Origin: Pelomonas cellulosilytica
GTDB taxonomy: Bacteria; Pseudomonadota; Gammaproteobacteria; Burkholderiales; Burkholderiaceae_C
Assembly (NCBI RefSeq): GCF_021353265.1
Contig: NZ_JAJTWU010000005.1
Span: 62,001 to 126,000, forward strand
DNA length: 64,000 nt
Direction: 5' to 3'
Shown here: positions 1 to 64,000 of the stretch, one piece after another
Position numbering within the stretch: position 1 is the stretch's first letter
How the letters are laid out: the number at the start of each line of letters is the position of its first letter
Position numbers and translations under genes: made by a program
Notes under the pieces: generated by a model
The model's database searches: none
What the model saw: the letters and a program-made list of their open reading frames with translations, nothing else
What the model was told of the DNA's origin: nothing

Positions 1-296
1 TCCAGCAGGTGCCATTCGTTGCGGGGCCGCACGATGGCGCCGGCCCGCTGGCGCGACACGACCAGCCCCTTGGCGACGAGCACGCGCACGGCCTCGCGCA
101 TCACGGGCCGGCTGATCTCGTAGCGCTCCAGCAGCTGCGGCTCGGGCGGCAGCTTGTCACCGGGCTTGAGCTTGCCGCCCACGATGGCCAGCCCCAGCTC
201 GCTGACGATGAGGGCGTGTCGGCTCTTGCCCTCAGCCTGGGCGGCGTAGGTGGCGTGGTCGGCCCGGCTGCGCATGCGAGGTGTGCCCGTGAGCAT
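1..296 (-). CDS. GntR-family (FadR subfamily) transcriptional regulator, N-terminal part
   Basis: The minus-strand frame starts at an ATG whose A overlaps the TGA of the glycosidase gene upstream (TGATG), so translation is probably coupled. It runs off the window edge, leaving about 98 codons. The winged helix of GntR proteins is readable: LIVSELGLAIVGGKLKPGDK, then PPEPQLLERYEISRPVMREA and VLVAKGLVVSRQRAGAIVRP. The spacing is that of the FadR subfamily; the C-terminal effector domain lies outside the window. As the last gene of the glycosidase transcript, it probably controls this sugar cluster. The two GTnnnAC-type palindromes upstream of galM are candidate operators (inference). Confidence 0.85.
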   Translation of the reverse strand, partial: MLTGTPRMRSRADHATYAAQAEGKSRHALIVSELGLAIVGGKLKPGDKLPPEPQLLERYEISRPVMREAVRVLVAKGLVVSRQRAGAIVRPRNEWHLL

Positions 297-2194
297 CAGC
301 GCCAGCGGGCCACGAAACCGCCGCGGGGCGCCAGCGTCAGTCGCGCGGTGGGACCGGCGATGCGCTGCACGGCGAAGTCCCGCGGGCCGTCGCCGTCAGT
401 GATGAGCTGGCCCGCGCGCCGGCCCAGCCAGCCGAGGTCCAGCGTCAGCTCGCGCGGGGTGTCCTCGCCGTTGAGTCCGGCGATGAACCATTGCTTGCCG
501 GCGCGCCGGGCCAGCACGACGAACTTGCCAGGCTCGCCGTCGAGAAAGCGCACCTCGTCCCACTGCCTCGGCAGCTCGCGCAGCAGCTGCTTCACGGCGG
601 CCGGCACAGTGGCCATGCCGTCAGGCGTCTCGGCGTAGTGCTGGATGCCCGACAAGAAGATCACCGCCTCGGCCAGCTCCAGGCCGTTGCGCGTGGCGCG
701 CTTGATGTTGGGGATGTCGGCGAACACCATGGGCGTGAAGTCCATGGGGTCGAACAGATTGCGCGCGAACGGCAGCATCGCGGCGTGGCGGGCGACCTGG
801 TCCTGGTCGCCCTGGCTGAAGGTGGTGAACTCGAAGCCCTTCACGGCCTCGGTCGTCAGCAGGTTCGGATAGGTGCGGGCCCATCCGCGCGGCAGCGTCG
901 CGCCGTGGAAGTTCAGCAGCAGGCCGGCGGCTGCGGTTTCCTTCAGCAGGTCCAGGTAGTAGGCCTGCATGGAGGCACCGTCGCCGCCGAAGAAGTCGAT
1001 CTTCATGCCGGCGACGCCGATGGCCTTGAGCCGTGCGAACTCGCGCGCGCGGTCGGCCGGCGTCAGCAGCGCGCTCTTGGGCGTATAGGGCGTCTCGTTC
1101 CAGTCGCCCGAGGAGTTGTACCAGGCCAGCAGCGACACGCCCTTGGACTTGGCGTAGGTCGCCAGTTCCTTCATCTTCGCGTCGCCGATCTTCTGATCCC
1201 AGTCGGCATCCACCAGCGTGTAGGGCCAGCGCATGTCGGCAGCGTAGTCGATGAAGCGCTTCTGCACGTCGAAGACGGTGCCATCGTCCTTCAGGATCGC
1301 CCAGCTCCATGAGGCGGCGCCGGGCTTCACCCAGCGCCAGTCGACGGCGGCAGCCGCGGGCGGCGCGAAGTCGGTGCCGAGCGTGGACTCCATGACCGTC
1401 TTCAGCGGGCCGATCGCCAGCACGCGCCAGGGCGTCGTCAGCGGGCCGTCGCCTTCAGCCAGCAGGCCCCCGCCGGTGAAGACCTCGCTCGCCTCCGGCA
1501 CGCCGATGCGGTAGATGCCGCGGGTCGAGTCGGCCTGCAGGCGCGATGCGTGGAAGCGGCCGTCCATGCCGGCCTCGGTCAGCGCCACCCAGTTCGCGCC
1601 GCTGCGGAACAGCGCCGGGAAGACCCAGCCTGCATGCGACGGCGCCGGCGTGCCGACGGGGATGTCCACCTGGTAGTGCTCCTCGTACGACGGGTTGGTG
1701 CGCTTCCAGCCGGTCTTGGCGACGGACATCGGCTGCAACCAGGCCCGCGCCTCGGGCGCGAAGGCGAAGCTCGTCAGCTCCTCCTTGAAGTGCTTGGCGC
1801 CGGCCCCCGGCACCGTGTAGCGCAGTCCCACGCCGTCATTGGCGGCGCGCAGAGTCAGCACCAGTTCCTGGCCAGCAGCGTTGGCGACGGTGAAGCGCTG
1901 CTCGTTGGCGCGCACGTCCACGCTGCTGCGCTTGCCGGTGACCAGCCGGTAGTGCTCGCGGTGCGGCGCCACGGACGAGGTGGCCACGAGCTTGAGGCCG
2001 GTGGAGAAGTCGGCTTCGGCCAGCACCAGCCCCAGCCGCGAGGCCAGCAGCACCGGCTGGCCGGCGCGCTGCACCGTGTAGACGAGCTGCTGGTCGGCGT
2101 TGACGGTCACGTCGACCTGCAACTGGCCATCGGGGCTGCTGAGAGCCTGGGCCAGGGCGGGCAGCGCGAGCAGGAGGGAGGCAATGAGGCGCAT
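296..2194 (-). CDS. Glycoside hydrolase family 97 alpha-glycosidase, exported
   Basis: The protein has 632 residues. The start at 2194 is chosen because it begins a clear signal peptide (MRLIASLLLALPALAQA); an upstream in-frame start would add 34 non-signal residues. The GH97 order is visible: N-terminal beta-sandwich, (beta/alpha)8 barrel with WYNSSGDWNE, GVAGMKIDFFGGDG and LNFHGATLPRGW, then TEAVKGFEF and a C-terminal beta domain. Asp400 in KIDFF is where retaining GH97 alpha-galactosidases carry their nucleophile, while inverting SusB-type enzymes use glutamates; retention is therefore favoured (inference). Glu449 lies in TEAVKG. It probably releases galactose or glucose from oligosaccharides in the periplasm. 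Its stop overlaps the start of the GntR regulator gene. Confidence 0.87.
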   Translation of the reverse strand: MRLIASLLLALPALAQALSSPDGQLQVDVTVNADQQLVYTVQRAGQPVLLASRLGLVLAEADFSTGLKLVATSSVAPHREHYRLVTGKRSSVDVRANEQRFTVANAAGQELVLTLRAANDGVGLRYTVPGAGAKHFKEELTSFAFAPEARAWLQPMSVAKTGWKRTNPSYEEHYQVDIPVGTPAPSHAGWVFPALFRSGANWVALTEAGMDGRFHASRLQADSTRGIYRIGVPEASEVFTGGGLLAEGDGPLTTPWRVLAIGPLKTVMESTLGTDFAPPAAAAVDWRWVKPGAASWSWAILKDDGTVFDVQKRFIDYAADMRWPYTLVDADWDQKIGDAKMKELATYAKSKGVSLLAWYNSSGDWNETPYTPKSALLTPADRAREFARLKAIGVAGMKIDFFGGDGASMQAYYLDLLKETAAAGLLLNFHGATLPRGWARTYPNLLTTEAVKGFEFTTFSQGDQDQVARHAAMLPFARNLFDPMDFTPMVFADIPNIKRATRNGLELAEAVIFLSGIQHYAETPDGMATVPAAVKQLLRELPRQWDEVRFLDGEPGKFVVLARRAGKQWFIAGLNGEDTPRELTLDLGWLGRRAGQLITDGDGPRDFAVQRIAGPTARLTLAPRGGFVARWR

Positions 2195-2341
2195 GGTGAA
2201 GGCCTTGCAGACAACGTGGGTGACAAGGATGTGGGAGCCCGGCGCAGCGGCGCCGGTCCTCGCGCGGCCGCCATGGAACCGGCTTGGCCGGGCCATCGGC
2301 GACGCCCCTTGAGGGGGCCGGCGAAGCCGGTAGAGGGTCGT

Positions 2342-3283
2342 CTATCGACCCCAGCGCAGGACGAGCGGGTCCAGCCGGCGGGCGGCGTCCAGCAGGCCGG
2401 CGCGCACCTCGGGGCTCATCTCGGGGAAGGGGTGGCGCGGCGCGTCGCTCTTGATGACGCCACCTTCCTTCATCAGCGCCTTGGCGGTCAGGATGCCGCC
2501 CTGGCGGTTCTCGTAGTTGATCAGCGGCAGCCAGCGGCCGTACTCCAGCACGGCGGTCTCGCGGTCACCGGCGTGATATGCGTCGACGATCTTGCGGATG
2601 CCGTCGGGATAGCCGCCGCCGGTCATCGCGCCGGTCGCACCGGCGTCCAGGTCTGCCAGCAGCGTGATGGCCTCCTCGCCGTCCCACGGTCCCTCGATGG
2701 CGGCGCCGCCCACGCGGATCAGCTCGCGCATCTTGCTGGCGGCCTGCGGCATCTCCAGCTTGAAGTACTTCACGTTGGCGATGTTCTGTGCCATGCGCGC
2801 CAGCAGCGGCACCGACAGCGGCGTGCCGGCCACGGGCGCGTCCTGGATCATGATGGGGATGTCGATGGCGTCCGACAGCCGCTGGTAGAAGCTCTCGATC
2901 TGCCCTTCGGACACGCGGAACGTGGCCCCGTGATACGGCGGCATCACCATGACCATCGCCGCGCCGAGTTCTTGCGCGAGCCGGCTGCGCTCGATGCAGA
3001 TCTGCGTCGCGTAGTGCGTCGTCGTGACGATGACAGGCACGCGGCCGGCGACGTGTTCCAGGATGGCCCGCGTCAGCGTCTCGCGCTCGGCGTCCGACAG
3101 CACGAACTGCTCGGAGAAGTTGGCGAGGATGCACAGGCCCGTGGAGCCGGCGTCAATCATGAAGTCGATGCAGCGCAGCTGGCCGGCCAGATCCAGGCCG
3201 CCGTCGGCGTGGAAGATGGTCGGCACGACCGGGAAGACACCGCGGTACGGGCGGGTCGGGCGGGAGGCGGTGGAGGCGCTCAT
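2342..3283 (-). CDS. DHDPS/NAL-family aldolase or dehydratase, probably 2-keto-3-deoxy-sugar-acid metabolism
   Basis: 313 residues with the class I aldolase TIM-barrel pattern of dihydrodipicolinate synthase relatives: PVVPTIFHADGGLD at the N-terminus, MPPYHG around residue 115 (the Tyr that assists Schiff-base chemistry) and Lys175 in NVKYFKLEMP as the likely Schiff-base lysine. The start at 3283 places the family N-terminus correctly; an in-frame extension of 25 Arg-rich residues was discarded. Neighbours (galactosidase-like enzyme, galM, sugar lactonase) suggest L-2-keto-3-deoxyarabonate dehydratase or a related activity in non-phosphorylating pentose or hexose catabolism, not lysine synthesis. 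The exact substrate cannot be read from sequence. Confidence 0.82.
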   Translation of the reverse strand: MSASTASRPTRPYRGVFPVVPTIFHADGGLDLAGQLRCIDFMIDAGSTGLCILANFSEQFVLSDAERETLTRAILEHVAGRVPVIVTTTHYATQICIERSRLAQELGAAMVMVMPPYHGATFRVSEGQIESFYQRLSDAIDIPIMIQDAPVAGTPLSVPLLARMAQNIANVKYFKLEMPQAASKMRELIRVGGAAIEGPWDGEEAITLLADLDAGATGAMTGGGYPDGIRKIVDAYHAGDRETAVLEYGRWLPLINYENRQGGILTAKALMKEGGVIKSDAPRHPFPEMSPEVRAGLLDAARRLDPLVLRWGR

Positions 3284-3370
3284 GGGCGGTCCCTTGTCTC
3301 GTGGGCGTTTGGAATGACCGCGCCGGCGACGGCGCGCACCGGCAGGCAGCGCCGGCAATGGCTGCTCATT

Positions 3371-3382
3371 AAAGTATGACTA
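3371..3382. promoter_or_regulatory. Candidate GntR operator, copy 1
   Basis: AAAGTATGACTA contains the palindrome AGT-atg-ACT, which fits the nGTnnnACn pattern bound by FadR-type GntR regulators. An identical 12-mer recurs 64 bp downstream in the same divergent promoter region. The regulator is encoded at the window's left edge. Confidence 0.5.
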
Positions 3383-3434
3383 TTTGAGACTGAAGATTGG
3401 GGTAAACCCGTCACCACGCGTGGTTGCACGCAAA

Positions 3435-3446
3435 AAAGTATGACTA
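3435..3446. promoter_or_regulatory. Candidate GntR operator, copy 2
   Basis: Exact second copy of AAAGTATGACTA, about 100 bp upstream of the chosen galM start and about 150 bp from the divergent aldolase start. Two identical sites 64 bp apart (about six helical turns) would suit cooperative binding or looping. Confidence 0.5.
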
Positions 3447-3548
3447 ATAATGGCGCGCACTCGGCGGCCACGACGGCCGACCGGCCCCCCACCGGAGACC
3501 GCCCCTGATGACTCGCGCCGTGCCATGCCCTCGCGTTCAGGAGCCGGC

Positions 3549-4616
3549 ATGACGCCGGCCTGCCGCGAATACGGCCGCCTGCCCGACGGCCGGGCCGTCC
3601 ATGAATACACGCTGAGCAACGGCCTGGGCCTGCAGCTGACCGCGATCACGCTGGGCGGCATCGTCACCGGTCTGTGGGTGCCGGATGCGCATGGCGCCAG
3701 CGGCAACGTCGTGCTGGGCTTCGACAACCTGGACGACTACGTCCACCGCAACCCGTCCTTCGGCATCATCGTCGGCCGCTACGGCAACCGCATCGCCGGC
3801 GCGAGCTTCGAGCTGGACGGCCACACGCACACACTCAGCCGCAACGATGGCCCCAACTGCCTGCACGGCGGTGTCGAGGGCTTCGGCCACCGACTCTGGC
3901 AGGCCGAGCCCGTCGAGCCCCTGCCCGGCGAGGCCCAGGCGCTGCGTCTGCACCTGTCCAGCCCGCAGGGGGACCAGGGCTTCCCCGGCGAGCTGCGCGT
4001 GACGGTGCGCTACGCGGTCAGCGCCACGCGCAACGCCTGGCGCATCGACTACGACGCGACGACCGACCGCGCCACCGTCGTCAACCTGACGCACCACGAC
4101 TACTTCAACCTCGCCGGCGACGGCAGCGTGCTGGACCACCGGCTGACGCTGCCGGCGTCCCGCTACAGCGAGGTCGACAAGTACCTAATCCCGCAGCGGC
4201 ACGCGCCTGTCGACGGCACGCCGTTCGACTTCCGCAACGCGACGCGCATCGGCGAACGCATCCGCCGCGCGCACCCGCAGCTGCTGCTCGCCAAGGGCTA
4301 CGACCATAACTGGCTGCTCGACGGCGCGCCCGATGCCGACGGCCTGCGCGCGGCCGCGACGCTGCAGGACCCGCTGTCGGGCCGCAGCATGGACGTGCTC
4401 ACCACCGAGCCGGCCGTGCAGTTCTATTCCGGCAACTTCCTTGACGGCAGCCTGGCCGGCCCCGGCGGGCGCATCTACCGCCAGGGTGATGGCCTGTGCC
4501 TGGAGACCCAGCACCACCCGGACTCTCCGCACCACGCGGCCAGCACCGACTGGCCGACGACCGTGCTGCGGCCGGGCGAAGTTTTCCGCAGCACGACAAT
4601 CCACGTCTTTCGCTGA
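3549..4616 (+). CDS. galM: Aldose 1-epimerase (galactose mutarotase)
   Basis: 355 residues. The start at 3549 has AGGAG six bases upstream; two earlier in-frame starts (3450, 3525) lack a ribosome site and add an Arg/Pro-rich tail, and 3450 nearly abuts the second operator. GalM landmarks: GRYGNRIAGASFELDG, RNDGPNCLHGG, His182-His183 in THHDYFNLAG (general acid), GYDHNWLLD and the general base Glu319 in ETQHHPDSPHH. It interconverts alpha and beta anomers of hexoses or pentoses so that the sugar dehydrogenase/lactonase route can proceed. It is first in a plus-strand operon with a thioesterase and an SMP-30 lactonase. Confidence 0.93.
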   Translation: MTPACREYGRLPDGRAVHEYTLSNGLGLQLTAITLGGIVTGLWVPDAHGASGNVVLGFDNLDDYVHRNPSFGIIVGRYGNRIAGASFELDGHTHTLSRNDGPNCLHGGVEGFGHRLWQAEPVEPLPGEAQALRLHLSSPQGDQGFPGELRVTVRYAVSATRNAWRIDYDATTDRATVVNLTHHDYFNLAGDGSVLDHRLTLPASRYSEVDKYLIPQRHAPVDGTPFDFRNATRIGERIRRAHPQLLLAKGYDHNWLLDGAPDADGLRAAATLQDPLSGRSMDVLTTEPAVQFYSGNFLDGSLAGPGGRIYRQGDGLCLETQHHPDSPHHAASTDWPTTVLRPGEVFRSTTIHVFR

Positions 4617-4628
4617 CACGGTGATGCC

Positions 4629-5108
4629 ATGGACCTGCCCGCCCACCAACTGACGATGACGGTGCTGATGACGCCGGACACCGCCAACTTCGCCGGCAAC
4701 GTCCACGGCGGCAACCTGCTGAAGCTGCTGGACCAGGTCGCCTACGCCTGCGGCAGCCGCTACGCGGGGCGCTATGTCGTCACGCTGTCGGTGGACCGCG
4801 TCATCTTCCGCCAGCCCATCCACGTCGGCGAGCTGGTGACCTTCCTGGCCAGCGTGAACCACACCGGCACGTCGTCGATGGAAGTGGGCATCAAGGTCGT
4901 TGCGCAGAACATCCGAACGCAGGAGACGCGGCACGTCAACAGCTGCTACTTCACGATGGTGGCTGTGGGCGACGACAACAAGCCCGTGCCCGTGCCGCCG
5001 CTGCGTCCCTTCACCCCCGAAGAGCGGCGCCGCCACGCCGCAGCCATCGCCCGCAAGCAGGCCCGCTCGCAGCTGGCCCGCCTGGAAGACACCGCCCATG
5101 ACGCCTGA
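4629..5108 (+). CDS. Acyl-CoA thioesterase, hotdog fold (YciA/BACH type)
   Basis: 159 residues. The hotdog signature runs from TVLMTPDTANFAGNVHGGNL through LLDQVAYACGSRYAGRYVVT and VDRVIFRQPIHVGELV to SSMEVGIKVVAQN. Asn18-Phe and the HGG motif match the active site of short acyl-CoA thioesterases. A basic helical tail (EERRRHAAAIARKQ) closes the protein. It lies 12 bp after galM, and its end overlaps the lactonase start by 11 bp, so it is co-transcribed. Its place in a sugar operon is unexplained; similar pairings occur in related genomes as far as I recall (low certainty). Confidence 0.88.
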   Translation: MDLPAHQLTMTVLMTPDTANFAGNVHGGNLLKLLDQVAYACGSRYAGRYVVTLSVDRVIFRQPIHVGELVTFLASVNHTGTSSMEVGIKVVAQNIRTQETRHVNSCYFTMVAVGDDNKPVPVPPLRPFTPEERRRHAAAIARKQARSQLARLEDTAHDA

Positions 5109-6024
5109 CACCGCCCTGCCCACGCTGACCCCCGCGCTCACCCAGTCCGCCACGCTCGGCGAAGGCCTGCAATGGCACGCACCCAGCGGCCGCTGGTGGT
5201 GGACGGACATCGAAGGCCGCACCGTCAACGCGTGGACGCCCGGCGCCAGCACGACGCTGGTGCTGCGCTTTGCGGAGCGCGTGGGTTGTTTCACACACTG
5301 CCGCTCCGGCGCACTGCTGCTGGCGCTGGCCAAGCGCGTCGCGCGGCTGCGCATCCCGGACCTGCAGGCCACCGGCAGCTTCGAAGTGCAGCCCGAGGAG
5401 CTGGCGCCGCTCGAGGCCCACCTGCCCACCACGCGCGCCAACGACGGCCGCTGCGACCGAAGCGGCAACTTCGTCTTCGGCACGCTGGACGAAGGCGACC
5501 CGCGCCAGCCCATCGGCAGCTTCTACCAGTACTCCACCGCCCACGGCCTGCGCCGCCTGCCGCTGGATGGCGTTGCCATCGCCAACAGCGTCTGCTTCAG
5601 CCTGGACGGCCGGCGCATGTACTACTGCGACACGATGCACCCGCGTATCCTCGTCTGCGACTACGACGCCGCGACGGCGCGCGTCTCGGAGCCGCGGCTG
5701 TTCGTGAAGAAGGACTTCGACGGCTGCTCGCCCGACGGCTCCATCATCGACGCCAAGGGCTGCCTGTGGAACGCCGAATGGGGCAACGCCGCCATTGCTC
5801 GCTATGCGCCGGATGGCCGGCTGCTAGGCCGCTACCCGGTGCCTGTCAGCAACCCCACGTGCCCGGCGCTCGGCGGCCCGAACGGCGACCAGCTGTTCGT
5901 CACCACCGCCCGCGCGGGCCTGAGCACCGCCGAGCTGATGGCCCAGCCGCTGTCCGGCAGCCTGTTCGGCGTGACGGTGGGCGAGGGACTGGTCGTGGCC
6001 GACGCTCTGTTCAACGACGACTGA
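5098..6024 (+). CDS. SMP-30/gluconolactonase/LRE-like sugar lactonase
   Basis: 308 residues. The ATG at 5098 lies inside the end of the thioesterase gene, and the product then starts with the family pattern LGEGLQWHAPSGRWWWTDIE (metal-binding Glu). Further metal/catalytic positions: TRANDGRCDRSGNFVFGTLD, IANSVCFSLDGRRMYYCDT and FDGCSPDGSIIDAKGCLWNA. It is a six-bladed propeller that hydrolyses a sugar lactone such as L-arabino- or galactonolactone to the acid, which the DHDPS-family enzyme could process after dehydration. The substrate assignment is inference from the neighbourhood. Confidence 0.9.
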   Translation: MTPDTALPTLTPALTQSATLGEGLQWHAPSGRWWWTDIEGRTVNAWTPGASTTLVLRFAERVGCFTHCRSGALLLALAKRVARLRIPDLQATGSFEVQPEELAPLEAHLPTTRANDGRCDRSGNFVFGTLDEGDPRQPIGSFYQYSTAHGLRRLPLDGVAIANSVCFSLDGRRMYYCDTMHPRILVCDYDAATARVSEPRLFVKKDFDGCSPDGSIIDAKGCLWNAEWGNAAIARYAPDGRLLGRYPVPVSNPTCPALGGPNGDQLFVTTARAGLSTAELMAQPLSGSLFGVTVGEGLVVADALFNDD

Positions 6025-6025
6025 C

Positions 6026-6202
6026 CTATCTCGGGCCGGGCTTGCGCACCCAGGCCTCCATCCAGTCCGAGCCCGACAGCACGCGGCGCGAGCGCCACAT
6101 CTCGTCGCGCGGCTGCGGCGCGGCGGCGGCCTTGGCCGGCAGCGCCGGCGTGCGCGGGGCCATCTCGGTGGCCGTGAAGCTGAAGTGTTGAAGGCGTCGC
6201 AT
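6026..6202 (-). CDS. Small basic protein of 58 aa, unknown function
   Basis: A 58-codon frame opens at ATG 6202 behind a strong Shine-Dalgarno (AGGAGGA, three bases before the start). It begins MRRLQHFSFTATEMAPRTPA, continues with an Ala/Pro-rich linker, and ends in a Trp/Arg-rich stretch (EMWRSRRVLSGSDWMEAWVR). It converges with the lactonase gene, with only 1 bp between the two stops. There is no signal peptide or membrane segment. The ribosome site and balanced composition make it a likely real gene; no family was recognised. Confidence 0.6.
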   Translation of the reverse strand: MRRLQHFSFTATEMAPRTPALPAKAAAAPQPRDEMWRSRRVLSGSDWMEAWVRKPGPR

Positions 6203-6349
6203 GCGTCCTCCTCGTGATGCAACGGGGCCACTGTGCGGCCCGGTGCATCAGGAACGCATCAGCGGCCGCCCCGGACGACGCCGATTTGAAAGAACCGTAA
6301 CGGCTGCCTGACCGCTCGCTGACGGCGGGCCAACGAGCCGGCGCCCCCC

Positions 6350-7498
6350 TCAAGTCGTCCGGCTCTCCGCCCCGGCCAGCTGCACCCGGTTGCGGCCCGC
6401 CTGCTTGGCGGCGTACAGCGCCGTGTCGGCCGCGTGGTGCAGTTCCTGCCAGTCCTGCCCCGCCTGCCCGCACCGCGCGATGCCGAGGCTGGCGGTGACC
6501 GCAACTACCTGTCCGCGGTAGGGCACGGCCAGCGTCTCGATGGCCGCACGCAACCGCTCCGCCAAGAGCAAAGCCTGACGCTCGTCCAGCTCCGGCAGAA
6601 ACAGCACGAACTCCTCGCCGCCCACGCGGGCGAGGCAGTCACCTTGCCGCAGGCCCTCGCGGAGCACGTTGGCGGCAGCCACCAGCACCAGGTCGCCCCC
6701 CGCGTGCCCGTGCAGGTCGTTGATCTGCTTGAAGTGGTCCAGGTCCAGACACAGCACCGTGTCGCCGACTTTCAGCGTGGCGGGCACGCTGTCCGCCAGC
6801 CAGCGGCGGTTGCCGATGCCGGTCAGCGGATCGAGGCAGGCCTGCCGGCGCAGATGCGCCTCGGCGCGATCGGTCGTCATGCCACCGACGAGGATGACCA
6901 GCGAGAAATTACCGAGGATCTGGACGAAGAACTCCAGCGCCAGCCAGGGCACGAACGCGTCTACCCACCGGATGACGGCCGCGCCGGCGGCGAAGGACAG
7001 CGACGTGGCGAGCAGCACCAGCGCGAGCGGCTCGCGCGAAGGCAGCGGCTCCAGCCGCCGGCCGCGCCAGATCACCCAGGCGGCCAGTGCCAGGCAAACC
7101 GCCGCGTTCAAATGGAAGGCGATGGCGCGCGACGGGTTGTGCAAATGGAACTGTGTCAGCGCCGCCAACAGCCAGAACGGCGCGGGCCACAGCCACAGCA
7201 GCTTCCAGTGCCGGGGCGGACGCCCCTGGCTCAGGCAGGCCAGCCCCGCCGCCAGCAGCGCATGCCCCCACAGGCCGGAGCACAGCGTGGCCAGCGTCCA
7301 GAGGTGCCGGGGCAGCCGGGCCTGCTCGCCAAGACTCGCCAGCGCAGCCCCGATGCCCAGGATGCCCAGCGCAGCCGACACCATGCCCAGCCCGCGCGTC
7401 GGCCCGGTCTGACGCCGGTTCAGCAGAAAGGCGGCCGCCCCCACCAGCAACGACGACTGGTAGAGGAACAGCACCGTCGAGATGTCGAGCGAAATCAT
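6350..7498 (-). CDS. Membrane-bound diguanylate cyclase (GGDEF domain)
   Basis: 382 residues. The N-terminal half (about 1-205) has six or seven hydrophobic helices. The C-terminal GGDEF domain includes DPLTGIGNRRWL, LDLDHFKQINDLHGHAGGD and the catalytic GGEEF at 293-297. An RxxD inhibitory site (Arg284-Asp287) lies five residues before GGEEF, so product inhibition by c-di-GMP is expected. It makes cyclic di-GMP from two GTP at the inner membrane. It lies 17 bp after mnmE on the same strand and may be read through from it. Confidence 0.92.
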   Translation of the reverse strand: MISLDISTVLFLYQSSLLVGAAAFLLNRRQTGPTRGLGMVSAALGILGIGAALASLGEQARLPRHLWTLATLCSGLWGHALLAAGLACLSQGRPPRHWKLLWLWPAPFWLLAALTQFHLHNPSRAIAFHLNAAVCLALAAWVIWRGRRLEPLPSREPLALVLLATSLSFAAGAAVIRWVDAFVPWLALEFFVQILGNFSLVILVGGMTTDRAEAHLRRQACLDPLTGIGNRRWLADSVPATLKVGDTVLCLDLDHFKQINDLHGHAGGDLVLVAAANVLREGLRQGDCLARVGGEEFVLFLPELDERQALLLAERLRAAIETLAVPYRGQVVAVTASLGIARCGQAGQDWQELHHAADTALYAAKQAGRNRVQLAGAESRTT

Positions 7499-7515
7499 GA
7501 CCTGCGCCGCACAGC

Positions 7516-8880
7516 TTACTTTCCGATGCAGAAGCTGCTGAAGATGACGCCGAGCAGCTCGTCGGCTGAGAAAGCGCCGGTGATCTCACCCAGCGCGTCG
7601 TGTGCCAGCCGCAGCTCCTCGGCCAGCAGGTCCAGCGCCGCGTCGCGCTGCTGGGCGATGGCACGGGCCAACGCCAGGTGCTCGGCCGTGCGGGCAAGCG
7701 CCTGCACATGGCGCTCGCGGGCAATGAACAAACCCTCGGGCACGGCCTGCCAGCCGGCCGTCTGCAACAGCCGCCGGCGCAGCGTCTCCAGCCCATCGCC
7801 GGTCTTCAGGCTCAAAGCGATCTCGCCCGCCGGTGCGGCGCCCAGGTCCGTCTTGTTGAACACCTGCACGACGCGGCCCGCGTCCACCCCGGCCAGCCGC
7901 GCGCGGATGCGCTCGTCCTCGGCCTCATAGTCAGCCTGACCGACGCGGCCCAGGTCGTGCAGGAACAGCACGACGTCGGCGTCGGCGATCGCGTCCCACG
8001 ACCGCGACACGCCTATGCGCTCCACTTCGTCGGCCGTGGCGTCACGCAGTCCGGCCGTGTCGGTGATGTGCAGCGGCACGCCTTCGATCTGGATGGTCTG
8101 GCTGACTTTGTCGCGCGTCGTGCCGGGGATGGGCGTGACGATGGCCAGCTCGGCGCCGGCCAGCGCATTCAGCAGCGAACTCTTGCCCACGTTGGGCTGA
8201 CCTGCCAGCACGACCTTCAGCCCGTCGCGCAGCAGCGCGCCCTGGCGCGTGCGGTCCTGCACGGCGCTCAGTTGCGCGGTCAGCCGGTCCAGCCGGCCAA
8301 AGGCGTCGGCCTTTTCGAGGAAGTCGATCTCCTCCTCGGGGAAGTCCAGCGTCGCCTCAACGAGCATGCGCAGCTGGATGAGCTGGTCGCGCAGCACGCC
8401 GACCTCGTGGCTCAGCGCCCCGCCCAAAGCGCGGCTGGCACTGCGAGCGGCGGCCTCCGTGCTGGCGTCGATGAGGTCCGCCACGGCCTCGGCCTGGGCC
8501 AGATCAAGCTTGCCGTTCAGAAACGCGCGCTGCGTGAACTCGCCGGGCTCGGCGAGCCGCACGTCCTGGCCGGCCTCGATGACCCGCGCCAGCAGCAGCT
8601 GCATGACGACCGCGCCGCCATGCGCCTGCAGCTCCAGCACATGCTCGCCGGTGTAGGAATGCGGCGCCGGGAAGTGCAGCGCCAGGCCCTGGTCGATGGC
8701 CTGGCCGGAGGCATCGCGAAACGGCAGGTAGGTCGCCTCGCGCGGCCGAAGCGGTCGGCCGCAGACCGCTAAGATCAATGGGGACAGGTCTTGCGGTGAC
8801 GACACCCTGACGATGCCGACCGCACCCCGTCCGGGAGCGGTGGCGATGGCGGCGATGGGGTCGGCATGGCGAGACAGCAT
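7516..8880 (-). CDS. mnmE: tRNA uridine-5-carboxymethylaminomethyl modification GTPase MnmE
   Basis: 454 residues. The start at 8880 gives the family N-terminus ([20 protein letters not shown]). It has the formyl-THF-binding N-domain, a helical domain and an inserted G domain ([25 protein letters not shown]), and ends in the obligatory CIGK whose Cys is essential. With MnmG it modifies the wobble uridine of several tRNAs. It normally follows yidC; here 6.3 kb of opposite-strand genes intervene, so it must have its own promoter close to the divergent sigma-factor start. Confidence 0.97.
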
Positions 8881-8931
8881 GGCGGGATTGTCGAACCTCC
8901 GGCAGCCGCCCCCGATCCCCCGCCACCGCCA

Positions 8932-9462
8932 GTGAACACGATCGATTCTTCCCCGCTCCCCACCCTGGACCCGGCGCTGCGGGACGAGCTCTACCGCGAG
9001 CTGCGTCAACTGGCCCGACAGCGGCTACGCCGCAGCGGCCCGATGACGCTGCTGCATACCACCGACCTTGTGCACGAAGGCTGGCTCAAGCTGGCCCGCA
9101 CGCCGGGCTGGCAGTCGCTGGAGCCGGCTCATTTCATGGCCTATGCGGCGACGGTGATGCGCTCCATCGTCGTCGACTATGCGCGCGCCCGGCAGACCCA
9201 GCAGCGCGGCGGCGGCGCCACCCATGTGCCGCTGGACGAGCTGCCGACGCTGGCCCACCGCGACGACGAATACCTGCAGATCCACGACGCGCTGACAGAC
9301 CTCGAGCGCCAGGACCCGCGCCTGGCCCGGCTCGTCGAGCTGCGCTTCTTCGTCGGCCTGGAAGAGACCGAATGCGCCGAGGCGCTGGGCCAGTCGCGCC
9401 GCACCGTGCAGCGCGACTGGCAGAAGGCGCGTGCGCTGCTGTGGGCCTCCCTGAACGACTGA
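8932..9462 (+). CDS. ECF sigma factor, ECF43/SigK-like (TIGR02999 type), paired with a Ser/Thr kinase
   Basis: About 176 residues from GTG 8932. An upstream ATG at 8866 would overlap the divergent mnmE start by 15 bp and add a Pro-rich tail, so the start is uncertain. Region 2: [15 protein letters not shown], then [17 protein letters not shown] and [20 protein letters not shown]; region 4: [20 protein letters not shown] and [17 protein letters not shown]. The acidic DDED core-binding motif of ordinary ECF sigmas is replaced by HTTDLVHE. In the Vibrio EcfP/PknT system such sigmas become active when a threonine there is phosphorylated (family knowledge). Thr43-Thr44 are candidate sites. The kinase gene starts 34 bp downstream; no anti-sigma gene is present. 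Confidence 0.88.
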
Positions 9463-9496
9463 CCCCGCTCCGCGGCGCCCGGCGCCGCCCTCTCCC

Positions 9497-12166
9497 ATGC
9501 TGGCACTTTCTCCCGACGACTGGCTCACCGTCGAGCCGCTGCTCGATGCCGCCCTCGCACTGCCGCCTGACGAGCGGCAGCGGTTCCTCGACAACTTGGT
9601 GCCCGCGCAGCAACGCTGGCGCCCGACGCTGGAGCGGCTGCTGCAGGCCGAGGCCGCGGCGGCCGACGCCGGCTTCCTGAGCCGGGCCGCCAGCCTGACC
9701 GGCGGAACCGAGGGCCCCGTTGCCGACGCGCCCCAGTGGCAGGCCGCCCAGAAGGTGGGCCCCTGGGTACTGGTGGAGGAACTGGGCCGTGGCGGCATGG
9801 CCAGCGTGTGGCGCGCGCAGCCGCACAGCGGCGACTTCCAGCGCGAGGTGGCGCTCAAGCTGCCGCACAGCCCGGCGCCCGGCTGGCTGGAGCGCCTCAA
9901 GCGCGAACGCGACCTGCTAGCGCGGCTGCAGCACGCCGGCATAGCGCGGCTGTACGACGCCGGCGTTGACGCCAACGGCCTGCCCTGGCTGGCGATGGAA
10001 TGCGTGCAGGGCCGCGACGTGCTGGCCTGGTGCGACGCCCGCCAGGCCAGCGTGCGCGAGCGCGTGGGCCTGCTGCTGCAGGTGGCCGATGCGCTGCAGT
10101 ACGCGCACAGCCGCCTGGTGCTGCACCGGGACATCAAGCCCGCCAACGTCATGGTGCAGGACGACGGCCAGGTGCGGCTGCTGGACTTCGGCATCGCGCG
10201 CAGCCTGGCCTCGGCCGACGGCGAGGCCGCGCTGACGCAGCTGGGGCAGCGGCCGATGACACCTGAGTACGCGTCGCCCGAACAGGTGCGCGGCGAGGAG
10301 CCGGGCATCGCCAGCGACGTCTACGCCTTCGGCGTGCTGGCCTACCGGCTGCTCGCCGGCGCCAGCCCCTACGCCGCCGCGGCACCGGCCTCGCGGCACG
10401 CATTGGAATGCGCGGTGCTGGAAGCCGAGCCGCCGCTGCTGTCCACGGCAGCGACCGACGCCGCCACCCGCAAGGCACTACGCGGCGACCTGGACGCCAT
10501 CGTAGCCAAGGCGCTGGCCAAGGAGCCGGCGTGCCGCTACGCGACGATGGACGCACTCGCCGCCGACATGCGCCGCCACCTCGCCGGCGAGGCCGTGGGC
10601 GCCCGGCCCCCATCGTGGCGCTACCGCGCGGCTCGCCTCATCGCGCGGAATCGTTGGGCGGTAGGCGTATCCACGCTGGCGGTACTGGCGCTGGTGGGGA
10701 CGACGGGGTGGGCGCTGTACGCGGCGCGCGAGGCGCGACAGGAGGCGCGGCGCTCGGGCGCGATGTACGAGTTCCTGACCGGGCTGTTCAACCCGCTGCG
10801 CGAAGCGCAGCCCGACACCCGCCACCGCGATCTTCCGGCTCGCGAACTGATCGAGGACGGCGCCCGACGTGTCCTGGGCTCACTTCACGATGAGCCGCTC
10901 GCGCGCGAGCAGCTGCTGATCGACTTGAGCACGCTCACCCAGCAACTCGGCTTGCCAGACCTGTCTCGTCAGCTGGCCGAGGAACGCGTCCGCCAGGCCC
11001 GCGCACTCCACGGTACGCAGAGCCGCGCCTATGCGGATGCGCTGCTGGGCCAGCGCGACCTGTGGGAAAGCGCCGGCCTTTATGAAGACGGTTTCAAGGC
11101 GGCGACCGAGGCCTTGGCGATCTATCAAGCCCTGGGGGAGCGCGATCCTCAGCGGCTTGCGCTGGCCCATCTCACACTCGGCGGCTTCGGCGCTCGGCTG
11201 CACGCTCCGGGGGCTGCAGACATCGACCATCTGGTGACCGCAGCTCGCCTGCTGGCACCGCTGCCCGGCCCCAACCTGCTGGGCGTTGTCTACGAGCAGC
11301 TGCTGGTCGCCCATCTTGGCCGCGGGGACATGGAAGCTGCCTACCAGGCCGGCATGCAGGGCGTGGCGGCCAACCGCGCACAGCGCGGCGCGGAAGACTG
11401 GAAGACCGCTGCCTCCGAGGATCAGGTGGGTCAGCTGGCGCTGTTCACGCTGCGCCCGAAAGAAGCCGATCGCCTGATCCGGCATGGCCTGCAGGTGCTG
11501 CGCAAGACGATGGGGCCTGACGTGGTGATCCTTGCGCGCGGTGAGGCGAATCTGGCGCTGCTGGCCATGGCGGCAGGCCATGTCGACGAGGCACGGGCCC
11601 ACGTCGACGAGGCACGGCGTATTGCCACCCTGCCGGCCAACCGGGCCATGCTCGCTTTCGGCCTCACAGTGGAGGCCACCGCGCTCGACGTGGCCCAGCA
11701 GTCCGGCGATTGGGCTGCGTTGCGCGAAGGCTGCGCGCGCTGGGGCAGCGACGTCCAGGCGCCGCAGCCGGCGCTTCGGCTCAGAGTGCAGCAGGCCTGC
11801 GCCGCAGAGGCGATCCATGTCGGCGACCTGGGTCGTGCCCGTGCACTGCTCGACCAGGGGCGGGCTGTTGCGAGTCAGTTCTTCGCGCAGGTCCCGGCGC
11901 GCCACGCCGTGCTGTGGCTGCGGGAGGGCGAATGGCTCGCCGCTAAAGGGCAAGTCGAAGACGCCGTCGCGCACTGGAAGCAGGTGCTGAGCCTGGACGA
12001 CACCAGCATCGTCACCGCTCGCGCGCAGGCTTGGGCAGACCTGCGCGCGCGGCAGGCACTTGACGAACCCAGTCGCGCCCTGGCCCGGCGCCTGCGTGTG
12101 CAGTTGCTGGATGCCGACGCGGAGTCCGGATTCGCCACACCCTTGGGACTGCTACGAGAAGACTGA
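9497..12166 (+). CDS. Transmembrane Ser/Thr protein kinase with TPR-like C-terminal sensor
   Basis: 889 residues. A short helical N-terminus is followed by a Hanks kinase domain (about 90-350) with LGRGGMASVWRA, Lys121 in EVALKLP, His210-Arg-Asp212 in HRDIKPANVM, Asp230 in DFGIA, and PEYASPEQVRGE. A single membrane span lies near 386-408 (VSTLAVLALVGTTGWALYAA), then a long alpha-helical TPR-like region to the end. All catalytic residues are present. It follows the ECF sigma gene closely and most likely phosphorylates it, linking an envelope signal to transcription (inference from PknT/EcfP-type pairs). The composition is slightly less GC-rich after about 10,880 than in the kinase part. Confidence 0.93.
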   Translation: MLALSPDDWLTVEPLLDAALALPPDERQRFLDNLVPAQQRWRPTLERLLQAEAAAADAGFLSRAASLTGGTEGPVADAPQWQAAQKVGPWVLVEELGRGGMASVWRAQPHSGDFQREVALKLPHSPAPGWLERLKRERDLLARLQHAGIARLYDAGVDANGLPWLAMECVQGRDVLAWCDARQASVRERVGLLLQVADALQYAHSRLVLHRDIKPANVMVQDDGQVRLLDFGIARSLASADGEAALTQLGQRPMTPEYASPEQVRGEEPGIASDVYAFGVLAYRLLAGASPYAAAAPASRHALECAVLEAEPPLLSTAATDAATRKALRGDLDAIVAKALAKEPACRYATMDALAADMRRHLAGEAVGARPPSWRYRAARLIARNRWAVGVSTLAVLALVGTTGWALYAAREARQEARRSGAMYEFLTGLFNPLREAQPDTRHRDLPARELIEDGARRVLGSLHDEPLAREQLLIDLSTLTQQLGLPDLSRQLAEERVRQARALHGTQSRAYADALLGQRDLWESAGLYEDGFKAATEALAIYQALGERDPQRLALAHLTLGGFGARLHAPGAADIDHLVTAARLLAPLPGPNLLGVVYEQLLVAHLGRGDMEAAYQAGMQGVAANRAQRGAEDWKTAASEDQVGQLALFTLRPKEADRLIRHGLQVLRKTMGPDVVILARGEANLALLAMAAGHVDEARAHVDEARRIATLPANRAMLAFGLTVEATALDVAQQSGDWAALREGCARWGSDVQAPQPALRLRVQQACAAEAIHVGDLGRARALLDQGRAVASQFFAQVPARHAVLWLREGEWLAAKGQVEDAVAHWKQVLSLDDTSIVTARAQAWADLRARQALDEPSRALARRLRVQLLDADAESGFATPLGLLRED

Positions 12167-12275
12167 GCCGGCTGCTCCAGCGGCCGTGACGCTTTTCGGC
12201 GCCCGTTCTCGTGAATGCGGATGGAGGCCCCGGCATGACGCCCGGGCCGCATTGCGCAACGAAGGAGAACTGGCA

Positions 12276-13253
12276 ATGAAGAAGATTTCGACCCTGGCAC
12301 TGGGCCTGGTGGTGGCGGCTGCGCTGGCGGCCTGTGGCGGCGGCAGTGACGGGGCTGGCAGTAGTGCGGGTTCCGCCGGCGGCAGCACGGGCGCCGGTTC
12401 GGGCAGCGGCGGGTCGTCGGGAGGCGGCGCAGGGTCGGGGGGCTCCACGGGTTCCGGCTCGGGCAGCTCGTCGGGCGGCAACGCCACCAGCTTTCCGTAC
12501 GCCCGCTACGACGTCTACGCGCTCTACGGCACGGGCCTGAACATCGGCGGCAACACGGTGGCCTCGGTGTCGGCCACGCAGGGCATGGTCGCCACGGGCT
12601 CGGTGAACTTCCGCGGCGCGTTCGGCGGTGGCGAGACGACGGTCACGCTGGGCACCGACAGCGTCAGCCTCAAGAGCGCCATCGTGCCGGCGGCTGATTT
12701 GAGCTGGCTGGCGCCGGGCGCCGATGGCCGGCTGATGCAGCAGTGCTCGGTAGTGCGTCAGGACGTGAACGGCGCCAGCATCGGCGGCTATGCCAAGAGC
12801 ATGATGGTCATGGTGGCGCCGACCGCGACGGTGCTGGCCAAGGCCACGGACATCCCCGCCGGCACGCGGCTCTATGCGGCCGAAGACTGCCAGTTCACCG
12901 GCAGTGCCCCTACCGGCGACATCGCCAAGGTCACGCCACAGGCCAATGACAACGCGGTGGTGAACGCCGACGGTTCGCTGACCCTCTCGCCCACCGGCGC
13001 GGCCAGCTTCGCGATCGCGGCACCGGACGTGGCCGCCGCGCTGGCGTCCGGCGGCACGGGCCTCGGCGTGGTGGGCGACGTGGCGGTGCCCAGCGCTGCC
13101 GGCAAGGCGGCGGGCAGCTATGCAATGCATGCCTACAGCCTGACGCGCACCGGCGGCACGCCGCGCTACGTCATCGTCATCCAGGGCACACCCACGGGCG
13201 GCAATGCGTCGCTGGGCAGCAAGGGCTTCGTGTCGCTGCTCGTCAGCAGCTGA
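12276..13253 (+). CDS. Lipoprotein with Gly/Ser-rich linker, unknown function
   Basis: 325 residues with AAGGAG upstream of ATG 12276. Signal peptide and lipobox: MKKISTLALGLVVAAALAAC, Cys20 being the lipidated residue. A Gly/Ser linker (about residues 21-70) is followed by a compact beta-rich domain that begins with a Tyr-rich stretch (FPYARYDVYALYGTGLNIGG). No Asp follows the Cys, so outer-membrane localisation is expected. It lies 109 bp after the kinase gene in the same direction and could belong to the sigma/kinase regulon. No family recognised. Confidence 0.8.
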   Translation: MKKISTLALGLVVAAALAACGGGSDGAGSSAGSAGGSTGAGSGSGGSSGGGAGSGGSTGSGSGSSSGGNATSFPYARYDVYALYGTGLNIGGNTVASVSATQGMVATGSVNFRGAFGGGETTVTLGTDSVSLKSAIVPAADLSWLAPGADGRLMQQCSVVRQDVNGASIGGYAKSMMVMVAPTATVLAKATDIPAGTRLYAAEDCQFTGSAPTGDIAKVTPQANDNAVVNADGSLTLSPTGAASFAIAAPDVAAALASGGTGLGVVGDVAVPSAAGKAAGSYAMHAYSLTRTGGTPRYVIVIQGTPTGGNASLGSKGFVSLLVSS

Positions 13254-13323
13254 GCACCGTCGCACGACGCTTCTCCCCCACCGGGCGGCCTCGTGCCGCC
13301 CGCTGCCGCATGAAGGCCCGCCC

Positions 13324-15156
13324 ATGATCATCTCGTTCTCATCTCCGATCCGTCGCTCTTCAGCGGCGCTGCTGCTCGCACTGCTCGCCGCTTGTGGTGG
13401 TGGCGGCGGCACCGAGCCGCCGACGACGACACCACAACCTCAGCCGGCCAGCGCGCTGGTCGTGCCCGTGCCGCCATCGGCCAGCGGCGACACCGTCGTT
13501 CAGGCCACCTACCAGCCGGGCGTGCGCGAGCTCGGTACCGCCTCCGGCACCCCGCAGCTGCTGCAGAGCGACATCGACGGCGGCCTGCAGTTCAGTGCGG
13601 CGCCGGGTGCGCAGGTGGGCCAGGTGCTGATCGTGGCAGGGCGGGCGTACGTCGTTACCGCGGTGGACGCCACCGGCTCGCGGCTCAGCACGCGGGCACC
13701 GGAGCTGGGCGAGGTGTTCGCCAGCCTGCGCCTGAAGGCCAGCATGCAGGACGCCAGCGCTATACCCGCGCCGGCCGGCCTAGCGCGGCCGATGGCGAGC
13801 GCCACGGGCAGCACCAGCTTCGCGGCCGAGCTGGGTTCGCTGGGCCCGGTGGGCGTCAGCTACAAGGGCCAGCTGGCGATGAAGCTCAACCTGGACCTGG
13901 ATTTCACGGCCGCCAGCGGCTTCAAGACCTTCGACCTCACCGGCGACCTGAGCTTTACGCAGACGCTGCAACTGCACCTGCAGACGACAGCCGCTGACGG
14001 CAGCACCAGCAAGGGCCTGGAGCTGGCGCGCTTTCGCTACGTGATCCCGCAGACGCTGGGGCTGGCGCAGGTGGAGGTGCCGGTGATGCTGCAGGCACAG
14101 GCCAGCGGCGACGCCAAGATGGAGATGCGCGTCATCGACGGCGAGACGCGAGCGCATGTAGCACTGCATTACGACCCGGCGTCCGGCCAGCTGCAGTCCA
14201 GCAACGCCATCGACAGCAGCGCTGCGAGCCAACCGCCGACGGGCACGCCAGCGCCGGCCAAGGCCACCACTAGCCTGGGCCTGCAGCTCAAGGTCGGGCC
14301 GGACCTGCAGCTTCGCCTGCTGGAGACCATCGCGCCACTGAGCGCCAGCCTGCGGGCGAATTTCGGCGTCAGCGGCCAGGTGGTCAGCGATGGCCTGCAC
14401 AACTGCGTGGGCTGGAAGGCCGAGCTGAGCCTGGAGGCCGGTGCCAAGCTCAGGCGGGGCAGCGGTGACATGCAGGCGAGCGGCAGCACCGCGCCCTGGC
14501 CACTGGGCAGCGGTGGCGACCTGGCCGCCTGCCAGGCGCCACCGGCGACGGAGCCTGGGCCGCCCCCTACTCCCCCGACGCCTGGCGCCGCGCCAGTGGA
14601 TGGCCTAGCGCTGCTGCCGTTGCCCGCGGGGGCCGAGCAACTCACCGGCTACCAGCTGGTGCTGGCGGTCGATGCCGTGGCGCCGGACGTGCAGACCGCC
14701 TTCAACGTCGGCACGCCGTGCTGGCAACAACCCGTCTTCGATCTGGAGGCCAAGCCTCTGGAAACCGTGCAGGCCTGCGCCCACACGCTACAGCCCCAGC
14801 TACGCCGCGCCGACGGCAGCGGGGTGGACGTGGGGTCCAGCGACGACTGGATCGTCCGCTTCGAGGGCCCGAGCACGCCGACCTGTGCGGCCGATCTGCA
14901 GGACCCGCTGCTGGGGCTGGTGCGAGACGGCGTGCCGTTGACGCACAAACAAGGCAACTTCTCCACCACGGTCACCTACGCTATTGCGCCGGCTTCGATG
15001 CACGCCAACCAGTTCAGTGCGGTCTGCCAGCTGCAGATCACCGAGCGCCTGACCGGCAAGCGCTACGTGCTGCGTAGCCCTCTGTGGGTCGCGCCGGCCG
15101 GCCGGCTGATGGTGTCTGGCCCGTACGGCGTGCTCTGGACCTGGTGGGGGAACTGA
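13324..15156 (+). CDS. Large lipoprotein, unknown function
   Basis: 610 residues. ATG 13324 begins a lipoprotein signal ([15 protein letters not shown]) followed by poly-Gly and a Thr/Pro linker. The mature part is rich in short beta-strand patterns ([40 protein letters not shown]). A Pro-rich hinge near residues 415-430 ([13 protein letters not shown]) separates a second domain with spaced Cys residues ([26 protein letters not shown]), suggesting disulphides. It ends with the aromatic [11 protein letters not shown]. It follows the smaller lipoprotein by 70 bp. Probably surface-exposed; no function recognised. Confidence 0.78.
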
Positions 15157-15401
15157 GACGCTGGCGCGGGGGGAGGCCCGGCGGATGGCGCTCTCGTGAG
15201 GCCGGCCGGGCCGTGGTGCCCCCCGCCGGGCCATTGAAGCGCCGGCGCCGGGCATCGAGTAGGGTGAGGGATTGCTCACTCAGCCCTGTCACACCACCGC
15301 GCGCTCGGTTCCGCATCCGGCGGTTCAAATAAGACGCTGGAGTCGCTGGTGGATGACCATTCCCCTTGCCAGGCTCGTAGAGGACTTTCACCTCCAAGTA
15401 G
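15157..15401. other. Convergent intergenic region with no gene
   Basis: Between the stops of the large lipoprotein and yidC lie about 310 bp. Frames here are short and lack ribosome sites. The stretch around 15,280-15,400 has lower GC and frequent small ORF breaks, and may be a decayed sequence. The right part is occupied by the hairpins listed next. Confidence 0.5.
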
Positions 15402-15447
15402 GTGCGCCCTGCCGGGCGCACGAAAAAAAGCCCCCGCGAGCGGGGGC
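15402..15447 (-). terminator. Rho-independent terminator of the rpmH-rnpA-yidD-yidC transcript, with a second hairpin behind it
   Basis: Read on the minus strand after the yidC stop: a 7-bp stem (15441-15447 with 15430-15436, loop of four) is followed at once by seven T residues (15429-15423), a textbook intrinsic terminator. Directly beyond it is another perfect 8-bp GC stem (15414-15421 with 15402-15409). Confidence 0.85.
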
Positions 15448-15464
15448 CGTTTCGGCGGCGTGAC

Positions 15465-17162
15465 TCAGTTCACGCCGAGCTGTTTGTTGATCATCCACTG
15501 CTGCGCGATGGACAGGATGTTGTTCGTCAGCCAGTACAGCACCAGGCCGGCCGGGAAGACGAAGAACATGACGCCGAACGCGACCGGCATGATCCACATC
15601 ATCTTCTGCTGCACCGGGTCGCCCGCGGGCGGGTTGAGCCAGACCTGGAACAGGCTGGTGGCCATCATCAGCAGCGGCAGGATGAAGTACGGGTCGCGCA
15701 CCGACAGGTCGGTGATCCACAGCATCCACGGCGCTTGGCGCATCTCCACGGTGCTCAACAGCACCCAGTACAACGCCATGAAGATGGGCATCTGCAGGAA
15801 GATGGGCAGGCAGCCGCCGATGGGGTTGATCTTCTCCTCGCGGTAGATCTTCATCATCTCCTGCTGCATCTCCTGCGGCTTGTCCTTGTAGCGCTCCTTC
15901 AGCTCGTTGATGCGCGGTGCCACGGCTTTCATGCGCGCCATGGACTTGTAGGCACTGGCGTTGAGCCAGTACAGCGCGATCTTCAGCAGCACGACGAGGG
16001 CGACGATCGTCCAGCCCCAGTTGCCGATGAAGCCGTGCAGCTTGTCCAGCAGCCAGAACAGCGGCTCGGCGAGGATCGTCAGCTTGCCGTAGTCCTTGAC
16101 GCGCTCCAGGCCCGGGGCCAGCGCAGCCAGGTTGTTCTCCTCCTGCGGGCCGGCGAACAGCGTGGCGCTCTGCGTCGTGCTGGCGTTGGGGGCCAGCGTC
16201 GGCAGCGTGAAGACGAGGCCGGTGGCGTACAGGTGGTTGGGCTGCTTGCGCACGAAGAACTCGCGGTTGCCCGGTTCGTTGACGAGCCAGGCGCTGGCGA
16301 AGTAGTGCTGGATCATCGACACCCAGCCATCGGCGGCCTGCTTCTCGATGTCGACCTTGTCCTTGTCGATGTCCTCGAACTTGATCGTCTGGAACTTGTT
16401 CTTGTCGTTGTAGACCGCCGGGCCCGTGAAGCTGGGCGTGAAGGCTGCGCCGCCAGTGACGGTGCTGCCGTCGCGCACCAGCTGCAGGTAGACCTGCGGC
16501 GTGACCGGCGCGGTGCCGACGTTCATGACCTCGTGCTTGACATCCACCGTGTAGGCGCCACGCTTGAACGTGAAGGTCTTGACCAGCTTGACGCCGCCGA
16601 CCTCGGGCGACTCCAGGCGCAGCTTGACCTCGTCCTGACCGGCCTTGAGGTCGCGGTCGCCCGGCACGGCCGTCATCGGCGTGTTGTGCGCGGGCAGCGC
16701 GCCCTGGGCGCTGACCAGACCGGTCTGCGCACGGTAATGCTGACCTTCGTTGAACAGCACGACAGGCTGGGGCTGGAAGTCGGGCTTTTTCTGCAGACCC
16801 ACCATCTGCAGCAGTTGGTCCGTCACGCTCGGGTCGTAGGAGGTGAGGTACTTCGGCAGCTCGGCGCGGACGATGTCGCCGCCCAGCGTGTCGACCGTGA
16901 CCGTCAGCACGTCGGTGTGCACGGTAATCTTCTCGGACGGCGCGGCGGCGGTGGTCGTGGCCGGTGCGGCGGACTGGCCCGCAGCGGCGGTGGCTGCCGG
17001 CACGCTGCCCGAGGCCGGCGTCGCGGCCGGGGCGGTGGCCACGCTCTTGGGCGTGGGGCTGAACATCGACGGATGCCCGTTGTGCTTTTGCCAGCCGTCC
17101 CACAGCAGGACGAGGGACATCGTGAACACCACCCACAGCACGGTGCGGCGAATATCAGTCAT
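15465..17162 (-). CDS. yidC: Membrane protein insertase YidC
   Basis: 565 residues. The start at 17162 overlaps the yidD stop by 8 bp. N-terminal membrane anchor ([20 protein letters not shown]), an Ala/Thr linker, the large periplasmic P1 beta-supersandwich domain, then the five-helix core with [40 protein letters not shown] and [20 protein letters not shown]. It inserts proteins into the inner membrane with or without SecYEG. The length and domain order are usual for Gram-negative YidC. A strong terminator lies 18 bp after the stop. Confidence 0.98.
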
Positions 17163-17499
17163 GGGAAGTCTCGGACGGGGAAGGCGCCGCGCCATGCGCG
17201 ACGGACGGGGACAGGAGGCGGGTGAACAGCCGCGGCGGATTGTCAGGCACCGGGTCGTGCCCGCCGTCGCACCACGGGTTGCAGCGCAGGATGCGATGCA
17301 CGGTCAGGTAGGTGCCGGCCAGCGCGCCGTGCCTTTCCAGCGCCGCGAGCGAATACCGGGAGCAGGTCGGCTCGAAACGACAGGCATTGCCCAGCCACGG
17401 GCTCAGCAGCAGCCGGTAGCCACGGACGGCGGCCATCAGCGCGCGGGCAGGCCAGCTCGGGCTCGCGGACGCGGCTGGCGCGGTGCCGCCCAGGCTCAT
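17155..17499 (-). CDS. yidD: Membrane protein insertion efficiency factor YidD
   Basis: 114 residues. ATG 17499 overlaps the rnpA stop (ATGA), and the 3' end overlaps yidC, so the four genes are translationally coupled. The family core is intact: YRLLLSPWLGNACRFEPTCS, RYSLAALERHG, then HRILRCNPWCDGGHDPVP. The Cys residues and basic residues are those conserved in YidD. The N-terminal 20 residues and a C-terminal tail of about 30 are variable. It assists YidC-dependent insertion at the inner membrane. Confidence 0.96.
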   Translation of the reverse strand: MSLGGTAPAASASPSWPARALMAAVRGYRLLLSPWLGNACRFEPTCSRYSLAALERHGALAGTYLTVHRILRCNPWCDGGHDPVPDNPPRLFTRLLSPSVAHGAAPSPSETSHD

Positions 17500-17978
17500 G
17501 CCCGGACCCCGGAGGTCATCGCACGGTCCAGCAGCTGGGCCAGTTCCGCACGCGCGGCGTGGCGCAGCGCGTCCGACGCAGCGCTGGGGAATTGCTGACG
17601 ATCGAACGGAGAGCGCAAGCGGACGACCCACAAACCCGGCGGCATGCCGGGGCGGTCCGCAAATGCGGCGCGGATCTGCCGCTTCAAGAGCTGGCGCGTC
17701 ACGGACCGACGGGCGTGCCGCTTGGGCACGACCATGCCCACCCAACAGCCGTCGGGCAGCTGAGGTGTGGCGAGCGGCACTTGTTCCACAAGCGTGTGGG
17801 CAGGCTGTGATTCGCCTGTTGATAACTTCGCCGAGGCTGTGCGCAACTGCGCGGCAACCCAGGCACTGGGCGCCGGACTGGCGGACAGGTGGTGCAAGGC
17901 GAAGTGCGCGCTGCGAGCGCGCGTCGGGCGGGCGAGCACCCGCTCGAAATCCACCGGGCGTTGGATGCGACCGATCAT
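17496..17978 (-). CDS. rnpA: Ribonuclease P protein component
   Basis: 160 residues, longer than the usual 110-130. The FxRVL motif near residue 12 and the RNA-binding helix VTRQLLKRQIRAAF (about 92-105) identify it; VGMVVPKRHARRSV precedes the helix. The extra length is an insert around residues 45-75, rich in Ala, Ser and Thr, between the first helix and the central strands. With the M1 RNA it trims tRNA 5' leaders. It lies 51 bp after rpmH on the same strand. Confidence 0.95.
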   Translation of the reverse strand: MIGRIQRPVDFERVLARPTRARSAHFALHHLSASPAPSAWVAAQLRTASAKLSTGESQPAHTLVEQVPLATPQLPDGCWVGMVVPKRHARRSVTRQLLKRQIRAAFADRPGMPPGLWVVRLRSPFDRQQFPSAASDALRHAARAELAQLLDRAMTSGVRA

Positions 17979-18029
17979 CGAGAGCCCGGAATGGGCGGCG
18001 CGGGGAGCGCCGCCAGGCGTGACAAGACC

Positions 18030-18164
18030 TTAGACTGCCAGGCGCTTGCGGCCCTTGGCGCGGCGCGCAGCGATGACGGCACGGCCGCCACGGGTCTTCA
18101 TGCGCACGAGGAAGCCGTGAGTGCGGGCGCGGCGGGTCTTGGAGCCTTGATAGGTACGCTTCAT
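18030..18164 (-). CDS. rpmH: 50S ribosomal protein L34
   Basis: 44 residues, the standard length. It reads [20 protein letters not shown], then [20 protein letters not shown] and RLAV. It is the first gene of the rpmH-rnpA-yidD-yidC transcript, divergent from dnaA. The -35/-10 pair at 18300-18272 drives it. Confidence 0.98.
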
Positions 18165-18271
18165 GGGGAACCCCTTTGGAGGTCTTTGAGGGTTTGTTGA
18201 GCCCGGGCACAGCGGTTGGTACCCGGCAAAAAGCGCAAGGCGGCCTGCGCCGCAGTGCGCGAAAACCCGCG

Positions 18272-18300
18272 ATTACAGCAGAAGCGCCGGGAGCGGTCAA
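18272..18300 (-). promoter_or_regulatory. rpmH promoter
   Basis: On the minus strand TTGACC (18300-18295) and TGTAAT (18277-18272) are separated by 17 bp, a good sigma-70 promoter about 110 bp before the rpmH start. Confidence 0.65.
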
Positions 18301-18334
18301 TAAGTCGCCTTGCTCAAGCCGGGTTTGCCAGGGA

Positions 18335-18363
18335 TTGACCCCTTTCAGAAATCTGTGGATAAC
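18335..18363 (+). promoter_or_regulatory. dnaA promoter overlapping a DnaA box
   Basis: TTGACC (18335-18340), a 17-bp spacer and GATAAC (18358-18363) form a sigma-70-like promoter. Its -10 element lies inside the DnaA box TGTGGATAA, so DnaA would repress its own gene. Confidence 0.5.
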
Positions 18364-18423
18364 CCCTGATTCGACATGCGGCGCTTCCGTACAATCCAGC
18401 CGCTCGAAAACGAGTTTTCCACA

Positions 18424-19950
18424 ATGAGCCTACAAGAACACGGGGCGGATGGGGTGCAAGTGCGGGCAATGGGTGCGGCAGGACTGGATGCAGCGACGTG
18501 GGCGTCAGATCTCTGGCGCCGCGGCTGTGAACGCCTGGCCACCGAGCTGCCCGAGCAGCAGTTCAACACCTGGATCCGCCCGCTCCCGCCCGCTACGGTG
18601 GCCGGCGAGGGAAGCGACGCCGCCAGCGCGCTGGTGGCCACGCTGCGCGTGCCCAATCACTTCAAGCGCGACTGGATCCGTCGCCAGTACGCGGCCCGTA
18701 TCGAGGCCATCCTGACCGAGCTGGCCGGCCGCCCGACGCGGCTGGAGCTGGCGCTGTCGGCGCGCGAGCCGGTCGGCATGGCTCCGGCGCCGGTCGCCGC
18801 CCCGGCCGCAGCGGCCGCCCAGACCTCGACCGCCTCGAATGCGGCGCCAGGCACGGAACCCAGCGCTGCCCTCAAGCCCGTCGTTGCGGCGCCCGCCGTC
18901 GTGCTGCCGTCGCAGGCGCCGGCGTCGGCCAAGCACCGCATCAACCCGCAACTGACGTTCGACACCCTCGTGCCCGGCCGCGCCAACCAGATGGCCCGCA
19001 CGGCGGCGTTGCACGTCGCCGGCGCGCCCGGCATCACCTACAACCCGCTGTTCATTTACGGCGGCGTGGGCCTGGGCAAGACTCATTTGATCCACGCTGT
19101 CGGCAACGCACTGCTGAAGGACCGCCCTGACGCCCGCGTTCTCTACCTGCACGCCGAGCAGTTCATTTCCGACGTGGTCAAGAACTACCAGCGCAAGACC
19201 TTCGACGAGCTCAAGGCCAAGTACCACTCGCTGGACCTGCTGCTCATCGACGATGTGCAGTTCTTCGCTGGCAAGGACCGCACGCAGGAGGAGTTCTTCA
19301 ACGCCTTCGAGGCGCTGCTGGCCAAGAAGGCGCACATCATCATGACCTCGGACACGTATCCGAAGGGCCTTGTGGACATCGACGAGCGCCTGACCAGCCG
19401 CTTCGACGCCGGCCTGACGGTTGCCATCGAGCCGCCCGAGCTGGAGATGCGCGTCGCCATCCTGATCAAGAAGGCCATCGCCGAGGGGGCGCCCATGCCC
19501 GAGGACGTGGCCTTCTTCATCGCCAAGAACGTGCGCGCCAACGTGCGCGAGCTGGAAGGTGCGCTGCGCAAGGTGCTGGCCTATGCCAAGTTCTCGCACA
19601 AGGAAATCAGCATCACGCTGGCCCGCGAGGCGCTGAAGGACCTGCTGTCCATCCAGAACCGCCAGATCGGTGTGGAAAACATCCAGAAGACGGTGGCCGA
19701 CTTCTACAAGATCAAGGTCGCCGACATGTACTCCAAGAAGCGCCCGGCCAGCATCGCGCGGCCGCGTCAGATCGCGATGTACCTGGCCAAGGAGCTGACG
19801 CAAAAGAGCCTCCCGGAGATCGGCGAGCTGTTCGGCGGACGCGACCACACGACCGTGCTGCACGCGGTGCGCAAGATCGGCGGCGAGCGGCAGAAGAACA
19901 CCGAGCTGAACCAGCAGCTGCACGTGCTGGAGCAGACGCTGAAGGGCTGA
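18424..19950 (+). CDS. dnaA: Chromosomal replication initiator protein DnaA
   Basis: 508 residues from ATG 18424; 18376 and 18469 are alternative in-frame starts and none has a clear ribosome site. Domain [21 protein letters not shown]. Domain II is a long Ala/Pro-rich linker. AAA+ domain [23 protein letters not shown] (Walker A), [14 protein letters not shown] (Walker B), [15 protein letters not shown] (sensor/box VII). Domain [22 protein letters not shown] and [13 protein letters not shown], the DnaA-box-binding helix. It opens the origin and loads DnaB. Confidence 0.98.
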
Positions 19951-20164
19951 CCCGGCTGCACGGAAGTTGGCGCCGAGCGCCGGGGCCGCTCCCGGACCGC
20001 CCCTCCTCGCGAGGGGCTTCAGGGTTGACCCGTAGCCTTCAGTCCCGCCTAGCCGCCCGGCGGCGCCCCCTTTCCGGGCGACAATCGCAGCTTCACGCGC
20101 GCGCGCGGTTCGTGGCGCGGCAAGAGCTTTGGGGCGTGCCCCAAGTCGTTACCAAGAGGCCTCC

Positions 20165-21286
20165 ATGATCGTTTTGAAAGCTCCCCAGGACCAGGTGCTC
20201 GGCGCGCTGCAGGCCGTGTCGGGCATCGTCGAGCGGCGCCACACGCTGCCGATCCTGGCCAACGTGCTGATCCGCAAGACCGGCAACCAGGTGGAGCTCA
20301 CGACCAGCGACCTCGAGATCCAGGTCCGCACCACGGTCGAGTTCGACGGCGATGCCGGCAACCTGTCGACCACCGTCGGTGCGCGCAAGCTCATCGACAT
20401 CCTGCGCTCCATGCCGGCCGACCAGACCGTCAGCCTGACGAGCAACCAGAACAAGATGACGCTGCAGGGCGGCAAGAGTCGATTCACGCTGCAGACGCTG
20501 CCAGCCGACGACTTTCCCCTCGTGCAGGAAGCCGCCGACTTCGGTCCCGCGTTCAGCGTGCCGCAGAAGGCGCTCAAGGGCCTGATCAACCAGGTGCACT
20601 TCGCGATGGCGGTGCACGACATCCGCTACTACCTCAACGGCATCCTGTTCGTTGCCGAGGGCAGGAACCTCACCCTCGTTGCCACCGACGGCCACCGCCT
20701 GGCGCTGGCCCAGGCCGAGCTGGAAGTCGACATCCCCAAGCAGGAAGTCATCCTGCCGCGCAAGACGGTGCTGGAGCTGCAGCGACTGCTGAAGGACGGC
20801 AAGGACCAGGACGAGAACAGCGCCATCGAGATGCGCTTTGCCGGCAACCAGGCCAAGTTCAGCTTCAGCGGCATGGAGTTCGTGACCAAGCTGGTGGAGG
20901 GCAAGTTCCCCGACTACAACCGCGTCATCCCCAAGAACCACAAGTTCCGCCTGACGCTGGGCCGCGCGCCGCTGCTGAGCAGCCTGCAACGCGCAGCCAT
21001 CCTGACCAGCGAGAAGTTCAAGGCCGTGCGCCTGACCTTCGAGCCAGGCCTGCTGTCCATCGCGTCCAGCAACGCCGAGCAGGAAGAAGCCAAGGAAGAG
21101 ATCGAGATCGACTACGGCGGCGACAAGATCGAGACCGGCTTCAACGTGACCTATCTGATGGACGCGCTGTCCAACATGAGCCAGGACATGGTCTGCATCG
21201 ACCTCAACGACAGCGCCTCCAGCGCGCTGCTGACCATCCCCGAGACCACCGGGTTCAAGTACGTGGTCATGCCGATGCGGATCTGA
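20165..21286 (+). CDS. dnaN: DNA polymerase III beta subunit (sliding clamp)
   Basis: 373 residues. ATG 20165 gives the usual start MIVLKAPQDQVLGALQAVSG. Family stretches include LPILANVLIRKTGNQVELTT, VHDIRYYLNGILFVAEG, VATDGHRLALAQAE and the C-terminal VVMPMRI, which forms part of the peptide-binding pocket. It is the processivity ring for Pol III. It lies 214 bp after dnaA; that gap holds no gene and no recognisable DnaA box. Confidence 0.98.
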   Translation: MIVLKAPQDQVLGALQAVSGIVERRHTLPILANVLIRKTGNQVELTTSDLEIQVRTTVEFDGDAGNLSTTVGARKLIDILRSMPADQTVSLTSNQNKMTLQGGKSRFTLQTLPADDFPLVQEAADFGPAFSVPQKALKGLINQVHFAMAVHDIRYYLNGILFVAEGRNLTLVATDGHRLALAQAELEVDIPKQEVILPRKTVLELQRLLKDGKDQDENSAIEMRFAGNQAKFSFSGMEFVTKLVEGKFPDYNRVIPKNHKFRLTLGRAPLLSSLQRAAILTSEKFKAVRLTFEPGLLSIASSNAEQEEAKEEIEIDYGGDKIETGFNVTYLMDALSNMSQDMVCIDLNDSASSALLTIPETTGFKYVVMPMRI

Positions 21287-21310
21287 ACCCAGACGACCGC
21301 ATGCCTAGCA

Positions 21311-21331
21311 GGCGGGCCCACGCGGCCCGCC
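21311..21331. terminator. GC hairpin between dnaN and gyrB, possible partial terminator
   Basis: A perfect 8-bp stem (21311-21318 with 21324-21331, loop of five) is followed by only a weak T-rich run. It may attenuate dnaN-to-gyrB read-through. Confidence 0.4.
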
Positions 21332-21354
21332 TTGCCGTTTCAAGAGTTTCCTGA

Positions 21355-23874
<2,520 letters not shown>

Positions 23875-23881
23875 CGTTGTT

Positions 23882-23987
23882 GTAGACGTAGGGCACCGAG
23901 TTAATTGCGACTCGCGCCACAGTTCTGCGACTGGCGGGCGTTAGTTGATGCGACTGGCCTACCCTTTGAAGTCGAAGGTATGGGACC
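23882..23987. repeat. 106-bp direct repeat, copy 1
   Basis: Starts seven bases after the gyrB stop. Copy 2 lies at 27476-27581 in the same orientation with three substitutions. Within it the word TGCGACT recurs three times (before CGCGCC, GGCGGG and GGCCTA), so it is built from imperfect short iterations. The sequences diverge abruptly at the right ends of both copies. Confidence 0.9.
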
Positions 23988-24147
23988 AGCCAATCCGCTG
24001 GGTGTCTGCATAGATTGGACCTGACGGCTGGAGTAGCAGCGCGCGGTAGCTCTGATGCGTGGCTTGGAGCGCAGCCAGATCGGGCGTTTCCAACCCCCTC
24101 ACAGCAAGCACATCTTCAACGTCGCTGATGAATACAGGCGTGGCCAT
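23959..24147 (-). CDS. Short hypothetical protein, probably cut at its 3' end by the repeat
   Basis: 62 residues from ATG 24147, with GGGGGAGA four bases upstream, a good ribosome site. It reads MATPVFISDVEDVLAVRGLE, then TPDLAALQATHQSYRALLLQ, and looks like natural protein. The last eight residues and the stop come from the 106-bp repeat, so the original C-terminus is probably lost. No family recognised. Confidence 0.5.
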   Translation of the reverse strand: MATPVFISDVEDVLAVRGLETPDLAALQATHQSYRALLLQPSGPIYADTQRIGWSHTFDFKG

Positions 24148-24454
24148 TTCTCTCCCCCAGGCGGTGTTCGCCCTTTTTCGGAAGATGGTATCAATATGTT
24201 GCCGACGCTTGAGGCGCCATGAGCGTAGGAGCTGCTTCCGACAAGGAGCACCGGACGACTGGCGAGGGACAGCCAAGTTTTACGTGATAGGCCGACCGGG
24301 TTCAGCTTCAACGTTGAACGACAGCTTCAGGTCGCTGAGTTGGGCGAGTCTATGGACCGCACCCGCTGCGGACCTGCCTGCCACCATGTGGAGGTCAGGA
24401 CCAGGCTGACAGCGGAAGTTCGTCAACGTCTGCTTTGAGGCAGTTCAGTGGCGG
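24148..24454. other. No recognisable gene
   Basis: About 300 bp with lower GC than the core genome and short frames in all six readings. It lies between the small hypothetical gene and the integrase remnant and probably contains further decayed island DNA. Confidence 0.4.
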
Positions 24455-24624
24455 TCAGAGAGTCAAGAGGCTACCTGCGGCGCCACCTCCCGCCTCGAGA
24501 ACGTGGGTGTAAATCATGGTCGTGGCCCATCTGCGTCGCCCAGGAGTTCATGCACGGCGCTCATGTCGATGCCAGACTGCAGCAGGTGGGTGGCATCCAT
24601 GAGTTCTGTAGCATGCGCTCCTTC
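24455..24624 (-). pseudogene. C-terminal remnant of an integron-type tyrosine recombinase (IntI-like)
   Basis: Reading the minus strand: HATELMDATHLLQSGIDMSA, then VHELLGDADGPR, then after a one-base shift TMIYTHVLEAGGGA and a stop. This follows the C-terminal boxes of integron integrases and related phage-type integrases (…RHSFATHLLxxGxDIRxVQELLGHADVxTTMIYTHVLxxGG…). The catalytic Arg-His is replaced and the reading frame is broken, so the gene is dead. The upstream part is gone, replaced by IS66 pieces. If it was an integron integrase, its cassettes would have extended rightwards, where a toxin-antitoxin pair and an attC-like site are found. Confidence 0.6.
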
Positions 24625-24681
24625 GTACGCGGTCAATTAACCGCGTCCTTGCCTCTCCCGAGGCAATCGAGCAGGTGAGGT

Positions 24682-24882
24682 TCAGCCGTTGCTGAGGTCG
24701 ATGTTCCAGGGCAGAAGCGCGGCGTAGTCGTCGGCTGTCTTGGCATTGGGCAGCGCAGTGAACAGCGCGCGCAAGTAGCGGTAGCCGTCGATGCCATTGA
24801 CACTGCAGGTCTGCAGCAGCGAGTACAGGTTGGCGCTGGCGTTGGCGCCGTGCACCGTGTCGGCGAAGAGCCAGTTTTGACG
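24682..24882 (-). pseudogene. IS66-family transposase (TnpC) C-terminal fragment
   Basis: Residues QNWLFADTVHGANASANLYS, LLQTCSVNGIDGYRYLRALF and NAKTADDYAALLPWNI are the typical C-terminal end of IS66 transposases. Only the last 65 or so codons remain. The fragment meets, head to head, a second IS66 fragment on the plus strand at the palindrome 24884-24903. Confidence 0.8.
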
Positions 24883-24883
24883 A

Positions 24884-24903
24884 TTATGCGAAGCTCCGCA
24901 TAA
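24884..24903. repeat. 20-bp palindrome at the junction of two inverted IS66 fragments
   Basis: TTATGCG, six bases, CGCATAA. It is a perfect 7-bp inverted repeat exactly between two opposed transposase remnants. Beyond it on both sides the codons for the shared NWLFA motif form a further imperfect inverted match. Confidence 0.7.
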
Positions 24904-24904
24904 G

Positions 24905-25102
24905 CGCAAGAACTGGCTGTTCGCCGGCAGCTTGCGCGCGGGTAAACGGGCCGCGGCCGTGATGAGCCTCATCCATTCGGCCAAGCTCAACGGGCTTGAT
25001 CCCTACGTCTATCTCCGCGACGTGCTGGAGCGGCTGCCAACTCAGCCGGCCAGCCAGATCAGCGACCTACTTCCGCATCTTTGGTCACAAGCCGACGTGT
25101 GA
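24905..25102 (+). pseudogene. IS66-family transposase (TnpC) C-terminal fragment, different subtype
   Basis: 66 codons: RKNWLFAGSLRAGKRAAAVM, SLIHSAKLNGLDPYVYLRDV, LERLPTQPASQISDLLPHLW and a stop. This is another IS66 transposase C-terminus, not the same subtype as the minus-strand piece. No start or catalytic domain is left. Confidence 0.82.
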
Positions 25103-25120
25103 CCGGTCGTACTTCCCAAG

Positions 25121-25693
25121 CTAGCGTTCTTGGGCGTCAAGTACGCGCGCCACCACTCGATTGGCTCGAACTACATCGCAGTAGTTCACCCGAAGAGCCT
25201 CGTCTGGGTCCATCACGTAGAAGTAAAACGGATATCCGCCCAACGCCGAGCCGAAATCTGGGGCATCGACGCCATAGCTCCTGAGGAGCGTGGCGACTTC
25301 AGGGGCGAGCAGCGCTTCAGCCGCGGCCATGAAGAGGACATGGCGGAGGTCTTCAGCTGTCCCAGTGGCACCGCCCATGAACTGCTCAATCGACGAAACG
25401 ATGGCGCCAAGCTCTTCATCACAGGGGCCATCCTTAGAAGACAGGAAGCCCTGGTTAGCCCAAGCCCCGATGTTGCCGCCCAACTCCCGCTCTTCGCGCA
25501 ATCGCAGCGAAATCTGAACGTATCCGTATTGAATGAAGAGGTCGAGGGACAGCCCGGACAAGTTTCGGCCACCTCTCGGAGTCGAAGGCCAGCTCTCAAA
25601 ATGAGGAGCGGCAGCCAGCAGCGCCCGAACCAGGGCATCGCGAAATGAAGCAACAACGGCGTCTAACGTATGTGGCATCCCGTCAGTTTGCAT
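25121..25693 (-). CDS. Hypothetical protein, 190 aa
   Basis: An intact frame from ATG 25693 (GTG 25696 and ATG 25675 are alternatives) to TAG 25121. It starts MQTDGMPHTLDAVVASFRDA and contains SGLSLDLFIQYGYVQISLRL and GGYPFYFYVMDPDEALRVNY. It is acidic, soluble and has no signal peptide; it resembles stand-alone island proteins such as immunity proteins in size and composition, but no family was recognised. Its 5' end lies against the truncated IS66 tnpA, which may provide the promoter. Confidence 0.65.
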   Translation of the reverse strand: MQTDGMPHTLDAVVASFRDALVRALLAAAPHFESWPSTPRGGRNLSGLSLDLFIQYGYVQISLRLREERELGGNIGAWANQGFLSSKDGPCDEELGAIVSSIEQFMGGATGTAEDLRHVLFMAAAEALLAPEVATLLRSYGVDAPDFGSALGGYPFYFYVMDPDEALRVNYCDVVRANRVVARVLDAQER

Positions 25694-25709
25694 CACATCG
25701 ACGAGGTAG

Positions 25710-25970
25710 GCCGTACGCCCAAGCTACGACGCGGGATCGCCGGACGGATACGCCTCGACGCCAGAGGCCTCGGCCTTCGTGGCGGTGCCGGTGCTCACAG
25801 CGCAAGTACCGTCGGTCGTGGACGAGCTCGATGTCGGTCACGATGTGGGCTTGCAAGCCACGCTGCCCAACGGGGTCATGGTCGAGCTTCGCGGCGTGCG
25901 GTTGCGCCAGCTTGCAGATGTTCTGCAGACCTTGGGGAGGCTGACGTGTTCCGTCTCGACGAGCGTCTGA
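25710..25970 (+). pseudogene. IS66 accessory protein TnpA, 5'-truncated
   Basis: An open frame without its own start carries the TnpA C-terminal pattern PEASAFVAVPVLTAQVPSVV, LQATLPNGVMVELRGVRLRQ and LADVLQTLGRL. The helix-turn-helix N-terminus is missing, cut at about 25,710 next to the hypothetical gene. It overlaps the tnpB start, as in intact IS66 elements. Confidence 0.7.
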
Positions 25971-26296
25971 TGGTCTACCTGCACCGTGCACCGGTGGACT
26001 TCCGCCTCAACATCAACGGCCTGGCCACCCTGGTTCAGCAAGCCCTCGGCCTGGATCCGTTCGCCGCCTGCGTGTATGTGTTCAGCAACCGGCGCCGCAA
26101 CCGCGTGAAGATCCTCGGCTGGGACCTCAACGGCTTCTGGCTGCTGCTCAAGCGGCTGGAGGAAGACCGCTTCATCTGGCCTGCTGAGACGGCGGCGCCG
26201 ACACTGACCGTCGAGCAGCTGCACTGGTTGCTCGAGGGCATCGACATCGGCGTCGTGCAGCGGCACCCTCAGCGCGTGTACCAGCACGTCGGCTGA
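25946..26296 (+). CDS. tnpB: IS66 family accessory protein TnpB
   Basis: 116 residues from GTG 25946; ATG 25970 is an alternative. It is the typical TnpB sequence: FRLDERLMVYLHRAPVDFRL, NINGLATLVQQALGLDPFAA, VYVFSNRRRNRVKILGWDLN and GFWLLLKRLEEDRFIWP. The full length seems preserved. It is required for IS66 transposition, but its partners tnpA (truncated) and tnpC (stops, truncated) are defective, so the element cannot move alone. Confidence 0.9.
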   Translation: MFRLDERLMVYLHRAPVDFRLNINGLATLVQQALGLDPFAACVYVFSNRRRNRVKILGWDLNGFWLLLKRLEEDRFIWPAETAAPTLTVEQLHWLLEGIDIGVVQRHPQRVYQHVG

Positions 26297-26335
26297 GAAC
26301 GCCAGCGCGCACGCGCGCCATTGCGGCAGATCCGA

Positions 26336-26938
26336 ATGGCGCGGCGCACAGGGGGCGCAGACACTGCCCCTCGATGGTCAGCATGCCCATCGCCCGACGA
26401 AGTCATCGCATTGCAGCAGGCGCTGGCCGAGGCGCTCAAGCGCAATGAGTCGTTGGCCGGCGAACTGCGCGTGACACGCGCCGAGCGCGACCTCCTCAAG
26501 GAGAAGCTCAGCAAGTTCACGCGGCAGCTCTTCGCCGCCAGCAGCGAGGCCGCTGTCCTGCAAAAGGACATGTTCTTCAACGAGGCCGAGGATCTCGGCG
26601 CTCAGGCCGAGCCCGCCACTGAAGAGAGCAGCGACAACGACGACAGCGACTAGATCGACGTGCCGGGCAACAAGCGGGCCAAGCGCGGCCGCAAGCCCCT
26701 GGACCCGGCACTGCCACGCGAGGTGATCCGTCACGAGCTGCCCGAAGGCGAGCGCGTGTGCCCGCACGACGGTGCGCGCTTGAGCGAGATCGGCGTGGAA
26801 GCCAGCGAACAGCTGGACATCATCCCGCAGCAGGTGCGCGTCATCCGGCACTAGCGCGTCAAGTACGCCTGCCCGTGCTGTGACGGCGGCATGCGGCTGG
26901 CGCCGCGCCCCGCCCAGCTCATTCCCAGAGGCCTTTTC
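26336..26938 (+). pseudogene. IS66 transposase TnpC, N-terminal part with two in-frame TAG codons
   Basis: One frame reads LLKEKLSKFTRQLFAASSEA, KDMFFNEAEDLGAQ, a TAG at 26651-26653, VPGNKRAKRGRKPLDPALPR, SEQLDIIPQQVRVIRH, a second TAG at 26852-26854, then RVKYACPCCDGGMRLAP and IPRG before homology stops near 26,938. The second TAG stands where relatives have Gln (CAG), so a C-to-T change is likely. The zinc-finger-like CPCCD remains, but the DDE catalytic domain is missing. Confidence 0.85.
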
Positions 26939-27005
26939 ACCGAGAGAGTGAACATCTGTCCGCTTAGAAGCAGGCGGACACGTGAACACTTATGGGGTCG
27001 ATCTG

Positions 27006-27100
27006 ATGGGCCGGCTTCGTCGGCGGCAGCACACCGCGGAGTTCACGTCGGCGGTCATCGAGGAAAGCCTCAAGCCGAGCGGTAGGTCTGCCTTGGAGAT
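27006..27100 (+). pseudogene. IS66 TnpA N-terminal fragment
   Basis: From ATG 27006: MGRLRRRQHTAEFTSAVIEE, then SLKPSG. This is the conserved start of IS66 TnpA (basic RRR, HxAEF, VIEE). It loses similarity after about 27,090. Upstream, TGTCCGC and GCGGACA form an inverted pair at about 26,957-26,980, possibly the element end. Confidence 0.6.
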
Positions 27101-27475
27101 CGGGGCCGGGCCGCCGCCCACCGGCCGTAAGAGGCACGGACCATTTGAGCCATGGCCGCTCGCTCCTATGGGAACTGCAGGCTCGATAGCGTTGTCTCTT
27201 CTTCGCCTTCGGGGAGCCTGGGGAAGTGTTGAGCCCCCGCTGGATCCCCGCGAACTTAGCCCGCCTTGGCTGACCCGCTCAAGCACCCCTTCAGCCGTTC
27301 AGCGAGACCGAAAACTGGCTCTTCAAGACCCGCCAGACAGGGCGTGCAAGAACTTTGGCGCGCTCGAAGGCCAGTCGCAACAAGTCGTGCTTCGCCTGGG
27401 TGTAGGCTGTGGCGCGAAACCCGCCAAGTCCTTGATCTACGATCCGTGCCAGTGCAACAAATTTGTCGCCCTACG
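27101..27475. other. Unassigned island DNA with one protein-like minus-strand frame
   Basis: A minus-strand frame (about 27,297-27,466, stop at the low end) reads KFVALARIVDQGLGGFRATA, then YTQAKHDLLRLAFERAKVLA, a helical, natural-looking sequence without a start codon. It abuts the second 106-bp repeat. I do not recognise the family; it may be the 3' end of a decayed gene. Confidence 0.35.
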
Positions 27476-27581
27476 GTAGACGTAGGGCGCCGAGTTAGTT
27501 GCGACTCGCGCCACAGTTTTGCGACTGGCGGGCGTTAGTTGATGCGACTGGCCTACCCTTTGAAGTCGAAGGTATGGGACC
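27476..27581. repeat. 106-bp direct repeat, copy 2
   Basis: Matches 23882-23987 apart from three substitutions. Its left edge lies in an 8-bp inverted repeat (GCCCTACG, five bases, CGTAGGGC) absent from copy 1. Together the two copies bracket about 3.5 kb of integrase and IS66 debris. Confidence 0.9.
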
Positions 27582-27789
27582 TGGCGATCTCTGTATTGGT
27601 GTGGCTTCAGGGACCAAGCGGTTGCCACGGCGCCAACAAACAGAATTCGCCGGGTCGTTTCCGAATGGTGGGAATGTGGAGTTGCCTGCGGACCAAGTTG
27701 AGCAGGCGGGACTTTGGTCGAAGGCCTAGAGCGGGGCCCCGATGGCAGGCTTTTGAGCGTCCCGCTAGGCACGAGGACTAAGACCGCGC
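27582..27789. other. No recognisable gene
   Basis: About 200 bp between repeat copy 2 and the IS1634-type transposase remnant; no frame resembles a known protein. Confidence 0.4.
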
Positions 27790-28690
27790 CTGGCCGACAG
27801 GGGCTTGCTGTCGGTCGACAACCTGGCCGATCTCACACGCATCACGTTGCCCAATGGCCAGCCCCTGGAATTCATCCTGGCCGTGCCGGGGCGTCGCTAA
27901 CACGGAGTTCACGGAGCTGCTGGGGCCTTTGAATGCCACAGCGGCCGCGTCGCAGCAGGAGACCCTCGCTGAAGCGCGCTGGGAAGGCCATCGGCTGGTG
28001 ATGGCGCACGACCCCGTGCGCGCGCAGGAGCCGACCGCGCTTCGCGCCACGCGCATCGCCGCACTGCAGGCGCGTGCCGAGCAATTGGCTGGCAAGCTCG
28101 ACGGGCAAGACGCAGGAGAGGTTCACCGCGGCCGCAAGCTCAGCGATTCTGGCGCCAAGGCCCGCTTCTTCCACGAAGTCGCCGAAGCCCACCTGTCCAA
28201 GATCGTGAAGGTCGATCTGAAGTCCGAGCTCTTCACCTACGACATTGATGCCCAGGCGCTGGAGCGCGCACAGATGATGGACGGCAAGCTGCTGCTCGTC
28301 ACCAACGTGGCCGACCTTACGCCCGCTCAAATCGTCGCTCGGTACAAGAGCCTGGCCGACATCGAGCGCGGCTTCAAGGTGTTGAAGTCCGAGATCGAGA
28401 TCGCGCCGGTGTACCACCGGCTGCCCGAGCGGATTCGCGCACACGCCAGCATCTGCTTCATGGCCTTGATCCTGTACCGGGTGATGCGCCAGCGACTGAA
28501 GCTGGCCGGCCATCACGCCTCGCCCGAGTCGGCCCTGGCGCAGCTGCGCCGCATTCAGCGCCAAAGCGTCAGCATCAACCAGGGGGCGCCGATCACCGGC
28601 ATCTCCAACATCAACCGAGAGCAGGCCGACTTGTTTGCGGCCATGAACCTCAGGAAGCCCGCCGCCGACGCTCAGCTGAACCTCCTGTAG
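27790..28690 (+). pseudogene. IS1634-family transposase, 5'-truncated and frameshifted
   Basis: The first piece (27790-27897) reads LADRGLLSVDNLADLTRITL, QPLEFILAVPGRR, then a stop. An extra A near 27,899 shifts the frame; from there TEFTELLGPLNATAA continues without a break to 28690 with ARWEGHRLVMAHDPVRAQEP, MMDGKLLLVTNVADLTPAQI, ARYKSLADIERGFKVLKSEI, YHRLPERIRAHASICFMALI. This is the second half of the IS4-like DDE domain of IS1634 transposases, including the Y-(2)-R-(3)-E-(6)-K-like motif. The N-terminal third is missing. Confidence 0.88.
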
Positions 28691-28964
28691 TGGAAACTTC
28701 GAGACCCTTTTGAGGGAAGTCAACCACTTACCGCGCTTCGTGTCGAACTCGGGAGTCCGGCGGCCGAGAGAGGACTGCCAGCGCGCCCGGATGTCACTAG
28801 CATCCAAGTCGGGAAAGTCAACGGCGACAAGACCTGCGGCTGCCGCTGGCCAGCAACAACAGACGTTATGTCGCACAGCCAGCCCGCCGCCTTGGGCAGC
28901 GGAAAACACTTTCTTATAAACTGTGGCTCGCCATCTAAGCGTTCAAGTTACAGGAGTCGTCGCC
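28691..28964. other. IS1634 end and promoter region of the toxin-antitoxin pair
   Basis: After the transposase stop, a stretch with CCCTTTTGAGGG (about 28,708-28,719) is probably part of the element's terminal repeat. Further on, GTTATGTCG…ACAGCCA and TGGCTCG…CTAAGC (about 28,867-28,942) form an imperfect inverted repeat close to the antitoxin start, a possible autoregulatory site. Confidence 0.4.
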
Positions 28965-29429
28965 ATGCCCGCCCTTGAGAAAACCATTGACCACGGCACG
29001 CTGCGCCGCCTGGTGAGTGCCGGCGCGCACGTCGGCGCGGAGATCTTCGGCCAGGCCGGGAGCTGGGGTGTGGTCATCAACTACGGCCGGGCCAGCCAGA
29101 CGCTGGCCGCCGCCCGTGGTGAGCCCCGCACCTTCCGCAAGTTCGAGACACTGGCCAGCTACCTCAAGGACATGAGCATCACGGAATGCACCGTCCACCT
29201 GGCCGAGTTCGAGCCAGGCGCGAAGGAGATCCAACCCGGCACGGAGAAGCGCCGCGTGGTGGCCTCAGATCGGCTCAAGGCGGCGCACGCTGCCGCCGCA
29301 CACGACCAGTGGGTCAAAGAGTCAATCGCGGCTTCGCTGGCCGATCCAGCGCCCAACCTGCAGCATGACGAGGTGATGCGCCAGGCGCGCGCGTTGATCG
29401 CCAAGAAGCGCAAGCAGCATGCCGGCTAA
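28965..29429 (+). CDS. Antitoxin of a type II toxin-antitoxin pair (ParD-like)
   Basis: 154 residues from ATG 28965 with AGGAG nine bases upstream. The N-terminal half (LEKTIDHGTLRRLVSAGAHV, SWGVVINYGRASQTLAAARG, FRKFETLASYLKDM) resembles a DNA-binding/prevent-host-type domain. The C-terminal half (ASDRLKAAHAAAAHDQWVKE, SIAASLADPAPNLQHDEVMR) matches the toxin-binding tail of ParD-like antitoxins. It is about twice the usual antitoxin length. The toxin gene overlaps its end by 11 bp, so the pair is translationally coupled and probably autoregulated. Confidence 0.82.
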   Translation: MPALEKTIDHGTLRRLVSAGAHVGAEIFGQAGSWGVVINYGRASQTLAAARGEPRTFRKFETLASYLKDMSITECTVHLAEFEPGAKEIQPGTEKRRVVASDRLKAAHAAAAHDQWVKESIAASLADPAPNLQHDEVMRQARALIAKKRKQHAG

Positions 29430-29739
29430 GCCGCCCGCCAAACTGCGCCTGGAATGGCGGTCACGAGCCAGCGCCAACCTCCTGCTGATCGTGGCCGAGA
29501 TCGCCGAAGACAACCCAGACGCCGCCGACAAGCTCATGAACGAGATCGAAAGCAAGGCTGCGGCCCTGCTCGACCACCCCAGGATTTACAAGCCCTCGCC
29601 GCGGGCCAAGGGCCTGCGCGAAATGGTGGTCCGGCCGAACTACGTGGTGTTCTGCCGGGAGTCACCCACGTTGGTGGAAATCGTCAACGTGATCCATGCT
29701 CGTCGGCAGTGGCCTCCGATCAAGCGTCAAGCCAAATGA
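29419..29739 (+). CDS. RelE/ParE-family toxin
   Basis: 106 residues. The ParE-type fold is readable: LEWRSRASANLLLIVAEIAE, NPDAADKLMNEIESKAAALL, KGLREMVVRPNYVVFCRES and VEIVNVIHARRQWPP. The conserved Arg/Lys and the C-terminal HARRQWP are typical. ParE toxins poison gyrase and RelE toxins cleave mRNA; which applies here cannot be decided. It starts inside the antitoxin gene. Confidence 0.88.
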   Translation: MPAKPPAKLRLEWRSRASANLLLIVAEIAEDNPDAADKLMNEIESKAAALLDHPRIYKPSPRAKGLREMVVRPNYVVFCRESPTLVEIVNVIHARRQWPPIKRQAK

Positions 29740-29820
29740 ACACGGGCGCTGATGAGGGCCGAATTGTTATATGAGTTCCGTTGGCCAGGGCCTCCCAGCT
29801 CCCGGCCAAAGACGAACACC

Positions 29821-30252
29821 TTAGAACTCGATCAGCACGCCGATTCGCCGTAGCCAATCGTCGCCGAGCAGCATCGGCTTGTAGGCGATGTCAGTCACGT
29901 CGTTGGCGTACTTGGCCATCACCCGGCCCATCCCTTCCGGCATCTTTTGAGCGAACGCAATGCTGGTCGCCAAAGACAGATCCAGCAGCTCCATGCTGGG
30001 CAGCGTCAGCCATGCATGCACGCCCAGCGACCGAGGCGGCGGGGTCTTCAGCGAAGCTTTCTTCAGCAGATCGACGACAAACGCCTCGTCGAATTTGAAG
30101 AGGCCATCGCCTGAGCCATCTACCCGACCGATGGTGTAGACGACCGGCACGCCAAGCCAGTCCTCGATGACGGGCTGCAGGCGATGGTGGATCGACAAGC
30201 ACTGCGCCACCAGCTCTTCGGCTCCGACAGGTCCGATGGCCTTGTGGATCAC
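29821..30252 (-). CDS. Hypothetical protein, possibly 5'-truncated
   Basis: 143 residues from GTG 30252, right after an in-frame TAA and without a ribosome site, so the original N-terminus may be lost. It reads GAEELVAQCLSIHHRLQPVI, VPVVYTIGRVDGSGDGLFKF, and ends WLRRIGVLIEF. It is soluble, acidic and well formed. Its stop converges with the toxin gene across a GC hairpin (TTGGCC…GGCCAA, about 29,781-29,809). No family recognised. Confidence 0.6.
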   Translation of the reverse strand: MIHKAIGPVGAEELVAQCLSIHHRLQPVIEDWLGVPVVYTIGRVDGSGDGLFKFDEAFVVDLLKKASLKTPPPRSLGVHAWLTLPSMELLDLSLATSIAFAQKMPEGMGRVMAKYANDVTDIAYKPMLLGDDWLRRIGVLIEF

Positions 30253-30510
30253 ATGCGGGAATTAGTCCATAGGCTGCTCCGCGTCATTCGCATTCGGTCG
30301 CCTGAGCGGCGGCTCCGATCGACACCGGCCATTCGACTGACGGCGTCGCGTATGTCCGCTGCTCCTCCGAGACCGGGTATTCGACTAGGCGCGGGCCATA
30401 TCAGGCCTTGAACGACCGGTCTGGCCCACAGCGACCGGGGGGTGCCGACCCATTGCGGGCGCGGCGATCCAAAGATCAAACGTCTCACAGCGGACATTCG
30501 CGGACGTCGG

Positions 30511-30879
30511 TCAGCCCCGCGCCGTATGAAAGGTGATCGCGTAGCCGTCGGGATCGCCGGCGACGAAGAAGCGACCGAAAGGGCCGTCGCTGAGCGGGCT
30601 GAGGATTTCTCCGCCCTGCTTGACGATGAGGTCATGCAGCGCATCGGCGTCGGCGCATGCGATCCAGAGCACCAAGCCCACACCGAGCGGCCCAGCCTCA
30701 GGAAGCGCACGCAGAGGTACCCGCAGTGCCAACGGGATCGGCTCGGTCTTGAAAATGACTGCACCGGGAGGACAGTGCGCCGAAGCTTCGAAACCGAAGA
30801 TCTCGAGGTAAAACTTGCGGGACGCGGCTAGGTCGCGCACTTGTAAGGCAATGAAGTCGGGACCGATGGGCGTTGTCAT
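30511..30879 (-). CDS. VOC (glyoxalase/bleomycin-resistance) family protein
   Basis: 122 residues. Paired beta-alpha-beta-beta-beta modules: FIALQVRDLAASRKFYLEIF, GFEASAHCPPGAVIFKTEP, then LWIACADADALHDLIVKQGG and FVAGDPDGYAITFHTARG. The metal/ligand positions include the final FxDPDGYxI pattern. Function may be small-molecule sequestration or isomerisation. It diverges from a marR-type gene across 54 bp containing a palindrome, a typical regulator-target pair. Confidence 0.85.
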   Translation of the reverse strand: MTTPIGPDFIALQVRDLAASRKFYLEIFGFEASAHCPPGAVIFKTEPIPLALRVPLRALPEAGPLGVGLVLWIACADADALHDLIVKQGGEILSPLSDGPFGRFFVAGDPDGYAITFHTARG

Positions 30880-30898
30880 GGGAGTTCCTATCGATTAA

Positions 30899-30934
30899 TA
30901 TCAGTGGCCTGATACTAATGTAAGGAGCCTGATA
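30899..30934. promoter_or_regulatory. Palindromic MarR-type operator with extra half-site
   Basis: TATCAG-tggc-CTGATA (30899-30914) is a perfect palindrome with a 4-bp spacer. A third CTGATA half-site (30929-30934) ends on the A of the marR start codon. Binding would repress both divergent genes. Confidence 0.65.
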
Positions 30935-31395
30935 TGTCAACGGTGAAGCCGATGCCTCGGAGCGGAGCCGACTGGATCGGCTACAACCTGAAGATCACGC
31001 AACATCGTTTGAGGCAACGCCTCGATGCCGAACTCGCGCGGCTCGGCATCACGGCACCACAGAACGCCGTCCTGCTTGCTGTCTCTGGCAATCCGCGCAT
31101 CTCGAATGCCGAGTTGGCTCGCGCTGCGTTCGTGACGCCGCAGACCATGCAGGCGATCCTGGTCAATCTCGAACGCGGAGGTCTGATCGTGCGCAGCCCG
31201 CATCCCGAGCATGGCAGGGTCATCATGACCGAGCTGACGACGGCCGGCCAACAGGCCGTCGCCGAGGGCGCGAAAGCTGCCGATGTGGTGGAACGGCAGA
31301 TGCTCTCCACGCTCTCAGTCGAAGAGGCCCGGGTTCTTTGCGAGTTGCTCAAGCGCTGCGCCGCCGCCCTGGACGGCGAGCCGTCTGACAGCTAG
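30934..31395 (+). CDS. MarR-family transcriptional regulator
   Basis: 153 residues from ATG 30934, AGGAG six bases upstream. Winged helix: LDAELARLGITAPQNAVLLA, NPRISNAELARAAFVTPQTM, ILVNLERGGLIVRSPHPEHG and a beta-wing RVIMTELTTAGQQAV. A dimerising C-terminal helix follows. It most likely represses itself and the divergent VOC gene through the palindrome between them, and is released by a small molecule (inference). Confidence 0.92.
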   Translation: MSTVKPMPRSGADWIGYNLKITQHRLRQRLDAELARLGITAPQNAVLLAVSGNPRISNAELARAAFVTPQTMQAILVNLERGGLIVRSPHPEHGRVIMTELTTAGQQAVAEGAKAADVVERQMLSTLSVEEARVLCELLKRCAAALDGEPSDS

Positions 31396-31567
31396 TTATC
31401 GGCATGTCTGGGGCGCCAAGCGAGCATCGGCTGAATCCAGCCTATCCGAAAGCAGCTCTCGGCGATCGACCGCATATGGCCGATTCTGTTGAAAAACTCC
31501 CCGCCCAATCTGGCCCTTAATTCGTACAATTAGAGCGTTAGCAGTTCTGATCTTGGAGGGCGCCGAG
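31396..31567. other. Left end of an IS1182-family element
   Basis: GTTGAAAAACTCC at about 31,488 resembles the terminal repeat of IS1182-type elements, and the transposase frame follows about 80 bp later. Confidence 0.4.
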
Positions 31568-31786
31568 ATGATGGGACGACAAGCGAGCGGGCAGGATCGG
31601 CTGTTCTACTCGTTCAATCTCGAAGACCACGTCCCTCAGAACCACCTGCTGCGCGGCATCGACCGCTGCCTCGACTTCGGCGGTCTGCGCGAGCACCTCG
31701 CTGAGCACTACAGCCCGATCGGGCGCCCGTCCATCGACCCCGAGCTGATGCTGCGCATGCTGATCGTGGGTTACGCCGCTGCGTAG
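31568..31786 (+). pseudogene. IS1182-family transposase, N-terminal fragment
   Basis: From ATG 31568: MMGRQASGQDRLFYSFNLED, then HVPQNHLLRGIDRCLDFGGL, IGRPSIDPELMLRMLIVGYA and a TAG. The pattern (RLFYSFNLEDxVPxxHLLR…GRPSIDPELMxRMLIVGY) is diagnostic of the N-terminal domain. Relatives continue with IRSERRL; here the sequence switches to unrelated DNA, so the rest of the element is deleted. Confidence 0.85.
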
Positions 31787-32229
31787 CCCGACATCGACGA
31801 CACCTACAGCAACAGGAGATTCCCACCGCCGATTGCTCAGGCAACCAGCAAGTTGATGGCACGACAGGTCAGACCGTGGTTGGCACAGCCCGCGCCGGAC
31901 GAGGCACTTCGAGTGCGTGTGAGCGATTGGGCGCCGACCAGCAGAACCCATCAGGGACAGCGAGCTCGTCTCGCATTGAAAGTCCGAATGTACGGGTGCA
32001 ATCTTTTCTTCGTGCAGCAGTGAGCTGGAAGCTTGGCAAACCGGGGGCGTCCATGTACGTCTGGAGGAACCACATTGACCGCGGCGTCAAGCCGCGGAGG
32101 ATGTCTGCCCCCTGGTCGCAGCACCGCAGGACAGTCCCGATCGCCTGACGTCGTCGAAGAGGCCACGCGCGACCTCAGCTCGGTTGCCCCCGATGGCCAG
32201 TCCAAATTCCCCCAAGCAAGGACGGCGGA
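31787..32229. other. No recognisable gene; IS fragment junctions
   Basis: About 440 bp with only short frames. AAATTCCCCC near 32,200 resembles sequence found at IS21-type ends. Lower GC than the core genome. Confidence 0.35.
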
Positions 32230-32610
32230 TTATGAGTTTTCAAGGTTGATGGCCAGGCGGCTGGCAGCCTCCTTGAGCCTGTAGCTCTTGCCCTCGAACT
32301 CAAGCATCGAACAGCGGTGCATGAGCCGGTCGACGATGGTGGTGGCCATGGTGGCGTCCTTGAGGTACTTGCCCCAGTCGGTTACGGCTCGGTTGGAGGT
32401 GATGGCGATGGAGCGGCGCAGCTCGTAGCGGCTATGCACGACGGCCTGGCCTAGAGCAGCTCGGCCACTGCCTCGGGGATGCGACGGGCGAGGAACAGGT
32501 CGTCCAGGACCAGCAGATCTGGCACGCTCCAGGACTTGACCAACTCAGCCTGCTCCTGAGTGGTGGCCAGGGCGTACTGGGCTAGCGCGGTGTCGGCCTC
32601 GACGTAGCGC
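32230..32610 (-). pseudogene. IS21-type helper ATPase (IstB-like) remnant with frameshift
   Basis: Minus strand: RYVEADTALAQYALATTQEQ, SWSVPDLLVLDDLFLARRIP (Walker B), EAVAELL and a stop; then in another frame VVHSRYELRRSIAITSNRAV, TDWGKYLKDATMATTIVDRL, MHRCSMLEFEGKSYRLKEAA and the true stop at 32230. The frame changes near 32,445. The Walker A region is not present. The order behind the istA-like fragment matches an IS21 operon. Confidence 0.78.
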
Positions 32611-32680
32611 ACAGAGGCGGGTCAGCCGAGGGCCTTGGGCCAGTTGGTAGTGGTCCAGCAACTCGTCGTCAGTCTTGTTT

Positions 32681-32870
32681 TCACTGACTGACGGTTTCAC
32701 GCGGTCGGATGCGCGCAAGCCCGCAGCACGCCTGCTGCTGCGGCGGGTCGGCGTCGGCACTCGGCAGTTGCAGCGTGGTCAACGTCTCCAGGGGCAGGGG
32801 AGCGCGCTTGCCGGTCAGGCGCAGCACTTCGTCGACGGTCACCGGCCGGCTCTGATCGGCTAGCCGCCCT
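32681..32870 (-). pseudogene. IS21-type transposase (IstA-like) C-terminal fragment
   Basis: A frame without a start reads DQSRPVTVDEVLRLTGKRAP, LPLETLTTLQLPSADADPPQ and ends at TGA 32681. The VDEVLRLTGxRAPLPLETL tail fits an IstA-like transposase and precedes the IstB remnant on the same strand. Assignment rests mainly on this tail and on the neighbouring gene. Confidence 0.5.
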
Positions 32871-33126
32871 TGTCTTGCTCGTCAAGGCCGACGAACTTCG
32901 CTGGATTCACCAAGTCGTACAGGGGAACGCCGATTGCATGGGAGAGTGCATCGGCATTGTCCATAGAGATGTTGATCGAGCCGCGCTCAACCCGGCTCAA
33001 GTAGCCCCTCGGCACACCCGCATCCAATGCGAGGCTCTCCTGCGTCATGTCCTTAAGACGCCGAGCCCTGCGCAGATTCCTAGCAAACACCTCGCGCGCG
33101 GTCAGCGTTGATTTTTCCTTGGACAT
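32860..33126 (-). CDS. XRE-family transcriptional regulator
   Basis: 88 residues from ATG 33126. A single helix-turn-helix: FARNLRRARRLKDMTQESLA, LDAGVPRGYLSRVERGSINI, then SMDNADALSHAIGVPLYDLV. It is intact, acidic at the end (FVGLDEQDKGG), and has no second domain. Such small regulators are common on mobile elements and beside restriction or toxin genes; its target is not evident. Its 3' end overlaps the start of the IS21 remnant. Confidence 0.88.
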   Translation of the reverse strand: MSKEKSTLTAREVFARNLRRARRLKDMTQESLALDAGVPRGYLSRVERGSINISMDNADALSHAIGVPLYDLVNPAKFVGLDEQDKGG

Positions 33127-33408
33127 GACAACGAGCATCGGGTTATGCGCCTTGCCACTCCACACCATTGAAAGTACATTAAGTTCACTTTGATGAACAT
33201 TAAGGCACTTTTAGAGCATTCTTGTAGTTATAAGTTGAACCTTTGTGCGAGGGCCCATGCCGCGCTTGGTAGCGGGCCGTCAACCGCTGTGAGACGTCGA
33301 CGTGGTGGCGCATCGCCATTGCTGATGGCGTGCGGACCAGTCGTCACTCGCCGGACAGATGGAACAGCGGCAGAAGCGCGCAACTCGCTGTGTCCTAAGG
33401 AGAAATCT
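33127..33408. other. Intergenic region upstream of the Mutator-like/ECF operon
   Basis: About 280 bp, AT-richer at 33,160-33,250 (repeated AAGTnnAnTTnnG motifs such as AAAGTACATTAAGTTCACTTT). A frame open here lacks a ribosome site and was not called. Likely contains promoters for the divergent XRE gene and the operon on the right. Confidence 0.4.
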
Positions 33409-34002
33409 ATGCCCTTGTTCTTCATGGATTCCAGCCGGTGGTTCAGGCGCCCTCTGTGCTGCCGGTACTTGGCCGTCCGGTTCGATAGGCTGCGCCTGCC
33501 GATGGTGCGCGGGGGATTGGTCGCCGACGCCGATTGGCATTGGGCGGTGGGCTTCATCACCGACGGCCAATTCGAGGTGCTCGGCGCGTGGCGCAACGAA
33601 AGCGTCGAAACTCCCCAGCGTGTCGCCCAGGACCTCCGGGACCGAGGCATCGAGCGGATCAAGGCGCTTGCTGGCGATGCGCCACTGGTCGCGGCCATCG
33701 AGGGCTTCCGTTCAAAGGCGTGCCGTCAGAGCATGACGGAGCTCGCTGAGAGCGGCGTTTTCGGGCCGCGCATGCTGCGGGCCATTCGTTGGACCGACGC
33801 TGCGGCGCAGCGAGTGCAATGCCGCGTGCAGAGAGCTGCGCGGTCGTGCGGGCCATTGGCCGACGACGACGCGGCGGCCGACTTCATCGCGCAGGCGTTT
33901 CAACGGGCGGACCGCGATCTGCTCCATGACCGACTGGATCGAAGGGGCCTCGCACCGTACGGTCAGGGAGCCTTTGTGGATTCGCTGGCACGCGCCGCCT
34001 GA
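33409..34002 (+). CDS. Short protein resembling the catalytic region of Mutator (IS256-type) transposases
   Basis: 197 residues from ATG 33409 with an excellent ribosome site (AAGGAGA, six bases before). The stretch WHWAVGFITDGQFEVLGAWR, NESVETPQRVAQDLRDRGIE, RIKALAGDAPLVAAIEGF follows the IS256 pattern (…vGxxxDGxxEvLGxWxxExxxxxxxVxxDLxxRGxxxxxxxxxDxxxxxxAIExxFP…), so two of the DDE acids may be present. The protein is half the size of a transposase and lies 5 bp before an ECF sigma gene in one operon. It may be a domesticated fragment; family assignment is by eye and tentative. Confidence 0.6.
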   Translation: MPLFFMDSSRWFRRPLCCRYLAVRFDRLRLPMVRGGLVADADWHWAVGFITDGQFEVLGAWRNESVETPQRVAQDLRDRGIERIKALAGDAPLVAAIEGFRSKACRQSMTELAESGVFGPRMLRAIRWTDAAAQRVQCRVQRAARSCGPLADDDAAADFIAQAFQRADRDLLHDRLDRRGLAPYGQGAFVDSLARAA

Positions 34003-34007
34003 ACGCC

Positions 34008-34502
34008 ATGTCGGTGCGGCTGCTGAAGAATTGGCAGGACATCCTCTCAACGGTGCGCGGAGCGCTGCAGCGTCGCGGGCGCACTGCGCATGAAGCAGAC
34101 GACCTGGTTCAGGAAGCCTGGCTGCGTCTGGCCCGCTACGAAGAAGAGAAGCAGCCTGTGCAGCAGCCAGAGGCCTTCTTGATGCGCACCGCCCTGAACC
34201 TGTCTATCGACGCGTACCGTGCCAGCGCATGTCGTGGCGAGCATGTCTTGCTAGAGGACGCCGTGCTGATCGACGCAACCCCGTCTATCGAGGCAGTGCT
34301 GCTGGCAAAGGAACGGATGGCCCGTTTGACAGTGGGGCTGGGTCGTTTGAGCGAGAAGACCCGAGATGTTTTCCTGGCCCATCGAGTTGACGGGCTGCCC
34401 TACGCGGAAATTGCAAAGCTGCACGGCATCAGCGTCACGACGGTTCATGCCCACGTTGCCAAGGCGACGCTGCGCCTGACCAGTTGGATGGAAGGCTGGT
34501 AG
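34008..34502 (+). CDS. ECF RNA polymerase sigma factor (FecI-like)
   Basis: 164 residues. Region 2: RRGRTAHEADDLVQEAWLRL, ARYEEEKQPVQQPEAFLMRT, ALNLSIDAYR; region 4: LGRLSEKTRDVFLAHRVDGL, PYAEIAKLHGISVTTVHAHV. This is the FecI-type group, normally followed by a FecR anti-sigma and a TonB-dependent receptor. Neither is downstream. Instead it follows the Mutator-like gene by 5 bp. The regulator and targets are therefore unknown. Confidence 0.93.
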   Translation: MSVRLLKNWQDILSTVRGALQRRGRTAHEADDLVQEAWLRLARYEEEKQPVQQPEAFLMRTALNLSIDAYRASACRGEHVLLEDAVLIDATPSIEAVLLAKERMARLTVGLGRLSEKTRDVFLAHRVDGLPYAEIAKLHGISVTTVHAHVAKATLRLTSWMEGW

Positions 34503-35375
34503 CCGTGGCGCGGCCGGGCCGCCGCCTCGCCGGCGGCGCGAGGCGAGCAGCCACTCGTCACACTTGTCACCCAAGATCTCGCAGCGTGGGCGGCCGCCTG
34601 GCCGGCCCGCCCGCATGGGCCCGAAAGGTGTCGCGCCAAGGATGTGAATGCCAGGTGTGGAAGGCACGTCCGTCGCGCATCGCTGGGCCTTCGTGCGCTG
34701 CGTGGACACCTGGCGGGAGGTGGCGGGCATCTTGCGTGCTTCGTTTTTGCGACTCATCCTCCCGACCCGGTGCTCCAGTGCAATACGCGGCGCAGTGGGG
34801 CGGCGGCGACCGCGAGGCGCTGGCTCGGGAGGTAACCGATTTGGATGTCGTCGGCTCGCGTGATGGCGGGTTCGAACTGGTCGGTCCATCGCTGTGACGT
34901 CTCGTCAACCCCGGACCGGGAGCGACCGGCTCTGGCCAGCGCCGTGGCGTGCCAACCTCGGCACCGCTCGACCCCTTGAAATATGCCCTGGACACGTGCG
35001 CAGCTCTGTCCCGGCGGCGGTGCCGGTGTGAGTCAGGTCAATGACGCGCGCAGGTGTAAGGGAAAGTAAAAGTCGGGCAACACCAAGTGGCCTGGACGTT
35101 TTAGTCCGCCAATTTTCTGGTCCACCTTCATCGGTGGTTTCACGATCCCCCGGGACTGGGACAGCGGTACGGCGAGACATTCGTTCGGTGAATTCCTTCA
35201 AACCCGCCATCGCCGCGTGACGTTGAGCGCGATATGTGAGTCGCGGTCACCCTGCTCGCGCTTTGCCCCGCGCTGTCGCTCATCGCCTGTCGCGCCTAGA
35301 TTGGAGTTCGGTGCTGCACGCCATGCCATCGCTGTGCGGCTTGTATGTCGTTGAACGAATGCGGCGGGGGTACCC
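34503..35375. other. 873-bp stretch without a supported gene
   Basis: Several overlapping frames, all Arg/Pro-rich shadows. One minus-strand frame (34905-35210, starting MAGLKEFTERMSRRTAVPVP) has a natural N-terminus but no ribosome site and becomes atypical later. AT-rich tracts near 35,060-35,130 could be a transfer origin or promoter for the mobilisation genes; I see no nic site I can name. Confidence 0.4.
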
Positions 35376-35621
35376 ATGGGCTCCTGGTCAACCAGTCAGA
35401 AGCCGACAGCGATTGCCTTCTTTTGCGTCTCGTATGCCGGGTTGGCCATCCTCGCGCCATACCTGGCAGGCGGGCGGTTTCTGGCGCCGAACCTCGTCAA
35501 CCCTTCGAAGGCCGGGGTGCTGAGCATCGTCCGGTACTGGCAGGCCTACTGGGACGATGAGCAAATGCGCAAGCGACTGAAGATCTCCCCTGCGAACCGG
35601 CTGCCGGCGTTCCACACATGA
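35376..35621 (+). pseudogene. N-terminal fragment resembling a conjugative coupling protein (VirD4/TraG type)
   Basis: 81 codons: KPTAIAFFCVSYAGLAILAP (membrane span), YLAGGRFLAPNLVNPSKAGV, LSIVRYWQAYWDDEQMRKRL, then an early stop. The span followed by a short cytoplasmic segment resembles the start of TraG/VirD4 proteins, and mobilisation genes follow. The ATPase domain is missing. The assignment is inference from layout and a short stretch; it could also be an unrelated small membrane protein. Confidence 0.4.
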
Positions 35622-35634
35622 AGGAGGACTACCA

Positions 35635-36294
35635 GTGGATGAGTCGCAATGCAGGCCGGAGCCAGAGCAGCTGGTGCTGCGCGACGCGGCGACCGCGCAG
35701 CTCCTGAAAGGCCTTGAGATGCCGGCCGCCCGGAGGAAGAAGTTCTCCAACGATCCCTTGAAGCTGCAGTTCCACCTCGGCCCCATCGGGCCGCGCCTTC
35801 GCGAACACGCGGCTCGCTCGGGAACCTCGATGGCCGCGCTGGTGCGTCGGGCGACGCTGCGGATGCTCGACGAGCAGGTACCGACGGTCGGCAGCGCCGT
35901 GGCCCCACCGTTCGAGCAGTCCGCACGAAACGTGCGCTTTCGTCTCTACCTGCCCGCCGCCTGCTGGCAGGAGCTCACCGCCCGCACACGGGCGGCGGAC
36001 ATGACGCGGGGCGAATTCGTGTTGTCGCTGCTGAAGGGCTTGTCGCCGCCCCCGCTTGCCGCGGACCACAAGGCCGCGGTGCAGGCCCTTCGGGACTCGA
36101 CTGATCGGCTTGCGGCGATGTCCACCGATCTCGGCGAATTCTTGCGACTGCTGAAGCGCACGACGGATACTGACGAGTCCCTGGCCCCCTATCGCGAAAG
36201 CATCGGGTCGCTCGCCGCCGTCGTCATGGAACACATGAGGGCAGCTTCGGTGCTGATTGCCGAACTCAAGCCTTACAGAAGGGCGCGGTGGTAG
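35635..36294 (+). CDS. Mobilisation accessory protein (MobC-like), upstream of relaxase
   Basis: 219 residues from GTG 35635, preceded by AGGAGG. Two similar segments look like ribbon-helix-helix units: KLQFHLGPIGPRLREHAARS, GTSMAALVRRATLRMLDE and VRFRLYLPAACWQELTARTR, AADMTRGEFVLSLLKGL. A C-terminal helical region follows (LRDSTDRLAAMSTDLGEFLR). It overlaps the relaxase start. By position it is probably the DNA-binding partner that recruits the relaxase to oriT; no named family was secured. Confidence 0.6.
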   Translation: MDESQCRPEPEQLVLRDAATAQLLKGLEMPAARRKKFSNDPLKLQFHLGPIGPRLREHAARSGTSMAALVRRATLRMLDEQVPTVGSAVAPPFEQSARNVRFRLYLPAACWQELTARTRAADMTRGEFVLSLLKGLSPPPLAADHKAAVQALRDSTDRLAAMSTDLGEFLRLLKRTTDTDESLAPYRESIGSLAAVVMEHMRAASVLIAELKPYRRARW

Positions 36295-37274
36295 CGATGG
36301 GACGCGATATCGACGGGCTCCTGGTGCAATGGGGCGACCGGTTGTTCTATCCCGGCAATCGGATCGAACCAACTGATCCGACACCGCGGCTGAAGGCCCG
36401 GGCCGCTGCGATCAGGCGGCACATCTCGGCGCAGATACGCCGTGCACCCCAGGTGATCGTCAGGGTGGCCGGAGGTGGCCGGGGCATGGGCGCCATCGCC
36501 GACCACCTGCGCTACATCACCAAGTCCGGGGCTTTGGAGTTTGAAGACGATCGCGGCACAGTGCGCGACGGCAAGGAAGCGCTGCGCGATCTGATGAATG
36601 GCTGGCGCCATGGCAGCAGGTTCATCGCGGAGGTCGAAAAGCTGCGGGAAGCGGTCAATATCATGCTCGCCATGCCTTCGGGAACGGACCCGGAGGCGGT
36701 CAGGGACGCGGCACGCGAGTTCGCGAAGATTGAGTTGGCAGGCCATCGCTATGTGATGGTGTTGCACAGGCACCAGACCAGTCCGCACGTCCACCTCTGC
36801 GTCAAGCGCGAATCGATCGCCGGCCAGCGCCTGAGCTGTGGCCGCCCCGACCTCAAGCGGTGGCGCGCCACGTTCGCAGAGCGTCTGCGGTCACGGGGTG
36901 TCGAGGCGGAGGCAACCAGCCAGATCGCCCGCGGTGCAACACGGAACTTCGACTCGCTGTGGCGCCTGAAGGCGAAAGACGAAGGTCGGCTGAAGACGAG
37001 CATCCGTCCCGTCAAGACAGGCCCGGTCTGCGAGCGCGCCCGTGACGAGGCTATGGCGTGCTGGGGCCAGATCCTGAAGGCGCTCGCGGCGTCCGAGCTG
37101 GAGTCGGACCGCGAGCTGGCACCGCTGGTCGCCGACTTTCTCTGCCGCACGCCGTACATCCACGACGTGCTGCGGCGTCATCCCGAGGCGCTTCCCGAGG
37201 CGAGGAAGCGCCTGGAGGCGCACCCGCAGCGGGTGGCGGCCCTGGACCGGGCCGGGCCGGAGTGGGGACGATGA
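36288..37274 (+). CDS. Relaxase/mobilisation protein (MobA/VirD2 type)
   Basis: 328 residues from GTG 36288 (ATG 36297 also possible); the start overlaps the accessory gene's stop. Landmarks: VIVRVAGGGRGMGAIADHLR, YITKSGALEFEDDRG, and the metal-binding motif III HRYVMVLHRHQTSPHVHLCV followed by KRES. These match MOBP/VirD2-like nicking enzymes that cut at oriT and stay attached to the 5' end. The C-terminal part is short and basic, with no helicase or primase domain. No type IV secretion genes are in view, so the element could at most be mobilised by a helper. Confidence 0.85.
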   Translation: MVAMGRDIDGLLVQWGDRLFYPGNRIEPTDPTPRLKARAAAIRRHISAQIRRAPQVIVRVAGGGRGMGAIADHLRYITKSGALEFEDDRGTVRDGKEALRDLMNGWRHGSRFIAEVEKLREAVNIMLAMPSGTDPEAVRDAAREFAKIELAGHRYVMVLHRHQTSPHVHLCVKRESIAGQRLSCGRPDLKRWRATFAERLRSRGVEAEATSQIARGATRNFDSLWRLKAKDEGRLKTSIRPVKTGPVCERARDEAMACWGQILKALAASELESDRELAPLVADFLCRTPYIHDVLRRHPEALPEARKRLEAHPQRVAALDRAGPEWGR

Positions 37275-37758
37275 CGATCGCAGGGGCCCGGCGCCGCGGG
37301 GCTGTTCAAAGCCCCCGGCGACTTCCGTTTCGAAGCGCCTTCCACGAGACACATCATGTTCGGGCGTTCAATGAGCAGCCAGCGGAGATGCCGGGCCTGG
37401 GATCGAGGCTGGCGGACCGGCTCCCATAAGCTGGGCCGGCATGCTCCCGCGGCATGGCTTCTGCCGGTGTACGTGCGGGCGCCTTGAGGACCGATGAACA
37501 CGTTGGCGAACTACAAGAAGCGGCGGGACGCCATCGGCATCGGCCTGCGCTTCACCACTTCTGAGGTCCTGCATGCGGGGTGAGGATTACGGCGCCATAG
37601 CGAAACCACGCTTGCGTGGCCAGCGCCGCCTCGGGCCCGACGCCGGGGGGCGCGCACCTGCAACCCGGTGAGGCCGACGCCGCACCCGGCCGGGCTTGCC
37701 TGCACCGCCGCGCCTCGCGAGTGCACGGATGCGCTGTCGCACAGCGGCATCATCACTG
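37275..37758. other. No supported gene
   Basis: About 480 bp after the relaxase. A 29-codon frame at 37494-37583 (MNTLANYKKRRDAIGIGLRF) with GAGG upstream looks like the start of a truncated gene. Other frames are Arg/Pro-rich shadows. Composition returns towards that of the core genome at the right. Confidence 0.4.
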
Positions 37759-37812
37759 GCCTAACGTCCCTGGCAGCCCTACATTAGGCGAGCCTGAAGG
37801 CCCTCGTTAGGC
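37759..37812 (+). repeat. attC-like inverted repeat at the right edge of the island
   Basis: GCCTAAC (37759-37765, fits RYYYAAC) and GTTAGGC (37806-37812, fits GTTRRRY) enclose 40 bp; with one more base each side the arms are 8 bp (GCCTAACG/CGTTAGGC). Order and orientation are those of an integron attC site reading rightwards. It is slightly shorter than usual attC sites and the inner arms are poor, so this is tentative. Confidence 0.4.
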
Positions 37813-37842
37813 TTCGGCGCAGGGGCAACGGGGAGGAAGAAG

Positions 37843-39402
37843 ATGCGACTTTCGAATCTGCGTGTCGGTGCCCGGCTGGGCAGTGCCTTTGGCTTGCTGT
37901 TGTTGCTGATGCTGGGCATGGGGCTGTATGCCCTGCAGAAGGTACAGCAGGTACAGACCAGCGTCGTCGAGCTGTCGGACGACTGGCTGCCCAGCACCCA
38001 ACAGCTTGCCGGCGTGAACGAGTCCTTGAACCAGATGCGGCGGGCCGAGCTGCAGATGATGCTGGGCGGAGATGCCGCAGCCATCAAGGACGAAGGCGAC
38101 CGCATCGCCAAGCAGTGGGCGCTGCTGCCGCCGCTGCTCAAGGCCTACGAGGCCACACTGGCGGCTGGCACGGAGATCCAGGCCTTCCAGCAGCTGACCG
38201 ATGCCATCCACAGGTACAAGGAGACGCAGCCCCCGCTCACGGCGCTGCTCTCCGAGGGCAAGGGCGAAGAGGCGCGCAGCTGGCTGCGCGGCGAGTCGCG
38301 CAAGGCCTTCCGTGCCACGACGGAGGCCCTGGCCAAGCTCACCGAGATCAACACCCAGGGCGCCAGCGCCGCAGAAGCCCGCAGCAGCGCCAGCTACACC
38401 GCTGTGCGGCTGGGACTGTGGCTGATGATGGGTCTGGCCCTGCTGCTGGGCGGCTTGATCGCCTGGCTGATGACCCAATCCATCACTGTCCCGCTGCGGG
38501 CCGCTGCCCGCACGGCCGATCTGGTGGCCAATGGCGACCTGAGTGAGCGCATGGAGGTGAAGCGCCAAGACGAGTTTGGTGACCTGCAGCGCGCGCTGCA
38601 GCGCATGCAGGCTGGCCTCAACACCGCCGTGCGTGCGGTGCGCGAAGGCGCTGACGCCGTGGCCACTGCGGCCAGCGAAGTCTCCAGCGGCGGGCACGAC
38701 CTCTCGGCCCGCACTGAGGAGGCCGCGGCCAGCATCGAGCAGACGTCGGCGGCGATGCAACAGGTGGCCGAGGTCGTGCGGCAAAGCGCCGCGTCGGCCG
38801 CCCAGGCCCGCCAACTCTCCGAGGCCGCCGCCCAAGTGGCCTGCCAGGGCGGCGAGGTGGTGGCGCGGGTGGTAAGCACGATGGAGGGCATCCAGGGCAG
38901 CTCGCGCAAGATCGCCGACATCATCGGCGTCATCGATGGCATCGCATTCCAGACCAACATCCTCGCGCTCAACGCGGCGGTAGAGGCTGCCCGCGCCGGT
39001 GAACAGGGCCGCGGCTTCGCAGTGGTTGCCAGCGAGGTGCGCACGCTGGCACAACGCTCGGCGCAGGCCGCACGCGAGATCAAGACACTGATCGCCAACT
39101 CCGTGGAGCAGGTAGAAGCCGGTGGACGCCTTGTTACCGAAGCCGGCGGCACGATGGAACGCGTGGTGCAGTCCGTCTACGAGGTGCGCGACCTCATCGG
39201 CCACATCGCCGGCGCCATCCACTCCCAGAGCGACAGCGTGGGCGAGGTCAACACCGCCATCGTGCAACTCGACGGCATGACCCAGCAGAACGCGGCGCTG
39301 GTGGAAGAAAGCGCTGCGGCGGCGGAGTCACTGAAGCAGCAGGCCGGTTCGCTGCAAGCGGCGGTGGCGCATTTCAGGTTGCACGCAGTCGCTGCAAGCT
39401 AG
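37843..39402 (+). CDS. Methyl-accepting chemotaxis protein
   Basis: 519 residues with GGGGAGGAAGA before ATG 37843. Membrane span 1 at about 11-31, a four-helix-bundle periplasmic sensor (about 32-187), span 2 ([20 protein letters not shown]), HAMP ([20 protein letters not shown]) and the signalling helical hairpin with [40 protein letters not shown]. It ends without a CheR-binding pentapeptide. It is a Tsr/Tar-type transducer controlling CheA. It follows the attC-like site directly and probably marks the return to core chromosome. Confidence 0.95.
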
Positions 39403-39490
39403 TCACGCCTCCTCCCGGTCGAGCTTCAGTATCGGCACAGCGGAGGCACACGCTGAGTTCACGGCTTCTCAACTTGAAGCCCCAGGGCCA

Positions 39491-40870
39491 TCAGCCTGGC
39501 GGCTCAGCAGCCGCCCTGCTCCTTTGCGCCAGCAGCCGCTTGCGCACCGCATGGATGTTGTTGCGCAACGCGTAGAGCTCCTCTGCATACGACAACGGCA
39601 CCGCAATCCGGTGCGTGACACGGTCCAGTTCGTCGAGTTCGTCAAGCAACGCGTCGCGCTCGCCGCTGCCCGCCTCCAGCTTGGCCTCGACCTCCCGCAG
39701 CCGCGCATACCAGCGGAACACGCGCGAGCGCACGCGGAAGGTGTAGAGAGGCGGAACCACGCGTGACAGCGGCAGCATCAGCACGAGCAGGCCGCCGACC
39801 ACCAGCCACATGCGTTCCAGCAAATTGCCGGCCCAGAACGGCAGGTAGCGAGCCCAGGCCGGTGGCGTGCCGTTGATGGCGCGGTCGCCTTCGGCGCTGA
39901 CGGGCAGCTCGCTGGTGCGTGTGTTGGGGAAATCGCGCACACCGTTGAACCAGCCCGCCTCGCTGTGCTGGCCCAAGGCCGCCTGCGCGAACAGCTGGCG
40001 CAACGCCGGGTGCGTCTGCTCGCGCGCGAGCAGCGCGGTGGTGGTAGCCAGCAGCGGCACGTCCTGACGGGGCAGATCGGCCGCCAGGTCCACCACGCCG
40101 CGCGGCAGCCGCACGGTGGACAAGAAAGGCAGGTGTCGCGAATAGGCCTCGTTCTGCTCGAAGGCCATAAGCGCAATTGCCGGGTCGCGCAGCAGCGCGC
40201 GGATTAGGCCGGCCTGCGGCGCAGAGATCAGCACGGCGGCATCCAGCCGGCCCTCGCGCAGGGCGGCGCCGGCGGCGTCTGGCGCGAGGTTGGACAGCCG
40301 CAGGTCAGCGGGCTTGAGTTGGTTGAGCGCAAGCAGCTTGTCGACGATCTGCGGCACACCGCTGCCGTCCTGATCGACATTCACTCGCAGGCCGCGCAAC
40401 TGGGCTAGGCGCTGCAATTCACCACCGGGCTGGCGGCGCGCGATGGCGAGGTCCCGGCGATAGAAGACCCAGAGGGGTTCGTAGAACAAGCTGCCCAGCG
40501 AGACGATGCCCGCCTCGGTGTCGGCCGCTGGGTCGGCCATGCCGCCGCGGACGAAGCCGACGTCGGCATCTCCCGCGCGCAACAGCGCTAGGTCGTCCTG
40601 CGCGCCTTCGGTGGCGATCAGCTCCACCTCGATGCGCTCATGTGCCAGCGCCTTCACATAGCCCTCGCCAAAGGCCGCGTAGGCACTCCCGGTGGGACCG
40701 GTGGCCAGCCGCACGCGACGCGGCGGCTGCGGGTCTAGCCACCAGTAGGCCGCCACAACCAGGCCACCGCCAAGCAGCAGCAAGGGGCCTATCGAGACCA
40801 TCATGTCGCGCAGCGTCTGAAGCAGCAGGCGCAGGCTTCGTGTTGCATGCCACTGCGGGATCGGTGTCAT
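39491..40870 (-). CDS. TAXI-family TRAP-type substrate-binding protein, membrane-anchored
   Basis: 459 residues from ATG 40870. N-terminal span (MVSIGPLLLLGGGLVVAAYW), then the TAXI binding-protein start VRLATGPTGSAYAAFGEGYV, LIATEGAQDDLALLRAGDAD, FFYEPLWVFYRR-like segment (LGSLFYEPLWVFYRRDL), and a second span near 365-390 (MWLVVGGLLVLMLPLSRVVP) followed by a cytoplasmic coiled coil (LREVEAKLEAGSGERDALLD). Such two-span TAXI proteins are usually not linked to TRAP permease genes, and none is here. Ligand unknown; sensing or import of small acids is possible. Confidence 0.85.
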   Translation of the reverse strand: MTPIPQWHATRSLRLLLQTLRDMMVSIGPLLLLGGGLVVAAYWWLDPQPPRRVRLATGPTGSAYAAFGEGYVKALAHERIEVELIATEGAQDDLALLRAGDADVGFVRGGMADPAADTEAGIVSLGSLFYEPLWVFYRRDLAIARRQPGGELQRLAQLRGLRVNVDQDGSGVPQIVDKLLALNQLKPADLRLSNLAPDAAGAALREGRLDAAVLISAPQAGLIRALLRDPAIALMAFEQNEAYSRHLPFLSTVRLPRGVVDLAADLPRQDVPLLATTTALLAREQTHPALRQLFAQAALGQHSEAGWFNGVRDFPNTRTSELPVSAEGDRAINGTPPAWARYLPFWAGNLLERMWLVVGGLLVLMLPLSRVVPPLYTFRVRSRVFRWYARLREVEAKLEAGSGERDALLDELDELDRVTHRIAVPLSYAEELYALRNNIHAVRKRLLAQRSRAAAEPPG

Positions 40871-41357
40871 GGCTTGCCCATGGACAGAAACGTGAACGTG
40901 ACGCCGCAGCATCGCATGGGAGAAACCTCGCGGATCGAACCCGCGCATCGTATGCGCGGCGTTCGGGCGGGCTGTGACGCTTTGCCGCCTGCGACGTGGC
41001 CTGCTAACGCTTGCACGACAAACGCGCCCTGAAGCAAACCGCCCAACTCGGCGGCACCTCTCACCGGCACCGCCCTACTCCGATGGAGCCCACTCGCCGG
41101 CCAATGCCCGCCACCTCGTCTGCGATGACGCCGTCAGGCGCTTTCAGTCGGCACCAGAGGCCATGCGCGTCTCTCGATCTCGGTCGATGTTGACGAGCCG
41201 CGAGGAGGCCGCTGCGGCGCCTGCCGCGTGCCACGCCCGCCTGATGGGGGCTGGGCCTTGGCAAACCTCTTCAATTGCCCACGGCAATCGCTGACAGGGA
41301 CACCCACCGTGCCCCTTTGGTTTCGTCTTTGACGCTTTTCTGAGAGTCCTCCCCACC
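40871..41357. other. No supported gene
   Basis: About 490 bp upstream of the TAXI gene and the degraded region. Frames are short or Arg-rich. Probably promoter of the TAXI gene at the left and decayed DNA on the right. Confidence 0.4.
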
Positions 41358-42040
41358 ATGGTCGCAGCGCAGCAAGCCCCACAGGCGTCTCAGAACGTCA
41401 CTGAATCCAGCACCGCTGATGCAAGGCAGCAGTCGCTCGCCGAATCGGTGCCAGGCCAGGACGACGGTGGCGCTGTGCCGCCTGCCGCGCCGCAAGCCGG
41501 TGAGGCCGCAGGTCCGGTGGCCGCCACCGAGGTCGCGCCGCGTGGTGGGCAAAGTGCGCGAGGGCGGCGCCACGGCACGCGTGCTGCGAGACGGGTCGAT
41601 GGTGGCGCTGCGTCCCGGCGACCTGCTGTTGCGGGGTGACATCGTGGAAGCGGCGAGGCCGGTCCGCTGAAGCTGGACCTGCAGCGCGCAGGCGCGCAGA
41701 ACGGCGCGGAACGCACGTGACCTGGAACCAGCTCATCAACGGCCGCGAGCGCGAGGAACTGCTGGAGGGCGCTGCAGCGATCTCCTACGACGTGATGCAA
41801 AGCCGCAAGCGCCTGCGCGACGCGGCCCGCGAGACCGTCGTATTCGTGCTGGATGCTGAGGTCGAGTACTACGGCGCGCTATCCAACCGAGTCAACGCCA
41901 TGCACGACTCCGTGCTGGCCGCGATGGGCGCGCTGACGCAGGCCACGCTGGGGCTGGAGAACGGCAGCTTCGCGCTGCCGCTCAAGCCCTTCAATCCGGA
42001 TACGGCAGCGGTTCTGCGCTGCCCTGAAGGGTTAAGAACT
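41358..42040 (+). pseudogene. Degenerate region: adhesin-like N-terminus fused to an unrelated helical fragment
   Basis: From ATG 41358 a frame reads MVAAQQAPQASQNVTESSTA, DARQQSLAESVPGQDD. A second frame has VVGKVREGGATARVLRDGSM, VALRPGDLLLRGDIV, which resembles the N-terminal retention module of giant RTX-type adhesins. A third frame (41,726-42,030) has TWNQLINGREREELLEGAAA, SRKRLRDAARETVVFVLDAE, VEYYGALSNRVNAMHDSVLA, helical and TolC-like or phage-like. No single frame joins them. I read this as the remains of a deleted adhesin/secretion locus; confidence in the details is low. Confidence 0.45.
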
Positions 42041-42060
42041 CCGAGTGGCGAGAAGTTCAG

Positions 42061-43029
42061 TCAGCGCGCTACTTCCCTGGTCAGCAGCCCACGCTGCCGC
42101 AGCCACTCTTCCGCCCGCCGCGGCCAGGCGGATGCGGTGCCGAGCCCTTCGCTCATGCCGATACCATGGCCGCCCTGCTCGAACACATACAGCTCGGCCG
42201 GCACGCCAGCGCGGGTGAGGGCGTCGAAGTACATCAGGCTGTTCTGCACCGGCACGGCCTTGTCGCCTTGGGTGTGCAGCAGCAGCGTGGGCGGCGTGGC
42301 GGCGGTCACCTGCTGCTCGACGGACATCTGGGCCAGCAGCGCCGTGGTCGGCCCATCGCCCAGCAACGCGCGGCGTGAGCCGGCGTGGGCGGCGGGGTCG
42401 CGCATCGTGATGACGGGATAGACCAGCAACGCGAAGTCGGGCCGCGCGCTCACCGTGTCCAGCGCGGCACCGGTGCGGCCGTCGGCATGGTCGTACAGCG
42501 TGCTGGCGCTGGCAGCGAGGTGGCCGCCGGCGGAGCTGCCGATGACGCCGATACGGTCGGGCTTCACGCCGAATTCGGCGGCACGCGAGCGCACGAGGCG
42601 GATGGCGCGCAGCACGTCCTGCAGCGGCGCCGGGTGGCCCCAGTCCTCCAGCCGGCTTTTCAGGATGAAGGTGGTGATGCCCAGCGTGCTGAGCCAGTTG
42701 GCGTACTGGGTGCCCTCGCGGGCCATGGACAGGAAGGTGTAGCCGCCGCCGGGGCACACGATGACGGCGGTGCCGTTGGCGCGGTCCACGGCGGGCGGCA
42801 CGACGGTGAGCGTTGGTTGCGACACGCGCGTGATGCGGCCACCGTCGTCTCGCTCGGCGCCGATGTCGAAGCGCGCGGCAGGGGCGTCGGCGCGGCCGGC
42901 GGGCGGCACGCCTTCGGGCCACAGCGGCAGCACGGCGGGCGCAAGAAGGTGAGGCGCCGCGGCGGGCGCGGCGACTGGCAGCAGGCCGGCTAGGGGCAGC
43001 AGGGTCATGAGGCGGCGGGTGGAGTTCAT
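42061..43029 (-). CDS. Exported alpha/beta hydrolase (esterase/acetylxylan-esterase-like)
   Basis: 322 residues with a signal peptide ([20 protein letters not shown]). Oxyanion motif CPGGGYTFLSM, nucleophile elbow GVIGSSAGGHLAAS, catalytic Asp in HTQGDKAVPVQNSLMYFDAL and His in FEQGGHGIGM complete the triad. The group is the BD-FAE/endo-xylanase-like esterases active on acylated sugars or plant esters. Downstream is the degenerate region; upstream on the same strand lies a ThuA-like gene, suggesting a role in carbohydrate use. Confidence 0.9.
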   Translation of the reverse strand: MNSTRRLMTLLPLAGLLPVAAPAAAPHLLAPAVLPLWPEGVPPAGRADAPAARFDIGAERDDGGRITRVSQPTLTVVPPAVDRANGTAVIVCPGGGYTFLSMAREGTQYANWLSTLGITTFILKSRLEDWGHPAPLQDVLRAIRLVRSRAAEFGVKPDRIGVIGSSAGGHLAASASTLYDHADGRTGAALDTVSARPDFALLVYPVITMRDPAAHAGSRRALLGDGPTTALLAQMSVEQQVTAATPPTLLLHTQGDKAVPVQNSLMYFDALTRAGVPAELYVFEQGGHGIGMSEGLGTASAWPRRAEEWLRQRGLLTREVAR

Positions 43030-43115
43030 GACGGCGCAGTGTGCCGGTGCGCGGGCGTCACGGGTGGGAGCGGCGGCATCCGCTCAGCAGGTTGACGGGC
43101 GATCGTGCGGCAGCG

Positions 43116-43892
43116 TCAGCGCGGAGGCTGGCCCAGGCCCTTGGCGGCCCACCAGAGCCCGCCCCATAGGTGGTCCAGGTAGCGGCCGTCGCGGTACATC
43201 TCGACGTTGTGGCCCAGCGCCGTGACGAACACGCGGCCCTGCTCGTACGAGTGCCACCAGCTCACCGGGTGGTCGCCGCCCATGCCCTTGGCGACCTGCC
43301 CGGGCCAGATCTTCGTCGGGTCATAACTACGCTCGTCAACGGACAGGATGGGGTGGATGGTCACACCGTACGGGTTGCTGAACTCGTACCACTCGTCGCT
43401 CCACAACCAGCGGTCCGGCAGGCCGAAGGTGGCGGGGTGGGTGGCGTCGGCCTTGGTGACGACGGCCGTCTGCAGCATCGGGTGGATGACGAAGTTGCGG
43501 CCGACGAGCTTCTCGTACCAGGGCCACTGGCCCGGCTTGGCGACGATGATGGCGCGGTGCACGACGACGGCGTTGCCGCCGGCCTTCATGTAGCGCTCCA
43601 GGCCCGCGCGCTGGGCCTCGTTGAACTCCTCGCCCGAGCTGTTCAGCAGCACGACGGCGGCGTACTTGCTCAGGTCGGCCTCGAAGGCGGCTGGCTGGGC
43701 CGTCCACGTCAGCTCGAACGCGTGCAGCCTGGCCAGCTTCTCGAAGCTGTCCCGCGCGACGGGGATGTACTCGTAGTGGTACTTCGTGGGCATGGCCAGC
43801 ACGAGCACGGCGAACTGCGTGTCGGCGGCGAGCGCCGGCGTGCTGGCGATGGCGGCGGCCACGGCGAGGGCCTGGAGGGGTTGGGCATTCAT
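43116..43892 (-). CDS. ThuA-like domain protein, exported
   Basis: 258 residues with signal peptide LQALAVAAAIASTPALA. The ThuA-like glutamine-amidotransferase fold is readable: AVLVLAMPTKYHYEYIPVAR, FEADLSKYAAVVLLNSSGEE, RYMKAGGNAVVVHRAIIVAK, then DHPVSWWHSYEQGRVFVTAL, GHNVEMYRDGRYLDHLWGGL. Such proteins occur in sugar-utilisation loci; the biochemical role is uncertain. The start overlaps the stop of the upstream hydrolase (ATGA), so the two are co-translated. Confidence 0.88.
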   Translation of the reverse strand: MNAQPLQALAVAAAIASTPALAADTQFAVLVLAMPTKYHYEYIPVARDSFEKLARLHAFELTWTAQPAAFEADLSKYAAVVLLNSSGEEFNEAQRAGLERYMKAGGNAVVVHRAIIVAKPGQWPWYEKLVGRNFVIHPMLQTAVVTKADATHPATFGLPDRWLWSDEWYEFSNPYGVTIHPILSVDERSYDPTKIWPGQVAKGMGGDHPVSWWHSYEQGRVFVTALGHNVEMYRDGRYLDHLWGGLWWAAKGLGQPPR

Positions 43893-44749
43893 CGTGTGGC
43901 CGATTCTTCCAGCAACCAGCCGCCCAGGGTTTGCATGGCCGCCGGCGTCCGCGCGAGACTGCGGTGGTTGGTGCCGGCGAGCTGGTGCACGGTGACGGCG
44001 GAGCCGGCGCGGCGCAGCGCCTCGGCCACTGCGTAGGACTGCGCGTGCGGCACCTGGCGGTCGCGCTCGGCCAGCAGCACCAGCACGCGGCAACGCAGCG
44101 AGCGGGCGGCGCTCAGTGAGTCCAGCGGCGAACGCAGCAGAGGCGTCAACGGCGCCAACACGGGGCTGAGGGCCAGTACGGCGCGCAGGCTCTGGAACGG
44201 CGAAATCAACGTGACGCCGGCGGGCCCGACGCCCGCGGCGACGCGGCGCGCGGCCAGCTGCATCGCCACGCCGGTGCCGATGCTGCGGCCGGCCAGGTGC
44301 AGCGCGCCGGGCGGCAGGCCCAGGCGGGCGAGGCCCCAGGCCGCGGCGGCCTCGGCATCGGCCACGCAGGCGGCCTCGCCGGGCCAGCCGCTGCTCGCGC
44401 CCAGGCCCCGGTAGTTGAAGGCCAGCAGCGCGCAGTCGTCGGGCAGCCAGCCGGCGAGGTCCGGCGTCCACGCGACATGCTCGTTGCGCCCGCCGAACCA
44501 CAGCAGCAGACGGCGCGGCGGCCGGTCCACCGACAGTGTGAGCCAGCCCTGCAGGCTCACGCCACCTGGGCGGCGCAGCCATACGGCCTCGGTGCGGCGG
44601 TGCGCGGCGGCAGGGCCCGGGTCGGTGCGGCGGATGCGCCAGGTGCGGCCGAACAGCAGCCGGCCCTGCATCAGCACCGTCGCGGCCAGCAGCAGCGCCG
44701 CGGCGAGCAGGGCCCAGGCCCACGGGGGGAGGTCGGCAAACAGGGGCAT
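43889..44749 (-). CDS. Membrane-anchored alpha/beta hydrolase
   Basis: 286 residues. N-terminal span (WALLAAALLLAATVLMQGRL), then a serine-hydrolase domain: LLLWFGGRNEHVAWTP, LLAFNYRGLGASSGWPGEAA, nucleophile elbow LAGRSIGTGVAMQLA, Asp in VLLAERDRQVPHAQSYAVAE and His in GTNHRSLARTP. It resembles the BEM46/YfhR group of membrane hydrolases of unknown substrate. It is upstream of and overlaps the ThuA-like gene. Confidence 0.88.
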   Translation of the reverse strand: MPLFADLPPWAWALLAAALLLAATVLMQGRLLFGRTWRIRRTDPGPAAAHRRTEAVWLRRPGGVSLQGWLTLSVDRPPRRLLLWFGGRNEHVAWTPDLAGWLPDDCALLAFNYRGLGASSGWPGEAACVADAEAAAAWGLARLGLPPGALHLAGRSIGTGVAMQLAARRVAAGVGPAGVTLISPFQSLRAVLALSPVLAPLTPLLRSPLDSLSAARSLRCRVLVLLAERDRQVPHAQSYAVAEALRRAGSAVTVHQLAGTNHRSLARTPAAMQTLGGWLLEESATR

Positions 44750-44870
44750 CGTCGCGGCAGGCAGGCAAAACCGGGGAGGCTAGGGCCTGGGCATGACAAC
44801 GCCGTGAGCCCCGCGCCTCCCTAGCTTGTCCGTCAGCGCGGCCGTGGCGCCGGGGTAAGGTCCGCGCGCA

Positions 44871-45428
44871 ATGCCCGATCTCGATCTTTTATCGCTGCCC
44901 GCCGAGCTCCAGGCAGCGCTGGAGCGCGCGTGGCCGGGCTGCCCGGAGGCCCAACGACGCGCGCTGCTGGCGCCGGCGCAGCTGGGCTGGCCGCCCGTGT
45001 GGCCACACGGTCTGTGGGCGTGGCGACGCACCGGCCACTGGTGGCGGCCGTTTGCGGCGCGGGCCGAGCGTGAGCGCGCCGAAGCCTTCTTCGGCGCCCA
45101 CCTGGGCGACGCGCGCGGAGAACGGTGGGACGGCGTGCCGACCTACGCGGAGCGACTGTTTGACCCGAACCAGCCGTTCTTCGACACACCCTGGACGCAC
45201 GCTGACCGGCTGTTGCGGAGCCCGGCGCCTGAGGCGTTCAGCGATGCGGATTTCTGGTTCATCACGCAGTTGCTCCACGGCGGCGACTTGCACTGGGCCA
45301 CGGTCACCGCCCAGGACTGGGCCCGCGGGCTGGCGGCAGACCGCGCCCTGCGCGGCGGGCGCCGCGGCCGCTGGCTGCACGATGCGCAATGGCGGCTGCA
45401 CATGTCGGCCACGGGAGCCTTCACCTGA
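44871..45428 (+). CDS. Hypothetical protein, 185 aa
   Basis: From ATG 44871: MPDLDLLSLPAELQAALERA, WPGCPEAQRRALLAPAQLGW and a Trp/His-rich middle (LWAWRRTGHWWRPFAARAER, LLHGGDLHWATVTAQDWARG). No signal peptide or membrane span. It converges with the EamA transporter gene five bases later. I do not recognise the family. Confidence 0.75.
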   Translation: MPDLDLLSLPAELQAALERAWPGCPEAQRRALLAPAQLGWPPVWPHGLWAWRRTGHWWRPFAARAERERAEAFFGAHLGDARGERWDGVPTYAERLFDPNQPFFDTPWTHADRLLRSPAPEAFSDADFWFITQLLHGGDLHWATVTAQDWARGLAADRALRGGRRGRWLHDAQWRLHMSATGAFT

Positions 45429-45433
45429 CGCGT

Positions 45434-46384
45434 TCAGGCCGTGCAGCGCCGTGACGTGGCGGGCCGCGGTGCGGCGACGGACCGCGACTTCGGCGTCCAC
45501 ACCGTCAACGCCAGGCCCAGGCCCACGAGGGCGGCGCCAGCGATCTCACTGGCCTGCGGCGCATGGCCCATCACCGCGCGCACGGCAATGACCGACACCG
45601 GCACCATGTTCAGGAACAGCGTGCCCATCGGTGCGCCCAGCCGCTTGACGCCGGCGTTGAAGGCCAGCGCCGCGGCCACGGTGGGCAGAAGCGCGATGTA
45701 GACCAGACTGGGCGCCAGGCCTGCCAGCACCTCGGGCGTCGGCGCGTCCACCCAGCCGGCGGCCGTGGCCAGGCCCGTGCCCAACGCCAGCCAGGGCAGC
45801 GCGGCGACCGCCGTCAGTGCGGTGTACTCCAGCGGGCTGTGGTCAGGCACCTTGGCTGCGCCGCGCGTGTAGAACACCCAGCCCAGCGTGCCGGCCAGCG
45901 TCAGCGCATCGCCGAGCAGCACGTGGGCGTTCAGCTCGCCGCCATGGCCCAGCGGGTGCGCCACCGTGGCCACGCCGGCCAACGCCAGCGCGGCGCCCAG
46001 CAGCGCGCGCAGCGGCGGCTTGTGGCCGTCCAGCGCCCAGCGCAGGCCCAGCGTCGTGAACGGCATCGTGGCCATCAGCACCGATCCATGCGACGGCAGC
46101 GACAGCTTCAGCCCGTGGAACACAAGCAGGCTGAACAGTCCATAGCCCGCCAGGCCCACCAGCGTGTGGCGAAACGCATGGCGGCGCAGCTTGAGCCAGG
46201 GCGCGTCACCGAACCGCTGCACCAGCGCCGCAAGCACGGCGGTCGCCAGCGTGTAGCGCACGAGCGTGAACCATGCCGGGTCCAGCTGGGCGGTGATGGG
46301 TTTGCCGATGAGGAAGAGGCTGCCCCAGGCCGTCGTGGCGAAAAGCAGCGCCGCGATGGCGGCGGGGCGGGTGGTGGTGGTCAT
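45434..46384 (-). CDS. EamA-family transporter (DMT superfamily, drug/metabolite exporter)
   Basis: 316 residues from ATG 46384 with ten predicted membrane helices in two EamA repeats: AALLFATTAWGSLFLIGKPI, LVRYTLATAVLAALVQRFGD, LVGLAGYGLFSLLVFHGLKL, and later LLGDALTLAGTLGWVFYTRG, GAPMGTLFLNMVPVSVIAVR. It likely exports amino acids or other metabolites. The divergent LysR gene, 132 bp away, is its probable regulator. Confidence 0.92.
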   Translation of the reverse strand: MTTTTRPAAIAALLFATTAWGSLFLIGKPITAQLDPAWFTLVRYTLATAVLAALVQRFGDAPWLKLRRHAFRHTLVGLAGYGLFSLLVFHGLKLSLPSHGSVLMATMPFTTLGLRWALDGHKPPLRALLGAALALAGVATVAHPLGHGGELNAHVLLGDALTLAGTLGWVFYTRGAAKVPDHSPLEYTALTAVAALPWLALGTGLATAAGWVDAPTPEVLAGLAPSLVYIALLPTVAAALAFNAGVKRLGAPMGTLFLNMVPVSVIAVRAVMGHAPQASEIAGAALVGLGLALTVWTPKSRSVAAPRPATSRRCTA

Positions 46385-46516
46385 GCAGGGCTCCCGATGG
46401 ATTCCGATGCCAGTCACTGTCGTGGGCACCCGCCGCCCGGTCCATTCGTTTCCACGGACCGCCCCGTTCGGAAAATCCGCACCCGGCCGCCGCGCGTGCT
46501 GCGCAGAATGCCGGCC

Positions 46517-47398
46517 ATGGAGATCTACCAGCTCAAGACCTTTGTCGCCGTGGCCACCGAGGGCAACCTCACCCGCGCCGCCGAGCGCGTGTTCACGAGC
46601 CCGCCGGCCGTCAGCGCGCAGCTCAAAGCGCTGGAGGACGAGTTCGGCGTGCGGTTGTTCGACCGCAGCGCCCGCGGCATGACGCTCACGCCGGCCGGTG
46701 AGCGGTTGCTGGCCGAGGCGCGGCGCACGCTATCCGCGGCCCAGGCCATGCAGGCAGCGGCCGCGCAGATCCGCGGCGAGGCGCGCGGCCAGGTGCGCAT
46801 GGCCACCGTCAGCGATGCGGTGGCGCTGCGGCTGGGCGAGGTGTTCGTGCACCTGGCCGAGCACCACCCCGGTGTGCAGCTGCAGTTGCAGCAGCAGGTG
46901 TCGCTGCGGGCGATCGCCGCCGTGCGCCGCGGCGAGCTGGACTGCGCCTGCGTGCTGCATGAGCACGAGGCCATCGACGGCCTGGAGCTGCGGCGGCTGC
47001 AGGCCGCCGAGATCGTGCCCGTCGTGCCGCGGCGCCTGCTGCTGAACGGAGGCTTACCGGCCGACCTGGCGGGCCTGGCCGCGCTGCCCTGGGTCACCAC
47101 GCCGCCGGACTGCGGACTACGGGCCCACCAGGAACGGCTCTTCGCCCAGGCCGGCATGCCGCTGGACGTGGGGCTGACGGCGGACACCGAAGTGGCCGTG
47201 CGCGGCATGGTGGCCGCCGGCATGGGCGCCGGCATGATGCGGCGCGACCAGGCGGCGCTGCTGGAGGACGCCGGCCAGGCGCGCGTGTGGCCGGGATGGT
47301 CGGCGCCGACCTGGTTCTGCTGGATCAGCAGCCCGCAGGCGCTGACCCAGCCCGCCGTGGCCGCCGTGCGCGACGCAGTCGCGCAGACGTGGGTCTGA
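46517..47398 (+). CDS. LysR-family transcriptional regulator
   Basis: 293 residues from ATG 46517 (46508 also possible). Helix-turn-helix: MEIYQLKTFVAVATEGNLTR, AAERVFTSPPAVSAQLKALE, DEFGVRLFDRSARGMTLTPA. The effector domain begins near residue 90 (GQVRMATVSDAVALRLGEVF) and has the type II periplasmic-binding fold. Divergent to the EamA exporter gene, which it likely controls. Canonical LTTR pair layout. Confidence 0.93.
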   Translation: MEIYQLKTFVAVATEGNLTRAAERVFTSPPAVSAQLKALEDEFGVRLFDRSARGMTLTPAGERLLAEARRTLSAAQAMQAAAAQIRGEARGQVRMATVSDAVALRLGEVFVHLAEHHPGVQLQLQQQVSLRAIAAVRRGELDCACVLHEHEAIDGLELRRLQAAEIVPVVPRRLLLNGGLPADLAGLAALPWVTTPPDCGLRAHQERLFAQAGMPLDVGLTADTEVAVRGMVAAGMGAGMMRRDQAALLEDAGQARVWPGWSAPTWFCWISSPQALTQPAVAAVRDAVAQTWV

Positions 47399-47404
47399 AC
47401 GGGG

Positions 47405-48130
47405 TCAGCGCGTCACCAGCCCCTGCGGCCCGATCTGGATGCGCTCGATGGCCAGGCCCAGGCCGGCTTCCAGGTTGGCCTTGGCGGCGTTGCGGAAATT
47501 GACCTCCTGGTTCGCGTCAGGCTGGCGAGCCAGCTGTTCACGGTAGACGGCCATGAAGGTACCCACCATGGCCAGCTGCTCGTACATCTGGCGCTTGAGC
47601 GCCGGGCTGCCCTGCGCGAAGGCGGCGTTGCGGGCCAGCAAACCCTGCATCTGCGTGACGAGGGCCTTGAAGTCGGCGTCCGGCACCTGCTGCTGCATGA
47701 AGGCCGCGTAGTTGCCGGCGATGAAGGCGGCCGTGGCCGCGCCGACGTCGTTGGGCGTGAGGCCCAGCTGCGTCTCCAGCTTTTGCCAGAACAGGAAGGA
47801 CTCCTCGAAGGCCTTGGTCATCGCGGCGCGGTGTTGCGCCGGGAAGCGCTGCGCCAGCTCGACGGCCGACTGGTGAACCTGCGCGGGGGCGTTGGCGATG
47901 ACGGGCGCGCCACCGGCCACCAGCGGCGCGGCCGGCGTGGCGCCAAACGCCGGTGCGGCAGCCGGCTTGGGCTGGCCGGACTGGGCCGGCGCGGGGCTGC
48001 TGCCGGCCGGCGTGCCCAGCATGCCGCGCATCTGCTCGGCGAGGCTGAGCGACGGGGCGACCTGGGCCGAGGCGGCGCCGGCGGCGACCACGAGCGCGGC
48101 GATGGCCGCGCGGAAGGCGAATCGGGGCAT
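47405..48130 (-). CDS. Exported protein of unknown function (DUF6683-like)
   Basis: 241 residues from ATG 48130 with signal peptide FRAAIAALVVAAGAASA. An Ala/Pro linker (about 30-75) precedes an all-helical domain: AVELAQRFPAQHRAAMTKAF, EESFLFWQKLETQLGLTPND, AATAAFIAGNYAAFMQQQVP, LKRQMYEQLAMVGTFMAVYR and the tail IERIQIGPQGLVTR. I believe this matches a family of exported helical proteins of unknown function (DUF6683), from memory only. It is last in a three-gene minus-strand run with two large paralogues and is probably their partner. Confidence 0.72.
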   Translation of the reverse strand: MPRFAFRAAIAALVVAAGAASAQVAPSLSLAEQMRGMLGTPAGSSPAPAQSGQPKPAAAPAFGATPAAPLVAGGAPVIANAPAQVHQSAVELAQRFPAQHRAAMTKAFEESFLFWQKLETQLGLTPNDVGAATAAFIAGNYAAFMQQQVPDADFKALVTQMQGLLARNAAFAQGSPALKRQMYEQLAMVGTFMAVYREQLARQPDANQEVNFRNAAKANLEAGLGLAIERIQIGPQGLVTR

Positions 48131-48153
48131 GAACACTCCAGGGGAACGAGACA

Positions 48154-49770
48154 TCATTTGTCGCGGCTGAGGCTGCCGCTGCCGACGTAGACCGTGTCGG
48201 CATCGCCGTGCACGGGAAAGCTGAGCAGGCGCTCCTGATGGCCGTCGTCGAAGTCCAGCGTCAGCACATAGCCGCTCAAGCGGTAGCGCCCGCGGCGGCT
48301 GGCGCCGTCGTCGACCTTGCGCGAGCTGACTGCTCCCGCCGTACCGAGCGGCCCGCCCACGACGCCGCCGCCGGTGCTGCTGCTGCCGCTGCCATCGGCC
48401 TGCGACGAGCCGCTGATCATCGTGCCGTTGAGCGTGGCAGCCATCGAGCCGGACGTGCCCAGGCTGCTGCTGCTGCGCTCGAAGCGGCCGTCACGCGTGA
48501 AGCGCATGCCGTTGCGGAACGACATGCCGCCCAGCACAAGGCTGCCGTGGAAGCTGCCGCGGCTGAAGCTGCCTTCCAGCTTCGTGTCGGCCGGCCAGGG
48601 TTTGACGGCGTAGTGCTTCTCGACCTGCCAGGCGCCGGGGCGGCCGTCGTCGTCCTGCGGCTGCATCTCGTAGCCGTTGCCGGCCGCGCGCCAGCGGCCC
48701 CACTGCTGCGGCTCCAGCTGCCGCGACACGGCGACGTTGAGCTGGTCCGGCGGCATCTCGGTGCGGCGGTAGACGCTGCCGTCGCGCAGCAGGAAGCGCA
48801 CGTCCTCCTCCCACGTCGTGCCGTTGTTGAAGTTGCTCCAGCCGTGGATGACGATGGCGGCCAGGTCTTTGTCGGCCAGGCCCTTGGCGGGCGCGGTGGT
48901 CACGCGTTGCAGCAGCACCTCCTCACGCTCCGGCGGGGCCTGCGGCAGCGGCGAGGGCGTGAGGGCCGACGCATCAGCCACCAGCGCGGCCTCGTTGAGC
49001 GACATCGTCGAGCCGCCGAGCGACGAGGTCTTGCCGCGCAGCACGATCTCGCGCCCCACCCAGGGTTCGGCATCGAAGTCGAGCAGGATGGCGCCGGGCC
49101 GCCGCCGGCCGCCCTCGGCGCGGTGCACCAGCTCGAACTTGTCGCCCGCGCTGCCCCAGCGCTTCACCCAGCCCTTCACGACCACGACCTCGCCCGCGCG
49201 CTGCGACGCCTTGGCCAGCGCCGACACCTGGCTGGGCAGCACCACTGCGCCGCGAGGCTGGCCCGGCACGACGGTCGGCAGGTCGGGCTTTTGTGCCATC
49301 TCCACCGCCACGAGCGCGCGGGCGACGGGGCCCGCCTGCGGGTAGAGCGCCGTGGCGTCCATCGCGGGCGTCTGCAGGTCGCGCGCGAGGCCGGCGCAGA
49401 TCGGCTCGGGGTTGGCCTCGCCCAGCACGCGCTGGCGCATGGGCTCGATGAGCCGGCCCCAGGAGAGCGCATCGCCGCCCTGCCGGCGCTTGCTGGAGTC
49501 GAGCACCGAACGCATGGGCGCCAGTTGGTGGCGCTCGCGCCACGTCACCCAGGCGGCCTGGGCGACGGGGGCGGACGGCGCGCCGATGTCCTCACAGGCG
49601 TCGACCGACGCCTCGGTCATCACGTCCAGGCTGACGGCACCCACGAGCTGCTGCACGGCGGCCCTGTCGGTGGCCAGGCGCTGGGCCTCGGGGCTGGGTG
49701 CGGCCTGGGCCGCCGTGGCCAGCGCCGCCCACAGCAGCGCCGCCTTACTTCTGACGTTGGTAGCTTGCAT
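48154..49770 (-). CDS. Large exported protein, paralogue of its upstream neighbour
   Basis: 538 residues; the start overlaps the upstream paralogue's end by 26 bp. Signal peptide SKAALLWAALATAAQA. Shared with the neighbour: QQLVGAVSLDVMTEASVDAC (Cys conserved), EDIGAPSAPVAQAAWVTWRE, EPWVGREIVLRGKTSSL, DDVRFLLRDG-type motif (EEDVRFLLRDGSVYRRTEMP), a lipocalin-like beta stretch (GGMSFRNGMRFTRDGRFERS), a Ser/Gly run and the end YRLSGYVLTLDFDDGHQERL. Three domains: helical N-terminus, OB-like middle, beta C-terminus. No family recognised. Confidence 0.75.
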   Translation of the reverse strand: MQATNVRSKAALLWAALATAAQAAPSPEAQRLATDRAAVQQLVGAVSLDVMTEASVDACEDIGAPSAPVAQAAWVTWRERHQLAPMRSVLDSSKRRQGGDALSWGRLIEPMRQRVLGEANPEPICAGLARDLQTPAMDATALYPQAGPVARALVAVEMAQKPDLPTVVPGQPRGAVVLPSQVSALAKASQRAGEVVVVKGWVKRWGSAGDKFELVHRAEGGRRRPGAILLDFDAEPWVGREIVLRGKTSSLGGSTMSLNEAALVADASALTPSPLPQAPPEREEVLLQRVTTAPAKGLADKDLAAIVIHGWSNFNNGTTWEEDVRFLLRDGSVYRRTEMPPDQLNVAVSRQLEPQQWGRWRAAGNGYEMQPQDDDGRPGAWQVEKHYAVKPWPADTKLEGSFSRGSFHGSLVLGGMSFRNGMRFTRDGRFERSSSSLGTSGSMAATLNGTMISGSSQADGSGSSSTGGGVVGGPLGTAGAVSSRKVDDGASRRGRYRLSGYVLTLDFDDGHQERLLSFPVHGDADTVYVGSGSLSRDK

Positions 49771-51376
49771 GGCCGATGAAGATGGTCTTGTCGCTGTCGG
49801 GGTAGACGATGAAGCTCAACATCCGCTCCTGGTGGCCGTCGTCGAAGTCCAGCACCAGCGTGTAGCCGCCGAGCTTGTAGCGGCCGCGGTAGCTCGCGCC
49901 GTCGTCGATGCTGCGCTGGCTGGCAGTGCCCACGCCGCCGGCCACGCCGCCCGCGCTGCTGCGGCTGCCCGAGCCGTCGCGCTGCGACGAGGCCGACACC
50001 ACCGCGCCACCGGCCGCTGCCATGCCGCCCGAGCCCGACACGCGACCGAAGCTGCGCTCGAAGCGACCATCTCGCGTGAAACGGTAGCCGCGCCGCGTCG
50101 TCGTGCCGCCCAGCATCAGGCTGCCGCTGAAGTTGGCATTCTCGAAGTAACCCTCCAGCAGGGTGCCGGCCGGCCAGGCGCGCGCGGGAAGGTGCTTGAT
50201 GCGCTCCCAGTCACCGCTGGGCTTGCCATCATCGTCCCAGTCCTGCAGCTCGTAGCCGATGTCGCCTTTGCGCCAGCGGCTCCACTGCCGCGGCTCCAGC
50301 TGGCGCGAGGCCGTGGCGTTGAGTTCGTCCGGCGGCATCACGGCGCGCGCGTAGGCGGTGCCGTCGCGCAGCAGGAAGCGCACGTCGTCGGTCCAGCTGC
50401 TGCCGTTGTTGTAGTCCGCCTCGCCCCAGACCACGACGGCGGCCACGTCCTTGTCCTGCAGGCCCTGGCCGGGCTTGGCCAGCACACGCTGCAGCAGCAC
50501 GCCGGGGCGCTCCAGCCGTGACTGCGCCAGCGTCGAGGGCTTCAGCGCGCCCGCCTCCGTCACGATCGCGACGTCGCTCAGATGCATGGCGCTCCAGTCC
50601 AGCGACGTCGCCACGCCGCGCAGCACCACTTCGCGGCCCACCCAGGGTTCCAGGTTGCCGTCCACGTACACCTTGGTATAGGCCGTGCGACCGCCCTGCT
50701 CGTGGATGAGCCGGAAGCGGTCCGGGTTGCGCGACCAGCGCACCACGCGGCCTTTCACGAAGACGTCGCCCAGGCGCTGACGCGCCTGCTCCACCGAGAG
50801 CGTCTGCCAGCCCCGGCTGTGCTGCGCCGCCAACGCCTCCAGCTGGCTGGGCAGCAGCAGCGTGGCGCCAGCCGGGGCATTGGCAGCGGGGGGCGTTGAC
50901 GGCGGCCAGGCGAGCTCCGCCGCCACCATCGCGGCCGCGCCATCCCGTGCCCGGGGGTAGAGCGCGCCCACGTCCATGCCCGGCGTCTGCCAGTCGCGCA
51001 TCAGCGCGGCGCAGGCCGCCTCGGGCTGGGAGTCCTGCAGCACGCGCTCGCGGATGGGATCGGTGAGCTGCTCCCACGGCGCCAGGCCGGGCCGGTTGTG
51101 CGCCGCGCCGCGCAAGCGTGTGAGCACCTGGCGCAGCGGCGCGATGTCATGCTTCGTGCGCCAGGCCACCCAAGCGGCGCGCATCGCCGGGGCGGAGGGC
51201 GCACCGATGTCGTCACAGGCTTCCACCGAGGCCTCGGACATCATGTCCAGCCCGACCGCGCTGACCAGCTGCTGCACGGCCTGCGGGTCGACCGCCGGGG
51301 CGGCGAGTGCAGCAGTCGCGGAAAGGACGGCGGAAAACCCGGCGAGGCACCAGGCCACGGCCCGCCAGCCCCTCAT
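49745..51376 (-). CDS. Large exported protein, first of a tandem paralogous pair
   Basis: 543 residues from ATG 51376 (51403 is an alternative that would lengthen the signal peptide). Signal peptide RAVAWCLAGFSAVLSATAALA-like. Same architecture as the following gene: QQLVSAVGLDMMSEASVEAC, DDIGAPSAPAMRAAWVAWRT, EPWVGREVVLRGVATSLDWS, TDDVRFLLRDGTAYARAVMP, GGTTTRRGYRFTRDGRFERS, YKLGGYTLVLDFDDGHQERM. The level of similarity suggests an old tandem duplication. It diverges from eutB across about 195 bp. Function unknown; periplasmic or secreted. Confidence 0.75.
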   Translation of the reverse strand: MRGWRAVAWCLAGFSAVLSATAALAAPAVDPQAVQQLVSAVGLDMMSEASVEACDDIGAPSAPAMRAAWVAWRTKHDIAPLRQVLTRLRGAAHNRPGLAPWEQLTDPIRERVLQDSQPEAACAALMRDWQTPGMDVGALYPRARDGAAAMVAAELAWPPSTPPAANAPAGATLLLPSQLEALAAQHSRGWQTLSVEQARQRLGDVFVKGRVVRWSRNPDRFRLIHEQGGRTAYTKVYVDGNLEPWVGREVVLRGVATSLDWSAMHLSDVAIVTEAGALKPSTLAQSRLERPGVLLQRVLAKPGQGLQDKDVAAVVVWGEADYNNGSSWTDDVRFLLRDGTAYARAVMPPDELNATASRQLEPRQWSRWRKGDIGYELQDWDDDGKPSGDWERIKHLPARAWPAGTLLEGYFENANFSGSLMLGGTTTRRGYRFTRDGRFERSFGRVSGSGGMAAAGGAVVSASSQRDGSGSRSSAGGVAGGVGTASQRSIDDGASYRGRYKLGGYTLVLDFDDGHQERMLSFIVYPDSDKTIFIGHASYQRQK

Positions 51377-51570
51377 GAGGGCCGGCCTGCAAGAACACGT
51401 CATGCGTCGAATGAAAAGGAAACGTTGGATCGGGGAGGCGCGATGGTCCGCACGCGGCCCGGGCCGGGCAATCCCACGGTCGGCAGTCCGGTAATCCGCA
51501 CGTCCGCTGGGCCGCGGCCACGTCACGACCTTGTCATGCAGCCGCCGCGGGTTTTGCGCACACTCGCGCC

Positions 51571-52941
51571 ATGGCCTTCACCCACACGCTCGGTGGCGAG
51601 CGCTACACGTTTGGCGACCTGCGCACGCTGCTGGCCCGCGCCAGCCCGCGCCGCTCGGGCGATGAACTGGCCGGCGTGGCGGCGGCGCAAGCCCGGGAGC
51701 GCGTCGCCGCGCAGCTGGCGCTGGCGGACGTGCCGCTGACCACCTTCCTGAACGAGGCCGTCGTGCCCTACGAGGCCGACGAAGTCACGCGCCTCATCGT
51801 CGACACGCACGACGCCGCGGCGTTCGCGCCCATCGCTCATCTGACGGTCGGCGACCTGCGCGATGCACTGCTGGCCGGCACGGTCGAGCCCGCCGACATC
51901 GCGCCGGGCCTCACGCCCGAGATGGCCGCGGCCGTGACCAAGCTGTGCCGCGTGCAGGACCTGCTGCTGATCGCGCAGCGCTGCGAGGTGGTCACGCAGT
52001 TCCGCAGCACGCTGGGCGGGCGCGGGCGCCTCGCTACGCGGCTGCAGCCCAACCACCCGACCGACGACGAGACGGGCATCGCCGCCAGCCTGCTGGACGG
52101 TCTGCTGATGGGTGCCGGCGACGCGGTCATCGGCATCAACCCCGCAACGGACAACCTGCCACAGGTGATGCGGCTGCTGCAGCTGCTCGATGCGGTGATC
52201 GCCCGTCACGAGGTCCCGACGCAGAGCTGCGTGCTGACGCATGTGACGACGACGATCGAGGCCATCCGCCGCGGCGCGCCGGTTGACCTGGTGTTCCAGT
52301 CCATCGCCGGAACCGAGGGCGCCAACATCGGCTTCGGCATCACGCTCGCGCTGCTGCGGGAGGCGCGCGACGCGGCGCTGTCGTTGCGGCGCGGCGGCCG
52401 GCAGGTCATGTACTTCGAGACCGGCCAGGGCAGTGCGCTGTCCAGCGGCACGCACCACGGCTGCGACCAGCAGACGCTGGAATGCCGCGCGTATGGCGTC
52501 GCTCGGCACTTCGACCCGCTGCTGGTCAACAGCGTCGTCGGCTTCATCGGGCCGGAGTACCTGTTCGACGGCAAGCAGATCCTGCGCGCGGGGTTGGAAG
52601 ACCACTGCGCCGGCAAGTTGCTGGGCCTGCCGATGGGCGTGGATGTCTGCTTCACCAACCACGCCGAGGCCGATGTGGACGACCTCGACAGCCTGCTGAC
52701 GCTGCTGTGCACGGCCGGCTGCCACTACATCATGGGCGTGCCCGGCTCGGACGACATCATGCTGGGCTACCAGAGCACCAGCTTCCACGACGCGCTGGCT
52801 ATGCGTCGCCTGCTGGGCCTGCGGCCCGCGCCCGAGTTCGAGGCCTGGCTCCTGCGCGTGGGCATCTTCGACGGCCCGCTGACGCTGGCCGACGGCCTGC
52901 CCGCGCGTTTTGCGGCGCTGCTGGAGGCGCCGTCGCCATGA
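51571..52941 (+). CDS. eutB: Ethanolamine ammonia-lyase large subunit
   Basis: 456 residues. Family stretches: [117 protein letters not shown] and [20 protein letters not shown]. With EutC it splits ethanolamine to acetaldehyde and ammonia using adenosylcobalamin. There are no microcompartment genes here, so this is the short cytoplasmic version typical of Burkholderiales and Pseudomonas. eutC overlaps its stop by 4 bp. Confidence 0.97.
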
Positions 52942-53735
52942 AGCCCGCCGTCACCGCCCAGCCCTGGGCTGCGTTGCGGGCGCACACCGCCGCGCGCATC
53001 GGCCTGGGCCGTGCCGGCGCCAGCCTGCCCACCGCCGCCCATCTGGCCTTCCAGCAGGCCCACGCCGAAGCCCGCGACGCGGTGCACACGCCGCTGGACG
53101 TGGACGCGCTGGTGGCCGGCCTGCACACGCTGGGCGAGGCACCGCGGCACGTCCACAGCCGCGCGCCGGATCGCGCCACCTATCTGCAGCGGCCCGACCT
53201 CGGGAGGCGCCTGAGCGAGGCGTCGGCGGCCACGCTGGCGGCGGTGCAGGCGGTGCCCGGCGACCTGGCCTTCGTGCTGGCCGACGGCCTCTCCGCGCTC
53301 GCGCTGCAGCGTCAGGCCCTGCCGCTGTTCACGGCGCTGCGCGAGCGGCTGCTGGCCGAGGGTGGCTGGACGTGGGCGCCGCCCGTCGTCGCGACCCAGG
53401 CCCGCGTCGCGCTGGGCGACGAAGCCGGCGCGCTGCTGAACGCGCGCTGCGTCGTCGTGCTGATCGGCGAGCGGCCCGGCCTGAGCGCGCCAGACAGCCT
53501 GGGCGTTTACTTCAGCTGGGCGCCGCGACTCGGCCTGGTCGATGCGCAGCGCAACTGCATCTCCAACGTCCGCCCCGAAGGTCTCGCTCCGGATGCCGCC
53601 GCCGCCAAGCTGCATGTGCTGTTGCGCGACGCCCGAACGCGGCAACTGAGCGGCGTTGCACTCAAGGACGAGCAGGATGACCGGGCGGCCGCGACGGTGT
53701 CGTCGGGCCTGATGCGGCGGCTGGGCGGCGCGTGA
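52938..53735 (+). CDS. eutC: Ethanolamine ammonia-lyase small subunit
   Basis: 265 residues; ATG 52938 overlaps the eutB stop (ATGA). Landmarks: [59 protein letters not shown] and [20 protein letters not shown], ending with [20 protein letters not shown]. It forms the cobalamin-binding part with EutB. No permease or aldehyde dehydrogenase follows; the AdhP gene 5 kb away could reduce acetaldehyde (speculative). Confidence 0.96.
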
Positions 53736-53804
53736 AGAAAGCCCTTCCGCGGAGGTCGGCCTAACATGCCGCCAGGCGATTGCCTTCCTGAAAAGTACCT
53801 CTCG

Positions 53805-55058
53805 ATGATTTCCCGCTTCTCTCCCTCACAGCTGCTCCCCTTCGCCCTGGCCGGCGCGCTCCTCGTCGCGGTGCCTGCGACGGCCCTTGGCGCGCCGCAT
53901 GCCAAGCCGCACGCCGCCGCCAAAAAGCACAAGGCCGCCGCCGCGCCCACCGAACCCGAGATGACCACCGACGCCAACGGGCGTTCGGTACCGGTGCTCG
54001 CCAACAAGGCCTGGGTGCTGATGGACTTCGACACCGGGCAGATCCTGGCCTCGTCCAACCCCGACGAGCCGCTGCCACCCGCGTCGCTGACCAAGATGAT
54101 GACCAGCTACCTGGTGGAACAGGGGCTCAAGACCGGCAAGCTCAAGCCCACCGAATCCGTCACGATGAGCCTCAGTGCCTGGTGCCGAGGCGGCAAGGAG
54201 GGCGACAGCTGCATGTTCGTGCCGCTCAACGCGCAGGCGTCCGTCATGGACATGCTGCGCGGCGTCGTCATCGCCAGCGGCAACGACGCCTCCAAGGCCC
54301 TGGCCGAGCATGTCGGCGGCTCGGAGGCGGGCTTCGTTGCGATGATGAATGCCGAGGCCAAGAAGCTGGGCATGAGCAAGACCCAGTTCGCGAACGCGGC
54401 CGGTCTGCCCGACCCCAACAACAAGGCCTCGGCCCGCGACCTGGCCGTGCTGGCGGCCGCCATCATCCGCAACAGCGCCGAGTACTACCCGATCTATGCG
54501 GAGCGCGAGTTCACCTACAACGGCATCAAGCAGGGCAACCGCAATGCGCTGCTGTACACCGACCCCACGGTCGACGGCCTCAAGACCGGCCACACGGACG
54601 AAGCCGGCTACTGCCTGACCGCCTCGGCCAAGCGCAACGGCATGCGGTTGATCTCGGTCATCATGAACGCGGACAGCAAGCAGGCCCGGGCAGACCAGAC
54701 CCGCGTGCTGTTCAACTGGGGCTACAGCAACTTCGAGCAGGCCACGCCCGCCCAGGCCGGCGCGGTGCTGACGAACGCCAAGCTCACCTATGGCGTGGCG
54801 CCCACGGTCGCCGCGGGCCTGGCCCAGGCTTGGACGTTGCTGGTGCCCAAGGGCCAGGCCGCCGCCGTTCAGACCTCGATCTCGCTGAATCCCGAACTCA
54901 CGGCACCGATCGCCAAGGGCGCCCAGATCGGCAAGATCGTCGCCACGGCCAATGGCAAGCAGGTTGGTGAGGCTCCGATCGTTGCGCTCGCCGATGTGGA
55001 GCGTGCCGGGTTCTTTGAGCGGCTGCGGCAGCGGGTTGTTGGCTGGTTCTCGAAGTAG
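53805..55058 (+). CDS. dacC: D-alanyl-D-alanine carboxypeptidase (PBP5/6, DacA/DacC type)
   Basis: 417 residues from ATG 53805. Signal peptide LLPFALAGALLVAVPATALG, then a Lys/Ala-rich linker. S11 motifs: Ser94-Leu-Thr-Lys97 (LPPASLTKMM), Ser158-Gly-Asn160 (VVIASGNDASKA) and KTG in VDGLKTGHTDEAGYCLTA. A C-terminal beta domain ends in the amphipathic anchor RAGFFERLRQRVVGWFSK. It removes the terminal D-Ala from peptidoglycan pentapeptides at the outer face of the inner membrane. The dacA/dacC choice is not certain. Confidence 0.93.
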   Translation: MISRFSPSQLLPFALAGALLVAVPATALGAPHAKPHAAAKKHKAAAAPTEPEMTTDANGRSVPVLANKAWVLMDFDTGQILASSNPDEPLPPASLTKMMTSYLVEQGLKTGKLKPTESVTMSLSAWCRGGKEGDSCMFVPLNAQASVMDMLRGVVIASGNDASKALAEHVGGSEAGFVAMMNAEAKKLGMSKTQFANAAGLPDPNNKASARDLAVLAAAIIRNSAEYYPIYAEREFTYNGIKQGNRNALLYTDPTVDGLKTGHTDEAGYCLTASAKRNGMRLISVIMNADSKQARADQTRVLFNWGYSNFEQATPAQAGAVLTNAKLTYGVAPTVAAGLAQAWTLLVPKGQAAAVQTSISLNPELTAPIAKGAQIGKIVATANGKQVGEAPIVALADVERAGFFERLRQRVVGWFSK

Positions 55059-55235
55059 GGCGCTGGCTGCCGGTCAACGCTCGCTCCGCGGAGCTGGGCG
55101 TTGCCGGCGGCCCGACGCCCAGGGCTTTCGCGTCGACGCATTGGCCGAGAGGGCGTCTCCGCAGCGATTGCCCCTCCAACTCGCGCCTTGCTGATTAACG
55201 GATTCGGTCGCACCAGTGAATTGCCGTCGGAAATG

Positions 55236-55595
55236 CTAAGCCTTACCCGACTTGCCTGAGCTCAGCCGTGCAACGTCGGATTGCAGTGAGTCGACGAGCA
55301 GTTCCTGATTCGGTTGAGCCTTCACGAACGTTTGCCTGACGATGTCTTCCATCTTGTCCGGCATCGCGGCAACTGTTTCGTCAAACTGCTGCATCCTTTC
55401 CTCGAATCTGCGCTTTGCCTGCTCTTTCTCGTCTTCCGACGAAGCGGCTTCCAAGTCCTTTTCATGCCACTTTTGAAGTAGCGACCTGAATACGCCAATC
55501 ATCATGCCCGCGCACTGCCTCATGACCTGGGCAAGGATCTCCTGCAGAAATGGCAAGACGACGTGAACGAAGATCAATGTGGCAATCTTCTTCAT
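55236..55595 (-). CDS. Small membrane-associated coiled-coil protein, unknown function
   Basis: 119 residues from ATG 55595. It starts with a hydrophobic helix (KKIATLIFVHVVLPFLQEIL, AQVMRQCAGMMIGVFRSLLQ) and continues with a charged coiled coil (KWHEKDLEAASSEDEKEQAK, RRFEERMQQFDETVAAMP). It starts four bases after the stop of a 51-aa membrane protein. The codon use is less GC-biased than in core genes, suggesting acquisition. No family recognised. Confidence 0.7.
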   Translation of the reverse strand: MKKIATLIFVHVVLPFLQEILAQVMRQCAGMMIGVFRSLLQKWHEKDLEAASSEDEKEQAKRRFEERMQQFDETVAAMPDKMEDIVRQTFVKAQPNQELLVDSLQSDVARLSSGKSGKA

Positions 55596-55599
55596 GTCT

Positions 55600-55755
55600 T
55601 CACGCCTCCCGTTCGGCTGGCTTTTGCAAGTCGGCGCGAGCCTTGCGAGAAATGAAGCGCCCGTAGGCGCCCATGGCGACCGCTGTGACCATCCCACACG
55701 CGAACGTGATGGCAAATGCAGCCAAGTGCTCCAGCGGTGAACTGCTGTTGTTCAT
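55600..55755 (-). CDS. Small membrane protein, 51 aa
   Basis: ATG 55755 is preceded by GAGGGAG nine bases away. It reads MNNSSSPLEHLAAFAITFAC, then GMVTAVAMGAYGRFISRKAR and ends AERE-Ala. One membrane span with a basic cytoplasmic tail. It is followed four bases after its stop by the coiled-coil gene and forms an operon with it. Too short for most gene finders. Confidence 0.65.
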   Translation of the reverse strand: MNNSSSPLEHLAAFAITFACGMVTAVAMGAYGRFISRKARADLQKPAEREA

Positions 55756-56031
55756 TGAAATGCTCCCTCAAGAATGAACCGGTACTCAGGATTCTTGAGG
55801 GCAAGTGGCTCACAGGGTGAGCCAGTCGTTTTGCATCCATGACTTTGTGCCCACTTCGGCAAAGTCCAGCGCACGACCACACTACACCACGGTCTGGCCG
55901 GAGACGGCCGGCACTCTGACGGTTAGCAGAACGGCCCTGTCAAAGGGCCGCTTCCGCCCTGAATCCGGCACGCGCAGCCCGCCAACGCACGAACCGAAGA
56001 GCAGTCAGCCGCACCGCTGGACCTCGTCGCC
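55756..56031. other. Intergenic region, promoter of the small-protein operon
   Basis: About 275 bp; GATTCTTGAGG/CCTCAAGAATG around 55,769-55,800 forms an inverted repeat (CCTCAAGAATnnnnATTCTTGAGG-like), a possible operator of the small operon. No gene seen. Confidence 0.45.
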
Positions 56032-56913
56032 TCACGTCCCCGTCGCCCTCACCCCCAGCCGCGCCTTGTCCCTCCCCGGCGGCGCGCCGAACAGCCGGCT
56101 GTACTCGCGGCTGAACTGCGACGGGCTGTCGTAGCCCACGCTGTAGCCGATGGCGGCCACGTCGCCGGCGTCTGACAGGATCCGCGCCCGGGCCTCCTGC
56201 AGCCGGATCAGCTTCTGGAACTGCAGCGGACTCATCTTCGTCGCGCCGCGGAAGTGGCGGTGGAAGGACGACTCGCTCATGGCCACCATGTCGGCCAGCA
56301 TCGGGATGGAGATGGGTTCGGCGTGGTGGGCGCGGATGAAGCGGATGGCCCGGCCGATCTGCGACAGCCGGCTGTCCGCGAGCCCGATCTGCCGCACCAT
56401 CGCGCCCTGCGAGCCGTGCAGCAGCCGCCACACCAGCTCGCGCTCCACCAGCGGCTGCAGCACGGCGGCGTCGCGCGGCGAGTCCTTCAGCCGCAGCAGG
56501 CGCACGACGGTGTCCAGCAGTTCGTCCGGCGCGTCGCTGACTGCGAAGCCCGAGGGCGTGGGCGGTGCCATGTCGGCCGGGTTCATCTCCAGCAGCAGCG
56601 AGGAGATGGTTGCCGGCCTGAGCCTCATGCCGGCGGCGAGATAGGGCAAGGCCGGGCTCGCCTCGGTGACGCCGCCGGCGATCGGCAAGTCCACACCGAC
56701 GACAAGGAACTGCCCGCCGCGGTACTCGAACACCTCGTCACCGAGCATGGCGCGCTTGGCCCCCTGCGCGACGACGACAAAGGTCGGCTCCAGCACATGG
56801 TGCTGCATCTCGCTGGGGGCTTCAGTCATCACCGCGAACACGCCGTCCTTGCAATCGTGGCCGACGATCGCATGACGCCGGATCAGTGCCTGCAATGCTT
56901 CCAGAGAGTTCAT
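56032..56913 (-). CDS. AraC-family transcriptional regulator (AraC_N plus HTH_18)
   Basis: 293 residues from ATG 56913. N-terminal cupin-like domain: MQHHVLEPTFVVVAQGAKRA, MLGDEVFEYRGGQFLVVGVD, LPIAGGVTEASPALPYLAAG. C-terminal double helix-turn-helix: IPMLADMVAMSESSFHRHFR, GATKMSPLQFQKLIRLQEAR, VGYDSPSQFSREYSRLFGAP. This type usually controls a divergent oxidoreductase gene; here the divergent gene encodes a short-chain dehydrogenase-like protein, and adhP lies just beyond. Confidence 0.94.
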   Translation of the reverse strand: MNSLEALQALIRRHAIVGHDCKDGVFAVMTEAPSEMQHHVLEPTFVVVAQGAKRAMLGDEVFEYRGGQFLVVGVDLPIAGGVTEASPALPYLAAGMRLRPATISSLLLEMNPADMAPPTPSGFAVSDAPDELLDTVVRLLRLKDSPRDAAVLQPLVERELVWRLLHGSQGAMVRQIGLADSRLSQIGRAIRFIRAHHAEPISIPMLADMVAMSESSFHRHFRGATKMSPLQFQKLIRLQEARARILSDAGDVAAIGYSVGYDSPSQFSREYSRLFGAPPGRDKARLGVRATGT

Positions 56914-56945
56914 GGCGGCACCGTAACTGCTGCGCGGTGAGCTCT

Positions 56946-56992
56946 CAAGAGCCGGCATGCGGAAATGAGCGGTTTGTGCAAGAGCTTGGCGG
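56946..56992. promoter_or_regulatory. Direct repeats in the araC-type/SDR divergent promoter
   Basis: CAAGAGC-6-GCGG (56946-56962) and CAAGAGC-3-GCGG (56979-56992), offset by 33 bp (three helical turns), lie 33 bp upstream of the AraC-type start. Paired direct half-sites suit AraC-type dimers. Confidence 0.4.
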
Positions 56993-57138
56993 TTTTTGAC
57001 TATCGCAGCCCGGCTCGCCGGGGCCGTTCGGCGAGGTCGATCGCATCCTGGCGGATTCGTGCAATGACCTGAGCGGATCGGGCTGCGCTCCAACGCCCGC
57101 CTGCCGATTCAATGCGGTCCTTCGCAAAGGAGGCTGTC

Positions 57139-57861
57139 ATGAAGATGCGGGGCAACACCATGCTGGTGGCGGGCGGCGCCAGCGGCATCGGACGTGGGCT
57201 GGCCGAGCTGCTGCACCGCCTGGGCAACGAGGTCCTCGTGTTGGGTGCGCCGGCCGGCTCTCGGGCCAGCCCGGGACTGCGCGGGGTCGACATCGACCTG
57301 GCCGACCCCTGGAGCGTCGCGGCCTTTGCCGAGCAGGTCGCGGCGACCTGCCCCGGCCTGAACGTGCTTGTCGACATGTCGATCGCCTTCCCGGCACACC
57401 ACCTACCCGGCATGCAGGCGCTATTGCACGGCGGCTCGCTGCGGCATGAGGGGCCAGCCGACCGGCTGGGCGTGCAGCACCTGACCGGCGCGCTGCTGCC
57501 GCAGTTGCGCAAGCGCAGCCACGGCGCCGTCATGCGGGTGGTTGCCGGGCCGGCGGGTGCGCCGCTGCAGCCGGAGCCGCCGCCGCTCACCGACGGCAGC
57601 ACGCCGGCGTTCACGATGGCGGTCCGCAAGCGCTGGGCGAGTGCCCGCCTGCAGGTCGTCGACATCGCCCCGCCTTCACGCGCGGCGGCCGCGCCGGCCG
57701 AACGCGAGGGCATGTCGCTCGCCGCCTTCGTCGGCAGCGTGGCAGGGCTGCTGGCCGACGGACAGCACGAGCAGGCCACGCTCGCGCGGTTGCAGGCGCT
57801 GTGGCCGCCGGCTGCGGTGCGAGAGACGGCGCATGACAGGGTCACGTCGGAGGCGTTCTGA
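57139..57861 (+). CDS. Short-chain dehydrogenase-like protein lacking the catalytic residues (DltE-like)
   Basis: 240 residues from ATG 57139, AAGGAGG upstream. The cofactor motif is present (MLVAGGASGIGRGLAELLHR), but NNAG is replaced by VDMS, and the Ser/Tyr-xxx-Lys active site is missing: the chain runs from GAPLQPEPPPLTDGS straight to TPAFTMAVRKRWASARLQVV, DIAPP, where relatives have about 15 more residues with YxxxK. The end (GMSLAAFVGSVAGLLADG) is like DltE-type SDRs. It may bind cofactor without catalysis, or be decaying. Confidence 0.8.
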   Translation: MKMRGNTMLVAGGASGIGRGLAELLHRLGNEVLVLGAPAGSRASPGLRGVDIDLADPWSVAAFAEQVAATCPGLNVLVDMSIAFPAHHLPGMQALLHGGSLRHEGPADRLGVQHLTGALLPQLRKRSHGAVMRVVAGPAGAPLQPEPPPLTDGSTPAFTMAVRKRWASARLQVVDIAPPSRAAAAPAEREGMSLAAFVGSVAGLLADGQHEQATLARLQALWPPAAVRETAHDRVTSEAF

Positions 57862-57885
57862 CGCCGGCGCGGCCCGCGCCGGCGC

Positions 57886-58908
57886 CTACAGCTCCATGAC
57901 CACCCGCCCGTCGATACGGCCCTGCTTCATCGCGCCGAACACGGCGTTGATGTTGTCGAGCTTGTCAGTCGAGTAGTGCGAGCGCACCTTGCCTTCGCCG
58001 GCAAACTGCAGCGCTTCCACCAGGTCCAGCCGCGTGCCGACGATGGAGCCACGCACGGTCTTGGCGTTGAGCACCATATCGAAGATCGGCAGCTCGAAGC
58101 CACCCGGCGGCAGGCCCACGAGCGACATCGTGCCGCGCTTGTGCAGCATGCCCAGCCCCTGCGCGAACGCCGTGCGGGACACGGCCGTGACGAGCACACC
58201 GTGTGCGCCACGCAGCGCGCGCTGCACCTCGACCACCGGGTCCTGCGTCGCGGCGTTCACCGTCAGCTCAGCGCCCAGGGTTCTCGCCAGCGCCAGCTTG
58301 TCGTCGGCCACGTCCACCGCGACGACGTGATAACCCATCGCCTTGGCGTACTGCACGGCCATGTGTCCCAGCCCGCCGATGCCGGAAATGGCCACCCAGT
58401 CGCCCGGTTTGCACTCCAGCACCTTCAAACCCTTGTAGACGGTGACGCCCGCGCACAGCACCGGCGCGGCCGGCGCGAACTCCAGCGTGGACGGCAGGTG
58501 GCCGATGTAGCCTGGATCGGCCAGCACGTACTCGGCATAGCCGCCGTTGACGGTGTAGCCAGTCATCTGCTGGTGGTCGCACAGCGTCTCCCAGCCACCC
58601 AGGCAGTGCTCGCAGTGACCGCAAGCGGTGTGCAGCCAGGGCACGCCGACGCGGTCGCCTTCCTTGACCCACTTCACGCCGGCACCGACGCCGGCCACAT
58701 AGCCCACGCCCTCGTGGCCCGGGATGAAGGGCAGCGTGGGCTTGACCGGCCAGTCGCCGTCAGCCGCGTGCAGGTCGGTGTGGCAGACGCCCGAGGCGAC
58801 GACCTTCACCAGCACCTGACCCGGCGGCACGTCGGGCACCGGGACGTCCTCGACCACGAGCGGTCGGCCGAACTCATGCACGACTGCGGCCTTCATCATC
58901 TGCGCCAT
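57886..58908 (-). CDS. adhP: Zinc-dependent NAD alcohol dehydrogenase AdhP
   Basis: 340 residues. Catalytic zinc ligands in ASGVCHTDLHAADGDWP and PFIPGHEGVGYV; structural zinc Cys residues in TACGHCEHCLGGWETLC. Rossmann motif GIGGLGHMAVQYAKAMGYHV and the specificity Asp in VVAVDVADDKLALA indicate NAD. The last residues GRIDGRVVMEL are typical. Oxidises or reduces short alcohols and aldehydes; it could act on acetaldehyde from EutBC. It converges with the SDR-like gene. Confidence 0.95.
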   Translation of the reverse strand: MAQMMKAAVVHEFGRPLVVEDVPVPDVPPGQVLVKVVASGVCHTDLHAADGDWPVKPTLPFIPGHEGVGYVAGVGAGVKWVKEGDRVGVPWLHTACGHCEHCLGGWETLCDHQQMTGYTVNGGYAEYVLADPGYIGHLPSTLEFAPAAPVLCAGVTVYKGLKVLECKPGDWVAISGIGGLGHMAVQYAKAMGYHVVAVDVADDKLALARTLGAELTVNAATQDPVVEVQRALRGAHGVLVTAVSRTAFAQGLGMLHKRGTMSLVGLPPGGFELPIFDMVLNAKTVRGSIVGTRLDLVEALQFAGEGKVRSHYSTDKLDNINAVFGAMKQGRIDGRVVMEL

Positions 58909-59048
58909 GACAACCTCGCCAGGGGGTGGGGATGAGCGCAGTCTGTCGCGGCTGGCGCCGCGCCGGCTTGATGCAGATCAGCCTTCCTCGGCGTGCCGAA
59001 GCAGGCACGCCGCAGCGTCATCACACGGCTGTCATGCAGTTGTTCCCG

Positions 59049-60641
59049 CTAGCGCGCGCTGCTCAGCCGGAACACGCGCACCGCCTGCGTGACGAGCTCG
59101 GCGCGCTGCGCCAGCGACATGGCGGATGCCGACAGCTCCTCGACGAGCGCCGAGTTCTGCTGCGTGAAGCCGTCGATGTCGGCCACGCTGCCGTTGACCT
59201 CGGCGATACCGCCGCTCTGCTGCTGCACCGCGTCGCTGATGCGGCCGATGAGGTCGTTCATTTCGTCGACGGCCGTCTCGGCCTCATGCGCGGAGCGTGC
59301 GGTGTCGGCCACGATGCGCACGCCCTCCTCGACGCGGTTGCGCGCCTCCTCGGCCAGCTGCTTGATCTCGCGGGCGGCGTCGCGGGTGCGACCGGCCAGC
59401 ATGCGCACCTCGGTGGCCACGACGGCGAAGCCCCGGCCGGCGTCACCCGCCCGCGCGGCCTCGACGGCGGCGTTCAGCGCCAGGATGTTGGTCTGGAACG
59501 AGATGCCGTCGATGACGCCGACGATCTCGTTGATGCGCGTCGTCGCCTCGCGCACCGCGTCCATGCTTTGGCCGGCCTCGGCGCTCGTGCGGCCGGTGTT
59601 GCGCGCGGCAGTGGACGTGTTGCCGGCCAGGCCGCGCGCGTTGGACGCGCCATCGGCGGTCTGCTTGACGTTGGCGGCCACCTGCTCCAGCGCTGCAGCG
59701 GCCTGCTCCAGGCTGCCGGCCTGCTGTTCAGTACGTTCACCGAGGTCGCGCCCGCCCGAGGCGATCTCGGCGCAGGCCAGGTGCACGCCGTCCACCTCCT
59801 GACGCACGTCGCCGACGACGGCCTGCAGGTTGACGTTCAGCTGCGACAGCGCGCGCATCAGCCGGCCTTCGGAGCCTCGGCGCTGGCTGGTGAGCTGTTG
59901 CGTCAGGTCGCCAGACGCCAGCCGCTCCGCGGCCAGCGCGGCCTCCAGCAGCGGCCGGTCGCGCCGGCTCCGTAGCCAGGCCAGCAAGGGCACGGTGGTG
60001 ACGACGGCGGCGCCTGCCACGGCCAGCACGGGAGAGAGCGACATCGCGCCGACGCCCCCCAGCGCCAGCGCGCCGGCCACCGCGGCGCCGGCCAGCAGCG
60101 CGCCGCCTTCCAGCAGCACGTCCGCATGGCGGGCCAGACGCGCCTGCACGCCGGCCCAGCCCGGGCGCAGCAGCTCCCCACGGTGCAGCCGTGTCGGCAG
60201 GCGCGGGTTCTTGCCGCCGCCGGCGGCGCGGTGCTCCTCACGCATCTGCGCGTAGAGCTTTTCGGCAGCGCGCACCTCCTCCGCGCCGGGCTTGGTGCGC
60301 ACGGACATGTAGCCGCAGACGCCGGTGGCGTCCCGAACCGGCGTCACGTTGGCGCGCACCCAGTAGAAGCCGCCGTCCTTGCGCCGGTTCTTGACGAGTG
60401 CCGTCCAGGGTTCGCCGGCCTTCAGCGTGTCCCACATGTCGCGGAAGGCCTCGGCCGGCATGTCCGGGTGCCGGATGAGGTTGTGCGGATGGCCGATCAG
60501 CTCGTCGCGCTGGAAACCGCTGGCCGTGACGAACGCCGGATTGCAGTAGGTAATGTGACTCTGCAAGTCGGTCGTCGAGACGAGGGGCGCGTCGGGGCTG
60601 AGGACGAATTCGTCCTGCGTGACGGGACCGTTATCGCGCAT
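59049..60641 (-). CDS. PAS-containing methyl-accepting chemotaxis protein (Aer-like)
   Basis: 530 residues. N-terminal PAS domain: [60 protein letters not shown]. Two adjacent membrane spans at about 180-225 ([39 protein letters not shown]), HAMP-like linker, and the signalling hairpin [40 protein letters not shown]. The cytoplasmic PAS with short hairpin anchor is the Aer layout, suggesting redox/energy taxis. Confidence 0.95.
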
Positions 60642-60831
60642 TTCTCCCTCCAGCGGCTGAATTTGTGACGCGATGCTCCGTCAAGGCGAACGCGCGCGCC
60701 AGTGGGGGAATACTTGGAGCAGGGGGATTTCGAGCAGTTGAACCGCTAAATGGCGGCCTTCGCCGGCGCTGTTCGCGCTTCGGAGACGCGCTGTGCCAAG
60801 CGCGCCAATGAAGCGGCTCGCCCCACCGCCG

Positions 60832-61596
60832 TCAGTGCGTGGCCGGTGCGGCGTCGCGCTCGGCCTTGTCCAGCGTGCGGCGCTCGTCCAGCCGCAGCGC
60901 CAGTCGCTGCACCTGCTGGATGGACAGCAGATGGGCGTAAGCCCAGCCCAGCCAGCCGCGGGCCGCGAGGTCCTGCAGCGCGGCGGCGTCCAGGCTGCGC
61001 AGCTTGGCCTCGTTGACGGTCTTGAAGCCGCGCAGCGTGCTCTTCTCGCCGTCCAGCGTGTATTCGATGACGCCGTCCTGCAACAGTTCCAGCGCGGCCA
61101 GGTGGTTGGCGAAGTCGCGGCTCACCTGCATCTCCTGGCGGAAGTTCAGCAGGAAGCGCTTGACCTCCTCCAGCCACGGCGTCTCGCCGCCGTCGTCGTC
61201 GAACAAGGCCTGGCCCTGGTCGGTACCCAGGCCCGGGGAGGCGCGGTCAAGGCAGACGGTGAAGGTGTCGCTGCCCTCGGCCTCGGCCAGCACGAAGGGG
61301 TAGCGGCGGAAGAACGCCGGCAGGTAGCTGCCGCGGGCCCAGTGGCCATCGGGCTGGACGAACAGGTTCTCGTGGTCGCGCAGGCCCACGAGGGCCGCCA
61401 GGCTGTGGCCGTCGGCGGCCTCGACGAAGACGCAGGGAAAGTCCAGTGCCGCCAGCGGCAGCTCGCTCGCGGCAATCAGCACGGAGTTCGTGCCGCGCGC
61501 GAAGGCGAACGGCTGGCTCGGCGGCGCGAGCTTGAGGTGGCGGTGCTGGTCGCGGTTCAGTGCGACGAGGTCGTCGTAGATGAGCAGGGTTTTCAT
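60832..61596 (-). CDS. SapC family protein
   Basis: 254 residues. SapC pattern: LVALNRDQHRHLKLAPPSQP, FAFARGTNSVLIAASELPLA, FPCVFVEAADGHSLAALVGL, NLFVQPDGHWARGSYLPAFF, RRYPFVLAE. The name derives from a Campylobacter surface-layer secretion gene; the function in Proteobacteria is not established. Relatives often occur beside tryptophan halogenase or TonB-receptor genes, which are absent here. Cytoplasmic, no signal peptide. Confidence 0.9.
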   Translation of the reverse strand: MKTLLIYDDLVALNRDQHRHLKLAPPSQPFAFARGTNSVLIAASELPLAALDFPCVFVEAADGHSLAALVGLRDHENLFVQPDGHWARGSYLPAFFRRYPFVLAEAEGSDTFTVCLDRASPGLGTDQGQALFDDDGGETPWLEEVKRFLLNFRQEMQVSRDFANHLAALELLQDGVIEYTLDGEKSTLRGFKTVNEAKLRSLDAAALQDLAARGWLGWAYAHLLSIQQVQRLALRLDERRTLDKAERDAAPATH

Positions 61597-61708
61597 GGCG
61601 GGCGTCCTCCGGAGGGACCCTGATTCTGCGGAAGTCGACCGCCGGCGGGTACGGCCACCGCATCCCGGATTCGCGGGACGTGCCGACCCGGCCTGCGGAT
61701 GGAAGCGG

Positions 61709-62557
61709 TCAGGCCGCTTTCTTGCGGGCAGTCTTGCGAGTGGCCGGTCGCTCGCGCTGGCCCCCCCGCAGGCTCTGGCGCAGCAGGTCGGTGAGGTCCA
61801 CCACGTCGGCGCCCTTCAGGTCGGGCGCCTCCTCGAGGGCCTGCACCGTCGCCTTGTCGCCGGCCCGGGCCTTGCGCTGCACCAGCGTGCGGATGGCGGT
61901 GGCGAAGTCATCCTTGAAGTCCTGCGGCCGCCAGTCGCCGGTCATCTGTTCGACGAGCTGGCGGGCCATCTTCAGCTCAGCGGGCTTGGGGTCGTCGGCG
62001 CCGGCCCGCGGCAGGCCGAGACTGTCGGCGGCGCGGATCTCGTCGGCCCAGCGTAGCGTACCGAGCATCAGTGCCGGGCCGGCCGGCACGAGCGCGGCCA
62101 GGTGCTCCTTGTTGTGAAGCACGAAACGCGCGATGCCGATGACGGCCGACGCCGCCAACGCCTCGCGCAGCAGCGCGTAGACGTGCTCGGCGCGGTCGTC
62201 CGGCGCCAGGTAGTAGGGCTTCTCGAGGTAGACGAAGGACACATCCTCGGCCTTCACAAACTGCTCGATCTGGATCGTCTGCGTGCGCTTGGGGTAGGCC
62301 GCGCGGATCTCGTCGTCCGACAAGACAACGACCTCATCGCCCGCCAGCTTCACGCCCTTGACGATGTGTTCGCGGGCGATTTCCTTGCCGGTGCGCTTGT
62401 TGATGCGTTTGTAGCCCACCGGGTCCAGCGTGCGGGCGTCCAGCCAGTCGAAATCGACTTCCTGCTCCTGCGACGCTGCATGCAGCGCCACCGGCACATG
62501 CACGAGGCCGAAGGAGATCGCGCCCTTCCAGAGCGCCCGCGGGCTGCCGCCTGCCAT
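61709..62557 (-). CDS. ku: Non-homologous end-joining protein Ku
   Basis: 282 residues. Bacterial Ku bridge-core pattern: RALWKGAISFGLVHVPVALH, DPVGYKRINKRTGKEIAREH, IVKGVKLAGDEVVVLSDDEI, QIEQFVKAEDVSFVYLEKPY, YLAPDDRAEHVYALLREAL. The C-terminal tail is Arg/Lys-rich (RPATRKTARKKAA), which in other species binds DNA and recruits LigD. No ligD lies in the window. It starts five bases after a small lipoprotein gene. Confidence 0.96.
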   Translation of the reverse strand: MAGGSPRALWKGAISFGLVHVPVALHAASQEQEVDFDWLDARTLDPVGYKRINKRTGKEIAREHIVKGVKLAGDEVVVLSDDEIRAAYPKRTQTIQIEQFVKAEDVSFVYLEKPYYLAPDDRAEHVYALLREALAASAVIGIARFVLHNKEHLAALVPAGPALMLGTLRWADEIRAADSLGLPRAGADDPKPAELKMARQLVEQMTGDWRPQDFKDDFATAIRTLVQRKARAGDKATVQALEEAPDLKGADVVDLTDLLRQSLRGGQRERPATRKTARKKAA

Positions 62558-62562
62558 GGCGG

Positions 62563-62709
62563 CTAGCGGCCGAACACCGCGGCCAGCACGGTGGGTTTGG
62601 GTGGGTTATCAGGCGCGGGTGTAGGCGGCACCTCCTTGCGGCAGGCCGACAGCACGACCAGCGCAAGCAGGGCGCCCGACACCAGCAGGGCGAGTTGCTG
62701 GGGCTTCAT
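62563..62709 (-). CDS. Small lipoprotein, 48 aa
   Basis: ATG 62709 follows GGAGGT, spacing five. The chain reads MKPQQLALLVSGALLALVVL, then the lipobox LSAC and RKEVPPTPAPDNPPKPT, ending VFGR. Cys23 is the lipidation site; the mature peptide is only about 25 residues and Pro-rich. It is the first gene of an operon with ku, five bases apart. Confidence 0.7.
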   Translation of the reverse strand: MKPQQLALLVSGALLALVVLSACRKEVPPTPAPDNPPKPTVLAAVFGR

Positions 62710-62935
62710 GGCAGACCTCCGGGGATGGCTGCACTGTCCGGCGTGGCGGTGTGCCGCAGGGTCGGCATCGCGGACGTTGCCCTGTAGGCCGCGGCCGACC
62801 GGCAAGAAAAGCGGCCATGGCGCGGCACACCCTCGTCCGATAAGCGGCTCCAGCCGATGCCGACACCGGCAGGCGAGGCGGTCGACCAATATTTGTCTCA
62901 TCGATGAGGTGCTGCCCAGCCATTCGGAGCCTGCC

Positions 62936-63439
62936 ATGTCAACCCGCCTGATCGCCTTGCTGTCCTGCCTGAGCCTCGCCGGCCCGGTCCACGCCCAAGT
63001 GCAGAAAGTCAGCCTCAGCGGCGCGCCGCTCGCCGGCCAGTCCGCGTCCCAGTTCTCGGCCGCGGTGCCGGACCCCCAGCTCAACTGGCGTGACCCCCAG
63101 TGGCTCGCGCGCCAGCGCGAGTCCTCCCGCTGGCGCTACCAGCTGGGTGTGGAGCAGCAGCTTCGCTCGCCGCTGCAGTTCGGCCCGCAGGCGGCCGTGC
63201 GCGAGGCGCTGTGGGCCGGCGTGAGCTACGACGTCACGCGGCGCATCAGCGGCGGCGTCGAGGCCCCCCTGTGGCAGCGCGACAGCGGCTGGGCGTCGCG
63301 CATGAACTTCGAGAAGCCCAAGGATGCCGGCATGGCCGGCCTGCGCGGAGCCTTCAGCTACCGGCTCAGCTCGCAGAGCAAGCTGACGCTCAAACCGCAG
63401 GCGCGGCGGGTGATGGTCGCGTATTCGGCGACTTGGTGA
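62936..63439 (+). CDS. Exported protein of unknown function, 167 aa
   Basis: Signal peptide STRLIALLSCLSLAGPVHA. The mature part includes LNWRDPQWLARQRESSRWRY, QLGVEQQLRSPLQFGPQAAV, and alternating beta strands (WAGVSYDVTRRISGGVEAPL, GLRGAFSYRLSSQSKLTLKP) that end in aromatic residues (VAYSATW), resembling an outer-membrane strand pattern. No family recognised. Divergent from the lipoprotein-ku operon. Confidence 0.72.
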   Translation: MSTRLIALLSCLSLAGPVHAQVQKVSLSGAPLAGQSASQFSAAVPDPQLNWRDPQWLARQRESSRWRYQLGVEQQLRSPLQFGPQAAVREALWAGVSYDVTRRISGGVEAPLWQRDSGWASRMNFEKPKDAGMAGLRGAFSYRLSSQSKLTLKPQARRVMVAYSATW

Positions 63440-63478
63440 GCACGCGGGCCGCCTGAACTGCAGCGGCCCGCAACAGGC

Positions 63479-63856
63479 TCAATCCAGGCTGAACAGCACC
63501 TTGACGCTGCTGTCGACAACGCTCTTGTCCACGTAGCCGACCGCCTTCGGATCCGCCGCGACGGCCTTCTTGACTGCTGCCGAATCGGCCACCTGCCTGG
63601 GTGCCTGGCGTTTGCCGGAGAAGACGATGCGCGACCAGGTGGCCTTCACCTGGGCCACATCGCGGCCGCCGGCCTTCTTGTAGAAGTCCGCGTAGGCCGC
63701 AGAGCCCTCGTTCTGGTCGATAGGCGTGAAGGCCTGGCTCTTGCCGAGGAACAGGTCGGCAACCTGCTCCTTCGTCAGCGTCCCGACGGCCGGGTTGGCA
63801 ATCACCGCCCGATGGGAAAAGTTGGCCCTATCTGCCGCGCGGCGAGAATCACCCAT
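63479..63856 (-). CDS. Phosphate ABC transporter substrate-binding-like protein, probably missing its signal peptide
   Basis: About 125 residues from ATG 63856; the frame is also open up to ATG 63922. The conserved core reads AVIANPAVGTLTKEQVADLF, LGKSQAFTPIDQNEGSAAYA, FYKKAGGRDVAQVKATWSRI, VFSGKRQAPRQVADSAAVKK and GYVDKSVVDSSVKVLFSLD. Relatives of this PstS-like small family start with a signal peptide directly before the VIAN strand. Here the preceding residues (MGDSRRAADRANFSHR) are not a signal, so the 5' end has been replaced or truncated. Confidence 0.75.
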   Translation of the reverse strand: MGDSRRAADRANFSHRAVIANPAVGTLTKEQVADLFLGKSQAFTPIDQNEGSAAYADFYKKAGGRDVAQVKATWSRIVFSGKRQAPRQVADSAAVKKAVAADPKAVGYVDKSVVDSSVKVLFSLD

Positions 63857-63924
63857 CGCGCGCCACCATTTCGGATCACCCCTTGGTGTCGCTCCGACCC
63901 AGCAAGGGAAGCGCGTAAACAAGC

Positions 63925-63959
63925 AAAAGGCCCGTGGTGACTGGCGCCACGGGCCTTTT
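63925..63959 (-). terminator. Intrinsic terminator, most likely of the ssb-like gene
   Basis: A 13-bp perfect stem (63925-63937 with 63947-63959, loop of nine) with AAAA/TTTT ends can terminate in both directions. On the minus strand it follows the DIPF stop codon by 25 bases. Confidence 0.8.
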
Positions 63960-63983
63960 GTTTACAACGCTTTAATGGTCGGT

Positions 63984-64000
63984 CTAGAAGGGAATGTCGT
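63984..64000 (-). CDS. ssb: C-terminal codons of a probable single-stranded DNA-binding protein
   Basis: Only the last codons are inside the window: Asp-Ile-Pro-Phe and TAG at 63984-63986. DIPF at the C-terminus is the conserved acidic tip by which SSB recruits partner proteins, and a terminator follows. The identification rests on four residues plus position. Confidence 0.45.

What the first reader, a model, noticed from the sequence alone, without database searches (positions are those of the whole stretch)
33409..34502. Operon of a half-size Mutator-transposase-like protein and a FecI-type sigma factor
The first protein keeps the IS256-like middle (DG..E.LG.W..E……DL..RG……D……AIE) at half transposase length, has an excellent ribosome site, and ends 5 bp before an ECF sigma gene. 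There is no FecR or receptor. A transposase-derived protein serving as a sigma-factor partner would be new to me and is the most unusual arrangement in this island.
Basis: partly seen in the sequence, partly recalled or inferred. Interest (0 to 1): 0.7.

Follow-up and report, generated by a model that had tools for sequence, protein, structure and literature searches.

The report
Dead transposase core inside sigma-factor operons
In Roseateles-type bacteria, part of a jumping-gene enzyme has lost its cutting residues and become the first gene of a family of gene-switch (sigma factor) operons, which suggests that a transposase was tamed into a regulatory part.

Summary

I measured 50 T-sigma pairs: 32 from 9 of 20 genomes of the genus (Roseateles) and 18 from ten other genera of the family. 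All 50 are adjacent (-28 to +35 nt); 34 have a strong FecR next, and 10 a TonB-receptor ORF downstream. The window is a cut-down Xre | T-sigma-FecR unit with a FecR remnant.

T is under purifying selection (window dN/dS 0.22-0.35), 1 of 50 keeps the full DDE triad, and T has a ribosome site where its sigma usually has none, so sigma translation looks coupled to T. T-less units exist, so T was recruited. Best reading: an exapted, catalytically dead transposase core as a third, cytoplasmic component of a FecI/FecR switch; its binding partner is unknown.

The parts
32860..33168 (-). Divergent Xre-type HTH regulator, positionally conserved partner gene
   Evidence: HTH_3 E 6e-14. A divergent Xre-type HTH was found upstream of 49 of 50 T genes with a profile built from nine HTH proteins of eight of these same loci, and at the 50th (L163) by Pfam HTH_3. 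Controls with the same profile: 0 of 75 background genes, 0 of 32 IS256 transposases
33397..33402 (+). Ribosome-binding site AAGGAG of T
   Evidence: read directly; SD-like sites precede 32 of 50 T genes against 19.5% of 3920 random ATGs
33409..34002 (+). T: 197-aa domesticated IS256/Mutator transposase catalytic core without a full DDE triad, N-terminal domains or insertion domain
34008..34502 (+). ECF sigma factor (FecI-like), start codon 5 nt after the T stop, no SD of its own seen
   Evidence: Sigma70_r4_2 8e-16 and Sigma70_r2 1.6e-10; dN/dS 0.09-0.15; spacing and upstream sequence
34503..34860 (+). Decayed 5' remnant of a FecR gene (approximate ends)
   Evidence: tblastn of relatives' FecR hits 34660-34860 in pieces; DNA similarity to T-sigma-FecR loci ends at about 34740

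Best explanation
T is a transposase exapted as a regulatory subunit. SHOWN: an IS256-family transposase core without its dimerization/DNA-binding N-terminus and, in 49 of 50 cases, without the full DDE triad is the first gene of a unit that otherwise consists of a divergent Xre-type regulator, an ECF sigma of the FecI kind and usually the anti-sigma FecR. The unit has multiplied into paralogues (up to six in one genome), some with an outer-membrane TonB receptor and a lasso-isopeptidase-like gene, many reduced to T-sigma with or without FecR, as in this window. INFERRED WITH SUPPORT: T was added to an older unit, because T-less versions exist; and sigma translation depends on translation of T through the adjacent or overlapping stop and start, so T and sigma are made together. 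INFERRED, the weakest step: the folded T core then acts in the cytoplasm by protein contact on the new sigma or the sigma-FecR complex, as a chaperone, brake or selectivity factor that keeps each paralogous switch separate. Transposition by T is not expected. I put the exapted-component identity at about 0.95; the figure below is for the whole statement, contact step included.
Against: No test shows physical contact with the sigma. With FecR controlled for, T-sigma co-variation vanishes (partial r -0.10, 1923 of 2000 permutations as high; 0.05 with one wrong FecR included). T co-varies with the periplasmic part of FecR (r 0.59) more than with its cytoplasmic part (0.41), whereas the sigma shows the expected opposite (0.66 and 0.83); for T this looks like shared locus history, not contact. 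T is far less conserved than sigma or FecR (mean identity 29, 58 and 51%), so part of its length may be loosely constrained. The sigma clade occurs without T in other genera: at least 16 of the 51 family-sample hits lack T with about 1 kb or more of sequence upstream. Sites in T where a partner would bind were not identified.
Confidence: 0.5

Rival explanations
1. T is a nucleic-acid-binding transcription regulator in its own right, as plant FHY3/FAR1 are: the transposase core binds promoter DNA or RNA near sigma-dependent genes.
For: In IS3, IS256 and IS30 families the C-terminal catalytic domain binds the transposon tip (passage of PMC7780238). Mutator-derived FHY3/FAR1 are transcription factors (start of abstract in a search listing, PMC13306707). 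T sits in a regulatory operon.
Against: The N-terminal NDB and HTH domains, which bind the transposon end in ISCth4 (passages of PMC7780238), are missing from T. The active-site columns are not conserved.
Confidence: 0.25
2. T is a translational leader only: its reading frame is kept because ribosomes finishing T load the sigma start, and the protein itself does nothing.
For: SD sites favour T over the linked sigma, and gaps are very short.
Against: dN/dS below 1 in all 22 chosen pairs and family-wide conserved residues C17, Y20, W45, G59, W61, R79, G80. A leader needs neither 171-329 aa (lengths by my start choices) nor an intact fold.
Confidence: 0.13
3. T is an inhibitor of IS256 transposition that protects its locus, a dominant-negative transposase fragment.
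For: It is a catalytically dead transposase piece, and apparently full-length IS256 transposases occur in relatives.
Against: The leucine-rich dimerization domain of ISCth4 (residues 1-56) has no counterpart in T. T has diverged far from IS256 (split branch 1.4 substitutions per site). Linkage to one sigma clade is not expected.
Confidence: 0.06
4. Chance junction of transposase debris with a sigma gene.
For: The window region is an island with decayed genes, and FecR is broken here.
Against: 50 of 50 measured adjacent pairs, purifying selection, and T on the same strand directly before sigma in the genus and at least ten others.
Confidence: 0.01

Closest known systems
FecI/FecR/FecA cell-surface signalling (ECF sigma, anti-sigma, STN TonB receptor)
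   Same: ECF sigma of FecI type, FecR with DUF4880 and FecR domains (L035), and in 10 of 50 loci a long TonB-receptor ORF downstream; five checked by family search, STN seen in L055 at E 1e-5, just under its gathering score
   Different: A transposase-derived gene precedes sigma and a divergent Xre-type HTH is present at every one of the 50 T loci; most short-T loci show no receptor; the window has no intact FecR
FecI/FecR pairs of lasso-peptide isopeptidase clusters (for example rubrinodin; review PMC9266682, 12 passages read)
   Same: Three of three long-T operons checked end in an isopeptidase-related gene (NF033523, E 1e-42, 1e-37, and 1e-6 for a fragment)
   Different: Scores lie below the curated cut-off of 400 bits; no lasso precursor or cyclase was sought; the passages shown (found by FecI, isopeptidase and TonB) mention no transposase-like gene
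IS256-family / Mutator transposase (ISCth4, PMC7780238, passages read)
   Same: RNase H-like core, and in long T the helical insertion domain too
   Different: No N-terminal domains, full DDE triad absent in 49 of 50, encoded in an operon with a sigma
FHY3/FAR1 and other transposase-derived transcription factors (starts of abstracts in a search listing)
   Same: Mutator-type transposase tamed for gene regulation
   Different: Those are eukaryotic transcription factors; here the protein is bacterial and the transposase's N-terminal DNA-binding domains are absent
TldR, RNA-guided transcription factors (start of abstract in a search listing, PMC13418256; that they are nuclease-dead TnpB relatives is recalled); ECF-sigma-linked dead Cas12f is recalled only, my search listed no paper on it
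   Same: A dead transposon-derived RNase H-fold enzyme recruited to transcription control (recalled)
   Different: RNA-guided RuvC proteins; here a DDE transposase core, and a guide RNA was not searched for

Membership tests
IS256/Mutator transposase | RNase H-like catalytic core homologous to Transposase_mut | tested here: met
IS256/Mutator transposase | DDE catalytic triad | tested here: not met
   Window D, D, Q; complete in 1 of 50 T (L150), 4 of 50 with one-column tolerance, against 25 of 25 IS256
IS256/Mutator transposase | N-terminal dimerization, DNA-binding and HTH domains | tested here: not met
   T begins at the catalytic domain in the alignment with full-length L059; ISCth4 domain limits
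IS256/Mutator transposase | Gene flanked by terminal inverted repeats of a mobile element | not tested
   No TIR search was run around T
FecI/FecR system | ECF sigma with region 2 and region 4 | tested here: met
FecI/FecR system | Adjacent intact FecR anti-sigma | tested here: not met
   Only a remnant in the window; across the family a strong FecR hit after sigma in 34 of 50 loci (one search prints 35, of which L034's lies in a neighbouring unit)
FecI/FecR system | TonB receptor with STN signalling domain nearby | tested here: inconclusive
   None noticed by eye among ORFs and called genes around the window pair, but no profile search for receptors was run on the window; receptor ORFs at 10 of 50 T loci
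Lasso-isopeptidase cluster regulator | Atxe2-type isopeptidase in the operon | tested here: inconclusive
   Three of three tested long-T operons hit NF033523 below the curated cut-off; none noticed beside the window pair (by eye)
TldR / dead Cas12f-sigma type RNA-guided regulators | Guide RNA | not tested
   No RNA search was run for the T loci

The most novel reading that the evidence does not exclude
T defines a new mechanism of ECF sigma control: a catalytically dead DDE transposase core is a co-translated, fast-evolving protein subunit that sets activity or paralogue specificity of a sigma/anti-sigma pair, so that bacteria have tamed a DDE transposase as an RNA-polymerase specificity component.
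Probability: 0.35. Interest if true: 0.85.

Novelty: new variant of a known kind. Interest (0 to 1): 0.68.

Why it matters
Tamed transposases are documented as transcription regulators in plants and animals (listing). In bacteria the examples I know of are RNA-guided TnpB and Cas12 relatives (partly recalled). A DDE transposase core fixed as a subunit gene of a sigma/anti-sigma operon, expanded into many paralogues in one bacterial family, would show a separate route from mobile element to transcription control. It also offers a ready set of about fifty natural variants, with T-less sigma-FecR units as controls, to ask what the core does to the sigma.

Tried and rejected
Plasmids: tblastn of T against 72,556 plasmid records found 80 records, none with 80% cover; the 30 listed rows cover under half of T, and those with an annotated gene are IS256 or mutator transposases, so no plasmid-borne T was seen. 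Whole order: 45 of 399 genomes matched at E 1e-12; outside the family I fetched and inspected one place of that search (L166, IS256) and judged the rest by ORF length and score only. In the family sample 60 of 399 genomes matched, most by ORF length and score IS256. I fetched 28 places and kept 18 as T with an intact sigma; L254 came later. Dropped of the 28: L165, L166, L168, L171, L172, L173 as IS256 or its pieces; L152, L153 and L170 because the contig ends before a sigma could follow; L154 because its sigma is decayed. Weak matches of 60-90 bits that I did not fetch may hide more T genes, as L254 did.

Genus limits: handles carry unnamed genus labels.

Xre as T's partner: no clear sequence-level co-variation (T-Xre r 0.05, 93 of 1000 permutations as high), although the position is constant. 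The Xre proteins beside T are of several kinds, so the regulator seems to be swapped.

FecR as T's partner: partial Mantel T-FecR given sigma is 0.48 (0 of 2000; 0.375), but the periplasmic part carries more of it than the cytoplasmic part, so I do not read it as contact. Searches had used, for L034, the FecR of a neighbouring divergent unit; one search repeats the FecR tests without L034, and the conclusions stand.

Single origin of T: the T | IS256 branch has support 100 in the tree file; the value 40 that my script printed for the T clade after re-rooting belongs, as I read it, to the neighbouring branch. Only 25 IS256 proteins from one order were included and several nodes inside T are weak (35-57), so several independent tamings from unsampled IS256 lineages are not excluded.

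Literature: ten searches (several aimed at neighbouring topics) listed no paper that by title and start of abstract deals with such a pair. The library holds only open-licence papers, and an ECF paper that I tried to open is not held, so absence from print is not shown.

Full report
What is there. The window carries an Xre-type HTH gene on the minus strand (32860-33168), then on the plus strand T (33409-34002, 197 aa), 5 nt, and an ECF sigma gene (34008-34502). After sigma lies a broken FecR start: tblastn pieces at about 34660-34860, and DNA similarity to relatives that ends near 34740. A relaxase gene follows at 36288-37274 (PF03432, 7e-9).

How widespread it is. The own genome has six T genes. 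In the genus, which contigs shared with named records show to be Roseateles, 9 of 20 genomes have T, and the same 9 have this sigma clade at E 1e-30. Of 34 such sigma hits, 31 have an intact T directly before them (positions), two have what look like decayed T pieces (G002:C30, clear; G001:C75, one weak hit that my own scan did not recover), and one has none (G009:C3:46717). A further T, L056, has its sigma cut by the contig end. In a family sample of 399 genomes the sigma clade occurs in 20 at E 1e-45 (51 hits). Outside the genus both states occur: T-sigma in ten other genera among the 18 pairs measured and an eleventh with L254, and sigma without T in several genomes, with a divergent Xre within 700 nt at 12 of 19 T-less loci examined. 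I infer that T was inserted into an older Xre | sigma-FecR unit. One of the 'other genera', G126, matches a record that is itself named Roseateles sp..

The conserved unit. Fifty T-sigma pairs were measured; all lie between -28 and +35 nt. 35 of 50 loci have a FecR hit below 1e-60; in L034 that hit belongs to a neighbouring divergent unit, so 34 have it after sigma. 10 of 50 have a long TonB-receptor ORF downstream (L030, L046-L049, L055, L162, L163, L164, L167); five of these were checked by family search, and STN appears in L055 at E 1e-5, just under its gathering score. Three long-T operons that I tested end in a gene related to lasso-peptide isopeptidase, below the family's cut-off. A divergent Xre-type HTH lies within about 600 nt upstream of 49 of 50 T genes by a profile built from nine HTH proteins of eight of these loci, and in the 50th, L163, Pfam finds HTH_3. 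The same profile finds none within 700 nt of 75 background genes and none at 32 IS256 transposases, whose upstream sequence was mostly about 1 kb and for three only 55 bases.

Selection and coupling. Over 22 pairs that I chose, T shows dN/dS 0.18-0.65; the window copy against L031-L034 gives 0.22-0.35, its sigma 0.09-0.15. T is much more diverged than sigma or FecR (29, 58, 51% mean identity). In several close pairs T also has a higher dS than its sigma (L155/L156, L157/L158, L162/L164, L050/L051), while in L027/L028 and L027/L035 it is lower, which points to recombination at the T-sigma border. SD-like sites stand before 32 of 50 T genes and before 9 of 50 linked sigma genes; random ATGs give 19.5%. 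T-less sigma genes have them in 9 of 18 (three further loci could not be placed; Fisher p 0.013 against linked sigma), but six of the nine are paralogues of one genome and starts were picked by another rule, so this last contrast is weak. I read the whole as sigma translation coupled to T.

What T does. Co-variation does not name a partner. T-sigma r is 0.43 over 50 pairs (0 of 2000 permutations). With FecR held constant over 34 triplets it is -0.10, and T-FecR given sigma is 0.48 (0 of 2000, which corrects). As a check, sigma tracks the cytoplasmic FecR part best (0.83 against 0.66), as its known contact predicts, whereas T tracks the periplasmic part best (0.59 against 0.41), so T's correlation looks like shared history. 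I therefore rate protein contact with sigma or FecR as the likeliest mechanism on general grounds (operon position, co-translation, loss of DNA-binding and catalytic parts), at about even odds, ahead of nucleic-acid binding and of a pure leader role.

Compared with known systems. T derives from, but is not, an IS256 transposase: two defining features were tested and not met. The window unit resembles a FecI regulator but has lost FecR. The nearest functional analogues are transposase-derived transcription factors in plants and animals (search listing) and TldR in bacteria (search listing). Ten searches of an open-licence library listed no paper that by title and start of abstract deals with a transposase core in a sigma operon, which does not prove absence.

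Verdict. The family is real, conserved and expanded. The mechanism is open and testable.

Noticed in passing
L031, L034, L037, L041, L053: Extra truncated or frame-broken T copies stand upstream of the intact T in 5 of 31 fetched Roseateles loci, as if T duplicates in tandem or is replaced.
   Followed up: partly
L027/L028/L035, L155/L156, L157/L158, L162/L164: dS differs strongly between T and the adjacent sigma or FecR within the same pair of loci, in both directions, which suggests recombination or gene conversion at the T-sigma border.
   Followed up: no
upstream of T in 50 loci; window 32860-33168: The divergent Xre-type HTH keeps its place but its sequence does not clearly co-vary with T, sigma or FecR: the position is fixed, the regulator is swapped.
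   Followed up: partly
window 36028-37120; L031 and L032: A block over the relaxase gene with 66-67% DNA identity to the window follows the T-sigma unit in L031 and L032; T4SS-like or integrase-like genes lie near others such as L033, L034, L039, L045, L051, L053 (judged by eye), so many copies may sit on integrative or mobilizable elements.
   Followed up: partly
L030, L048, L055 downstream genes: Long-T operons run on into a TonB receptor and a lasso-isopeptidase relative; whether a lasso precursor gene is nearby was not looked for.
   Followed up: no
window 28965-29739: Two short plus-strand ORFs with overlapping ends look by eye like a toxin-antitoxin pair, the second ParE/RelE-like; no family search was run.
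   Followed up: no
G223 (L154, L155, L156, L244-L250): One genome of another genus holds nine hits of this sigma clade, only two of them with an intact T directly upstream, plus T copies with a decayed sigma or at a contig end: a natural series of gain and loss.
   Followed up: partly
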